Assembly (NCBI GenBank): GCA_019671135.1
Contig: JAHRHY010000023.1
Location: forward strand, 1 to 64,000
Origin: Linnemannia hyalina
Taxonomy: Eukaryota; Mortierellomycota; Mortierellomycetes; Mortierellales; Mortierellaceae
Direction: 5' to 3'
DNA length: 64,000 bases
In this document: piece by piece, positions 1 through 64,000 of the stretch
Numbering within the stretch: the first letter of the stretch is position 1
Layout: every line of letters starts with the position of its first letter
The notes under the pieces: model-generated
Databases searched by the model: none
The model's input: the letters and a program-made list of their open reading frames with translations, nothing else
Told to the model about the DNA's origin: nothing
Translations under genes and position numbers: made by a program

Positions 1-1060
1 TTTCGCTGGATACGAAACAGAAACCATTGGCATCACATCTGCAAAAAAAAAAAATACAGGGTCAGTTCAAGAGGGCTTCCATTGGCTGGAAGCTCTTGTG
101 TCGAGTAGATCGTTTTGTTTTCTACTAACCTCCGTTTTTTCAATCAGCGTCAATGGCTACTTCTGCTAATTGGAAACTCGATGATGATATTTGCATGTAG
201 GAAGGGTATGTGTTTCACCTAGTTCCTCCAATATTTTTTTTCCTTGACTCAGACAGCCCATGGGAGGAAAGAGAAGAGAGAAGCCGAAAAGCCTGTCGAG
301 AAGTTACTCAGGCTTTGGAACAGATACCATACATAGATTGGGGGTTCCTGATCCTGATCTCCCAAACTATCAATCGCCTCTTTGCCTTCCATCGCCTCTT
401 TGCCTACCATCGCCTCTTCGCCTTCCGTTACATCCTTTCTCCATAAAGAATGAACCGGAGACAACCAGCATTGTTAGTCAAGGGCCATGGAGAGGGACCA
501 TAGGTGGGACCCCCGGCCGGGGCCTTCCTTCATTGTACACCAATACTGTAGTGCACAAACAAAAAAAATCCGTGAAACAGAACCTCATGCGCTCTTGTCT
601 TGATGGCCCATGCGGAAAAATTTACAAACAAAAATAAAAGATGTGATGTGTGATACCTTTTTGTCTGAGATGACTGGCATGGTCAACGTTGGCACCCATT
701 TTTTTTGTCCACAGGGAATATTTCTTCCTCTCCTGACGTTGCGAGAACCCTCTTGAGTCATCAAGTACTCGTCCTTATTTGCAACTCAAAAAGTGTATAA
801 ATCAAAGGAAAGGGGCGAAAGGAACAAAGATAATTGTACCATATGGAAAAATAGTTGGACGTTTAGCCGGTAAAACCGTAACCCATTTCCCTTTAGCCTT
901 TTTTTATTCTCTCACTTACTCTCCTTTTCTCTAGCCCTTTTGGTGGCAGTTGCATAGCAATGCCAAAGCTGCCCTAGAATTACGAAAAGGGCCTACAATG
1001 AAAAAATAAGGGTTACCTTTATTCCAAAAGCACCATCAAAAGCAAGAACCCTCCTTCGAC
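1..1060. other. Left-edge spacer, no convincing gene
   Basis: I see no supported gene here. The first 45 bases can be read on the plus strand as FAGYETETIGITSA, which resembles the AGxET motif of a cytochrome P450 I-helix, but the frame runs into an A tract and then a stop, so it could be the end of a gene lying outside the window, a remnant, or chance. Open frames around 210-640 are low in information and include a short tandem repeat. The 640-1060 stretch is AT- and pyrimidine-rich and holds the 3' flank of the Serinc gene. Confidence 0.4.
373..426. repeat. 18-bp tandem repeat, three copies
   Basis: Three head-to-tail copies of an 18-bp unit beginning ATCGCCTCTTTGCC, with one or two differences per copy. 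18 bp keeps the reading frame, but the surrounding frames do not look like a conserved protein. Confidence 0.75.
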
Positions 1061-3094
1061 CTAATAGTCCAAGAACCGGTCAGGGAAGATAACAGGGGCC
1101 AAGAGGGAGAATGCATAGAGGCCATAGCAGATCCAAGACGAGATGACCTTGACCCAGACTGCAGGCCAACTCTGACCAATCAGAATGAGATTGTCGCTTC
1201 TGCCGTCAACTTCTTGGAAGTTGTTCCAGTTGGTGAGGACCATCGAGATGTACATCGCTGCAAGGGCGAAGACGAGATGGAAGAATGTATAGTTGTACTG
1301 GCATCCAAATTTTTCGTCGTCCTTGGAGTCGTACTCCTCGTCATCATCGTCATCTGCATCATCCAACGCAGACACAGGAAGCGCACTATGTCATAAACGT
1401 TATACAAGTCAGTATTAATGAGAACAAATGGGGTTTAAGAAAGGTAAGAAAAAAAAAAAGGTCATGGAGGAGAGACTCTTACCCGCTCTCGACGGCGGCG
1501 AGCAGGGCATCGGAGCGACGCATGGAGGATCCAGTAGGCTGGTTGTTGACGAGGGGTACTGCAGAGTCCGAGTTGAGAGGCGCGTAGTCGCCACTGTTGA
1601 TCATGGCTTTTCCTCCCTGAGTCGCAGCCCTGGAGGTTGAGTAAGCAACGGCAAGGAAAGTAAATATAGCTCCCATAAGAACTGAGGTCGTCCTGGTGCC
1701 CCTGGCCTTGCTCAATGGGTTACAATTAGTACCCTCATCCGGCTCATTTGCAACCGCGCTGAGGACCAAGTACGCACAATAGATGACCACCATCGACGAC
1801 TGTGCGAGTCCAGATCGAGGGTTCGCCTCCTGAACAGCCGGCAAGACCCCAATCACTGTCACAGCCACTCCCAAGACAAGGTTAAAGGTGATCCAGAAGA
1901 TGTTCATGTTGCAACCGTCGCTGGCGAAATACCCGTACATCACCCCTGTCAAGACGATGGCTCCCAAGTACATGATCAACGTTGATCCAACAAGAATGAA
2001 CTGCCACTTGTTGGTGTCGCTCTGTTCCCATTTGTCCATACAGGTCTCGCTCCATGTGTGGGCAAAGTCGACGAGGAGGATGAGTCCAAAGAGGATAAAG
2101 ATTCCTGCGCCAATCAGTGCCACATAGTTGCCGTAGAACACAAAGAACCCTGTAGGAATAAAGAACGAGGCCACCACCAGTGCCATCCAGACTAATACTT
2201 TAGGACCCCACCATCTAAAGGCACACGAAGAATATATGATGGGTCAATAAGATGGTGTATCGCAAGTAAAAATCAGAATGTAGGGCAAGTGTGGGATGCA
2301 AGCCTATATCCACCCCCTTAAGTTTTTTGTCGTCGTCGTCTATTGATTGCATTGCTCTTTGGTTTGTACTTACCCATTCTGAACTGCCGCCCTTTTTGAC
2401 CGTGAATCATGCACGCCAACCAACAGTGCGCCAAGAATAAAGTGAAAGAGGGCCAAAGCAAATCCAACACGCTGAACCTATTATTTGTATTGAGCCAAAG
2501 CACGTTGTAAGATGTCCCTTCTTGCTTTCCAAGTCCCTCGTCATGGTCCTAAAGGCAAGCATGAAACCAGGGTGCACATACCCCAAAGGCTCCATAGCAG
2601 GAGTTGTCCTCGCAGTTGAGTTTTAGGTATCCGTGCGTGATACCCTCGAGTTGTTTTGAAGCCCATTCTGAAAGCAGGATCCATGCGAACTACATTCGAA
2701 GAGGACACCAAAGTTAGTGTGGTTCTTGGAAGGGGCAAGTCAAGCAGCAATAAGCGAGATGTAATAATGGTGCGGGCTGAGTAGGAGGACGACGAGGCAT
2801 AACCTACCAATGAGTTGACAAGCATTATCAACTATAGTGAAAAAAACGAAGGAAGCGTCAGTAGGCAATAAAGATACACAACAGCGTCTATATATATGAG
2901 TGTATGTATGTTTTGTCGTTTGCTACGTAGCTGAAGAGAGAACTTACGGCGTATCCGACGCGGGTGGCGATGGAGTTGTTGCAGTTGCATGAGCGGCATG
3001 CAAGGGAACAAGCAGCGGCGGAGAAGCATGAGGCGAGGATGGAGCCCAGACTGCCAAGGGCAGGCAAGGCGACACAACTCAAGACTGCTCCCAT
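1061..3094 (-). CDS. Serinc/TMS1 family multipass membrane protein
   Basis: Serine-incorporator (Serinc/TMS1) family protein of the endomembrane and plasma membrane; the family is linked to lipid handling. Six exons: 3094-2948, 2831-2808 (only 24 bp), 2689-2582, 2477-2374, 2214-1483 and 1385-1061. They sum to 1,440 bp, 479 residues, the usual family size, with all phases closing. The N-terminus MGAVLSC and the following cysteine-rich segment (CNCNNSIATRVGYA) are family hallmarks, as is NGWWGPKVLVW across the exon 4/5 junction. About ten hydrophobic helices alternate with short loops. An acidic stretch (DDADDDDDEEYDSKDDEKF) precedes the last two membrane segments, which end in FLDY. The ATG was chosen because MGAV is conserved at the start of the family. 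The product of serine-lipid incorporation is debated in the field, so only the family call is firm. Confidence 0.93.
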
Positions 3095-4559
3095 ATGAGT
3101 CAAAGTTGTTCTTGTTGGCTGGAGAGAGAAAGTGTGTGTTTTGGTGGCGCTCAGAGGTGTGAGAGGAGAGAAAGAGAAAGACGGATGAGGTGTTGTAGTT
3201 GGTGGCGTTTGAATGAGAGAAGTGAAAGACGATGAACGTTTGGGTGAACAACAAAAGAGACCCTTGACTTGGCGGGTAAAGAGAAACAGTGCGGACAATG
3301 GCAGAGTTAGATCACGTGACTAATTAATGATCACTGGTCAAGCAACATTTCTTTCAAGTTTCAACCCCTTCGATCATCGACCCCTTTATCGCCTTTTACC
3401 CTTCTCTTCTTTCTGCTTTATCCACTAACGGTCTCGCGGCTTCGCCAGGATGTACATAAAGGATGTAAGAGTGAAATTGGTACGAAGAGGAAGAAAAAGG
3501 ACCTCTGCAACACGTCGTGTTCCTTTATTGATCACGACGCGTTCAAAAAAAAAAAGAACAGGATGTTGTTCAAGATGATCGATGCTTGTCCACTTCTTTT
3601 TCCTCTTGCTATGAATCAATATCATTCAAACCACGACACAACCATGGGCAGGACCTCTCTCGCCATACAGCGCTGTAGCAATGAACAAAGGAAGATGAAT
3701 GGTGATGAATAGCATGACCTGCTAACTAAAATATACTTCTCTGTTTCTATGCTCCCTTCCTTGCGTTCCTTTTCTAAGGGTTTTCGATGGATATACTCTT
3801 TGCCCTCTTCTTTCACCCCATTTTTTTTCTCCTTTGCCAGCTCCATCCGCCTTTAATCATTTTTATGTAAAGATCCAGGCGCTCTGCTTGTGTTTGAATG
3901 TTGTGTGTTCCCCACAACTCAGTAAAACCTAGCGCTCTATATGTTTTTAAAAGCTGTTTATCTCTCACAATCCTGTACAAGCCTGGAGCTCATTAAGATG
4001 TACTTCGCCCTTGTCCACAAGTGAAAAAAGAAAGAGAAGATAAGATAATACTCCTTCGCCACCGCACACACACATTGAAAGCCGTTGTTGGCCCAAGACG
4101 ACAAACAACAAGGTCCTCATATCCCTCTCGGACAAATAAACGAGGTAAGCAGTTTTTCGCTGCCACTTCTGGATACTTCGAGGCAACGTCGTTTTTTTCT
4201 CCTTTGATCAAAAGTGAAAAGTGAGGGTAAGAAGGAGGTGAAAACCCAGAGAGATTGTGAGAGAATTGAGACAGTGAAAGAGAAGGAAGAGAAAGGGAAG
4301 TACTCACCCTTAAGAAATTGATAGCCAAGCAAATTCTCATAAGGTTGCTCGCAGAAGGGAAAAAGGCGCTGTCTCTACCCTGGTGAAGGCAATTGCACCG
4401 AAGAGAGAAATCGACGGGCTTAGGTTTTTTATTGTCTATTTCATCCAAAATTTAGGATGTTTTGGTTAATCTGAGGTTTACTGATAGCAGACTCCGTAGC
4501 AAATCATAAATGGGAAACAAGCAGATGGGAACTTACATAAATCTAGCTAGGCTAGCTCA
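3095..4559. other. Spacer between Serinc gene and Fanzor stop; possible omega-RNA zone
   Basis: The 3095-3400 part should contain the Serinc promoter. The rest shows no protein gene: a 151-codon minus-strand frame at 3993-4448 begins with TTG and is low-complexity. Because guide RNAs of TnpB and Fanzor nucleases arise from sequence overlapping or following the 3' end of the nuclease gene, roughly 4200-4560 on the minus strand is the place to look for one. I see no diagnostic RNA fold beyond a small palindrome at 4545-4557. The left end of the transposon must lie somewhere here, but I cannot fix it. Confidence 0.4.
4545..4557. repeat. 13-nt perfect palindrome just 3' of the Fanzor stop
   Basis: AGCTAG and CTAGCT arms flank one central base, three bases past the Fanzor stop codon. 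It could form a minimal hairpin or be a protein-binding site; its short length means chance cannot be excluded. Confidence 0.5.
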
Positions 4560-7500
4560 TCAGCAGCGTCGCGGGAAGCCATTGTTGTCAATGGGTCCGT
4601 TGTCGAAGTGCTCGATGTTTTGTTGTGTTCCAGTAGCGAGAGACTGGGGTTCTGAAGGGGTGGCGCCCTCTGGACGCGTTGATCTCCTGTAGGGAGGAAG
4701 TGGCTGTCTGTTGTCGCTCATGATTGTCGTGAATCCCGCAAGTGCAATGTTGACACATGCATTGCTGTCCCTGCCTCGACGTGCATAACCGGCGCGGACA
4801 CTCTCACAGTTGGGGTTTTCGCACTGAACCGCACCGTTGATTGTGACCAGCTTCTCGACTCCGTTGACAAGTCTCAGTTCCTTGACGAGGCGTAGAATCG
4901 CAAAACAAAACGGACAGACTTTGCTTGTCATGTTTTCATCGGTCATCAGTACAGGGACGGAGAGGGCATGTTGCTCAACGACCTTTTTTCCGCCGTACTT
5001 TAGATGACCGCCAATGCGACTCCCGGTTCCGATTCCTGCCGTCCCGACGAACATGATAGGGATGATGGGCAACGCATCTCTGGGGCATTCCTGTGGATAG
5101 GTGAGTGCCCTTCCAACGCGGATTGGGAGGTGGTGTCTACCACACTTGCAACACCCATCGATAGAGTCGACTGTGTTGACTGATGCTGGTTGGGTCTGTC
5201 CTGTTCCTATCAAGAAAACAAAAATAAAAGTACGTTTTAGTTATTTGAATGCCCATTGGAGTTAACAACAAGGAATCAATGCACTCCGATTCTTAAATCC
5301 ATAAACTTACCTCTGGAAAAATCCTGCATTTTCCGTCGTTCGTCGGCTGCGATCGTCTGCCATGCTCGCTGCAGTTGAAGATCCTTGTGGTGGGTTTGTT
5401 TCACTAAGCTTTTGCTGCCCTCGAAGTTGCGAAGGGGTTGTGTAGCTGATCGTCGGGTCACCTGTGCAGAGTCAACTTCACTGATAGTCTGCGCCTTCAA
5501 AACGGAGTTTTCTCCTATCTCCTTGTGAAGCTCCGAAATCCTCTGATTTTCCGGCTGTCGAAGCAAACGCTCCCTTGTTCGAGTCGCCCTACCTACTCCA
5601 CCGACTTCTTTGACCTGTTTTGCGGTGATGCGGTTGGACTTGGCAAAACGCATGTCCTCGATCGTTGCCTTCCGGGATAAAGAGCCAGTTATCGTTATGG
5701 CGTTCCGAGTCCGTTCTGGAAGAGATGACGCTTTCGATTCTGAATGCAGAGAGGGCTGGGTGTCCGTGCCATCAATGTCCATGTCCACAGCATCAGCGTG
5801 AGAGGTGGGCGGCTCTGAAGCCCCGTCGTCGTTGCCGGTGTGGTGAGTATCGGGATGACCTATAACGTCAAATGAAACGCCGTAGGAAATTATTGCATGA
5901 AGACACGATCTTGATATGATAGAGCGACAGTAGTAAAGCAGAAAAGAAAACATACCATGGAGAATATAGTATCGGTTTGATAAAGATTCCAGAGTTGACC
6001 ACAAGGAGGGGACAGTCTCAGACATAGTCACCAATCCTCTGTCAGTGCCTGGTACAGGTAGTTGTCGGTCCTTGTCTTCAATTTCTAACAGTAGCTGCTT
6101 GATGGAGGTTGTCTGAACAAAGTCTTGCATCCCAGGATGTTGAACAGTTGGGACAGACTCTGTGACAGTCGTGATGGGCAGGGGAGAAGGGTCTTCTGAT
6201 AGTGCTGTTGGGGGGGGCGGTCGCCTTGGACAACCTGTTGTAATAGTAGCGTTGCTGCTTCTTTTCCCGGATCTCAGCCTCGAGAGGAACGATCTTCTTC
6301 TTCAGGTTGTTGACGACTTTTCGTGCCTCCTGTAGGTTCTGGTAGATTCCCTTTTTGTGTCTCTGGTCGTGTCCTTCATAGTGACGAAGGGTGCGGTCCT
6401 TTTCTCTCCTGACCGTCGTGGCTGCCTTGAGGCCCTTCTTGAGGGGTTGTAGCTCTGTGACCAAACGATCCTGAACAATCTTGATCTCCTCCGACGCTTT
6501 GGCTGCAGATTGAGGGGTGTGCCCGGTTTCCAGTAGTTCCGACGTCCAGTTGATTACACCTGATGGCTTAACATGCTTCTTCTTCTTGTCTTCGTACGCA
6601 CTGTTGGTGAAGTGGCGGTTTGGTCCCGTTATCGCCCGTCGTCCCGTGATGCGTACTGTGTAAAAGTCGACGTACGTCATTCTATCATTTTACAAACAAT
6701 GCACGGTAAACTGTTATTCAATTGACTCATGATGGTCATAGATATGAATGAGGAGAGGTCATATTCAAGACCTTATGTATGCATACCTTTGTGCGAACTC
6801 AAGTCCATGTTTCGTGCAGGCATCGTCGATGATGGCCATATTGAAAAGTCCACCGAAAACATATTTGCGATGATCGGTAGACAGTCTCGCGACGGTCGAC
6901 GTGGTGATTACTCGACCACTTGGGCCCTTGATATCGAAGCGTCCTGGTGCTCGCCCGCCAAATATGTCATACACCCCTGACGCGTCCAACGGCACAGCAT
7001 GCCGATTCCCAACAGCAGGAACTGGGCAAATCCTACGGGTGAAATCCTTGTATCCCGCCGATCTCAAGATTGCATTTGCAATATACACAAACGGCCCCAA
7101 AGTCAAGACGCTCTTTGGATAGGAAGTTGACTGGGGTCCTGAGTGGGCCTTCTTAGGGGTAAACGGTCTCAGTAATGTCACTAGCCGCAAGACGGCCAAA
7201 ATCTCCTCCGTGCTGTACATCTCAGGCTCGTAGAGCTTCGCCTTGACTGTCTCTTCGGTGATGGGTATGTTCGAGTCTGGCAATTCCAGCAACCTGATAG
7301 CTACTGCTTCTAGACCTCGGAGCTTCTTTGATGTCGGCTCCTTTGGTCCTACGGTGGAGAAAAAGGAAGTGAGAGATATTAGTCAACAGTTAATACCACA
7401 AACTCAGCAAGGAGCAGCGTCCGATATTAGTTATTGGTACCTGTTGAGGAGCGTGCCACAGATTCAGACGGACCACTGCTCTGAGCCTCTGCATTAATAG

Positions 7501-10096
7501 AGCGACCGGCATCTGACTGCTCCTCCATGACCCCCATCTCGCAATCTTGATCTGCTGTGTGAGTGCAAGGCATTAAAACATCATCGCTGCTCTTGCTCGA
7601 GCCCGAAACAACCAACTCAGTATCCATATCGTCGTCTGAGTCGTCTGAGCCGTCAAACTCCGAGTCCGTCTCGTAGTCGTCGCTTTGGGTGAGTCCACGT
7701 GACTTGTTCTGCTCCTTGACTCCTGGCCGCCGCTCTTGATGGATGTCAATGAGCCCGAAAATCTTGTTGATGCGCTCCTCGTCTCGACTAGTATCAAATG
7801 CGTGATCAAGTTGATTGAATAGGTCCTGGTTTCGCCTTTTCCAGTTCCTCAGGGACTCTCGACGCTTTTGGCTTGCCGATGCCGACGCCTCCTTCATCTC
7901 CTCGGCCTTCTTGATAGCACGCTTCCGCTTTTGGATGCGGTGTTTCTCCTCGCTCTGGGGTCGTAGATTGAGTCGGAGAACATTGTGCACCACGTACCGT
8001 CTCAACCTCTCGTAAATGTCTCCAGACCATATCATCTTGATGTTCGTAGCGTACTCTCGCATGAGTGTGGCCGTCAAGCCCCCCAGGCTTTCCTTCGATG
8101 AGTCCTCTGACTGGTATCCGACCTCGACATTGGCATCAGCAGCAGCATAGGCATCATCCACAGCGCCGGAACCAGAGGCTTGAGACAAGCTTGGAATGAT
8201 CTTGAAGGGGTTGGATGAGGGTGAGTCAGGATGCCTTGAATCATCCCAGGCTTGTGGTACCAGCTTCCCGCTATAGATGCTTTCAAGCACTGTATCCCAC
8301 AAGGGGTGGGTGGTAGTCTTGGGGGTCTTCCTCGCACGTCTCAATTCTGGAATCCGAACTCCAAGGTACTGCAAATAATCCTGGGATAGCAAGGTTGCCG
8401 GATCCTTCACTCGGGGCTTCAACTCCGTAGCATCGGATACAATCTGTTGCCACTCCGGAGTAATGACTCCCGCTTCCACGATCGGGTTCTCCTTGAAGTA
8501 GTCGTCCCTGATATCAAAGGATGGCGGGAATATGTCAGCTAGGTTAAGCTGTATGCTTCCTTGGATGCCACCGCGACAGATCTAGAAAGTAAACACGGTC
8601 GTGATAACATATAATATTAGTTAACTTGAAATAAATATGTCCTTGCGCGACCACAACCAAGACAGAGAATGTTGAAAACATACCCATAGTGTTGTCTTGT
8701 ACGCTCCCATGGCAACGGATTCCATAAAGTCAGACACCTCACCCTGTACGTCGTTTAGCCTCTTGGTGATGTAATCTTGATCCTTCGTGGGGAGATCCGT
8801 CCTGAGCAGCTTCGCAAGAGGTAGGGTAATAGTGCGAATGCTGTTGTCATCCTGGGCGTCGATGTCCGATGGGGTTGGGGCGATAGTTGTTGAGTTTGCT
8901 GAAGCAACGGTAGGATCAGATATGTGGTCCTGTTCCTCGATCCATGCCATGTCAAAGTGTCTTGATAAGGCCGCCTTATATGTCGCTAGAGCTCGTCCAG
9001 TAACGGTCTGAGGTTCTCCAATAGGGTGGGTAATCATCATCGATGCGTGATGGTTGGTAAAGTCCTCTTCGTCGTTGATGCCGCAGTGTTGGCGAACGCG
9101 TCGAGCAGTTTCATTCATGACTCCCCGAGGCGTTCTTACACGTTTCTCTTCCGCTTGCTTTGCATCAATATGTGCCTTCTCCAATGCTTCCCTCGGATCT
9201 GCCTCCTTCTTTGCACGCTTCTTCGCCGTGCGGCACTGATCGGCCGCCTCCTTCTTGACTCGGGCCTCACTAAATGATTTTTTTTTAAAAATATCAAAGA
9301 CAATCAATAAAGAAGTAAAAATCAAACAAAAAAAGTCTAAAAATCATTCACATAGTAGACATCAAAACACACCATTCCTCCTTGTAGATGGTCTCTAGTG
9401 CGACCCTGTCGATCTCGCATCCTTCTCTCTGCTGGCGCGGTCGTTTGGCGGTTCGGAATGTCGCGGCAGGTCCTGGTGGAAGTGGTAGAGACGGGGGTGT
9501 TGGTGGCCGTAGATCAATGAAAAGATCGTCCTGTTCCGTACGAGTTGGTCCGAGTACATTGTAGTCCGAGTATCCCAGAATTGACGATGCATCATGAAGA
9601 ATACCGACAACTCCTTTTGGATAGGGATGGGTGATGACAATGGGGCGGGCGGCGGTGTCAAACAGGAATATGTTGATGTGCAATAGTGCTGAGATGTAGC
9701 GAAGAAGAAAGCTTGAAGGTGGAATGGGATATGTGATGGTGTTTTCCTGGTTCCTCCAAAGCACCAAAAATCCGGTCTCGTTCCTCTCACCACGCTCCGG
9801 TGTCCATGAGCCATCCAAGATCGCAATGATAAGCCGTGCAAGAGAGGGTGTTGTGCTGAAATTTAATGCCAAGTGGTGCTTGTTGATAAAGCGAAAGGCG
9901 ACGGACGCTTGACCCTGTGCTATGGGTTGGGCCTCTGAAGCAATAAAAGCTCCTCCTAGTCGCTGATATAGATCCCCATTGAATCCCTCGTGCAGGATTT
10001 GTTCTGCAGCCTCGTTAACGAACTTCCAGTCCGGCATAAAGGAGTGCATCTGCTTCGTAGTAGTTAAAACAGAACGGAACAATATGTTGTGAGTAC

Positions 10097-10139
<43 letters not shown>

Positions 10140-10199
10140 AACGCAAGGTGATGAACGTTCATGAACTGTTTTACGTACTCCAGGGCTGTTGTCGCTCAT
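4560..10199 (-). CDS. Giant Fanzor (eukaryotic TnpB-like) nuclease, eight exons, one frameshift
   Basis: Predicted RNA-guided DNA endonuclease of the Fanzor/TnpB family. Exons: 10199-10179, 10049-9373, 9269-8684, 8581-7441, 7348-6787, 6681-5956, 5859-5311 and 5206-4560. They total 4,909 bp, exactly one base over a whole number of codons. The extra base maps to a run of eight C (6210-6217), after which the frame continues open to the stop. Corrected length is about 1,635 residues, far above most Fanzors. Near the C-terminus lie RuvC-I (PGTDRG, D~1209), a segment GTAGIGTGSRIGGH, the alternative RuvC-II glutamate in TDENMTSKVC (E~1511), a zinc ribbon (C1518, C1521, C1549, C1554) and RuvC-III GRDSNACVNI (D~1567). 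Residues ~790-1150 include basic helical and coiled-coil stretches; 560-690 are acidic. The first ~500 residues match nothing I recognise. The first intron is in frame and holds a CT repeat, so its removal is inferred. The C-terminal family call is strong; a single gene for all eight exons is likely. Confidence 0.85.
6210..6217 (-). other. C8 homopolymer where the Fanzor reading frame breaks
   Basis: Upstream of this run the coding frame uses codons starting at positions with remainder 2 modulo 3; downstream the conserved frame leading to RuvC-I has remainder 1. Seven C would restore one open frame. No good intron spans the point. It may be a true disabling mutation, a homopolymer read error, or a slippery site. 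Confidence 0.7.
10101..10135. repeat. CT dinucleotide microsatellite in Fanzor intron 1
   Basis: Uninterrupted TC repeat of about 17 units. If the intron were retained it would encode an RE dipeptide repeat, which argues that it is spliced out. Confidence 0.9.
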
Positions 10200-10830
10200 G
10201 ACGGATGTCGTCGTCTTTGCAAAGAGAGTGTGCTGGTGGTGGTGGTGTTATCGTTCGTGTGTCACGTTGGGAAAGTGAACAGAAAAGGTTGAGTGGGAAG
10301 AGGAATGTGTGGAATTGTGGGGGTTATCCACATAAGGTTGGTTTATAAAAGTCACGTGACACATATGGGTTTATCCCCGTCGGCATAGGCACGGTTTTAA
10401 ACCGATAGGCAGCCTTGCATAATTATTTTTTTTCTGGCGGAATCATCCACATGGGACGCATGCATGTCACTCCATTCTTCCCTCTTTCTCCACTCCACAT
10501 CGCCACATTAGCCTCATTCAGACAAGCCCACACCCCAATCTTCCCTCTTTCTCACTTCACATCGCCACATTAGCCTGATTCAAACAAGCCCACACCCCAA
10601 TACACATTACACACACCCCCCCCCCCCCAATACCCGACTAATTAATGACACGGGTAAGCTAAAGAGGTATTTGCACAATTGGGGCGATATGTCCTGTACC
10701 TGATTGGCATCCACCATACCACCATACTTACTATTTCGTTCTATTGTTTTATTGTTTCGCGTTAAACAAGTCGTGCAGCTTTTCTGTTAAAGGCAAAGCC
10801 ATAGCACGAAACAAACGGCAGCAGACGAGC
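10200..10830. promoter_or_regulatory. Divergent promoter region of the Fanzor and recombinase genes
   Basis: This 631-bp gap separates the two start codons and must drive both genes of the element. It contains TCACGTGA (an E-box-type palindrome) near 10350, the near-palindrome CGGTTTTAAACCG near 10393, a 62-63 bp tandem duplication at 10477-10601, and a C tract near 10615-10628. GGTTTATA and CACATATG motifs also appear here and again past the recombinase stop near 14290. No transcription start can be placed by eye. Confidence 0.55.
10477..10601. repeat. 62-63 bp direct tandem repeat, two copies
   Basis: Copies at 10477-10539 and 10540-10601 both begin CTTCCCTCTTTCTC and both contain CACATCGCCACATTAGCCT and AAGCCCACACCCCAAT, with about six differences. 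It lies within the divergent promoter and could be a duplicated binding region for the recombinase or for transcription factors. Confidence 0.9.
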
Positions 10831-13800
10831 ATGCAAGGCAGCCAGCCGGCAAGAGCAAAATCTAAGCTGGAAACCTACCGCGAACGCAATAGGGTTGAAC
10901 AACAAAATCACCTCTGTAATAAGCAGAAGGAGCTAGCAAGCTCCCATCTTGTGGCCGAAGCTCGCAAGTCCTTGCAAGCCCAGTCGACGCGGGACCAGTA
11001 TGATCGGTACCAGGAGAAGTTCATGGTATGGCAAATTGTAAAATGTACCCCCATTTTTGCACAAGCATAGATAAACTATGGCCCCCGACTCGACGCACTA
11101 ACTAACTCAATCACTCCATCCCTTGGTATAGGAATGGTGCGACGTTTCTGGATATAAGGATGATTACAACGTCACGAAAGGCAAAGTAACCCGTTACTTT
11201 GCTTGCCTGACCTGCGAGACGGAAGATCCTCAAAACGGTATGAATATGAAAAATGGAACTAATGTGAGCGGTCATACGATACGACGACGACGACGAAACG
11301 CTATGGTGGTGTTTGAAATTATAAGAACTAACGAAAATATAAATGCAATAGGTATCATACGGATCAAACCGTCGCCAAGAGACAGGAAGGGCAACAACAG
11401 CAAGGACAAGTCCGGCGAACGGCGGGCAAATATGGATGACCCGTGTTCTGATGATGATGTCGATGGAGGCGATGTGGAGGACAAAAGCGATGACAACTGC
11501 GAGGGGGACGCCAGTCGAGACGTTGACATCCACAACAGCAACAATGAGAACAGTGAAGAGCGGTGGTACTCGACGGCAACCATTCTCTTGCACCTCGCTG
11601 CCATTGGCGACCTCTATAAGCATCAGTGTGAAGACAGGAACAATTTAGCGATGGATTATGGCACAGTTCCGGCCCCGAAGACGTACATTCAACCTCTGAT
11701 CGACGTTTACCGCGTGAGGATGTCCGCCAGGAAGAGGTCGACAGATACCGACTTTGGCTCTATCGACTTCACCCAGAACCCAACTTCGATTGTTCGGCAG
11801 CTAATGAAGCGATTTTGGATGCGCAATGTGGAGGGCGCAGCCAGCTTGAGAAAGCGCCGCTTGAAAGGGTTACGCGACCGTGCGGATGTAAGTCTTTGCT
11901 TTTTTATGATGTTCCGCAGCGAGGTCACACGCCAGATCCGACTCCCGGATCTTTTCGCCCACGACGTCGAGCCCAACCGCAACAAAAATACGAACGATGC
12001 CAGCTGCAGAGAAGGCCAATTCGTGCTTGGAGTTGTGCTGATGATGAGGCAAGGCAAGACGAACAAGGACGGCAAGATTCAGTATGGAGTTGCAGTTCGG
12101 AACAAAGAAGTAGATGTGTGTCCAGTTGGCGCGCTAGCCTTTTATTTGCTTGAGCTTTGGTCGGTAAGTGGCGTGCATGTGGTAAATGTCGGCGGCCGAC
12201 GCGTGGTGTCACTCATATTTCAACACTCATTTAATAATGCGTTCTTCCCCCCCCCCCCTCTTCCTTTTTTTTGCTGTACTAAGAGCAAAAACAAAAGGGC
12301 GCCTGATCTCACCAACCCTAAATGGACCGACTACCATCTGTTAGCTGGAAACAAACCAATGGATGTACCGATGACTTACAACTCCCAGTTCCAGGCGCAG
12401 GTGGAGGCTCTTCATGAGAGCGGGATATTGGACAAGGGCACAGTGACTCACCTTGGGCGCAAGCACGGCTCCAGATTCGCGCATATGTGTGGATCTACGG
12501 TAGAGGCGATCGCTAAGCACGGGAACTGGGCATCGAACCGTCTCTCAACTCACTATCTCGAGGGTGTAGAGCCTTCAGTGGCCCTTCGATTGGCTGGATT
12601 TGACCGCGACCGTCTAGAGCGCTTTTGGCTGGCTCGGAACACTGTGATCCCCAGCATTGAGCTCCAAAGGCAGTTGTTCCCTTTCATCGAGGATGCTTGC
12701 TCCGACACGTTCTGGAGGCTCACGATTGACAACATTATGCGTGACTGCGACGTTTTCCACGGACGCGAGGAGTTGCGTGAGAAGCTGCGACGGGGCGAGT
12801 GCAAGGAAGTCAAGCAGGTGTACACGGACAAGGATATGCAGACCGTTCTGTCGAATGAGGTCATTTCAAGAAAGCGCCATCTTAGCCTTCTCGCCCACCT
12901 GCGAAAGGTTATCCTTCAGGATGCAGCTGTCATCCTGTTCGGGGGTGGTGCTGCCGCCGCGCACCCTGTTTTCGATCACCCTGTCTTCAAAACACCTGCG
13001 TTTCAAGATTTCCAGCAAACCCTACTCGAGAGCATGAGAAATCCCTCTCCTCTCACGGATTCCCTCGCATCTGCCACACCCATCATCCAACTGGAGTTTG
13101 ACAGGGTCGGCGCGAGGCTCGGTGTCCAAGATGCTGCAATCCGGAGCCTGCAGCAAAGCCAGCAAGCCGGACTTCAGAGTTTGCACGCCGGTATGAATGT
13201 TCTAGCAGCTACTTTACAAGCTCAGAATGATAGGACAGCATCCGAGCTGAAGGACTTGAAGCGGTGCATTGGCAACAATGACAAACTGGCAGGCAACAAG
13301 CGACAATGTTTGAACAAGGATGCCGTTCGATCTCAGTTGATGCAAGCTCTCAAGTCAACGGTGGAAGCCGTGGTGGCGATTAGCGAGGACGATGAGGTGA
13401 ATGTCAGTGACGACGTCAACGGCAGTGCAGCAAGCCAGAGTACCACTATGGCTACCGCCATCGCTCTTCTTCAGCTTCCAGAGCCGGACGCTGGCCAGCA
13501 AGAATCAAGACCTCCGACTTCTTCCACTGCAGTTCTTTCAAGGGATGCGCACCGCCGCGCAGCTCTGGCCGCTTTCAACCCCAGCGACAATGTCGAGGAC
13601 AGAATGCGACAAGTAGCCGTCTTAGTCGCCGACGAGAAGAGGGCGAGAGGAGAGACCCAACACCATATGCCCCTAATGCCCGAGTGCAAGCTGATCCCAC
13701 GACCGAATACGCTCGACCAACTGTGGCAAGAGTGGTTTTACCACGGCGTCGATGGGTCCCCCTCCATCGCAGAGCTTAATAGGTGGTTCGGATCAGCGTG

Positions 13801-14014
13801 GCGAGGCAAAGATGCACAGCTCTACAAGTGGAAGAAGGACATTGTACATTCGGTTCTGCGCTCTATCCCAGCTGGCTTGCAGGTTGACAAGTCCGCCGTA
13901 AACAATGCACTTGCCTTCGTAAGAGGGCAAATCGATACTGTTGGTTCAATTGATAAATACTACAAGGCTCTTCCCAAAGCACCCTCGAGAAAGTACCCAA
14001 AGAGAAGAGAATAA
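10831..14014 (+). CDS. Crypton tyrosine recombinase with GCR1_C DNA-binding tail
   Basis: Site-specific recombinase expected to excise and integrate the surrounding element. Four exons, 10831-11025, 11132-11237, 11352-12163 and 12284-14014, add to 2,844 bp, 947 residues, with phases closing and no stop. The N-terminal helical region contains KFMEWCD across intron 1. An acidic low-complexity stretch follows (about residues 125-155). The catalytic set is R289 (MFRSEVTRQI), H427 and R430 (THLGRKHG), H450/W453 (KHGNW) and nucleophile Y462 (THYLEG), the order expected for Crypton recombinases. Residues ~833-905 (LDQLWQEWFYHG, SAWRGKDAQLYKWKK) look like the GCR1_C fold typical of fungal Cryptons. 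The start ATG at 10831 was preferred over an in-frame ATG 87 bp upstream because the added residues look like leader. It is divergent from the Fanzor gene. Confidence 0.93.
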
Positions 14015-14954
14015 ACACCATCCTTGGTCTATCACAGTGTTACATGTCAGCTCGCTCTACATATGGTTAGGAGCAGGGTGAGGGCAAAGCTGAGGGAAGG
14101 AGGAGAGAAGAGGATAGTAGAGAGGGGAGTAGAGAGAGTGATGATAGAAGGACCTAGGGATAGAGGGAGGGAAGAGCAGAGAGGAATAGAGAGCAGAGAG
14201 TGTGATGTAAGCAGGAGGGCAACGCAGTTCTCAATGTGTTCAGGCACAGGCACGAGAGGAGAGGGCACATGAAACAATCTATTCACACATATGTGACTGG
14301 TTTATAACTGTCTATCGTGCTCGGAATAAAAAAATCTATAAACCATTATAAGCCGCTAATCTGCGTATAATGTAGTGGGGTTGTCGTTCAGTGTCGTGTA
14401 GAAAAGGGAACAGATGTATAGAATGTGAAGGGAAGAAAAAAAGAGATCGAGTGTTGTCTTTCTGAAGAGAGTGTGTTGTGTGTGTGTTGGTTAGGTGCGG
14501 GTGAGGCTGGAGAATAGGGTATGCTTTTCGCCAGTATCAACTTCGCTTAATTGAATAGGCCTTTTTGGCTCGCACTTTTTATACCAAGAATAACATTGAT
14601 CATAAATTGATAATTTTGCGTGAAATCCACTATAGTATTTATTGGATTGTCCTTTTTCCCTCTGTTGTTGCGCCTTTGTTCTTTCCCTTGCAGAAGACGG
14701 AGGCAAACAAATTCACACTCTCTTATTCACAAGGAACACACCAACCAACGATAACCGTATCAGCATTCATTAGCCTACTCAACAGACTCAGGACAACCTT
14801 TGCACCCCCGGAAAATACAGAGAAAACAGAGGACGATGCTCCGTCCTGGCGCTTACTACCGTCGTCGCCGCCGCTTCACTCCTGTATTATTACACCACCA
14901 CTCTGCCCCACCAACAACAACACTCTCCTTTCATACAAACAACACCACCTCGAC
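14015..14954. other. Spacer holding the element's right end and the ASE1 promoter
   Basis: A purine-rich GAGAGG stretch spans about 14080-14200, followed by an AT-rich part with an inverted repeat at 14298-14345. The right boundary of the transposon is probably within 14050-14450. Past 14500 the sequence becomes AC-rich, as is usual before starts in this window. No gene is supported. Confidence 0.5.
14298..14345. repeat. 9-bp perfect inverted repeat near the right end of the Crypton
   Basis: TGGTTTATA (14298-14306) and TATAAACCA (14337-14345) are exact inverted copies 30 bp apart. GGTTTATA also occurs in the element's internal promoter. It could be a hairpin terminator or part of a recombinase site. 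Confidence 0.6.
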
Positions 14955-17900
14955 ATGTTCGACACCGACCCTACCATCTCTCTCGCCTTACATCAACAAC
15001 AACAAAAACTCTCGCACTCACACACTGGCGATAAGAACACACCGCCAACAACACCAACTGCAACAACAAAACCTAGTCTGTTCGCCCCAAAAACTCTCAT
15101 GACCGCCCCTCAACCAACCTCTGCAATGAACACCACAAGCACTGCAACGGCATCCTCCTCTGGCGTCCTGACCTTGGTCCAGTCCGGGTCAAGGACCGCA
15201 TGTCTCTCACCAGAGCCAAACAAAGGAGCAGCAACCGACCCTGACCACGATGCTATCTGGGTAAATGACTTTAACCTTGCGCCATGGAGGCTTGCAGGCC
15301 AGTTTCCTTTGGTGACCACGCCCGCTCTATCCGGCTGGTTACTATAATGCTAATATGACACCTTTACTGTTTTTTTTTATATCCAATTCTTTTGGGGGCG
15401 GTAAACGACGTGCAGCAAGTCCTTGTTCATTTGGATCGGATAGCACTGGAGGCGAGGAAGGACCATATCCTGCTCGCAGCAGAAATCGAGGATCTCATGG
15501 TAGGTGTGCATCATTTGTCTTGCCTTTGCCCCAATGTGCTTTGCCACTTTGATCTTTGCCACCATTGCCACATTCATACAAATCCATATACATACACATG
15601 CCTTCCTTTCTAGTAAATTAACATAGCTTTTTTTGTTTTCCATCACAGGTGATGCTGGAAGATCATTGCCACCAACTTGGACTGGACCCTGCCAACATCA
15701 CCCAGCTCATGATCTTGCCCTGTTATGCCCCCATCACCCTCACCTCAAGGCAGACCCTCTTTCGTGCCTGCGATGACCTCTATCAGGTTCGCATCATTCA
15801 TGGACCCATTGCCCACTGCAATGCAATGCTTTTGACAGCGCACAAATATACATCGACTGACCATTGCTCTCCTCTCCCTCTATGAATACCTAGGATATTG
15901 TGAGGCGACAGGAACGGATTGAACGATGGGTGTCAATGATCACCACCATTGCGGAGAACATTCGAGAACCCCCAGAGCTCTACTTGGAGGTAAATCGATC
16001 GACTTACCATGCTCATATTTGCTCTACATGAATGAGGCTATTTTCATATTCGAATGTCGTCTAACACTGACACTGCTGTTTTGCTTGTGGTATTGCATAG
16101 TCAGATATGCCAGCCATGTCAAGGGCAAGGGTACTGCAGGTAGGGCTCCTTGTTTCGAATTGGATAACAGACAGGAAAGCAATGGAGGCGAACATGGATG
16201 GATAGATCCCCTAACGGTTTTTGACACACATCCCTTTTTGCATTCTACATTTTAGTTGGAGAGGACGTATCGAATTCTGGAAAAGGAATGGGTAAGGAAC
16301 TACGTTTCATGGCGTTTTCATGGAGTGTTTCAAGGCGAGCCCCTATCCGCCAATCTTATCTGATCCTCATCTCGCCCTGTCCTGACGTGTTCACCTCTTA
16401 CATCATAGATGGAGCGACTGCAACGGTTTCAGTCGACAGTGGGCATGCTTCGAGTTAGATGGGACCAGTGCGCCTACCTCCCTACAGACGACTATGATAA
16501 TGCACTCAGTCGATTGTTTGACCATGCAGATGAGCTAGGGGCGACCTCTGAGTTTTCATATCTGCGGATCGAGGCGCCGCTATGTCTTTCCAAGGACTGC
16601 CTGGCAAGTCTTTCTGAAAAGTTGGTCAGTTTGGACCAAAACTATTATACCCGACAATCAAGGATCAGGGCTATGGAACATGTCCTTGGTTTAATATACC
16701 AAGATCTCAACACTCCTATCGCCAAGAGAGTAACATTCAGGAACGAGGCGACAGTCAAATATGCTGCGGAGGTAATGTTTTTGTGACGCGTTGTGTACCA
16801 AGAGAGTTTTTGTGTGGTGTACTTGCGTGTAACATCACGAGTTTAACTGTAGCTTGTGTTTGTTTGTTGTTCGATTGATAGTTGGGGAGAGAGCTGAAAT
16901 CACTACAGTTGGAGCTGGCGGCACGGAAACTCTATCACTCAGGAGAACGCTGGGCTGCGTTAACGTTGGTCTGGGACCAGTGCTTTGTCGGTGATCTTGA
17001 ACGACAGCGCTTCCGAGAGGCAATTGAGCACGAAGGTACGGCCTTATTGTTACAGTCATCATTAAGGATCCCATCAATTGCTTTGAGCCATTAACTAACG
17101 AACGTTGTCTTGATGTGTATAGATGTGACTTACATAGAAAAAATGGAACGGTTACAACTTGAAATCGAAAGCTGCCGTACACGGTACTCCAAGTCGGGAC
17201 CAGTCTACAAACTCATGATGACTCGAAGCAACCACATCGAGGTAACTTTTTGGATCATGTTCAAGGGCTTTACGATGGCGTACAGTGAACAACAGCCATT
17301 CTCTATGCTTCGAACACATTCTAACTTCTTGTGATGTTTGTTGTTGGCTTGTGCGGATAATAGAGGATGATCGCGTTTGAGCAGACCGCGCGTGACCCCA
17401 AGCGACTCTTCCAATCGTCCTTTCAACTTGTCGAGGAAGAAAAGTTCCGTCGGAGGGCGTATCCAACATTGCTGAAGCTCGAAAGCACATTGCTCAATGC
17501 CATCATCAAATTCGAACAAGGTAAAAAACTATCAGCCAACAAACAAATGCGAAGTGTAGTTACATGCAACATGAAAGAGCAATTGTGCTAACAATGTGTT
17601 ACAATTTCATTTTGTGACTATAGAACACGAGCAAAGCTTTATGTACGAAGGACTCCCCTATCTCGAAACACTTCAGAAGGAGATCGAGAACCGACATGTC
17701 AACGAGACGGTGTTTGCCAAGTTTACACCAGTCATCGCAGCCCCAACTCGTAGTCAGACGGTCCAAATAATGGGTCGCGCGATCTCACCAATCCCTGCGC
17801 CACCGTCTCGAACAACAACAACTACAACAACAACGCCTCAGCAATCAAGGCAACCTCTACCGGCGTCGACACGGTCGTTGGAAGCGAGCCGGCGGTCCAA

Positions 17901-18555
17901 TACTCTGCCCATTTCTCGGTCGACTAGCCCCGGGTCACCGTTGGACATGCTGTCCAAGGACAACAAGAGCAATAGCAGTCGCAGCGTTAATGCTGAGCAA
18001 GAAAATACCCCGATTGGACCATCCTCTTCCTCCTCTTTTGCTCCCCACCGGCGAGAGACCTCTTCGGCGTCGACCGTCTCTGTAAGCTCTAGCCATTCGC
18101 TGAGATCCAAATCTTCACAGTCTTCGTTATTGTCGCAAGGAGGATCTTTACCCACCTCGGCATCGGCCTCGGCCTCGACTTCTCCCATGACTGATGTCGC
18201 CATTGCTGCTGCTACCCCTGGAAGCAGGGGTGGTGCTGCATCTTACTTTGGTCTCATTTCCTCTTCGTCCATGACAGCTACTTTGTCGCCATCCTCGTCA
18301 ACGTCGTCGTTGCTGTCTGCTGGGATGTCGCCACAAAGAACGCCTTCACCCAAGCACGAGACTACAGCAGCGGTAGGATCAAATGGGGCAGCGACGAAAT
18401 CGCAGCGTTTTGAGCGATTGTCTCTTTCCAGCAGTTTCAAGACGCCGCCCACCTCGCCGAACCTCTCGCAACAACAGCCGCCTCCTACTGGGACCCGGAC
18501 ACTTTCCTTGCGTCCTCAACCTACCGCCGGGCGCATTCGTCCCTCTGCCAACTAA
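14955..18555 (+). CDS. ASE1: Ase1/PRC1/MAP65 microtubule-bundling protein
   Basis: Antiparallel microtubule cross-linker of the anaphase spindle midzone. At least ten exons; those from about 15415 on are well defined, with donors at 15498, 15786, 15989, 16140, 16290, 16770, 17036, 17240 and 17519 and the last exon from about 17625. The rod is made of long helices with the family pattern (HCHQLGLDPANIT, DIVRRQERIERWVSMITT). The spectrin-like microtubule-binding part includes RVRWDQCAYLPTDD, SGERWAALTLVWDQCFVGD and LLKLESTLLNAIIKFEQ. The C-terminal ~270 residues are serine/threonine-rich and disordered with many SP/TP sites, as expected for a protein regulated by mitotic kinases. The start is uncertain: I use the ATG at 14955 (MFDTDPT), and the end of exon 1 could be at GTAAAT near 15260 or at GTGACC near 15312. 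Confidence 0.88.
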
Positions 18556-19004
18556 GCATCATAATTCATAATATATTAATTTCCAAGAACATTTGCAAAC
18601 GGCTGTGAAAGAGAAAAGTGAATAAAAATTAACAGTAAAAAGATATCTAAGCAGCAGAATGAATGTAAAGAGAGATGAAATGGAAGAGATTAAAAAGGCT
18701 ATGGTGTCATGCCCGCCCCTCCTCTCCCTCCATCCCAGGTGGTTGAAGGGGGCTTTGCTCCTGCTGGCGGAGCTGGTCCAACAATTTTTAATTGTGTTCA
18801 CAAACTTCAAAGACAGGAGAACCGTTGGTATGTAGAGAGGGGTGGTCGGCCGTCATGGGAAATTATTAGAGGGAAAAAAAAAATCGCCGCCCCAATGTTG
18901 AATTTTTATTTTTTCGATCCCAGCTTTACTTGCCAAACGAAATAAAATAAAATAACAGGCGCGCTAGAAAGGTGGGGACCCAACCATTTGTTATGTCGTT
19001 TTGT

Positions 19005-19036
<32 letters not shown>

Positions 19037-20240
19037 CCCTTCCTCTTGTTCCTGAGAAATAGAGGTTTACGCCCAATCGATATATCGAAACAAGGAGACA
19101 GAACAGAGGATTGATCATCTCGTTTTGGATTGTGGGAAAGTAAGGGGAGGAAAAAAAAAGTTGGAAAGACGACAGGGATTATTCTCTGTTTTCTTATCGC
19201 ACATTTCGTGCAGTACGAATGAGGGTTACGTGGTTGTGCATATCGGATATTTTATTAGGGCATGGCTACATGAGAGAGCACGTTGCGCTCAATTGAAGCG
19301 AATGGAGCCTTTTTTTTTTTTTTTTTTTTTTTGTTGAGAAAGAAAAGTGGTGCCTGGACCCTTTTCTTTTTTCTCCTTTCAAGCGAGGAACTGAAGGGAG
19401 GATTAGTTGCGCGTTGTGTGGTTGGGTGTGTGATCGTTATTTTTTCCCAGCTGAGGAGAAATTGCCTTTGAGAGCACTGAGCCAACAAAGAAAAAGGTCG
19501 AATCGCCTTCCTTCCTTCCTCCCTTCCCTCTCTACCCCTCTCTGTTCTTCTTGGCCTCGTCATTGTTTTCCTTTTTCATGGTTATCTTTGCTGACAGAGA
19601 GGGGAGAGTAAGAGCGAGAGAGATAGGAAAGATGAGGCAGAGGGATAGTGGCGTAAGAGGGAAAGGCGCGCACGATTCTATTTAAAAAATCAAAGGCGCA
19701 GGAATGATACCGACCTGTTCTCCATTCGACATTTTTTTTCAATGCCGACAAAGCCAATCCTCGAGAGACTGAGGCGGAATGGAGGGTGCAAGTGTCAGCA
19801 GGAATGAGGGCATTGGGAAGGGGGAGGGGGGTTTGGCTACTTGGATGCATGGGGATGGAAGTGGCGTGTATTGACTAGAAATGTGAATTATACAGCAGCC
19901 AGGGCACCATGCACCAGGAACGAAGGCGCGGATAGTATTCTGCGTCCGTTATCAGTTTGCTATGCATTCTTCCACCCCACAAAGTTGTTGCAGAGCGAGA
20001 GAGAGAGAAACGAGTACATTTATGGCAGTTAAAAAGAGTACATTTGCCCATGGTTGTACTGACGAGGGACTAACTGACGGAGAAGCAAAAAATGTTCAAT
20101 GGGAAACACCAACCGTGCGCGGCGTAATATATTCCCGACCGGCAACAGTGAACAAAAAAAAAAAAAAAAGACGAACGAGTCGAGATTCAGATTTCCTTCT
20201 GTTCACTCTCTTCTTTCTCCTTCTCCAACGCCAACAAAAT

Positions 20241-20293
<53 letters not shown>

Positions 20294-21775
20294 AACAAGG
20301 ATCAAGCTTTGGGTGCTGACCTCCTGCATGGCTGACAAGAACAAGTCCATGGAAGCCTCCATTTCTGTTTGCAGGAAAATGAGCTATGTTAATCGATGGA
20401 TTAACCTGTGAATGAAGCCATATTTGGTTTTTCCAAGACCGACCTTTTTTTTTTTGAATGGCCAGTTGTTTGGTCCATTTTTTTTTCTTGAGAGCACAGG
20501 GAAGAATGAGTGGAAGGGCACTAGAACAATGAGAGGCAAGAGAATCGATTCCTGATCAGGCACAGTACATTTTTTTTTTCGCGCTTCAGCCAAGAGGTGA
20601 AGAGAGAGAGGGCCTAGATAGTCGTCGACGCCTCCTCGACTTTCTTATTTGAACTCGTGGCCTTTTTTTCATTCCACTCTACTTTCCGCTCACAGCTTAC
20701 GCCGTTTTGCTATTCTCTTTCTCTCTTTTGGTGGTCTTACGTTCATTTTGATTGAATTCAGATCTATTAGCTATTGCATTTTTTTTGCACATTAGCAATA
20801 CGAAACCCAGAAGGGAAGAATGAAGGAAAGGAGGGAAGAGCTGATCAAGGCGCACTAAATAAGCGGCATTTGGGTTGATGGGAATAAAGAAGCAAAAACA
20901 CGCTTTCATGGATGTGGGGCAGAACAAGAGTTGATCGAAGGGTTAAAAAAAAAGAGTTCGAAGGGAATTTCAGGGGGATTACAAAGCGAGTGGGCGGATG
21001 AATAGGATAAATGAATTCACTTTCGATCAAGTAAACAAACCAGTGGATCCCCTTGTTTGTTGTTCGTTTTGTTTTTTCTGCACCGGTCAACAAAGAGATT
21101 TGTTTCGTTTCACTAAAGGTCGCAAAACCACAGTCAGTCAGTGACACTAAAAGGCTGAGGACAGAGCCGTGTGTTGTGTGTCGGACCATTTGGACCTAAT
21201 TTTTATGATTGAACCTCCTCATCAACCAACGACCTCATTGCGTAGTGAAATAAGATAATGAAATGACAAAAGGGAGATATGGATAAAGAAAGAGGCAGAG
21301 AAGATTGAGAACCAGCGAGCGGGTGAAATTGCACCTTCAGAACTCTAAAAAAGGAGTCGTTACATATTTTTCTTTTTCTACTTCTTCCTCTCCCCTCTCA
21401 TTCTTTTTCCCTTCTTCACTTTCTTCTCTTCTTCTTCTTCTTCTTCTCTTCATAATTCTCTCCTTATACCCTCCTCCTTACACTCATCTTTCATTCTCAC
21501 TCTCCCACGTGGGCTCGCACTACACTCTCACCACCACCAGCATTCCATCCGCCAGCTTCTCACTCCATCACTCATTAATATCCCTCTCGCTTACTCACTC
21601 CTCCCTTCTCTCAGTAACTCACTTAGCATCGAATCTCCTTCATCCTCTTCTCCTTGCATTTCTTTCTCTCTCTCTCTCTCCAAGCGCGCACCCTTGTACA
21701 CTTGAGTACATCTCTTGATCACCCACCTTCCCTCTTCCCTTTCCCCTTCAACTACATACAAATACGTCCAATAAT
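18556..21775. other. 3.2-kb spacer rich in homopolymers and microsatellite
   Basis: No gene is supported. There are T or A runs of 14-20 at about 19015-19036, 19311-19332 and 20153-20169, an AG microsatellite at 20243-20290, and a strong CT-rich track at 21360-21720 upstream of the next start. The CT-rich track resembles the pyrimidine-rich promoters of expressed fungal genes. Open frames here are short and low-complexity. Confidence 0.6.
20243..20290. repeat. AG microsatellite, about 24 units
   Basis: Uninterrupted AG dinucleotide repeat, likely length-polymorphic. Confidence 0.95.
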
Positions 21776-24276
21776 ATGGGGTTCTTCAACAAACCACTCC
21801 TTCCAGCACATTTCGAGAACGAGGATGTGCAGATCAGTGCCGAGCTCTGCTCGAACATTGCCATCAACGTTGTCGGTCTCGCCAAGGTAAGACCAACAAA
21901 GCCCTTCAACTGACCGTTTCACCTCCGCCCATCACCCACTTTTATCACCTCAGGAACCATACACACGTACACACAGCACGTTCCCCATTCTCAAACCATC
22001 AGCAGGAACGACAACATCAAAATATCAGACATTGCCTCTCAACCGATCACATCCGATGTGATCGAACTACAAGCTGGCTCTTGCTGAGCCTTCCTTCTCT
22101 TTCTCTTGATGTCTTGTAATTTTGCATATGCCTCTCCTTGGCTACATGATGGGCGTAAAGAGAGCTGCTTGCTGTTGTGACTTCCCCACTCTTGCCCTAG
22201 TCCCCACCTCTTTCCTTTCCCTACAATTCACCCCCAGCAATATTACTATATGGTGCTCAATCTGATCCTGGGAAAGCTCATATTTATTTTTCTTACTGTC
22301 GGATACGAATGAGAGAACCCGTTTGTGTTACGATCACATTATTTTTTTGGGCTGGCTGTGGGTCTGGTCAGCTTTTGTGCTGAGTAGGTGCTGACATTGC
22401 AGCAGCACTCATAGCATCGATTGGTCCTTGCTCCCTTTTTTGTTTCCCTAGGCTCTCTCATATCGTCTACTTAAATTTTTCGTTTCCTTTTTCAATCGTA
22501 ATGAAGGGAAGGTGCGGCTGCACTCTTCCTTTTCATTTCATTCCTCAATTGGCGAAATGGCATTTGACGATAATACCGACGGCCAACAAACAGTTTGACA
22601 TAAAAGTTATTTTTGTTCTGTCATTTTTTCTTTTTCTTCTTTTTTTCCATCCACACTCTATCGTGCGGTAACCTTCTCAGACTGGGTGACTTTTGACTGG
22701 CTGCGATGGGGTGGTGACAATAGTCAGCCATCCTCTTTCTTCTCGTGTGGTTCATTGATATGAGCCCTTCTCTCGTTCTGTCTTCCCATCAACCTTTCTC
22801 GTCTACCGTTTATGCTCCCCGCCCACAGAACGTCCCTATTGAGCTTTCTATTTCTCTCTTTCCCATTTTTATGTCCAATGATGAGAGCCATCTTCCACAC
22901 CCCTCTTCACTCTTCACTCTATACAAACCAAGCCATTTTTTTTTTGACAAGATTCAAACATCTAACTTTCTTTTTCTCTCTCTGTCCTTCAACATTCTCC
23001 AATTAAAAAAAAGGGCGAGATCACAATTCTGAGCGGGAACGAAGACGTGATCCAGATCCGGACAAGCGTCCAAGCCAAGGAGTCGATCCTCAAGAACGCC
23101 GCCGCCCTCGAACCCGTCCAAGACGGCAACCAATACACCTACACCATCCACACTCCCCTTGAAGAAAGGCTCGAACGCTCCGTTACCTTCCAAGTATTCG
23201 TCACCATTCCTCGACACCTCGACAGCCTCGAGTCTTTTGCGATCCAGGGGACGAACATTGAGCTGTCGATTGGAAATATCTCGCATACCTTCATCAAGAA
23301 CTTGTCGATCGTGAATGCGAAGGGGGATGTGACGATTGAGAGCTTCTATGGAGAGATTGCGACGATTAAGAATACCATCTCGGGAGGGATCCAGGGAAAG
23401 TATTCGGTGGCGAGGTTGTTCGCGACCGCGAGATCGGGAAAGATCACGTCCAAGATTCATTTGTTGAACACGGATGAGAAGCAGCCAGCTCCCAAGGTCA
23501 TCTGTGCGACCTTGCATCACCCCGTCAGCGTCGATGTCGATGGGACTGATCTCTTTGGACCCTTCACTGTCGAAGCCAAGACGCAGTGCCAGCCCTTGGA
23601 TGTCAAGATCTTGCTCGCCAACAAGGAGCAACGCCTCCTAGGCAACTTTATCAACTTTGGAGGCCCTACACGGATCAAGATGTCTGGCAACTACCAGGGC
23701 AGGATCGAAGCCCGGACGCATTACGGCAAGATTGTGATTGACGAACCCGAGTTTGAGGTCCTTGAGGGCGCTACCCTTTCTGTCCCTTCGTTGAGTGATC
23801 GGTACCATACCCATAACCAGCAGCAGTCGACGCCCAACTTGACCACCTCTGCCGCCTCCATCTCCTCTTCGGGGTCCTCAACCCACCACCAGTCGACCGC
23901 TATGTCCTCCCGGACGTCCTCCCAAGGCAGCACCACTGCACCCAGCACACCGACGAAATCCAATCCTGCAACCTGGGACCGGGACGACCCCCGTCACCAA
24001 CAGTCCTACCTCAACCACCCCCACAACGGCTCCCAGTACCCCAACCACCACCATCACCATTCGCCCCCCGCCTCAGGAACCAACTCTCGCGATGGATCCT
24101 TGCACGGTTCCTTCTCGGAGACGCGGTCGGTCCATACTATAAAGTCGTCGTCGGACTTGGGCAAGAAGGATAAGGAGTCTGTGAATACTCGTGAAGTGAT
24201 TGGAGTTATTGGCCATGGGAATGGGCTTGTTATGTGCAAGAACCAGAGTGGCGATATTCACATCACTTTGATCTAA
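21776..24276 (+). CDS. DUF4097-like beta-helix protein, long first intron
   Basis: I do not know a function. Two exons, 21776-21886 (MGFFNKPLLPAHFENEDVQ) and 23014-24276, give 457 residues. The intron of 1,127 bp is the longest in the window. The middle of the protein (about residues 90-280) is built of repeated short strands such as GDVTIESFYGEIATIKNTI and GKITSKIHLL, the look of a DUF4097-type parallel beta-helix. The C-terminal third is disordered, with Q/S/T/H-rich stretches and a HHHHH run, ending in a short ordered segment (VMCKNQSGDIHITLI) that could close the beta-helix. There is no signal peptide or membrane helix, so it is probably cytosolic or peripheral. The splice is supported by the frame and by codon use on both sides. 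Confidence 0.75.
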
Positions 24277-24843
24277 GCGCGTCACCCCCCTTCCCTCACA
24301 CACTACTTCTTCACACTATTCATCCCTCTCCTTCTGTTCATACCTCCCTTCGACGCATTCTTTCTCTTTTCATTTTTTTTGTCATCTTTAATCGCGTGCC
24401 TAAAGCAACTTCATTTACATAGACCTTTATCTTAGACGTTCAGCTGAACACCCCGCAACCTCTCCCTCCCAATAATAACAACACCTTCATCCAAATCTTT
24501 TGAACCAAACTTGACCACTCTGGCAGTGAATCCGATGAATCAGAAAGAAACATGAGGGGACAGAAAGAAACATCAACACGCGTTCATGAGAAACAAGGAA
24601 AGAGACGTGAATGAAATGCCCATGAGGAACTTTTTTTTTTTTATTATTCAGGTTCGAAAGTGAAAAGAAAAAAGGAAGCGCAATGAAAAAATGCTACGCT
24701 TCTGTCACTTCTCCTATACCCTCCTGTGTTTTTGTTGCTATTGACTATTTACACAAATGTACAGATCCATTTTTTTTTGTTGAGTTGTTGACTTGTCGAG
24801 TTGGTTGTCGTAGGTCGAATCCATCCAGAAAGAAAAAAAGGAT
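24277..24843. other. Convergent 3' spacer
   Basis: Shared 3' flank of the beta-helix gene and GAPDH. AT-rich, with a T tract and an ATTATTCAGG stretch near 24640; polyadenylation regions for both genes are expected here. Nothing else is seen. Confidence 0.6.
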
Positions 24844-26568
<1,725 letters not shown>

Positions 26569-27297
26569 GGTGAATGAAGCGTGGGAAGGTTTGGTTGTTG
26601 TTAGGGGAAAGAGAGACTTGGTGTTGTTGGGGATGGAGAACAAAAAAAGAAAGAGGAAAGAAAAAAGACGCCTCCCTTGGTTTTATGCATTGACCTGTTC
26701 GAGCGTGACTGTTGATCGGGCCATTAGGCCTGTGTGCAGGTGTGCAGGCAGGTGTGCAGCTCAGGTTGTGTCGTCAAACCCATTATTCATATCCCTCTCA
26801 GCGTTGATTACAAGGGTCATTCCTTTTTCAGGTCGTACCCGATGCAACATATGAGACCTCCTTAACTTATCGCTGCTCCCAATCTCACACATATCACACG
26901 CAACATATACATACATATCATACACCGAGTGATAGCAGAAAATCATCATCATCACCATCATTCATCATCATAGATAACAAGAAATGCTAAAAACACAACA
27001 TATGCACCCCATTGCTTCATTAGGTACTTGGATGTACTTATTTGGGTTTTTGGAAGGAGGAGTTTGTTGTTGTTGACGATGATGATGTTGTTTATTCTGT
27101 ATGAGTAGGGTGTATGGGTTGTAAACAAGGATGCACCTGCGCTTCAAAATGTGCAGTGTCTCCTGGGATAAACCCGGTGTATTTGTCAGACAAAGCCGTC
27201 TGTCCGTAGTCTCTCTCATAGCCGTATCCGTAAACGTAGGCGCAGTTGTTGTTATTGTTCGGCATGTCGGTAAGCTCTAGTATGTAGAGGGCTCCCT
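26569..27297. other. Spacer upstream of GAPDH and downstream of Rheb
   Basis: Contains the GAPDH promoter next to 26569 and, near 26730-26765, a short direct repetition of GTGTGCAGG-type units. The 26900-27000 part has CATCATCA repeats. No gene is supported. Confidence 0.55.
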
Positions 27298-29544
27298 TTA
27301 AAGGATGATGCACTCGCTCTTGGGTTCTTCTGGCACACTGGTCGACTTTTCAATCTCGCCAATCATCAACTCAAAAACACGTCCTATGTCCATGTAGATT
27401 CATTGGATCATGGTTCATCATGGATTACGGATAAGAAATAAGAACAAAAAAACAAACACGGTCAGCACACAGACATACATACACACGCATTGCTTATCAT
27501 CCTAGATTGATAGACAGATAGATAGATAGATACAACACACGCACATTCAAACAGGCACGATAACAAGAAAAAATTGCAAGGGACTGTGAGAAAGAGTAGA
27601 GGAGCGTACCGATGTTCTCGTTGTGCTTGGCAGAGGTCTCGCAGGATTGGCAGTTCCACAGGGCGGCAAGCTCCTCGCCTTCCTCGGTAGAGATCTGGCG
27701 TTGTCCGTGCAGATCGCTCTTGTTGCCAACAATTACGATGGGCACCCAGTCGGTTCCAGTGTAGTTCAAAATCTTGTCGCGAATAATCTTGATCATGTCA
27801 AAGCTCAGCTTGCTCGTCACTGAGTAGACCAGGATATAACCGTGGATATCGAGCGCATGCTTTCCGTTGAAAATTGAAAACTCGTCCTACATTTCGGCGT
27901 TCAGAGTGAGCATTAAGTCAGTTAATACAAAGAATATGAAGGGTCGATGTCAATAGACAGGGAAAAAATGCCCATGGCTTTTTTTTTTATCTCTTTTCGT
28001 TGTTGGTATGTCCTTGCTATTGAAAGAATAGGAGCAGAGAGTGCCCTCGTTTTTCTTTTCTTTTCACCCGGTTCACTTTGCTTTTCATTCGTCCTTGATA
28101 TTAAGAGAAAGTGAAAGAGTGCCCTTGTTTTTGTTTCGTTTTCATTTGTCCCTTCCGTTCAGACATTTTCGTTAAAAAGAAAAAAGGTTTCAATAATAAA
28201 AAGTCGATCACGATGGTCACCAGAGAAGTGGGGTAATCCAAAGTGGTCCATGTGAACAGAACGGCATTTTCCCTTGACTTTAACGGGTCCCCCCTCTTGA
28301 AGTCAGCACCCACATTCAGTCAGCTCCCCAAAGGTCTTACCTGTCCTGCTGTGTCGATAATCTCGGCCTGGTACTCTTGGCCCTGATGGCTAATGGGCTT
28401 AGTGAAGGTATTCTCGATCGTAGGGTAATAGGAGTCCACAAAGACATTCTCAACAAACTGAATCGTCATCGATGACTTGCCTATAATAAAGATAGAAAGG
28501 GACACATTGTTTAGTTTTTCGTACTATAATCCATTGAGTAACAGGCTTTTTAGACAGTAGAAAGAAAGAAACAAAGTGAAAAGATGACAGAACAATGATC
28601 CACGCTCACGAAACGGTTGGCAAAGAAGAATACAGAGGTAAGTGGAAAGGAAATAACCAGTGCAACAGGTAATGATAACGATAGGCACACATGTCAACTA
28701 GGTGCATCTGCCGAAAGTGGATCCAAAAGGGCAATGTTTGTTTATGTTTGTCACGATCTATTGCGATCTGCTCGCCCGCGCCTTCTTTTCCTACCATGGA
28801 CCCACGCCGATCCGAGCAAAGGGCATACATCCCGCACAAGAAGCATAAATATCCCGTCGATTTCACGACCACCTCTTGTTGTTTCTCTTTTGTTTTAAAG
28901 GAGAAAGAGAAGGGACGAGTGTCTCGGCATCGCATAGATGAAGCATATCCTCTGCATTCTTCTTACGTCCTCCTTTCCCCACACACATTGGTTGGTGTGC
29001 TCAAATGCCCCTCCACTGCAAGGGGGTTACGAGAAAGAAGAGGAAGAAAAGGAAAAGGCTGAAGGTGAAGTGGACGAGATGGGGGTGTTCTGAAGAAGCG
29101 GCATAAGGGCGAAGGTGGAGGAGGAAAGGAAAGGGGAGGAAAAATAGCAGGTCGAATGTTTGTTGTCTTTCTTTGATCTCAGTTCGTTGGTTGGTTCGTC
29201 CAAGCATTCTATCACCCCTCTTTTCTTCCCCCGCGCTCTAGTTCTCCGCACTGACGAGAGGTCGTCTTGGTTGCAGGTGTGTCGAATCCAAGGCAGAAAA
29301 GAACGGACTGTGTGCTGTGAGTACGCCTCCTTTCCGTCCAAGTGTCCTTCCTGTTCGCATTGTCGTTTTCTTGTACCCGGAGCTTTCGGTATTCTATTTT
29401 GTACCAGCAGAAAAAGAAGACATAAAACTAGAGTTGTCGACGACATGGCGACAAGGCGGACCTACCGACAGCTCGGGATCCCAAGAGAGCGATGCGTCTG
29501 AGCTTTGGGGATTTAGCGGGTGTTTGCGAGGCAGATGAGCTCAT
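27298..29544 (-). CDS. RHB1: Rheb-type small GTPase
   Basis: Rheb-family Ras GTPase, the activator of TOR complex 1 controlled by TSC2 in other fungi and animals. Four exons, 29544-29466, 28480-28341, 27886-27610 and 27383-27298, give 193 residues. The P-loop GSRAVGKSS has arginine where Ras has Gly12, a Rheb hallmark. Switch I reads YYPTIENTF, switch II DTAGQDEFS, then NKSD and ETSAK. The C-terminus CIIL is a prenylation box whose leucine suggests geranylgeranylation, whereas most Rheb boxes are farnesylated. Intron 1 is 985 bp and contains no convincing gene. The start lies in a good context (GCCACCATGAG). Confidence 0.95.
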
Positions 29545-30084
29545 GGTGGCGAATTGTGTGTTGAGTGCGTGAGAAGGAAAGTGTGAAAGGGAAAGGGAGA
29601 AGGAATGAACAAAGGAAAAGGAAGGCGAAAGGCAAAAAGGGAAAAGAATAAAAAAGAATACCTTCAAAACGACCGCGGGGCCGTAGACGCACTTGTTCTT
29701 CTTTCTACATGGCATCACGTGGATATTTCTGCACCATACAAAGACGAAAGACGGCGGCGAGTGATCTTCCCCTTTTACTCTTCTACCTCACCCACCAACC
29801 ACATCCGCTTTGCTCAGGACAAGCGACGGCAATCAGGAAGCAGCTGTAACAAGTTACCAACTAGCGATTAAACCAATATAACGTCAACACACAGGACGGA
29901 ACCAACTAAGCAAGCAGAGATTCAGCAAAGTAAGAAACAACCTTGACCAACACACACCAAAGAGATCATCTCCCCCATCCAACAAGGACAGGGCTCACAC
30001 TCAACAATAACAAACAGAAAGCAAGTTTGCTAATCAACTATGTCTCCATCTCGTACACTTGTCACATTATAGGACGCCGCCATC
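29545..30084. promoter_or_regulatory. Divergent promoter between Rheb and an RS-protein gene
   Basis: 540 bp between two start codons on opposite strands. The plus-strand side is A/C-rich close to the start (29880-30080), typical of 5' leaders in this window. No defined sites could be named. Confidence 0.5.
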
Positions 30085-31452
30085 ATGGGTGAACACAGAA
30101 GAAGAAGCAAAAGCCCCTCAAGGGACCGTAGGGACGACCGCCGTGAAGATCGAGAGAGCAACAACAGTCGAGAGAAAAGGGAACCCCGTCACGACTCTAG
30201 GTCGCGTTCTCCTTGTAAGTAAAACCTTGGCGTCTTTTTTCACTCAATGCTGCGCTTTGATGTTTTGACTACAGTTGGTCGGTGTGATGCAATGGTTATG
30301 CGTCACAGGAGAACTCACTTTCTCTCTCTCGTTTCGCCTTTTCTTTTCTCTCCTCTCTATATATCATCTTGTCACTCTCGCTCTTTTCCTTTGCGCGGAT
30401 TTCCCCTCAATTGGACTCTCACACTGGCTGACACGCGGAAAAACGGTTCTCTCATCATCCACCGGCCTACCTCCAACAACTCATTGCGAGGATCTATTTG
30501 AACCCTTGCTCTGAATGACGGCCAACACTATCTCAATTGGATCGAATATCCTCTTGATCCTGCGAAACATTTACAGCGCGTCGCCATCGATCTCGATCCA
30601 GGGACAAGAGGGAAGGCAAGGACGAGTCTTCTCGTTCCAAGGACAGAAGGGAGAGTAAGGACGACTCTTCGCGTTCTAAGGACAGGAGGGAAGACAGGGG
30701 CGAATCTTCTCGTTCAGGCCGTGACCGTCACCATGATCGCCGCCGTTCTCGGTCTCCTCAGTCCAAAACACGCTCGCCTTCGAGATCAGAAACATCGAGC
30801 CATCGGGATCGTCAATCCACCTCTCGACTTGACACCTCTAAGGACCGCCATCATCGCAGTTCACACTCGCATTCGCACCGGGACAAGAAATCATCTTCAT
30901 CGTCGTCATCGCGTCGTCGCAGTAGCAGGAGCAGAAGCAGGAGTCGATCTGTGAGCAGCGATAGCGACAGTGACCTGGAGAGTACGTCGTGAAGTCGAGA
31001 TTTGCCATGTGTTATTACCAAGAGAGATATTTTTATAGGAACTACTTCTAAACATCGCTACATCATATTCAATTAGGTCGTTCGAGTGACAGGAAGCGTC
31101 GCAAGCAAAAGCGCCACCGATCCCGGTCTCGATCCAGATCTCGGTCACCTTCCCGATCTCGCTCGAAAAAGTCCAAGAGCAAGCGCCATCGCCGCCGATC
31201 TTCTTCGTCCAGTGATTCTGATGACAACCCTCGAAGCGCCATCACCGGACAAAAGGTACATTTTATGGCAGTCATTACCATTGAATTGAGGCAGTTGTTC
31301 TATTCTTCTAAAGAGTTGTCAAATTAATGCATGTCAATCCTTCTCACTATTGATGTTAGCTCAAGTTGAAAGTGGCCAAGTCAAGCGAGGACAAGAAGCG
31401 GGAGAAGAACCGCGGCAGTCTTTTGGACTTTTTGAACGCCTCTTACGACTAA
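30085..31452 (+). CDS. Arginine/serine-rich nuclear protein, probably splicing related
   Basis: Four exons, 30085-30214, 30577-30981, 31077-31255 and 31360-31452, give 268 residues. Nearly all of it is low-complexity RS/RD/SR sequence (SRDKRE, RSRSRSRSPSRSRSKK), which is typical of nuclear-speckle and spliceosome-associated proteins and of SR-kinase substrates. The short ordered C-terminus LKLKVAKSSEDKKREKNRG followed by LLDFLNASYD is likely the conserved part; I could not tie it to a named family. No RNA-recognition motif is seen. A tandem of KDRRE units in exon 2 (around 30610-30720) shows internal duplication. It converges on the HAD gene with only 79 bp between stops. Confidence 0.75.
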
Positions 31453-31531
31453 GCAGACCAACGCTGGACACCAGGCAGCACATCACCAATAGATAAATAA
31501 ACCATTTGTTTATTGGTAAAACATGATTGGT

Positions 31532-32607
31532 TCAAAGTCTGGACTCGGGAGCAAGGAGAGTGATACCCAAGATGGACTCGAGTTGTTCAATCGCCTGCCT
31601 TGGCTTACCCAAGAGGACACGGATAGTAGTCCAACCCTCATTTTGTGCCGCCTTCAGGTTTGCGCCAATGTCGTCGAAGAACACAATCTCCTCAGACTTG
31701 AATCCAACAATTTCGGCAGCCTTCTTGTAAATCGCAGGGTCCGGTTTCCTCAGCCCCAAGATGGCCGATTCGATGAAATGGTCAAACAACGTCTTCAATT
31801 GATCCTGGCCCATCACGATTGCTCCTGGTCCCTTTGTGCCAGCCGTAGTCTTTGCTGCTGTTAAGAAAGAATCCGCGGTTTCCTTGAGGATGAGATCCTG
31901 CTCCCGTTGTCCGCGCTCGTCAGAGGGGTAGTTGAAGTTGTTGGTGAGGGCGGCGACGGTGTATCCGGCTTTGCGGAGGGCGGCGATTGCTTCAACCATG
32001 TAGGGGTTTACGACGGCGGCCTTGGACATCATTTGATGGAAGAGAGCTCTGCCGTCCACCTTTGGAGCCTTGAATGACTTTTCGTCGAAGGCTATTTGTA
32101 TGGAAGGTTTAATAGGAGCATGGTTAATGATGGGGAGATGTGTCATCTTCGTCAATTGACATTGGTTGAGAAAATTAAAGGAGGGGGAGGGTAATTACCT
32201 TTTGAACGCAATTCAGCGTATTTGGCGTAGGCGGCTACATTCCTGGGGTCAGAGAGCTGATCCGAAAAGGCGTCATAAAACGACCACAGGTCCACCTCTC
32301 CTCGTTCCAGTCTCTGGAATGCGCCATTATGCCCCGCCCTCGTACTTTTGTGCCGTAAAAAAATGAGATATCTGGTAAGTTAACAATTGACAGACGAATA
32401 ACCCGTTCCCTAAGACGGCGAGTTTGTATGTTTACAAGACAATGGGAAGGAGGAAGAGATTTACATGGCAACGTTGAGGTAGTTGACGGGGAGGTTGTGT
32501 TGGAGCTCAAAGTCGGCGATGCCCTGGAAGGGTGACCCGACGACGACGCCGCCGATATCGAATAGGATTGCCTTGTAGGGTCCGACAGGGGTTGGTTTTA
32601 CTGGCAT
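31532..32607 (-). CDS. HAD-superfamily hydrolase (epoxide hydrolase N-domain/ACAD10-like)
   Basis: Predicted phosphatase-type haloacid-dehalogenase fold. Three exons, 32607-32465, 32344-32199 and 32091-31532, give 282 residues. Motif I is ILFDIGGVVVGSP, with D in the nucleophile position but glycine rather than the second aspartate, as in ACAD10-like members. Motif II is ALTNNF, motif III KPDPAIY, and motif IV VFFDDIGAN. The helical cap lies between motifs I and II. No transit peptide is obvious, so a cytosolic place is likely. The substrate cannot be told from sequence; the missing motif-I aspartate may alter phosphatase activity. Confidence 0.87.
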
Positions 32608-33368
32608 TTTGAAGAGGAGTGAGTGGGTGGAGAGAGAGGTTCCTGGGTAGTTGAGGGAATTGAGGGAATGGGAGGAATGAGGAAGAGAGAGAGAGAGATG
32701 GAGCGAATGAAAGAATGAAGAAAGTAAAATAGGGAGGAGTGTGATGTATGCAGGCCGTTGATTATGATTATTAGGTTCGGTTTACTGTTGGACTGTGGAG
32801 GAGGCCGATCGGTTTGATCGAGGTATCGAATGAAAATTTGGCCCGCCACTAAAGGCGGAGGGGGGATATACGGCAGGCAAAAAAAGTGTACGGCAGCCCG
32901 GAGGATGAACATGGGTCCGTAAAGAAAGGGGCCAAGGATTGACACTCCCATTTTGCCACAAATACATTCGTTCAGTCCTCTACTTTATCACTATAGCACG
33001 GCCAATTAAGGCATCCAAGCACACCTTTTGGCGCTTACTACGACTTTTTTTTCGAGTCAAGTACTGACAAAAGTTGCCAAAGTAATAATAACAGGTGAAA
33101 AGAGGGAATAAGACGTGCACATACGATTAGTACAAAGGCGCTAAACTGCCACGAGGTTGTATCATAGCTCCGTTGAAGGAGCGGCAAGGCATTGGAGGAC
33201 CCCGAATGGTGACATGTACCACACATGCATGGATATCGAATCCGTAGATCAGACGCGCCCTTTGTGATTTTTCGTGACGTCACTTTTTTTTGTTTCCAAA
33301 AACGCCTTTTTTTTGGACGCCTCCAAGTTGTGCATCCTTCACACATTACACACACAACACACACAGCC
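32608..33368. promoter_or_regulatory. Divergent promoter between the HAD gene and SmG
   Basis: 761 bp between divergent starts, with GA/GT-rich sequence next to the HAD gene and ACACAC runs just before the SmG start. Open frames in it are not conserved-looking. Confidence 0.5.
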
Positions 33369-34042
33369 ATGTCGTCAAAAGCAGCAACACCAGAACTCAA
33401 GAAGTATGTTGAGCCAGACAAAGCGAATACGAGGCCAAGATACAGGATGCGGGATAAACATATGATACTGGAGGCAGATCGCATCAAAGGAGAAGAAGGG
33501 ATCTAAAGCATCACGATCAACAAAGACATCACGGCGCTCGATTGCAATGACAGAGCGTGCGGCGCAAGGACAGCAAACAACCGCAGCAGAAGACCTCACC
33601 TGCAAAGCTTTTACACACAAGACGCCGAATCTTTTCAAGCGATTCGAACAGCCTTCTGACCACTGTTGTCTGTCTTTTCCTACTATGCTGACTATCATAG
33701 GTACATGGACAAGCGTGTCTTCATCCAGCTGAACGGCGACAGAAAGGTCACAGGAGTTCTCAGAGGATTTGACCCCTTCATGAACTTGGTCCTGGACGAG
33801 GCTGTCGAGGAGACCAACCCCGAGAAGAAGAACCCCATCGGCATGGTTGTAAGTGCTATTAGGCGTTGATCTATCTGCAACTTAGTTTGCTGCCTTCATG
33901 AGTTGTGCTATTGTCTTGTGGCGATGTTTGATAATCTTTGAATCAGTCCTAATGTTTGAGCTTTTTTTTGATCGATGTATGATAGGTTCTCCGTGGAAAC
34001 AGTGTTGTTGTTCTGGAGGCACTTGACAGGATCGGGAACTAG
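33369..34042 (+). CDS. SNRPG: Small nuclear ribonucleoprotein SmG
   Basis: Core Sm-ring protein of the spliceosomal U snRNPs. Three exons, 33369-33403, 33701-33848 and 33986-34042, give 79 residues, the normal length. The Sm1 motif is YMDKRVFIQLNGDRKVTGVL, RGFDPFMNLVLDEAVE follows, and Sm2 is VVLRGNSVVVLEALDRI. Intron 1 (297 bp) is long relative to the gene. Start MSSKAATPELKK is short and lysine-rich, as in other fungal SmG proteins. Confidence 0.96.
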
Positions 34043-34998
34043 CATTCTTCTTCACATCTTGAAGAGTGAGGACGTGCAGGGTCAGGCAGGATGAACTGGA
34101 TCCGACCTGTCATACATATCATCCAAAAAGACGCAATTGCTGTCTTGAACAGGAGGGAACGAGGAGAAAGAGGCCGAGGTGGAAGAAGGGACCGGTCTCA
34201 TAGCAAGTGTCATTTTTTTCGTTTCTGTTGTTTATTCCTCTGGACAAGAATCATCATCAGTCAAGTAACAAGGAACGGCAACATTGGAAAAATAAACCAG
34301 AAAAAAGAACAACAGAACAAAAGGAGAAGAAATCATCAAGGAGAGGCATGGTCGTGTGGTCAATCGCGAGGGTGCATGTTCTCAGAGTCAAGGCGAAGCA
34401 ATCGATAAGCAAACGATTTTTACGTGCTACCAATGAATTCGTTTGACACAGACAAACAGCCAGATAGAAAAGACCCATTGTCCAGAACATGAGCTTTGAC
34501 ATGACATTCAACCCTTCCTTTTGTCTGCCCCCTTTTCTCTTTTTTTATTGTTCCTCTTTTTGGCATCCTGTTTATTGTTGACCAAAGCGCACACTCGTTC
34601 CGCTCTGAGAGTTCACACACCATCAGTTAGCCAAGCAAACGAAGGCAAAAGCGTTGGCAGTCCAATTTTTTTTCTTTCCCTGTTCCCTCCTTTTTTGCGA
34701 GCCGCTCCCTTGTCATTTTCACTCTCCTCCCCCCTTTTACCTTCTTTCCCCCCTCCCCATTCCCTTGTCTTCATTCGCTCAACGTTGTCATCTACTCCCT
34801 TCCAACATAGTCCTAATCACCTCCTACACTCACTTGCCCACATAATCATTCATCCTTCATATTCATTCGCACAACCTCTTCATAAACACGCCTCCTCTCC
34901 CCATAGCCTTGACACTGACTCCCCCTCCTCCCCACCCTTGCCCCACACTAGGTGGCAACTACGACAGAATATCATCGCTGTTTATTTGTTAAATAGCG
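34043..34998. other. Spacer upstream of DET1 gene
   Basis: 956 bp. It includes the SmG 3' flank and a long C/T-rich stretch (34500-34950) with CTCCCC and CACTCA repeats leading to the DET1 start, looking like a promoter and 5' leader. No gene is supported. Confidence 0.55.
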
Positions 34999-37900
34999 AT
35001 GTCACTCGATCCTAATGACAACATCCCCTTCGTCCCCCACAACCGCCGGCCCAAGGAGTCACTGTTGACTTCGCTGCGAGGACGGGAACTCGGAGTGAAT
35101 CGAGGCAAATGCTCTGTTCTTGCCTCCCGGCGAATGTACCGGTCCATATACCCGAACGCTACTCTCCATGGAGTCAACTGCCAGTACTCGTTCCTCAAGA
35201 AGTTTACACCCTGCGGACAGGTATATATGTTCTTTTCGAGCCAGCAACCAAAACAAGCAACTTTTTACTTATATTTTTTTTGAACAACCACGTCAAAACA
35301 GACGATGCAGAGAGACATAAAGCCCTGTCATTGTTCATTCTTTGTTGCGCTGATGCCTTATGGCTCTCTGATTTTTAAATATCTTTTTTTTTTTTTTTTT
35401 TTTTTCTTTTTTATATATGGATAATTCAATCAAATCACTCACAACCCCACTCGGATTTCTAATCACAACTCTTTTTTTGTTTGACCCCCCGCCACATTTT
35501 CTTTTCAATCTCAAAGTATCTGATAGGGATGTCAAAGAACCAACGAGCAGTGCACATCTACCGCTTCAAGGGATCCGGCGGACCCCCAGACGAGCGACCT
35601 ACAGAGTCATTGCAGTTCGGGGACTACCTCGAACTGAAGCATGAGACCTTAGTCCTGAGGGGCACAGAGCTACTCCACAAGGACTTTTGCCTGGTGACTG
35701 CCAATGGTCGATTTGTAAGTCGATTCTTAATTTGCACAGCAGAGAGCGGCGACGCAAATGAATGTGGAAACCAATACCAACAAACACACAAACAACAAAC
35801 AAACATACCAGTCATTGACACTATGTTCCCATGTGCCATTTACACTTACGCATATGTAGATCATTGTTGCAGCGGTGTCCCCTTCCACAGCAGGACCCTC
35901 AGAGTCTCGCACCTATCCATGTGCCCTCAACTGCATCTCCAACCTGGACACCGTCGTCTTCTACGTCATTGAGCTCGCCACTGGAAAGGTACTTATTATT
36001 TACCTTTTGACATTGAAAGATGACCAACCAAGCGCGTCAGAAGATAGGCAAACCTGTTGACAAAGACTGCATTCTCTTGTGAACATGTGATAGATCACTG
36101 ATAAGCGCGAGTTCTCACGCGAGTACATTATGATTGCACATCACTATGGCGTGAGTCTCTACGACTCGCTGTTTGCAGTCATGTTGATCAAGAGCCAAGC
36201 CATTCAAATCATTCACGTCAAGGTACAGATGAATGCTTTGCGAACCAAATTGTTGACACCCTCATTCACCCCTACCAAAGATTGTTTCAACTAACGCAGT
36301 GGCATCCTATATCTCAACCATAGAACAATGGCAAGCTGGTGGACATGCACAGGATAGGATGGTTCAATCACGAGGACGACGAATGGGTGCTGGCGCAATA
36401 CAGAGACTTCAACGGACAATACATTGCACAGAGCAGCATGTCCGCAGCATCTTCCACATATCTTCGTGGATTCAGTCCAAAGGACGAAGATATGAATGAT
36501 CCCAGGACAGCGGATCGACACGAGTCGTTCGCTCTTGCGCCAAACAACGCGTCACCTATGGAACCCCTTTCGGAAACTACCTACCACCAAGTGCCTTCAG
36601 GAGCCAACAACACGAATGGCCAGTCTCCGCGAGCGAACCAACATAACATCGCGGCGAATAGTTTTAGTGCACAATCGGCTCGCCAACCACAGTGTGACGA
36701 GGTGCGTTCAACTTTTGTAATGGCTTATGCATCTCGCAAGCAGTTCAGGGCATTATCGCTGAAAGACTAACTTTGTATGTCCTATTTAATTAGCCGCACT
36801 CTCAAACCCTCAGTGGCATCAAACAGCGACTCTTGGCGTATCTCTTCCGGAAAGCATTCTACGCGGATGACGGGTACGTTCAACATTGTTTATGCAGGAT
36901 TTTGCGTTTTGGCTCCAGTATTGCATCGCTGACTGCTTACTTCTATTCATTGCGATAGTGGGGCGGCACTTCGACACTTTCACCTTACGTTTCAGCAATT
37001 TGCAAGCTTGGTCATGTGGCGGATGCAGTTCCTGGACGAGTCCACCTTGCTCATCAAGTTCGGGAAGTTGGATTGCGTTGTTGGGAAGGTACTTTTTCAA
37101 CGTTCATCTTTCAGGCATGTCGCGATATTTGCCTGGAGTTATCAAGTCGCTTAACTGTACTTACGCCGCTCGTTTCTTTTACCTCAAAAAATAGCCGGCT
37201 GACAGCTCACATCAGACAGCATTCTTTGTGTTCTACGACATTCACACGACGGAGATTCTTCAAGTTTACGACAATGCATCCACGGAATTCCTTCGACTCT
37301 ATGAATCATGGGCGGACCAGTTCTGTGCGACCGCTTACTCGACTGCAGGAAAGGACAAACGCCACTATTCATCCACTTGCTCCAATAACGTCTATGCCAA
37401 GGATCATCTGAAGAAGACACAATACGGGATGAGGAATGCCCGCAACGGAGGGTATGTTGAGGCAAGATGTTTTGTTGAGCCATGATGTTTGTTTCGCAGA
37501 GGGATTATGTTGCTTACGACCGCTTCCGTTACTTCGATGTTTCTGGTTATAGGTCTGCGCAAGCGGTGAAGCGATCGCTCTGTGTTCTACCATACAGCCC
37601 GCAGTCGTTCAGTGACAGCCCATATCTGGATCAGGCTTTGTTTAGTTACGACGAAAAACTCATCTCAGCATTGGATCGGTACGTGCATCTCACGAGCGAT
37701 CTATGATAGTAGTTCGGACACAAGGAAGGATGATGTTCTAACAACCTTCCATTGATATCTTCGATACTATAGTCAAAAACTTTATCAGGATGTCCCGATC
37801 AAGTTCTACTTGCGCGGAAGCGGCGGACTTCGTTTCAAGATCCATCTGTTCAAGCCGAGTCCAAACGGCAACGGAAGCGGCAGTAGCAACATCAGCAACG

Positions 37901-38166
37901 GCAGCGCCAACGGTAGCGCGGCTACGACCACCAACACAAACAACACAAATAACATAAACGGTGCTCCCAGTAACACTGGGGCTACCACGGCAGGCGGGGG
38001 AGGAACAGGAAATGGAACAGCAGTATCAGTAACACGAAGCCGGCGATTTGCCCAGTTCATCCCACACCCGTTCGAGCCATTCATCATCTCTGTGATTCAT
38101 CAGCAACAACAGCCGACTATCGTCAACTTTCATATCCGCGTACCTGAACAGGACGCTTCACTGTAA
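34999..38166 (+). CDS. DET1: DET1 homologue (DDB1-CUL4-associated regulator)
   Basis: Homologue of De-etiolated 1, which with DDB1 and COP10/UBE2E forms a module of CUL4 ubiquitin ligases. Ten exons (34999-35220, 35517-35714, 35860-35988, 36094-36222, 36324-36701, 36794-36873, 36959-37088, 37195-37451, 37553-37678, 37773-38166) total 2,043 bp, 680 residues, with all phases closing. Conserved blocks run the full length: YPNATLHGVNCQYSFLKKF, IGWFNHEDDEWVLAQY, LSGIKQRLLAYLFRKAF, WRMQFLDESTLLIKF, FFVFYDIHTTEIL, SFSDSPYLDQALFSYDEK, and near the end HPFEPFIISV and VNFHIRV. It is longer than animal DET1 because of a disordered insert in exon 5 and a G/S/N/T-rich insert near the C-terminus. Confidence 0.93.
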
Positions 38167-38345
38167 CAACACTTTCTTCTGTAAAATAAAACCTCTTGAG
38201 AACATTGTCCTAGCTCACTTCGAAGTGACTGCTTCCATTTGTCGCCTTTCCCGGAGACTGCAGCTTTACTTTTTTTCCAACGTTTCGTTCTGATCGCAAC
38301 TCAACGCTGTTACACATCACACATCACACATCAGGATCAACAATC

Positions 38346-39340
38346 ATGGGCTGGTTCTCAAAGTCATCGTCTACAACACCTGTGGAGCACCCCAAGCAGG
38401 AGGATACTACCCCCGCAGCAGCAACAACTACGGCAGCAACGACTTCAACAACAACAGCAGCAGCAGAAGAGCCAGTAGCGGAAGTGAAGGTGGCTCCTGC
38501 AGCGCCTATTGTCACGGCTCACTTGCCTGTGATGGAGTTTGACGAGTACAAGCAGCCGGACGATATCTATGCACGGTTCCAAGTCTCTGACGCTATGAAC
38601 GAGCTCGCCGCCTGCTCCTGTAAGTCCAATGGCTCAACTATCACAAAGCGGGGGGGGGGGGGGACGGGACATACCAGGACAGTTGAATTTGGAAAGCAAA
38701 CGGGGAGGAGGGGGACAGCCGTTTTCTTCCTCGGTTGCTTCTCTTTGCTTCCCTCCCTTTCTTCTCACTTTATCGTCTCACACGACAAGGCTCCATCTGA
38801 CTTTATTCTCCCATTTCTCTTTTTTTTTTTTTTTTTTTCTCTTTTTCTTTTTGCATTTCCACCTACGTATGGTTTAATACCTCCAAATTTTTCAGCATTG
38901 GGATCAAATATTAGAAACTACTACCGGTACGGGACATTCAAGGACTGTGCGGCACGGTACGACCATCTCAAGTTCTGTCTGAGCATCAAGACCAAATCTT
39001 CGCAGGTCGCCCAGGTCATGATCCAGAAACGGGATGCGGATTCGAGGGCGCAAAAGAAGAGTCAGCCTAATTCTGAGGATGTTTGGTCTTTGCGATCGTA
39101 AGTTGTGGTTTTTTTTTTTTCTTTTTTTTTTTTTCAGTTTGGTCTGTCTCTCTTTCTCTTTGCCCTTTACGTGAAAAATGACATGGGGGAGACTTGTATG
39201 TATAAGGCGGTGTTGAAAGGGCTGTTGATATGAGGAAAGAAAGGGGGGGTACTAAACGGATGTGCTCATTGTCTTTGTACTTTTGTTATGATGTTAGACA
39301 TCCTCCAGAGGAGCTCTTGGAGTTGGCAAGGCAAGGATAG
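38346..39340 (+). CDS. EMI1: EMI1-like DUF3128 protein
   Basis: Small protein of the DUF3128 family (yeast Early Meiotic Induction 1), a family linked to mitochondria and meiotic induction. Three exons, 38346-38619, 38896-39097 and 39298-39340, give 172 residues. The N-terminal half is low-complexity alanine/threonine with a run of AAATTTAATTS type. The conserved half reads FDEYKQPDDIYARF, then after the splice LGSNIRNYYRYGTFKDC, then HLKFCLSIKTKS. The cysteines in ACSS, KDC and KFC match the family's twin-cysteine pattern. The gene converges on the REEP gene with 145 bp between stops. Confidence 0.85.
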
Positions 39341-39485
39341 GGAATCAATAATACACATCATAATAAAACCAGCATGTATCAAGTTTAAGAATGTATTACA
39401 AAGAAAAAATGTGGCGAAAGTTTATTATTCTACCATTAGATAAAGAAAAAAAAAAAAAAGGTATACAAAAGAGTGTGTCAACCTC

Positions 39486-41366
39486 TTAAAGGTCGGTAGA
39501 GGAGGACGAGGAGGGGTTCCAATGGTGGGTCGAAGCAACAGCGTAGGAATGAAGACTGTTGTCAGCGACGCCGTCTCTGCTAGAGCTGTCTTCCTCTCCC
39601 TGAGTGCTCATGGCGAGCTGCTTCTGCAAGGACTGCTGTTGTTGCTGCTGTTGCTGGACTTGAAGTTGTTGGCGGAGATGGTACTGTTCCTGAACGGACA
39701 TAGGTGTAGGAGTCGCGTTGTTGCTATGAAGACGATCTGCCGATGACGTGTAGGATGAAGAAAGGCCTACGACTCCAGCTCCTCCGAGGCCGCCACCTTC
39801 CACAGAGGCCTGGATCCCGGTCGAGACTGGGGGTGCGCTCCACACACTCTCGGCAGACTCGAAAAGAGAAGTCTCGGCAAAGGAGCCAGAGTCATGGGGG
39901 GAGCTGGTCATGCCCTCACGGAGAAGGTCCAGCGATCCTTGGTGGTGCTGTTGCTTGTGCTGTCTCTGTTGCTGCAGCTGCTGTTGTTGGAGAAGCTGTT
40001 GGCGTTGATGGAGATGATGGAAATCGTCCTCGTCGTCCTCTTCATCATCATCTTCATAGTCGTCCCGATGGCGACCCTGGTTCAGTTCCCGGAACGTCGC
40101 AGTGTCCCGGCGAGAGCCTCCGTTGGCATAGAACTGTTGCTCAAATTGCTGTTGCTGGTATTGGGGCTGTTGTTGTTGGTACTGCTGATGTTGCTGTTGT
40201 TGTTGATGGGCCAAGGTCGAAGGAAGGATTTGAAGGCTTCCAGGTCTCGATCCCGATCCACTTGCATTTCCTCCGCCGCCGCTGCCCGAGCCACCTCCCT
40301 GTCGGTCTTGACGCGACATTTCCGAGTTGAGGCTGCGGGTGCTCGTCTTGCGGGCAACCTCACGGCCGTCCTTGGATTTGGACTGAATCAATGGTTGGAA
40401 GTAGTCAAAGACCAAGGTCGCACCCCGACGTTGTGCCCACCAGAGGAACAGTAGCTTGCCGAGGTTATAGCCAGGGACCCAATCGAGCAAGAACGACGAC
40501 CAGGTATCGATCACCTGTACCGTTCCATAGATACTCCAGTAGGCCAGCCATTGCCTCGTCGCCTTGTCCTTCCTCGTCTGAGAGAACAGAGCCCATCGTC
40601 GACGCATCCGCTGCTTCATCTTCTCCTCAACCGTCATCGAGAGAATGGCCGACCCACTAGTCGTCGTCAGGTTATCCTCCGAGTAGTTGGAGTAATCTGA
40701 AGGGCGACCCCACGAGGACGCAATCGACCGACGACTACCATAATCGTCTTCCTGGCTGCTGCTATACGAGTTGCTGTCATCCTGCAAGGACGAATCCTCA
40801 ACGCCCGAGATATTGTTGCTGCTACTATTCCCCATCCGATGCAAACTCCTCGACGACCGCCTCTTGCCCGACCTCACACTAGCCCCCGAGCTATAGATAC
40901 TGCTCCGACGCCGATGGTGCCGACTACTACTACTCGTCAACGGCGCATACTCCGTCGGCTCCAACCCCAATTCTCTCGGCGGCGCGATCGGCTCGCTGTT
41001 GATGGTCCGGATAGAGCAATAAGCCGGATAAGCGACCGCACAAAGGTTGGTCGTCAGATAAACACTCTTGCGATACAACCTCCGGCACCCATACAAGAAG
41101 ACTAGACAAAGCACCGAATAGACGTGTTGGGGTTTAAGGCCGACCCGAAAGAGGACAAACTTGAAGAAGAAGTTATCAGAGAGGAGGGACTCGAGTTGTT
41201 CTATCCTGGAGAGATGGTGGCGTCGAATGTAGAAGGTGACGGAGGAGAGGTTGAGGGGAACTGTGGCCTCGACGCGGTCAAGGGCACGGTCGAGGAGGGC
41301 TGTGAATGGGAGTGGGGGGTCGGTTTGGGTGGACGAGTCGACCTTTGCGCGGGGGAAGGACGCCAT
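39486..41366 (-). CDS. REEP/Yop1 (TB2/DP1/HVA22) family protein with polyQ tail
   Basis: Endoplasmic-reticulum-shaping protein family. A single exon of 626 residues, much longer than yeast Yop1 (about 180). The first hairpin pair is VYSVLCLVFLYGCRRLYRK followed by LTTNLCAVAYPAYCSIRTI. A ~120-residue serine/arginine-rich insert separates it from the second pair, QWLAYWSIYGTVQVIDTW and FLLDWVPGYNLGKLLFLWW, followed by the family's amphipathic helix (ATLVFDYFQPLIQ). The C-terminal ~250 residues are disordered, with several glutamine blocks, an acidic EDDDEEDDEDD stretch and serine-rich repeats. The core is clear; the extension is unlike model REEP proteins. It is divergent from RPF2. Confidence 0.88.
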   Translation of the reverse strand: MASFPRAKVDSSTQTDPPLPFTALLDRALDRVEATVPLNLSSVTFYIRRHHLSRIEQLESLLSDNFFFKFVLFRVGLKPQHVYSVLCLVFLYGCRRLYRKSVYLTTNLCAVAYPAYCSIRTINSEPIAPPRELGLEPTEYAPLTSSSSRHHRRRSSIYSSGASVRSGKRRSSRSLHRMGNSSSNNISGVEDSSLQDDSNSYSSSQEDDYGSRRSIASSWGRPSDYSNYSEDNLTTTSGSAILSMTVEEKMKQRMRRRWALFSQTRKDKATRQWLAYWSIYGTVQVIDTWSSFLLDWVPGYNLGKLLFLWWAQRRGATLVFDYFQPLIQSKSKDGREVARKTSTRSLNSEMSRQDRQGGGSGSGGGGNASGSGSRPGSLQILPSTLAHQQQQQHQQYQQQQPQYQQQQFEQQFYANGGSRRDTATFRELNQGRHRDDYEDDDEEDDEDDFHHLHQRQQLLQQQQLQQQRQHKQQHHQGSLDLLREGMTSSPHDSGSFAETSLFESAESVWSAPPVSTGIQASVEGGGLGGAGVVGLSSSYTSSADRLHSNNATPTPMSVQEQYHLRQQLQVQQQQQQQQSLQKQLAMSTQGEEDSSSRDGVADNSLHSYAVASTHHWNPSSSSSTDL

Positions 41367-42153
41367 CGTTTACCCTAGTTTGCGGCTTCCAGTCTAGGGA
41401 GCGACGCTGGTCCTGGTGGGTATTCTTTATGTGTGTGCGGGAGGGAAATCGGTCCTGCAGGGAAGAAGTGTGAAAATGAAGATGGAAGGATGCAGGGTAG
41501 GTGGAAAGAGGGTGCAGGGGATGAAGGTGGAAAGGAGAAGGATGAAGGAAGAGGAAAAGAGTTACAAAAAAGTTGAACGGGATTGGCAATCGTTTTTCCT
41601 GAAAGCAGAAAGAAGGGCTCGTTTCACGTGGGATATGTCAGATATGTCTCCAATTGCACGCCAAGAAGTCATTGTACAACAGCAATATGAGGCAGGGTTG
41701 TGTGGAGAGAGGTGGAGAGAGGGTGAATCGTGGACTACCAGGGTACCGGGAAAGGTTCACGGTAGATAATTGATGAAACCTAGTATCTTGTATCAGTTGG
41801 CGCCTCGACAGTCTACCAGCAGGGTTGTCTTGCCTTACCTTGTCGTTCTACACGCTGCAGGGGCAAGTCGCAAGACACAAATGATCGGCCCACTCGTCCC
41901 GCCCGTCCATCATATCATCGACATTCCACCCGAGAGAACATAACGGCACGTGACATATCAGTTCTCCTGCAATTGTGACTGTGCACATCAAGGGCTTGTT
42001 TACTTCTTATTTTTCTTTTTTTTTTCTTGCCTTTGTGCAAACAAGAAAAGGGATTACTTCGACTGTCAACTCACTCCATCACAACCCCCTCCATCACTCC
42101 CTTCCCTTCATCTCCCTTCTCCTGCCTTCCTCTTTCCGCCCCCTTTATATATC
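41367..42153. promoter_or_regulatory. Divergent promoter between REEP-like gene and RPF2
   Basis: 787 bp between divergent starts. The RPF2-proximal side is C/T-rich with TATATATC eleven bases before the start; the REEP side is purine-rich on the plus strand. CACGTGACAT (around 41947) is an E-box-like site. Confidence 0.5.
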
Positions 42154-43492
42154 ATGTTGCGCACAATGTGAGTTTTACCCCACAGGACACCCTGTTCAGG
42201 AAACAGCAATATAGTCGACAACCTCGACACCAACGACTATCAACACTTACTTGCAACGCTTCTTGATTGCCCCAGCATTCATCCAGGTCCTAACACTCTC
42301 CTTCATATCCACTGTTTTAACCCCCCTCTTTCAGCACACCCCGTAACGCTCGTGTGAAGCGAGTCCTTAAGAACAGAGAGGCCAAGACCGAGGAGAACAT
42401 CAAGACCGCCATCTTTATCCGTGGATCCCAGACCAGTCAAATCGTCAACGATGCCCTCGCCGACCTCGTATGTACCCTTCTTTTCCAGCATGGATATCTC
42501 GCCATTATCATCTCTGATGTGCCGTCATAACTCAATGCTGTGAATCAAAACTAACTTAAGGCTTTTGCTATCATCGTTATAATAGTACATGCTGAAGAAG
42601 CCTTATGCTGTCAACTTTACAAAGAAGAACCAGATCCACCCCTTTGAAGACCACTCAAACCTCCAGTTTTTCTCACAAAAGAATGATGCCTCGCTCTTTG
42701 TCATCGGAACCCACTCCAAGAAGCGCCCCAACACCTTGACCTTTGCCCGCATGTTTGATCACCAGCTCTTGGACATGTTGGAAGTCTCGATCGAGAAGGG
42801 AACCCCCATGAGTGGCTTCAAGGTACTTGCTCATGGCATATTCACAACAGGAAAAAAATGAAGGAAGGGATATATTCGTAATTGAAGGCTAACTCGACAG
42901 ATATTTTCAATTCAACGAAAAATAGACCCCTAAGAGCGCTATCGGAATGAAGCCCTGCTTCATGTTCAACGGAGACATGTGGGACCAGAACCCCAACTAC
43001 ATCATGTTCAAGTCGATGATTCTGGACTTCTATCACGGACAGACGGTGGACAAGGTCGCCTTGGCTGGATTGGAATACGTGATCTCGGTCACCTCAGGCC
43101 CCTTGACCTCCGAGGGCAAGCCCGGCAAAATCTACCTCCGCACATACACCATCGTCCTCAAGCGGTCCGGTGTCAAATTGCCCCGTATTGAACTCGTCGA
43201 GATGGGTCCCAGCATGGATATGACATTCGGTCGTATGACTGAGGCCAAGGTCGATGTCTGGAAGCAGTCGCTCAGGGTACCCAAGGAGCTCAAGCCCAAG
43301 AAGAAGAAGAACATTACCAAGGACGTTATGGGCGATACTGTCGGCCGTATCCACATGGGCAGACAGGATTTCGACAAGATTCAGACTCGCAAGATGAAGG
43401 GTTTGAAGAAGAGGACTGCCCCTACCGAGGACGACAAGGATTCTTCAGAGAAGAAGCAGCGTGTCGACGACAACGACGACGACGAGGAATAA
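42154..43492 (+). CDS. RPF2: Ribosome production factor 2 (Brix domain)
   Basis: Nucleolar factor that with Rrs1 delivers the 5S RNP (uL5, uL18, 5S rRNA) to the pre-60S ribosome. Four exons, 42154-42167 (14 bp), 42335-42467, 42586-42822 and 42926-43492, give 316 residues, the expected length. The tiny first exon MLRT joins TPRNARVKRVLKNREAK, matching the conserved N-terminus. The Brix core includes LKKPYAVNFTKKN, LFVIGTHSKKRPN, MFDHQLLDMLEV and IVLKRSGVKLPRIELVEMGP. The C-terminus is basic and then acidic (RVDDNDDDEE). It converges with the dUTPase gene, 265 bp apart. Confidence 0.97.
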
Positions 43493-43757
43493 ACTGGAGA
43501 TCTCACTTAGATACACCTACCACTTTTCCCTGTCATTTTTACAGGCTAAACCCCCCCTACATTCCTTCATCGCACCATTATTACGTTTTTCTGCATACAA
43601 TAAACACAACACTGCATCACACACTGCATCACACACATAAGCGATTTTAATTTAACAGAGGCATGCGCGGTAGTGATACACAAAACAAGTGCCCGCGACA
43701 CGAGAAAAAGCAAATGAACAATGGGAAAATGAATATACTTAATACAAATTGATTTAT

Positions 43758-44734
43758 TTAAACAAGCTTGACGCCAGTGCTGCCAAATCCGTTGGCTCCA
43801 CGCTCAGTAGCATCAAGGTCCTAAAATATGAATATCAAACAAAATAGAATTGTTAGATACGAAGTCCAAAGAATGGGAGGAAATATGTTACATTACTGGC
43901 ACAAGGATCAAACGGATCATACGTATCTTACCTCAACTTCAAGGGCATCGCACAAGTAGACCTTCTCAAGGACCAACTGAGCAATACGGTCGCCTTCCTC
44001 AATCACAAAGTCGTTCTTTCCAAAGTTGAACAACACCACACCCAAGGGACCCTAAGAACAAATCAACAAGACGAACAAACGGAGATAAGATGATATTAGC
44101 AACGCAATAAAATAGCTTTTCCGTGTAATTGACAAGACGTATCAAATGGTTGCACATACTCTGTAGTCGTAGTCGACGACGCCGGCACCGACATCGACAA
44201 AGTGCTTGACGGCGAGACCGCTGCGGGGGGCAACACGACCGTAGGTACCCTCGGGGACAGCAATGCTGATATCAGTGGGGACGATGCCCTGCGACTGAGC
44301 TGGGATCGTCATCGCCTTTGCACTGTTGTCGTTGTACAATAAAATGAATGACAGAAGGCGGGTGAGACGCCAAGATCGATATTTGATTTTTAAAGAAACG
44401 AAAATAAAGTGTGTGCGCGGAAACGATTCCAAAACAGAAGGGCAAGACGGCCGCGATTTTGTTTTGTCAAATGTATCCATTAAATGCTATGTTCTCTCGA
44501 ATAAAAGTAAATAGTTGTTTACCTGTAGAGATCGAAGCCGGCGGCGTGTTTTGATCCACGGGTAGGGATACGAGCCTTATCTGACAACTTCTTGACAAGC
44601 AACTGGCCAAGTCTAGTGGTCGCCGTTGCAGTAGTGGTAGGGGTGGTCATAATCGTGTTGTTGTTGTCGAGGCGGATGAGCTTGGGGTCAGAATGGGTTT
44701 CACTTTCGCAGGCGTGCTTCTCAGAGGTGGTCAT
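43758..44734 (-). CDS. DUT1: dUTP diphosphatase (dUTPase)
   Basis: Trimeric dUTPase that hydrolyses dUTP to dUMP, keeping uracil out of DNA and feeding dTMP synthesis. Four exons, 44734-44523, 44322-44160, 44051-43932 and 43820-43758, give 185 residues. Motif 1 is AAGFDLYSA (across intron 1), motif 2 PRSGLAVKH, motif 3 [17 protein letters not shown], motif 4 [11 protein letters not shown], and the mobile C-terminal motif 5 [10 protein letters not shown] is intact. The first ~45 residues are a threonine-rich extension; an internal ATG ([12 protein letters not shown]) might give a shorter form, so separate nuclear and mitochondrial products are possible but not shown. Confidence 0.97.
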
Positions 44735-45396
44735 AGTTGTGCGGGAAAGGGAATTGTGAATGAGGATGGAAGAGATGAAGGGAATGTAGATGTGGTGGCA
44801 AAAATAAGGGGAGGAGACGCGCTTTTCTTTGTTTTGATTTTAAGGGTTTTTGGTGGCGTCTGATCATCGGAGAAAGTGACTGCTGTGGGATAGGTTACTG
44901 ATCTATTCTTTGAGCGTGTTCTGACACATGACAAACAACACGCCGAGGAGCGAGAATAGGAGAGAGCATAGCGCGCGTGTAAGTGCTAGAAGCGATACTA
45001 TCAGGTTTGAAAAATCCCATAATCAAATCAGCCATGGTCCTATTTTCTCTTCACTTACTAATCGTCGCTAACACAAAGGAGAGAGCGCGCGATGGTACCA
45101 GTGAGTCAAGATAGAAAGAGGTAAGCGAACATGCATTTCGTTAATGTATTGAAGCAGAGTAATAAAAAAAAGAGAGTGAGCTATTGTAAACCAGTGAGTG
45201 AAGATAGAGAAGGGTTATCATACACCATCTACTCACCGCACTCAATACAATAAGCAGCGAACAAAAATGAATAGAAGAAAAAAACACCGCGGTTCCTTGG
45301 CGGTCATTCATGTGTAAACCTTGTACAAAGTAAAAGTAGGTGTTCCACCACAAAATAGTGCCGAAGAGGCACGTACGCAGGAAGACGCGAAAGGGG

Positions 45397-45427
45397 GCGG
45401 ATAAGGGAAACTCCTTTTGGAAATTGG
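45397..45427. repeat. ~31-bp direct repeat, copy 1
   Basis: Shares GAAACTCCTTTTGGAAAT and its flanks with the copy at 45749-45779, about three differences over the unit. May be a trace of a degenerate duplication. Confidence 0.6.
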
Positions 45428-45748
45428 TCAAGTACATTGAAGTAGGGCGCTTGTCCTCATGGCCTCACATCAATCAATCAATCTGGCATGGTTCCCAGTT
45501 CTTTCTCTCTTTCCTTGACAATTAGTAATCCCATCACAGTTTGTTTATTTAGGTTGTAAGGAACTTGGCTGAATAGGATATGTAGCAATGTATACATGCA
45601 TGAACACAAAAGAGACAACAAAATCGAAGGAACACAACAAAACAAAAACCGGGAGCGCTGAGTATTAAACTTTGTTCAAAACAAGAGTGCTCGCTCTGTG
45701 AGTTTACCATCTGGAAATGTGTGGACCGAGAGAGGACAGATGACGCCA

Positions 45749-45779
45749 GCGGAAAAGAGAAACTCCTTTTGGAAATGGC
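45749..45779. repeat. ~31-bp direct repeat, copy 2
   Basis: Second copy of the motif at 45397-45427, same orientation. Confidence 0.6.
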
Positions 45780-47128
45780 GCCCAGAAGAGAGGGGAAGGC
45801 GAGGGAGTATTTGGTTGCTGAGCGCTTCGTTAGCATGGTTTTTTCGATGTGCCAATGTTGAGTTTTATTAGGCTATGGTGAGTGTCGCGAAAAGTAGAAT
45901 ACGCGCTGAGGTAGAAAGGCATCCGGCCTATTCAATTGTGTGCATAATAGCCTCATTATAGTATTGGCGCACCAATTGGACTCGTGAAGGTAAGTTGGTG
46001 TTGTTGACTTTTTTTATTCGATGTTGTGTTTGTGGTGTACTGAACTTTCGGTCTTTTTGGCCGTATTGTGTGTACATGAGGCGGAGATCGTTGACTAGCT
46101 GCGGAACCAAAAAAAAAAACATACGAAACAAAAGATGTCACCACTAATCCCGCTCAACAAAAAATCAAACTGAATGTGGACCAAACTGGGCAATGACTGA
46201 CAGGGGAGTGAGGGTGGGAGTTTTCATGGATTCACCCTCACCCCCCTCAGTCTCTCTTGTCCTCTTGACCCTTTCGACCCTTTCGACCCTTTTTCTCGCT
46301 CTCCCCGCACACGTCAGTAATGCGAACAGGCCACTCTCACTCTCTCCATCGTCTCTCCGATGGAAACATATGCAGGGTAAGACACACGGAAAAATACACC
46401 CTCACCTGCCGTTGAAAAGATGACTCTTACCCCCTCATGTACACTTCCTTTGATTGACCCAAGTCATGAGCTTTCTGACTCTTTGAACCACCCTGTGAAA
46501 AGGTTATTTACATTATTAATCCACCCTGTCTTGTAGAAACCACTCCTGTACGCCCAACAGGGTGTCGGTGTTCGTTGAATTGCTATTATATAACCCTTGC
46601 CCTAGTGGAGCAATGGAGCCAAAAAATAATAATAAGAGTGTGTTTCTTGTGCATAGCTATCTCTGGTCAAATCTGTTGTGTTCTGTGTAAATATGTTTGA
46701 ATGTACGTGTGTGAAGCGGGGGGTGGATTATCAAACCCGAGCCATAGTCAAAAACCTGGGATTCAATTTTCAAAAGAAAGAAAAGAAAAGAAAAGACAAA
46801 AAAAAAAGCCGACGGACAACAAGACAGCAACAGCAATCCAATACCTATTTACCTTTAGCATCCACCCTTCGCTCCTCTTGTTCTGACCCTTGTTTTGTTT
46901 TAGCCTTCATTCATCAACGGCTAGAAAGAAGTATTTATACCCCCGTCCCTCCCAGTATTTTTCTTGTTCTTGATCCACAAAAAATAGAGGCAGATCACAC
47001 TCTCACCTACACTCACATTAAAAAAGGGTTGAGACACACAAACATTCCACTCCCCTCCAACAAACACCACTAACACATCCCAGCAAACGAATCGTATTCA
47101 TACACACACATATTACCTTACACGAACC

Positions 47129-49330
47129 ATGTCAGATTCAACGGCAAGACAAGAACAGTCCCCCACAGCACTCCCTCCATCATCAGCACTCGTCCACCTC
47201 GACTCTGAACTCACCGTCACCTCATCCGACAACATCAAGAAAAGCGACAAGGAAGAATACTACTCAACCGACAAGACTGACATCGATGTCGAATACGCCA
47301 CTGCTACTGTCAATCCCCAAGATGAACAGCCCGTATTAGTCGATGGGCCACTCTATGGCTGGGTTGTGGTTTTGGCCTCCTTCACCTCCCAGATGATCTC
47401 CATGGGCGTATGCAATGTCTATGGTGTTTATCAGGTACAGTACATGTCCAATTGCAATCATCCATCCCTCCCTCTCCCCCTCACCCCACCCCCTGCATGT
47501 GAATTGAAAAAAAGACAAGAAAAAAAAGAAAATCGATCCGAAAGGTGCAGCATGCAGCAGCCGATACCACCGTTGTCTGTTTGTTTGTTTTTAAGATATG
47601 ACTCGAAATCGATTTCGCCCTTTTGTCGGGGTTGTTGTGTTTACCCTTTGACATGTTTTCCTGATGCGGCTGCGTGGGAAGCTTATTATTCTGTTGAAAA
47701 TAATATTGGCTCTATTCGAATCAAGCAGAGTAGCAAATCAACCACAGCTTGGCCTGCACTTATCCACCAATACAGTCATCCTTGTCATACTTTTTTCAAT
47801 CCACTGCCTCTCCCTTCTTGCCACCAGCAACAATACAACAGTTTCCAATCACACCTTGTACTCCCCCTCAACTTCGGACTTGCATTGAACCTTATCCACC
47901 TCTACCTTTCATCCGATTGGACCACTCCTCATCGCCCTCAGTTGCACACACATACACACTCGTTCATACACATGTCCACCAACACCTACTCTTTTCTCGG
48001 TATCCGTGGCAATCATACTCAACCTTATACCCCGTTCACTTCATTCCTGCCTTTTGATAACAGAACTACTATGTCACGGAGAAATTCCAAGGATCGGCCT
48101 CCACATTCCAGCTGGCATGGATCGGTTCCCTCGCCATCATGGCCCTCGATCTCGCCGGCCCCTTCACCGGCTCCATCTGCGACTATTTCGGTCATCGTCA
48201 ATCTGCCCTCATCGGTGTCATCATCATGACCCTCTCCCTCACCGCTGCTGCATTCGCAACCCAAGTCTGGCAACTCTACCTCACCCAGGGTGTTCTCTAC
48301 GGTCTCGGAGGCAGTCTGACCTACTTTGCCTCTCTCACTCTGCCCTCGCAGTGGTTCAGCAAGCGCCGCGGTTTGGTAACTGGTATTGCCATCAGTGGTG
48401 GTGGCGTTGGAGGACTTTGGATCTCGCCCATTGTCAGCAACTTGTTGTCAAGCAAAGGGTTCAAGTTCACCATGCTCACTATGGCCATTGCCCACTTTGT
48501 GCTCCTGGTTCCTGCTTGCATGTTCTACAAGACGCGTCGTGAGACTGGTCGTCAGAGGGCCAAGAGGATCAAGCAGTTCGGATGCCGCAAAGGCGAGTCG
48601 TTGGACAATGAGAAGAAGAGAAAGTTTATCGACTGGACTATCTTGAAGGATATCCGCTTCTGTCTCTTGTTCATTGCCGGTATCTTCGTCGTCAGTGGCT
48701 ATTTCACCCCATTCTACTTCATCAACTGTACGTTTCAATCGTTTTGTACTTTTCTCCATTTGCGTTTTTTTATTCTTGCCACAGCAGTAACTTATCAGGT
48801 TCAATATCCTCTCTCACAACTAAATAGCATACGCGATCCAGCATGGTGTCGACAAGTCAACTGCAGCATTGATGGTCGGTTTGATGAACGGCTCTTCGGC
48901 CATCGGTCGTATTGTCATGGGCTTGGTCTCGGACAAGATTGGCAGCATGAATGCCCTCTGCATCTCAACCTTCGCCGCAACCTTGACCCTCTTCTTCCTC
49001 TGGACGTTCGCCAAGACCATCACTGTGATGTTTGTCTTTTCCATCGCCTACGGTCTCTGCTGTGGCGCCTACCTGTCCTCAACCGTCTCAGTTTCTGTCG
49101 CGATTGCTGGATTGGAGCGCTTGGGATCTGTCACTGGTATTCTCTATGCTGGTATGGCTATTGGATCTACCATCGGATCGCCTACCTCGGGAGCTATTCT
49201 GGATACCATTGGTCATGGTACTGATTATACTGGTGTGATTATCTGGTCAGGAACCGTTATGCTTATTGGAAGTGTGATCCAGTTCGGCATGAAGTTTGCT
49301 ACCAACCGTAATATCTTTGCCAAAGTCTAA
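47129..49330 (+). CDS. MFS transporter, monocarboxylate-porter-like (copy A)
   Basis: Twelve-helix major facilitator of the fungal MCH/monocarboxylate-like family, a plasma- or organelle-membrane carrier with unknown substrate. Three exons, 47129-47434, 48064-48727 and 48828-49330, give 490 residues. An acidic, disordered N-terminus leads to GPLYGWVVVLASFTSQM (helix 1) and NVYGVYQ. Helices 2-6 include the loop motif GSICDYFGHRQ and TLPSQWFSKRRGLVTGIAIS. A basic central loop (RAKRIKQFGCRKGE) separates the halves. The second half has VGLMNGSSAIGRIVMGLVSDKIG, another family signature. Intron 1 (629 bp) is unusually long. Its closest relative in the window is copy E at the right edge. Confidence 0.93.
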
Positions 49331-49832
49331 ACAAGAAGAGCTCGTTTGTTCGCCTCTTTCCCTCATTTTATCTAGTTTTTTTAACATTGTACACTACTCT
49401 CATCTACACTCACCTAATAAAATACCATTTTGCACATAAGTATCCATGGGCCTTCGTCCAGTTTAACGTTTCAATGTCCCCTCTTATTTCACTCCAACGA
49501 CATTCATTATGCCATCTGGATCTCCAATTCGCCAAATATTTCTCCAGTGTTCAAGTTATACCCAAAGACGACGCCGGGCTACCCACAAGACAAGGGTCAC
49601 AAAAGTGGATACCATCAGAGCTTCCACAGATACACCAAGGAAAATAATGTATGGGCCGTCGGACTTGATTACCACAGAGAAGAACGCGGTGCAATTGTCG
49701 TTGCAGGTGTAAGAGAAAAAGGAAGAGAATATATCAACGACACCATCGACAATACCTGTAAACTCCTCCATAGACGACCACAACCATGATAATGGTCATG
49801 ACAACGACAACGACCACAGTGGTGTCAAGCAG
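49331..49832. other. Spacer between MFS copy A and its decayed neighbour
   Basis: 502 bp holding the 3' flank of copy A and the remains of a promoter for the pseudogene. Nothing else is recognised. Confidence 0.5.
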
Positions 49833-51315
49833 ATGGCAGAGCTGGTAGATGGACCTCCTTATAGATGGGTCATAAATGACCACCATGGACTTTTTGAACG
49901 CCTATGGCGTTTTCCAGATGTGGCGCTTCCCTTTTCTATTCTTTCATTCTTTATTTCGCAGATCTCACACAGACACACTTCTGACCAACATTGTCTTACG
50001 CTTGGTGAGCAAGTAGCATTACTATCTGACAGAGATATTCAAAGGCACAACAACAACAGCCTTCGAACTCTCATGGATCGCCTCCCTTTGTCGGGACATT
50101 CATGGACATTGCCGGACCCTACACCAGCGCGATCTGCGATACATTTGGGCATCGCCCCCCGCTGCACTTTTGGAAGTCCTCATCATGACCCTCTCCCTCA
50201 TCCTCGTCGCATTTTCTACAAATGCCTGGCACCTTTACCTCACCCAAAGAGCTCCTCTACGACCTCGGAGGGTGTTTGCCTTTTTTTTTTTTTTTTTTTT
50301 TTTTTCGCGGCGGTGACTTACCGAGTTAATGGTTTACGAAGAATAGGGACTCTGCCGACAGGGATTGTGCTAAGTGGAAGTAGGGTGGGCGGGTTCTGGA
50401 TGGCGCCTGTGGTGGGGGAGATGTCGTATTCGAGGGGGTTGAGTGTTGCGATGCTTGTTTGTGCGACCGGGATTTTTTTTGGAACTTGTCCCGGCGGGGG
50501 TGTTGTGGCTCGAATCTCGGAGGGAGAGGGTAAGGCGGATTGGGAAGGAGAACTATGCTGCAGCTGGTGAGATGAGAGTAAGATGACTCGACAGTAGTAA
50601 CAGAGTAAATCTGGGGGTGGATGTGGTCTGTTAGATCTTTCGGGATTGAAAGGAACTGCGGTTTGTGCTGTTGTGTGCTGCAGGCGTTTTCATCATTGGT
50701 GGATACTACACTCCAAGTTCATTTATTGCTGGTAAACAAGACACCATCTTCAAGTAACGCCATGGAGCCAGTCTATTTAAGAAGCATCATAATCAACTCT
50801 AACTTTGCTCCTCTCGTCCTATCAAGTCATCGTTTACTTATTATAGCGCGGCATTGATAGTCGGCGCGTGGAGTGGTTCTTCGGCAGTAGGTCGGATCCT
50901 GATGGGTTTCATCTCTGACCAGATCGGCTATATCAACGCGCTCTACTTGTCGACCTTTGCAGGCGCTCTATCGGTCCTGACATTGTGGCTCTTTGCAAAG
51001 ACGGTGGCCGTCATGTTTGTATTCTCTGTCGTCTATGGTCTCTGTTGCGGTGCTTTCATAAGTCTGGCCATGTTTGCTGCGGGGTTCATTTGTGGGACGG
51101 ATCATTTGGCTGCAATGGCAGGAGTATTGTTTGCGGGCATGACGATGGACGATCTTATCGGGTCTCTGATCATGAGTGCTTTCTTGGATACCATTGGGCA
51201 CCGCGCAGATTATGCGGCGCTTGTTCTGTGGACGGCGATTGTAATGATGATTGGGTGTCGTATCCAATTTGGTATTCGGTTCTTGAGCAGTAAGATAGTG
51301 TTTGTTGTTGCGTAA
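49833..51315 (+). pseudogene. Decayed MFS transporter (copy B)
   Basis: A broken paralogue in tandem with copy A. The first part, VDGPPYRWVI, shifts frame and continues as MTTMDFLNAYGVFQ. Then come ELSWIASL, LIMTLSLILVAFSTNAWHLYLTQ and TGIVLSGSRVGGFWMAPVV, each in a frame different from its neighbour. A run of 25 T (about 50281-50305) interrupts the middle, and the central loop is mostly gone. The last 153 codons (50854-51315: VGAWSGSSAVGRILMGFISDQIG to VVA) are open and cover the C-terminal half, so this half could still be mistaken for a gene. At least three frameshifts and an internal deletion make function unlikely. Confidence 0.85.
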
Positions 51316-51475
51316 TGCGTAATGTAACGTCTTTTAATTATCATTTGACGCGGTAATTCACCGCTATTAAATATTGCGAGAGTGTGTTGTGTAGAGATGG
51401 TCATATGTACAAAGTGAAAAGGGGGAAGGATCTCGCCCTCCTGGAACCCTTCTGCTGTTTTCCTGGGTCGTTACA

Positions 51476-52680
51476 TTACTTGCCAGCCAACTGCTCCCAC
51501 TGGTTAGCCTGGAGGGGAGTCATCTCGTTGTTACTCTGGTTGGTAGGCATAAAGATGACACGGGTGTTGGACCCCTTGGCCATGCTCGACATGGTCTCGA
51601 GGTAACGGATCTGCATGGCGGCAGGGGTGTTCAAGATATCGGCGGCAGCTCTCATCAACTTTGCACTGTCGACCTCGGCCTGGGCAGCAATGACCTTGGA
51701 CTCAGCCATACGCTTGGCCTGAGCAGCAGACGAGAGCGATTCCTGGAGTTCCTTGGAGAAGGTGATGTCCTTGATCAGGACCGACTCGACCTTGACACCC
51801 CAATCGCGTGCGGGGCCGTCAATGACTTCCTGGATTTCCTCGCCGATGGCCTCGCGGTTCTCGATCAATTCTTGGAGAACGCGCATACCCAAGATGTGGC
51901 GGAGAGTTGTTTGTGTTCTATTATGAGTGTGTTACAAGAGACGGTCAGTAAGAAAGGGTAAATTGGTTGTGGTAGTGCCCGGATATTGTTCCTCCGTGTG
52001 TTTGGCCTTGTGTAAAATGAGCCCTCTTTCTTGCCAATTAATATCTTACCTCTCAATCAAAGCGGCCTGGACGTTACTGACTCCAAAGTACGCCTGCGAA
52101 GGGTTCACAATATGCCAGTAAAGCACAGAATCAATCTGGACATTGACATTATCCTTGGTCATGATAACCTGCTGAGGGATATCAGCAATCTGGATCTTGA
52201 TATCGACCTTTGTCAACTTCTCAGTGACAGGGTTAATCTTTGTCAGACCGGGGTCGACAATCTTGTAGAATTTGCCAAAGCGAGTAATGAGACCGACAGA
52301 GCCTTGGGCGATGGACTTGTAAGGGTTAGGGCAGCAGATGCAGCAGGGGACGGTTCCGAAGGCGCCGACGATGTTTCCGGCCGTGTTCATGAGACTGCCG
52401 TAGACGCCGTGGTTCTCGTCGTCAGGTGAGAACTCTATTGTGGGATGTGTGTTGTGAAAAGCAGGTTAAGGAGTGGGAAGGAAACACTAAATTTATGTAG
52501 TAAGCACAGAGAGAGAAGGAAGAAGATGGTGGTGGTTCCTGTCCTTGTCCTTGCATTGTGCATTCGAATGTTACCTGCGGCGAATGACTTTTGCATTCCA
52601 TGTTGGCGAAGGGGCTGGCTGGTGACAGCGGGGCTGAGGGTCTCCATGTTGATATCGTTGGCGTTATCGCGGGCAGACAT
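51476..52680 (-). CDS. Stomatin-like SPFH/band-7 protein
   Basis: Membrane scaffold of the stomatin/prohibitin (SPFH) family, which forms oligomers in cholesterol- or ergosterol-rich membranes. Three exons, 52680-52575, 52434-52050 and 51917-51476, give 310 residues. A cysteine-rich hairpin PCCICCPNPY, likely palmitoylated, replaces the long N-terminal helix. The band-7 domain runs from GSVGLITRFGKFYKIVDPGL through NVNVQIDSVLYWHI, QAALIERTQTTLRHILG and DWGVKVESVLIKDI to the helical AAQAKRMAESKVIAAQAEVD. The C-terminal part is short. It resembles bacterial-type and fungal stomatins (slipin class). Confidence 0.94.
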
Positions 52681-53700
52681 TGTTGCAAAGGGTTGTTGTT
52701 GAAAAAGCGAGGAGAAAAAAAAAAAAAAAAAGAGTGGTGCGGGTGTAAGCAGAGACCTGTGAGGGTGATAGAGAGAAGAGGAATTGATGTTCGACCTTTC
52801 GCTCCTTCTCCTCCCTCTTTATAAACATTTTCGACTTCTCCAGACAAAGTCGACAGTGAGCGCTGTGGGTCTCGCGGACTTTTTTTTTTATCTTTGGTCT
52901 TGCCATCTAAAAAGAAGTATCCGTTTCCACTTGGGACTTGCTTGTCTCATTAGCACAGAGTGTAGAGGGATGTGAGCCCAGAGTCGACCTCTACTATGGA
53001 ACCATTCTAGGTTGTGTGACCCCTGGTTACAGTTGTTCATGGGTAAAAGGACAAGGTTGGGCTGAAGAATGACGAAGTTTATCCCTCCCTTTGTTATTTC
53101 TTCCATTGCTTCTCTTCTCTCCTCTCCCCCCTCAGGCACCGACCCTCCTGGTCGTCCCTGTCTGTTACTCAGACCACCTGTCGTGTAATCCTTATTATCA
53201 TTGATTATTGTTGCATATGAAGGTGGAGTAAGGTACAGTCGACTATGCGTATCACCACGGCCCTTAAATTTGTTCATCGCTTCCTTCTCCTTCCCTTTCC
53301 AGAAATCCCTGGATCACCCATCCTCTTCCAACAGAACCTTCTCCATCCACCCACACACACACGCCCACTTTTCCCCGCCAATTGATCAATAGTCGATGTT
53401 GACCCGTTTTGCCATACTGATTTAATCCCTCACGCACGCGCCCCACGTCCCCCTGTCTTGCCTCTTGCTCGATTTTCAATTTTAGGGAGAGACGAAAAGG
53501 AACTGATACGTTCCCTTCTACTTCGACCATTCATGTGCACCACTACTCAAGGAGGTGGCGAATAACAACCACGAGGCTGTGAGACAAACAATGAAAAAAA
53601 AGGTCAGGGTCCCATCAAAAATCAAGACCTTTAGACTTTGATCATTCATCATCAAGCGCCCTTTCCACCAAAGAAGTCTATGTTCGAACGATCACCTCCT
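52681..53700. other. Spacer between stomatin gene and LINE-derived sequence
   Basis: About 1 kb holding the stomatin promoter, with an A tract at 52717-52731. No gene is supported; small frames are low in information. The 5' end of the LINE-derived sequence lies near the right limit, not precisely definable. Confidence 0.5.
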
Positions 53701-56332
53701 TCGCCACACACAGTCAAGGACTAGAAAGTTGAGAGACGAGTACAAGGAGAGCGAGACAGAGAAAAATAAGAGATATTCCGCGCCCTTCTTATGTTGTTCT
53801 TTTTTTGTTTGCTCGGAAGAACTAACCGAGGAGTCGAGGGCCTTGACATGTCTGTGGCTTGTCCTGAAGACCACCTCCAGATCACCTGAGAATTCACTCG
53901 TTACAGTAAGGGGCGTTCATTGCCTTCTACTCATGCCTTTCTCAGCGCATCCCGCGGCCGAATACGATGCCGAGATCCTTCGCATCAACAGCGGCACCAG
54001 GAAAAAACAATCGACAGACAATACAAAGTATGAAGGGCTCAGAAGCCGATACCGGAGTCAACTTGCCAGAAAACCACAAGAGCTGGCTGCCATTCTTCTG
54101 ATGACCGATACTCAGGCCGCCAACACAGTCGCACGCATCAAGTCAATTTCTAGTCGCCGCAAGACCGTCGCCCTTGGGATACGGCGCCGGGCCACCGAGG
54201 CCGTCAACGAATACCGTGCTCATCGCCTTGCCTCTCTTCGCACGGACCTGGAGATCAGACTGACCAGGAAAGCAGAAGACTATCGACTACAGGAACAACA
54301 GCGGGAATCCTTCCAAGCTAAGAAACTGCAGCAGCAAAAGGAAAAGGAAGCACTCCGTCAACAACACCGCTTGGTCGTCGCTCGCCTAAAAGAGACCCTA
54401 TCCCGCCCCAAGGAGAAACCACAACGCAAAACAGCCTTCGACACAAATGCTAGCTTTCCTTTGCAAGAACGCCATCAAGTCCAACCACCGCCTGTATCAG
54501 GACCCCCGACCACACAGATCGGCCCCCTTTGCCTGTCTCCAGCAGAGGCGGCGTCCATGCGCGTGGTTCAGGAAACACACGTCGACAACTCCACCCCTCG
54601 CGTTCTGTACTCTGACGGATCTCTTCTGAACTCAGGAACACCGGAAGTATCACTGGCCTTTGGAGTGGTGGATCTCACTCAGGACAACCCTCTGACGGTA
54701 CAAGGACGAACAGATGGTCACGCGTCCTCGGCCAAGGCCGAGCTCATGGGTTTATTAGCCGCAGTCTTGTCAGCACCTCCGGAACAGGACATTGTGGTCA
54801 AACTGGACAATCAGTCAGTGGTGGAACAGTACAGTCATCTGGTGAAGAATCGTCGGGACACCTTACCGAGGAAGCGATTCAGGAGTACATATGCGGGTAT
54901 CTGGGCGGTGCTTTGGCAGGTTGTGGAATCTCGGCCAGGCAGGGTCGACGTGATGTGGATCAAAGGACACAGCAACGTCCATGGAAACGAGCTTGCGGAT
55001 CAGGCGGCGAAGGTGGCAGCACAGAGTGCTTCGGTGCCCTTGATGGTGGATCTCACTCAACAGACGGATATCACGGCCTTTGCACATTGTTACGGCGGGC
55101 TTGTTGAAATCGATTTACGTCAGCTCCTCAAACAACAATCAACAATCCATCACCATCAAGCCTGGGCATCACAGAGACGGGTCAAGAGGGCGATCCCTGA
55201 CATCGAGGACGCGGAATGGAACTCGACCTTGGCGTATGTCCATGGCAGGCGTGCAGTCTTCACTTTTTACAGCAACAGCAAGGATTCCCACCAACGAACA
55301 CATCACATCAAAAAGCTGCATGGAATGCTGCCCACTCTGAACTCCATGCAGGCTCGCAAGCCCAACCTGTACCCAACATGCGTGTGCCGACGATGCGAGG
55401 TCGAGAAGGAGGATACCGATCATGTCTGGAAGTGCCCCTTGGCAGCCGAGACCACCACTGGGATCTGAAAGGAGGCTATGGGCAAGATTAACGAGTGGGG
55501 TGTGCAGGCAACAAACAGCTACAACGCAGCCAGGAAGCGGGAATACAAACGCGCGGTGGACAACGGCCGTCAGGTACCGAGGCCAGTACCCATACACTGG
55601 TGGCCCCCTTCGGATGCGGATCATGTACGAGGATTTTCCTCCATCGGTGGAGCTCGAGCCGTGCACAGCGGTAGTCCTGCTCCCGATCGAGACGAGAAAC
55701 CAATGTGGAACGTGTCGGATCTCCTCCGCGGCATCACCCCCTCGAGCATGTTGACTGAATGGTCCGCGGTCTTCCGGACCCCAACGTCCATAGCCAAGAC
55801 AGTCCTTCACAAGTTTGTTGGCTACCTGGAGGCGCAGGCCTCGGAGCTGATCTGGAAACCTCGGTGCTCCGCGACGATCGCGTGGGAGCAGACCCAGGGT
55901 ATCTCTACCAAGAACAAGACATCCAAGTACACAGGCCCCCGAGGTGACTGGAGTCAAGGATACGGTTACATCACGCATGGTGGTTTCTGCCCGTGTGGCG
56001 CTTCGCTAGCCACACATTGTGAAGGAAGGTGCCCTGGAGCGACCAAGGACCCACACGCTGCTGACGAGCGGTTGTTGGAGAGTTTGTTAGGAAGGAGGAA
56101 GTTGTCAATGATGGAGAGGATGGGAAGAATCCCCTTCATTCGTATCTAGTCTTATTTTCTTCCGTTTAAGCTGTGAAGAGCAGCGACAATTGTTGCGCAG
56201 AGCCAGGTTCTGGACCGGACTGCGACTGGTGGATGGTGCACTGAAGAGTTTGGTCTGTAGTCCCCTTTTACTTCCAAATAACTTCTCTATGCTGTTTGTA
56301 GAGAAATAAAATTGTGTACGAAAAAAAAAAAA
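53700..56332 (+). mobile_element. 5'-truncated LINE (non-LTR retrotransposon) insertion
   Basis: The body encodes an RNase H domain and a C-terminal zinc-knuckle region as found at the end of LINE polyproteins, with no reverse-transcriptase motifs upstream. The 3' end is a short untranslated part with AATAAA at 56305-56310 and a tract of 12 A at 56321-56332, consistent with target-primed insertion. The 5' limit is a guess, and I found no target-site duplication by eye. Confidence 0.65.
53933..56149 (+). pseudogene. LINE-type RNase H protein with an in-frame stop
   Basis: A reading frame of about 739 codons interrupted only by TGA at 55466-55468, after which the same frame stays open to 56149. 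The first ~200 residues are a basic coiled coil (QQKEKEALRQQ). The RNase H fold follows: VLYSDGSLLNSG (first Asp), SAKAELMGLLAAV (Glu), VVKLDNQSVVEQY (second Asp), and WIKGHSNVHGNELADQAAK (His and last Asp). Then comes a zinc-knuckle-like CVCRRCEVEKEDTDHVWKC. After the stop are IWKPRCSATIAWEQTQGIS and a terminal CPCGASLATHCEGRC. The frame upstream of 53933 is open back to 53729 but begins with TTG. No RT (YxDD) domain is present. It could be a truncated LINE, or a formerly domesticated RNase H gene. Confidence 0.75.
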
Positions 56333-56927
56333 TTCTTCACAGCGCAGCAAGTTATCAACGCCAAAAGTATAATTATGCTTTTGTCAAGTCAGAGGGATAA
56401 GATTAGGCCAAAGGGCAAATCCTTTTCCCCTTGCAACCAATCACCTTCGTGCCTGGCTCACTTTTTGGCGCTCGTGAGGGCGGTTCGTTTGTTGGGTCAA
56501 GGAACATGAATAAACTTACTTCTGCATTCTTTTCTTAGGTTGTTCTGCATCCTTTTCTTAGGTTGTTTTGTCAGCGCTTCTCACTCCTAAGTCTATGTGG
56601 TGTGTGTGTGTATGTATGACCCATCAAACAACCCTCTGTAGCAATGGAGCAAGAAATAAACCAAAGTCATAGAAGAGTCACCATTCCTATTCTCCGACGA
56701 CGAACAGCTATTTTAACCTTGTATCAAAGGAGAAGTATCAACTATCCTGCTCGTCCGTGTATTTAACTGACTTTTCGTTCGTTTTCTTTTTCCTCTCTCT
56801 TCCTTCTCTGCTAGTGCTTTTCATCCTTACCTTTCACTCTGTGCATGTACCCTGCTGTTGGATCAACTCGCTCATATCATAAAAGATCGACGCCCTCCTT
56901 CCTCCCAACCACAGAACAAAATCAAAT
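56333..56927. other. Spacer and promoter of MFS copy C
   Basis: 595 bp. It has two copies of CTTTTCTTAGGTTGTT (about 56527 and 56551), and C/T-rich sequence approaching the start at 56928. No gene is supported. Confidence 0.5.
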
Positions 56928-58857
56928 ATGCACCCTCAAGCATATCACGATCCAGTACGGGATGAAAAGTTAGCAGATCCAGATACTTTGGTACCCCTAG
57001 CGGCCACTCTTGTCATTCCAGCCAAAGTTAACGCACCAGAGGTCGAGGAGCAAATGGCGGATGAGAGAACAATTATGGGCGAGCAAGGTCTTAGTAAACT
57101 GGATGTCGAGGCGCCATTTGATGGACATAACGATGTTGATAATGAGCAACCTTATGGGTGGGTCGTTGTTGCGGCCGCCTTCTTTGTCCAGGCCATCGTC
57201 GTCGGTACAGTCAACGGATACGGTGTCTACCAGGTAAGTTGTTGATCTATGGACAAAAATTCAATTAGTCTCTCTTTTCATTTCTCTTACGGTCAACCTT
57301 TACACGCCCTTACTTTAGGATCAATATATCACCCACGAATATAACACCTCGTCAACATTCGAACTTTCATGGGTCGGTACACTAAACGTGGTCGGCATGG
57401 ACTTGTCAGGACCTATCACAGGACAAATTGCTGACCACTTTGGATACCGGATCAGTGCCTTTGTCGGTGCCCTCATCATGGGCGCATCCTTGATCGCCAC
57501 GTCCTTCTCGACAAAGGTCTGGCAACTGTACATCTTTCAGGGTATTATATACGGATTAGGTGCCAGCTTGGCTTTCTTCCCGTCCCTGAGTTTGCCCTCA
57601 CAGTGGTTCAAAAAGTAAATTGTCCGATTCGGCTTTTTTTTTTTTTTTTTTTTTTGCTATGGGTTGGCACAAGCATGAGGATTTATTGTCCGCCTTCCTT
57701 CCTTGCTAACGAGCGTGCTTGTTTGTTTATAGGCGTCGTGGATTCGCAACCGGAATCGCCGTTGCAGGAGGAGGCTTCGGAGGACTCATCATCTCGCCCG
57801 TCACCACCGCACTCTTCACAAAGATCGGATATCGCTGGACAGTCCGGACCATGGCGATCGTCCACCTCGTCATCATCATCCCTGCGTCAGTACTCTTCAG
57901 GGGCCGCGTCGAGTCTGGAAAGGATCGCGCGAAACGACTGAAGCAAGGGCAATCGGCTCGGGAATTGGCTGCGACCAGCGAGAAGGAGCTTCAGGAGTTG
58001 AAGGATACTGCGGCGAGGGTCCCGAAGCCGAAGCGACAGATCATAGATTTCTCAGTGCTGAAGGAAGTTCGGTTTTTGATCCTTGTTAGCGCTTCTTTCT
58101 TTGTTGCTAATGGGTACTTTAATCCCTACTACTTCTTCCCAAGTAAGAACGCTTATTTATATCGTGGTGGGTACTCTTTGTACGACCATTGGACCTCTTT
58201 TCCTAATGGACACCTTTCCCCCTCTTCTTTTTTTTTTTTTTGCCTCTAGCCTATGCGCAAAAGAACGGAGCGTCAGTATCGACAGCCTCATTGCTGATCG
58301 GTATCCTGAACGGATCGAGTGCACTGGGACGAGTGACAATGGGTCTGGCGAGTGACTACATCGGCGACATCAACACGCTCCTCATCTCGACCCTTTTCGC
58401 CTCGCTGAGTATCCTTATCGTATGGATGCTTGCCGGCACCTCCATCGCCATGATGACCATTTTCTGTATCCTCTACGGCTTTTTCTCTGGTTCCTATGTC
58501 GCCATCGTCCCTACCGTCGCCGCTCGTCTCTGTGGTACGTAATCTGACTCGATACCTTTGCCTTTGTAATGTGCTAGTCGTTTTTTTATCTTTGGCTACC
58601 CACATTACTCACTCGGCAGGGGGGTTTTTTTGCTAATAGGTATCAGCAATTTGGCGAGTATGACAGGAATCGTGTATGGAGGCATTGCACTAGGAACTTT
58701 GATCGGCTCACCTGTCGGAGGCGCATTATTGGATATCAGTCAAGGGGTGAACTACCGTCCACTGCAGCTCTGGGCTGGTCTTGTCATGGTTGTCGGCATC
58801 GTCTTGATCGTCATCCTCAAGTTCATGATGAACCCCAAGCCATGGGGAAAGGTGTAG
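56928..58857 (+). CDS. MFS transporter, monocarboxylate-porter-like (copy C)
   Basis: A complete but more diverged member of the same transporter family. Five exons, 56928-57233, 57319-57614, 57733-58142, 58250-58534 and 58640-58857, give 504 residues. Exon 1 is 306 bp, the same length as in copy A, showing common origin. Signatures: EQPYGWVVVAAAFFVQ, GQIADHFGYR, LPSQWFKKRRGFATGIAVAGGG, and in the second half LIGILNGSSALGRVTMGLASD. The central loop is longer and basic/acidic mixed (KDRAKRLKQGQSARELAA). Two additional introns distinguish it from copy A. Substrate unknown; monocarboxylate is only a family-level guess. Confidence 0.93.
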
Positions 58858-59025
58858 AAAAGGGGTGAGAGCTCAAATGCAAACACACGGATACGAGAAG
58901 CTGCGCGTACATCAGCATATTACACTTAATACCTGTAATTAATACATAATAAAATAGAGACACGTCCTATGTATAGTACGTGCGGCGAGTGCAAAAAGGG
59001 CTTTTAATTGTTTACATAGTTAACA

Positions 59026-61471
59026 TTAGGCGCTCTTTCCTTGCCCATCGAGTCGGTCCTGTAGTTTACGCAACATCTGCTGTTGCTCTATCCTCATACG
59101 CTCGATATCCTGGTTCTGTGCCTGGATATATGCAATCTGCTGCCTCAAATCCAGCCCATCCATACCATCACCACCATCTCCTCCACCAGCGCCGCTGCTA
59201 ACGACCGCGACATTCGTTCCGTCGCCCTGAGGTTCATTAGGCCGCTGAGGGTAAGCCCATAACTCCCGGGCGACTGAAGTCGGGCTCATAGGTTGGTATT
59301 GAGGGTCTTGAGGTTTCTTTGTTGCTACCGGCATGTACTCTTGAGGGTTCCGAGGTCCGAATAACGGGGGATTGCGATGGTTGTTATCCTTGTCGATATC
59401 GTTACCATAGGCAAACGGTTCTTTGCCGTTAATACCGTCATTGTCAGCATAAACATTCTCCCCCTGTGGGCTGCGGAGGAGGAAGGAATTCCTTTGGCCG
59501 GAGTGGTTGGCAGAGGATGCGAAAGGTTCGGCCTGGACGATGGATTTCATGCCAATGTAGTCGTGTTGGTTGCTTACAGGACGTGGTTGCAGTGGGCGTG
59601 GAGATAAAGCGGACAAAGATTGGTTGGGTGGATAAGGTGGAGACTCGATGTCGTGTCGGGTGGCAGAAGGAGGAGCATGATGAGCAGAGCCGTCCAATGG
59701 CGTCTCGGAGGAATCCGATTTATATTCAATCTTGGAGATGACCTGCTTGCGTCTCCGGTAAAAGAGGAACGCTAAAAGTCCCAAAACGACCATACCGCCC
59801 GCTACTCCTCCGCCTATCGCTGCTGTGTTGGGGCCTGAAGGGGTGGTGGTGTTCGATGTTGAGTTTGTAGGTCCTGGGGTTGAACCAGACGTTGTCGATG
59901 ATCTTGGTGTTGGTGGCCCGTCAGTTGGTAAGATTGGCGAGAACTGGGTGACCCACTTGTCTTCCCTGATGTTGTAGATCAATGGTGCATTATTCAGCAG
60001 TACAGTATAGTTATTGTTGCCTATTTTTTGCACATATACGGAACACAAAAAAAAAAAAGCTCGTCAACAAAGACACACGAACAAAAAACGGAAGAGAGAA
60101 GCGAGAAAAGAGACAGAGTGGGTGAGAGTTTTCGCGTAGATTAGCGAAACTAAGGGTGAAATGGTCAAGCTTACCTCCCCAGACGATGAAGTAGTCGCCC
60201 CTGACAGTGCAGGCCATGTTGCAGCGTGCATCATTTTCGGACGCAGATGTTCCTTGAGTCCAGGTCATCGTCTGGACGTCCAGGATGAAGATGTCAGATT
60301 TTGAGTTCACTCCGATGTCACATCCTCCAAAGACCACCATTCTGGCTCCGTTGTATGCTGTGGATGTATGTATTCGTTTCGTAAAGAAAAGAAATCGTGC
60401 AAGGAGTTTAAATCAAGGAGTGAGATTTGCTAAGAAAAAATAGATTTCTTTCATTGGTGTACCGTCTCCTTTTTTTTTTCCTATTGCTCTTGGGCTGTGC
60501 TTCTCATTCCAACATACCTGGTATCATACAGTGGCTGCTCACATCCCCTGGCGAAGGGCCTGAAGTTGTCTGTGAAGAAAAAGATGAAAGAAAACGAGAT
60601 CCCCCCGCGGAGTGAATGTACAATCAGAATCGACTTTTTCGTGTATCTGCTGAAAATCATGTAATTGCAGCACCAGAACAAAACAAAAGAAAAGGCTTTT
60701 TACCACACTACTCCATTGACTATTATTGAACTGGCGAAGTACAGGGTTAGGCCGAGTGGTATTAGAATGTCCACCATAGAGCAGCATCGCAGAACGTAGA
60801 GTCGACCAGACAAAGGTGTAATGGGTAAGACCAGCAATCTCGGCAGGCATAGTTGAGGTTGTGTAGGACAATGTTGCCGTGATCGGAGGAGCTGTCTCAA
60901 ACGTTTCCGTTCCCTCAGTAAGTGCACTAGGGACAATGACCATACCGGTAACTTGATTCACTGCACTCCGGAGTCCGTTCGCCTTGTAGCCATTCGAGAC
61001 AGGATAACTTGGGGTCCATGAGGCGGTTTGGATGTCGAAGGTTGAAAAAGCGCCTCCGCTAGGCGAGTCCCACAGGAAGAGTTGTGCTTGATCGTTGGTG
61101 ACCGACAAGGAATGCCAGGTAATATTGGGCGAGTCGGAAGGGCTGACGTTGCGCCACGCTGGTCTGGTGTTGGTCCAGGGGACAGTCAGATCCAAGTCGA
61201 ACATTTGGTTGGTGAGAACGCTTGCGGACCCTGTACCCTGAGCACGATAGGTGAATCCTCCATGGACATAGAACGTGCTCTCGTTAACGGTCGCATACCC
61301 CATGCTGGACGTTAGGAGAGGTATTTGGGCCGAGATAATGGAGGGAAGAAGACCTGCGAGGATTGCAGTGGAGGTGAGGCGAAGGGTGTTGGAGCGTTGG
61401 GTTGGTGCATTGATTGGAAGGACAGGTATTTTACTGGTGTTGATGGTTGTGAAGGGAGAGTACAACCGCAT
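59026..61471 (-). CDS. Secreted/membrane kelch-type beta-propeller protein
   Basis: Four exons, 61471-60704, 60569-60518, 60357-60175 and 60020-59026, give 665 residues. The N-terminal ~50 residues contain a hydrophobic signal segment (ILAGLLPSIISAQ). The lumenal or outer part carries kelch-like repeats (FYVHGGFTY, AMLLYGGHSN, RMVVFGGCDIG, YFIVWGG), i.e. a galactose-oxidase-like propeller. A serine/threonine/proline stalk follows, then a single membrane helix (AIGGGVAGGMVVLGLLAFLFY) with a basic stop-transfer RRRK, and a ~280-residue disordered tail rich in P, S and N that ends in a glutamine-rich coiled coil (AQNQDIERMRIEQQQ). No catalytic residues can be claimed. This architecture is frequent in Mortierella-type genomes from memory; the function is unknown. 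Confidence 0.87.
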
Positions 61472-62039
61472 CTTGGGGTCAGACGTGTGGAAGGAATAGG
61501 TCGAAGGTGGGGAAAGTGAGGAGTGCGAGAGAGTGAGGAGCGAAGAGTTGTGAAGGGAAGATAGAAAAGTGGGAATGAGGATGAGGACGAAAGGGGAGGA
61601 AGGTGAAGGATGAAAAGTAGAAAAGATCAGAAAAAGAAAGGTGGAGCTTTGATCGAACTCTATTGAGAAGAAAAACAAGGTCCAGGGCGCAGAGGGTGAA
61701 AAAAAAAGATGGCAAGAGACAATACAAAAACAAACAACAAAACAGGTGGAGCCAAAATTTGCCGGTGGACAACGATTGCATAAACGAAGAGAACAGGGCG
61801 AGGAGGTGGTCTGGACTGGACTCCGCTTTTGGAGTTAAACAAACAAAGCCATTTCTGTCCCGCTCTCATCCCATAAGGTGCACATGGTAAGCATTCAACA
61901 GCAAAAGAAGAACATGCCATCCTTATTTGTGTGTAGGCACACAGCCACATTGACGTTATTTACACTATAGCTAGGATGAATCGATTGCTAATGAACTTGA
62001 TACACAACTGGATAAGACTTGCAATGAGCATCACACATC
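61472..62039. other. Spacer upstream of the kelch gene
   Basis: 568 bp, with GA-rich sequence on the plus strand next to the kelch start (its pyrimidine-rich promoter on the minus strand). Nothing else is recognised. Confidence 0.5.
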
Positions 62040-62706
62040 ACACTCCCCTACCAGACAATGACCCTGTGTGACGCCCAATAGAGCCCAAAGATGGCTCCTG
62101 AGATAGGTGATTCCAAGGTCGCTCCGATCCTCATGAAAGCATACATCATACCGGTCACAGACCCAAATCGCTTGATCCCCGCAGTTGCAGCCATGGAAGT
62201 CGCCGCCGGAGATGCGTGGGCGCCGCCGCATAACCCGTGGGCGACCGATAAGATAATCATTGTGATCGATGTTATTGGGAACATTCATAGAGAGAATACA
62301 AATAGAGATACTATGATTGTGGAGATGAACCCCTGCTGTTCAACAAGTGGCTGACAATGGGCGAGATCCAAATTCCTCCAATACCTCCACCTCCTATGGA
62401 TATTCTAGTAACTAGACCACGGTTCTTAGCAAACCACAGAGCCTGCAAGGTCATGGACGCAAAGTAGGTCAGATTCATGCCTGCGCCGTAGAAAACTCTT
62501 TGCGTCAGGTAGAGTTGCCAGGCTGAGTTGAGAAGGTGGTTAGGACAAGCGCAAGGGTAATGATGGAGACGCCGATGAGCGTTTGCTGTGCGATGTCCCA
62601 AGTGGTTGCAGATCGATCTTGTGAATGGCCCGATGGCGTCCAAAAGTGGCATTGCTAGAGTGCCGATCCGTGAGCCTGCCACCGTGTCCTTGAAATACCT
62701 CTGCAA
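62040..62706 (-). pseudogene. Decayed MFS transporter fragment (copy D)
   Basis: Remnant of the same transporter family. 62706-62311 reads IGPFTRSICNHLGHR, then a shifted stretch, then AWQLYLTQRVFYGAGMNLTYFASMTLQALWF, KNRGLVTRISIGGGGIGGIWISPIVSHLLNS. The next recognisable part (62284-62048: AHGLCGGAHASPAATSMAATAG, GSVTGMMYAFMRIGATLESPISGAIF) corresponds to helices 10-11, so about 150 residues including the central loop are deleted. No N-terminal exon is found. Frameshifts and the deletion rule out a normal product. Confidence 0.85.
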
Positions 62707-63110
62707 AGTAATTGTGGTTTTTTTTTGCGTCTATCCAAAAAAAAGAAGGGTCAGTTCGCTTCGCAATGCATCAAGGAAAAAAAAGGTCCTCTCTATACAC
62801 ATCCAACGCTCGAGCCGCCATGGAAGAAGGCATCTTCGCTCACCAACCAACGCCCATAAACATGACCAACCCACCCGACCCAACGAGTTCGGAACAAGGA
62901 AGAGAGAAGAAATGGATAACGAGAAAAGTACACGAGTAGACGAGCACCAAAAAGGGCATGAGGAGCGAGATACTAGATAACGTGTCTTTTAATAAAGAAA
63001 AGTACAATGAACGAGGAAAACAGACTATGGTTTGGTATTTGTAATGTGGTGATTGCTTCTAGGATAATGTACAACAAACAAAACGGAGAGGACAACACTG
63101 GCAACGCTTC
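62707..63110. other. Spacer between MFS copies D and E
   Basis: 404 bp. It should contain the lost 5' part of copy D and the 3' flank of copy E. I see no convincing match to the first MFS exon. Confidence 0.45.
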
Positions 63111-64000
63111 CTAGAATTTGGCAAATAGATCTCGACTGGTGGCAAACCTCATCCAAAACTGAACCAAACTCGCAATGAGCATCACACTCCCCGACCAGAT
63201 AATCACCCCTGTATAATCCGTATGGTGCCCCACTGTGTCCAAAATCGCCCCTGAGACTGGCGATCCAACCGTCGATCCAATTGTCATCACCGCATACATG
63301 ATACCCGTCACCGATCCCAATCGGTCCAGTCCCCCTGCGATCGCCGAGGATGCAGAGATGGCGGACGAGACGTGCGCGCCGCCACAGAATCCGTATGCGA
63401 TGGAGAAGATGATCATTGTTGTGGATGTATTTGCGAACATCCAGAGGAAGAAGAGTGTTAAAGTTGTGGCGGAGGTTGAGATGCAGAGGGCGTTGATGGG
63501 TCCGATGCGGTCGAGAATGAAGCCCATGACTATTCTGCCGATGGCTGCGGACCCGTTCATAAGACCGACCATGAGTGCGGCCGTCGACTGATTAACACCG
63601 TGTTGGATCGCGTAAGCTATAGGAATAGTGAAAATTAGAGTCGTGAGTTCCTTCACTAAGCTCCGAGGCTGCAACAAACATGCGAGAAGCAAACTTACAA
63701 GTGATAAAGAAGAACGGAGAAAAGTATCCACTGATGACAAAAGCACACGAGATAACCAAAAGACAGAATCGAAGGTCCTTTAGGATAGAAAAATCCACGA
63801 AACCCCATTTGCTCTCTGCTTCCACATATTCACCCTCACAGCATCCGAACCGTTTGATTCTCTGAGCTTTCTCATGTCCCGTCTCCCGACGTCCTCTATA
63901 CAACAGCCCCGCAGGGATCAAGAGAACCAAGTGAGTTGCGGCAATCACTAGCATGGTAAACCTAAACCCCTTGATGTCCAACAGCTTGCTGACTATCGGT
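63111..64000 (-). CDS. MFS transporter (copy E), 5' part outside the window
   Basis: Partial gene: exons 64000-63699 and 63616-63111, phase 1 across the intron, covering the end of helix 5 to the C-terminus. It is very similar to copy A: SYAIQHGVNQSTAALMVGL and NGSAAIGRIVMGFILDRIG, GLDRLGSVTGIMYAVMTIG, HHTDYTGVIIWSGSVMLI, ending FATSRDLFAKF. The middle loop RAKRIKQFGCRKGE of copy A is here KAQRIKRFGCCEGE. The intron position and phase are the same as intron 2 of copy A. No break is seen in the part present. Confidence 0.92.

Follow-up and report, generated by a model that had tools for sequence, protein, structure and literature searches.

Tc1/mariner-type elements that have only a Fanzor1 gene, such as PUl-4, have been described previously (Bao and Jurka 2013, PMC3627910). 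According to the passages dealing with them, they have a Fanzor1 protein, mariner-type inverted repeats, TA at the ends and no transposase of their own, and all these traits are shared by the locus of the soil fungus Linnemannia hyalina analysed here. Compared with those passages, the present locus differs in the length of the protein (1,635 aa), in a DRG motif, in an over-long spacing between RuvC-I and the zinc ribbon and in a score below the Pfam cut-off, as well as in the Crypton nested inside and in a one-sided flank motif. MarCry-1_FO of Fusarium oxysporum, a Crypton fused with a Mariner, is likewise, in the part of PMC3212892 that describes it, a CryptonF (tyrosine recombinase plus GCR1_C) in a TA-flanked inverted-repeat element mobile as a unit. 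However, MarCry-1_FO has a DDE transposase where the outer element here has a Fanzor, and the present locus differs from that description in that one and the same genome shows both the empty site and solo Cryptons. A Fanzor together with a Crypton-like coding sequence is also found in MCi-2A of Mucor circinelloides, but its Crypton protein is truncated, it has 11-12-bp duplications and no recognizable inverted repeats are reported in the section of PMC3627910 on this element, which leaves its class open. With the TnpB elements of the IS200/IS605 and IS607 groups, as outlined in PMC10711439, the locus shares the presumed location of target motif and guide at opposite ends; those elements use another transposase, and guide RNA and cutting are putative here. 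The locus combines known parts anew, and the kind of element as such is not new.

A CryptonF nested in a Fanzor-bearing element

In the window (the whole stretch of DNA analysed, 64,000 nucleotides), a CryptonF is nested in a Fanzor-bearing outer element, and not the reverse (Table 1). Composite copies aligned to window positions 4427/4429-14634/14641, and solo Cryptons, of which nine intact copies occur elsewhere in the genome, to 10320-14372/3 only. The solo junctions read TATTGC on the left and TATAATG on the right (10/10 each), the core overlap being similar, not identical; the broken Crypton on contig C18 was left out of these counts and only two end pieces of the C44 Crypton were used. 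A Fanzor element without the Crypton was found on C49. Its Crypton site is empty, the junction is identical on C20, and in both elements the right end region directly adjoins the Fanzor upstream region. The Crypton sits upstream of the Fanzor gene, some 120 bp from its start codon. The start codons of the Fanzor (10199) and recombinase (10831) genes are divergent and separated by 632 bp, a layout due to the nesting. Unlike those of the Crypton, the ends of the outer element are TA-flanked inverted repeats.

The first-pass annotation had described the locus as a Crypton carrying a Fanzor, with both genes in one insertion, and had named separate boundaries beforehand as the finding that would speak against this. 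Separate boundaries were found: the solo Cryptons, the Fanzor-only elements with an empty site and the TA-flanked inverted-repeat outer ends all oppose the description, and a single Crypton with Fanzor cargo was set aside because each part has boundaries of its own. The claim that Crypton and Fanzor nuclease occur and move together did hold. The assembly contains eight copies of the composite with seven distinct left and seven distinct right flanks, and the composite has therefore moved as one unit. Inflation of the copy number by one locus repeated at contig ends is very improbable: on its left the window copy has a flank equal to one on C23, and the C7 right flank equals a C12 flank, but merging these still leaves seven left and seven right distinct flanks, which argues against inflation for the whole set. 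Window 107-6740 matches C23 DNA in two stretches (99.93% and 100% identical), whereas from the element end onwards the window and C23 copies have different right flanks. Because of this the window copy's left flank is doubtful and may be a contig-end assembly artefact.

The long open frame of the Crypton matched Pfam NDC10_II (E 3.7e-20) and GCR1_C (E 3.1e-9), i.e. it has the tyrosine recombinase and GCR1_C of a CryptonF. The R-H-R-W-Y residues noted in the first pass, which we take to be the catalytic set, were located (R 11915-11917, H 12449-12451, R 12458-12460, W 12527-12529, Y 12554-12556), as was the GCR1_C tail. Since the frame changes near amino acids 365-392 in four of the eight composites, this segment is probably an intron. 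Most solo copies of this Crypton lie at the tip of some other transposon. The genome also has two more pairs of YR and TNB neighbours (L055, L056), which were left out of the analysis.

Table 1. Features of the composite locus in the window; exons are predicted
Feature	Position	Strand	Remarks
Left TA flank of outer element	4430..4431	.	TA in 7/7 distinct composite left flanks
Outer Fanzor element	4432-14632		~10.2 kb composite including nested Crypton
Left terminal inverted repeat	4432..4455	+	TTGTCTATTTCATCCAAAATTTAG
Fanzor exon 8	4560..5206	-	Relocated RuvC glutamate, four-cysteine zinc ribbon, RuvC-III RD
Fanzor exon 7	5311..5859	-	
Fanzor exon 6	5956..6681	-	RuvC-I GTDRG; frameshift in window copy
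Fanzor exon 5	6787..7348	-	Also in L. gamsii P0004
Fanzor exon 4	7441..8581	-	
Fanzor exon 3	8684..9269	-	
Fanzor exon 2	9373..10049	-	N-terminal domain
Fanzor exon 1, start codon	10179..10199	-	Short; predicted by splice consensus only
Nested CryptonF	10320..14372	+	Matches 9/9 intact solo copies; empty site in C49 and C20 Fanzor elements
Recombinase 5' exon	10831..11025	+	ATG, GT..AG intron 11026-11131; by eye from sequence
Tyrosine recombinase with GCR1_C tail, open frame	11132..14014	+	Pfam, residue positions
Right end region of outer element	14373..14632	+	Split from the rest by the Crypton
Right terminal inverted repeat	14609..14632	-	
TA and flank motif GTATTT (consensus K-Y-A-T-T-T)	14633..14640	+	Opposite Fanzor 3' end

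The putative Fanzor1-type nuclease

The minus-strand multi-exon gene proposed for 4560-10199 was borne out. Splice consensus set eight exons separated by seven introns of 92-129 bp, and in the sibling copy on C1 this model translates without a stop into 1,635 aa. A protein of L. gamsii (P0004, 71% identical) spans most of the exons, including one that is skipped in the deposited model P0001. All four motifs read from the window in the first pass are present: GTDRG (D at 6041-6043), TDENMTSKVC (E at 4935-4937), the four cysteines of the zinc ribbon (4914-4916, 4905-4907, 4821-4823 and 4806-4808) and GRDSNACVNI (D at 4767-4769). In C1 numbering the putative RuvC residues are D1209, E1511 and D1567. 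The translation of exon 8 is identical in eight genome copies. A one-base difference in the length of a homopolymer shifts the frame of exon 6 in the window copy; the copy at C23:1306867 alone shares this difference, which is absent in the other eight of the ten Fanzor copies. When two Fanzor copies were compared over 1,602 codons, approximately 69 non-synonymous and 51 synonymous differences were counted, codons with several changes being split by a fixed share. The resulting dN/dS of 0.42 indicates that the coding function is under selection between these two copies.

Judged by its residues, the gene very probably encodes a divergent Fanzor1-type nuclease. Fanzors have an alternative RuvC glutamate pattern, as stated in PMC10711439, and the glutamate was found exactly six residues before CxxC in all three full-length sequences. 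RuvC-I reads DRG in the same three sequences, in place of the DPG described as near exclusive in Fanzors; because of this wording in PMC10711439, DPG was taken as typical of Fanzors, not strictly defining. Of the pattern given there, D-X(125,275)-[TS][TS]-X-X-C4-X(5,50)-RD, the order, TSxxC, the four cysteines and RD are all present, and the stretch from the RuvC-I D to TS (304, 381 and 305 residues) is longer than the published 125-275. The last exon matched Pfam Cas12f1-like_TNB weakly and below cut-off (E 0.24); its relatives gave E 0.01-0.29 or no match with this profile. In a profile-profile comparison with the canonical TNB proteins of the genome a P of 7.5e-6 was obtained, none of 60 column-shuffled controls was as good and the reversed profile gave P 0.44, so that the outcome named in the first pass as counter-evidence, a C-terminal domain failing to match OrfB/Fanzor RuvC models, did not arise. 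A Pfam search with the N-terminal domain in exon 2 gave no match. Two homolog searches, with the best 7,999 candidates scored, returned at least six and at least three proteins, and a third (1,111 scored) returned four, all labelled Linnemannia or Mortierella, and the signature residues are kept in the relatives. It is improbable that the gene encodes another zinc-ribbon protein and not a Fanzor. The weak TNB match, the DRG and the outcome of sequence and profile searches of the PDB, which yielded no relative, would agree with such a protein, but the profile-profile result, the exact glutamate spacing and the RuvC-I D in all three full-length sequences argue against it.

Outer ends and flanks

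The outer inverted repeats are imperfect (16/24 identical, p 1e-4 by shuffling) and of Tc1/mariner type. Composites have TA on both sides; the copy at C49:2114158 has TC, not TA, on the left, and its left flank is not part of the repeat on its right. No target duplication longer than TA was seen by eye in the flanks. Half-sites without insertion (L092, L093, L094) fit TA at the insertion point, a clean TA being present only in L092, and the right flank was target-derived in five of five paralogous sites, with TTA in four. When the joined flanks of ten insertions were used to search for empty sites, none of the matches listed (best 40 of 91) spanned a composite junction, and half-sites were the only useful outcome.

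The first 20 bases of the left tip gave nine exact matches and one with a single mismatch in the genome, corresponding to the ten Fanzor elements, and 19 further matches with two or three mismatches. Both tips of a TA-flanked family of MITEs resemble the outer tips (14-16/24, p 8e-5 to 1.2e-3). An element with a related tip (element E, four copies) encodes a DDE_3 transposase (E-value 6e-30); similarity to its tips is weak for the left outer tip (12/24, p 0.06) and moderate for the right one (13/24, p 0.005). None of the 58 DDE_3 matches falls in the ten Fanzor elements. The outer element encodes no DDE transposase and is called only mariner-type, non-autonomous. At C14:800773 there is an exact 17-bp right tip, with no Fanzor seen there; a DDE_3 match 3.2 kb inward of this tip is weak (E 8.8e-4, below the Pfam cut-off) and has two in-frame stops. 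A Fanzor paralog at C49:135635 (51% identical) lies between a left tip with three and a right tip with two mismatches, and another at C1:1639150-1641446 (43-51%) adjoins a left tip with two mismatches, its right tip not being found. The right-end fragment C33:567493 was left out.

The right flanks of distinct insertions have K-Y-A-T in nine of nine cases and the full K-Y-A-T-T-T in seven; the count omits the left flank of C49:2114158, which has no TA, and the right flank on C14, where no Fanzor was seen. Unexpectedly, TA-KYATTT is located where the target-adjacent motif of a nuclease would sit. With a symmetric TA-targeting transposase, one-sided flank conservation is unusual. A preference of the transposase is at least as likely a source of the motif as the nuclease. 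As a tentative and rather doubtful explanation, the motif might be a footprint of the nuclease, copies persisting only where the flank on the side away from the guide-bearing end has the target-adjacent motif (5'-AAATRMTA on the gene strand), because only motif-bearing copies would be restored after excision. Folding of three 3' ends revealed no guide-RNA structure beyond chance (z -0.80, 0.51, -0.21), and no guide RNA was found in an Rfam search.

Origin and spread of the composite

We think it probable that a non-autonomous Tc1/mariner-type element with a divergent Fanzor1-type gene took in a CryptonF and that the composite then spread to approximately seven sites. The CryptonF would have entered by tyrosine-recombinase integration in the DNA directly upstream of this gene. 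The 10.2-kb composite would have been copied to its roughly seven sites via the outer inverted repeats, most likely mobilised in trans by a Tc1/mariner-type (DDE_3) transposase. The Fanzor guide may be an RNA that runs from the 3' end of the gene past the left tip and on into the flank beyond it; the nuclease would cut the vacated site, repair would restore the element, and the target motif is predicted on the opposite flank as 5'-AAATRMTA. The Crypton would be a passenger that gains from the spread of the outer element.

Alternatively, the whole 10.2 kb could be a Crypton with Fanzor cargo, the tyrosine recombinase recombining the outer ends at 4432 and 14632. Recombinase integration of the outer element was favoured at first, because in the composites the left core TTATT never changes whereas the right one does, as could be the case for a recombinase core. 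The outer left tip and the Crypton left junction both start with TATTG, the right ends both finish with TATA, and the right outer tip weakly resembles the left end of the Crypton (11/24, p 0.02). Moreover, a solo Crypton is inserted exactly at the left tip of a Fanzor element on C20, meaning that the recombinase can use that sequence. However, this explanation was weakened because the MITE sites show TA and the outer ends align as inverted repeats. The Crypton has ends of its own, used in nine solo copies, and the Fanzor element existed without it; the left outer tip shows no close resemblance to the left end of the Crypton (8/24, p 0.24). Two diverged paralogs of the Fanzor also have tips like those of the outer element, and the 49 matches listed (48 of 71 candidates scored) include no related recombinase at them. 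We consider it unlikely that the recombinase moved the composite by its outer ends. The nuclease might also be an inert passenger, a Fanzor descendant that contributes nothing to how the composite spreads. The frameshift in two of the ten copies (window and C23), at least one stop in the Fanzor-only copy on C49 and the outcome of the guide-RNA searches would be consistent with inertness, but the dN/dS of 0.42 between two copies and the conservation of the signature residues in relatives speak against it, and we regard it as rather unlikely.

The natural role of Fanzors is open, and the ten closely related insertions with and without the Crypton bear on this question. The open-frame copies and the precise predicted target motif make the idea of restoration after excision directly testable. 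The one-sided motif, if a nuclease footprint, would be genomic evidence of a eukaryotic Fanzor retaining a cut-and-paste transposon with a Crypton inside. Given that most solo copies of this Crypton lie at another transposon's tip, the locus also suggests a possible origin of Crypton-mariner composites such as MarCry-1_FO, which was reportedly described by Kojima and Jurka in 2011.

Separate limits of the Fanzor element and the Crypton

The window, which holds the composite, is the beginning of contig C16, one of the 50 contigs of the 51.5-Mb genome (Table). Proteins that match it carry the label Linnemannia hyalina. Its recombinase gene is of the CryptonF type, and the Fanzor gene consists of eight exons, encoding 1,635 amino acids in the C1 sibling copy. 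The window copy carries a frameshift in exon 6, absent at that position in 8 of 10 copies. Translated last exons were identical in eight genomic copies and 96% and 94% identical in two more.

Features of the composite and of related loci
Feature	Contig	Position	Strand
Left flank of the composite	C16 (window)	1-4428	
Outer (Fanzor) element	C16 (window)	4432-14632	
Divergent Fanzor gene	C16 (window)	4560-10199	minus
Nested CryptonF	C16 (window)	~10320-14372	
Recombinase ORF	C16 (window)	11132-14014	plus
Composite with window-identical left flank	C23	1306867	
Fanzor element with empty Crypton site	C49	2114158	
Exact right tip	C14	800773	
Inverted tip pair	C6	1590057-1596135	
Inverted tip pair	C50	45508-51302	
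8.7-kb repeated unit (counterpart on C23; L051-L054)	C4	1084033-1092734	
Recombinase gene and TNB exon (L055)	C49	1547501-1555000	
Recombinase gene and TNB exon (L056)	C1	4112501-4121500	

In all eight identical copies the recombinase lay 6-9 kb from the last Fanzor exon, in the same arrangement. At the tip of the C20 Fanzor element stands a recombinase copy in a different arrangement; the C49 element has none nearby. Aligned to the window, the composites ended at 4427-4429 and 14634-14641, except for the left flank of the C23 composite, which is identical to the window. Alignment of the nine intact recombinase copies was confined to 10320-14372/3; one of these, on C20, adjoins a Fanzor element at the left tip of the latter. 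In the C49 element the sequence before 10320 was joined straight to that after 14372, and the C20 element has the same junction. These separate alignment limits and empty sites show that the Crypton is nested within the Fanzor element, which hosts it. Two nested recombinase copies were 99.65% and 99.86% identical to the window copy, nine solo copies 98.96-99.17%. Because the nested copies are the closer ones, the Crypton was probably inserted into the Fanzor element once.

Co-occurrence as such is known, since PMC10711439 states that Crypton recombinases are associated with Fanzor1s. Fanzor-mariner elements are precedents for the outer element, MarCry-1_FO is a Mariner-Crypton composite, and MCi-2A, whose nature is uncertain, is a further precedent. 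A Fanzor element with a nested Crypton was not found among the papers listed from the literature searched, which was largely open-access.

Outer ends and movement of the composite

The outer ends form an imperfect inverted repeat (16/24 identical; p 1e-4, shuffled letters) resembling, among other tips, those of a 160-bp MITE family with 29 matches, fragments counted. TA was present at both ends of all 15 MITE copies fetched; seven have one common flank pair, leaving nine distinct pairs. Half-sites that lack the inserted element fit insertion at TA: L092 combines the left flank of one insertion with the right flank of another, TA between them, and L093 and L094 have TG instead.

Element E, present in four copies, encodes a DDE_3 transposase. 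None of the 58 DDE_3 matches in the genome fell inside the 10 Fanzor elements. The right-end query matched the eight composites, C20, C49, a C33 fragment and C14. At C14 a weak DDE_3 match lies 3.2 kb inward of the tip, and no match to P0001, the deposited protein model of the Fanzor, was found beside it among the best 31 of 110 candidates. On C6 and C50, the members of inverted pairs resembling the Fanzor left tip (3 mismatches) lie 6.1 and 5.8 kb apart, with no DDE_3 match; these may be further elements.

The composite has moved as a unit, its eight copies having seven distinct left and seven distinct right flanks; C16 and C23 have a common left flank, C7 and C12 a common right one. Window DNA from 107 on was 99.93% and 100% identical to C23 in two stretches compared, and the C7 start 98.7% identical to C12 over 2.5 kb. 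Because of these close matches the two flanks are doubtful; they look like a contig-end assembly artefact, and exchange between copies is possible. Near-identity of the window's left flank with C23 extends right up to the element.

We consider it likely that the Crypton-bearing Fanzor element was copied via its outer Tc1/mariner-type inverted repeats, with a transposase acting in trans. That the whole composite is one Crypton with Fanzor cargo, its tyrosine recombinase acting on the outer ends, seems quite improbable. The tips of the Fanzor paralogs differ from the outer tips by 2-3 mismatches and the right outer tip weakly resembles the Crypton end, which speaks slightly against the mariner-type copying and for the Crypton-cargo alternative.

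Flank motif and Crypton targets

The six bases past the right TA in nine distinct insertions were TCATTT, TTATTT, TCATCT, GTATTT, TTATTT, GTATTT, TTATTA, GTATTT and TCATTT, giving 7.45 bits across six positions; 0 of 20,000 random sets scored as high. The left flanks (n=8) gave 2.67 bits, largely from one T; in a simulation run with nine sequences per set, this too lay above the bulk of the random sets (p 3.5e-4). The nine distinct MITE flank pairs did not exceed 0.82 bits per position. In the repeat adjoining the C49 copy the motif letters were present in 5/5 unoccupied paralogous copies, and are therefore part of the target. The Fanzor 3' end, the putative guide start, sits at the tip opposite the motif. 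PMC10432273 gives CATA for SpuFz1 and TTAAN for GtFz1 as Fanzor motifs. A footprint of the Fanzor nuclease is an unlikely source of the flank motif: the C14 tip also has TA-GTATTT, with no Fanzor of the divergent family among the matches listed beside it, and target preference of the transposase more easily explains such a marked bias among young copies.

Ten solo Crypton right junctions (nine intact copies and a C44 fragment) comprised three at the element E tip, possibly not independent insertions, two at MITE B, two at a different MITE, at its two tips, one at a Fanzor element, one within a second Crypton family and one at a tip-like sequence occurring just once. The L040 junction was assigned from a 46-bp common stretch and tip similarity. 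The nested Crypton was inserted 260 bp inside the Fanzor element, away from the tip. In L084 the left end of a second Crypton-like repeat reads TATTGCGGGG; six further copies (L083, L085-L089) adjoin another repeat ending in ATAATG, possibly as Cryptons joined end to end.

The divergent nuclease and other Fanzor genes

The E, the cysteines and RD were visible by eye in 10 of 12 aligned sequences; the relative P0007 stops short of the last exon and L021 before RD. Profile-profile comparison of 11 divergent with 8 canonical sequences gave P 7.5e-6, and dN/dS between the C1 and C49 copies was 0.42 (1,602 codons). Among the matches listed, relatives occurred in Linnemannia and Mortierella only, and the N-terminal 240 residues matched solely members of the same divergent family.

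Canonical Fanzor/TnpB-like genes are abundant in the genome, judged by 91 matches to the Cas12f1-like_TNB domain (PF07282); several families occur as near-identical copies. A ~100-bp stretch common to L001, L004, L006 and L008, roughly 250-300 bp beyond the TNB match, is a candidate guide-RNA region. L055 and L056 each hold a distant tyrosine recombinase gene together with a TNB-domain exon, the two separated by 1-4 kb and encoded on one strand; these are possible further Fanzor-Crypton pairs. The C4/C23 unit encodes a Fanzor relative with a 39% identical last exon and a DDE_Tnp_4 transposase (E 8.6e-25), which we take to be of the PIF/Harbinger type. By this predicted gene content, whether of one element or nested ones, the divergent Fanzor lineage is also found beside another transposase class.
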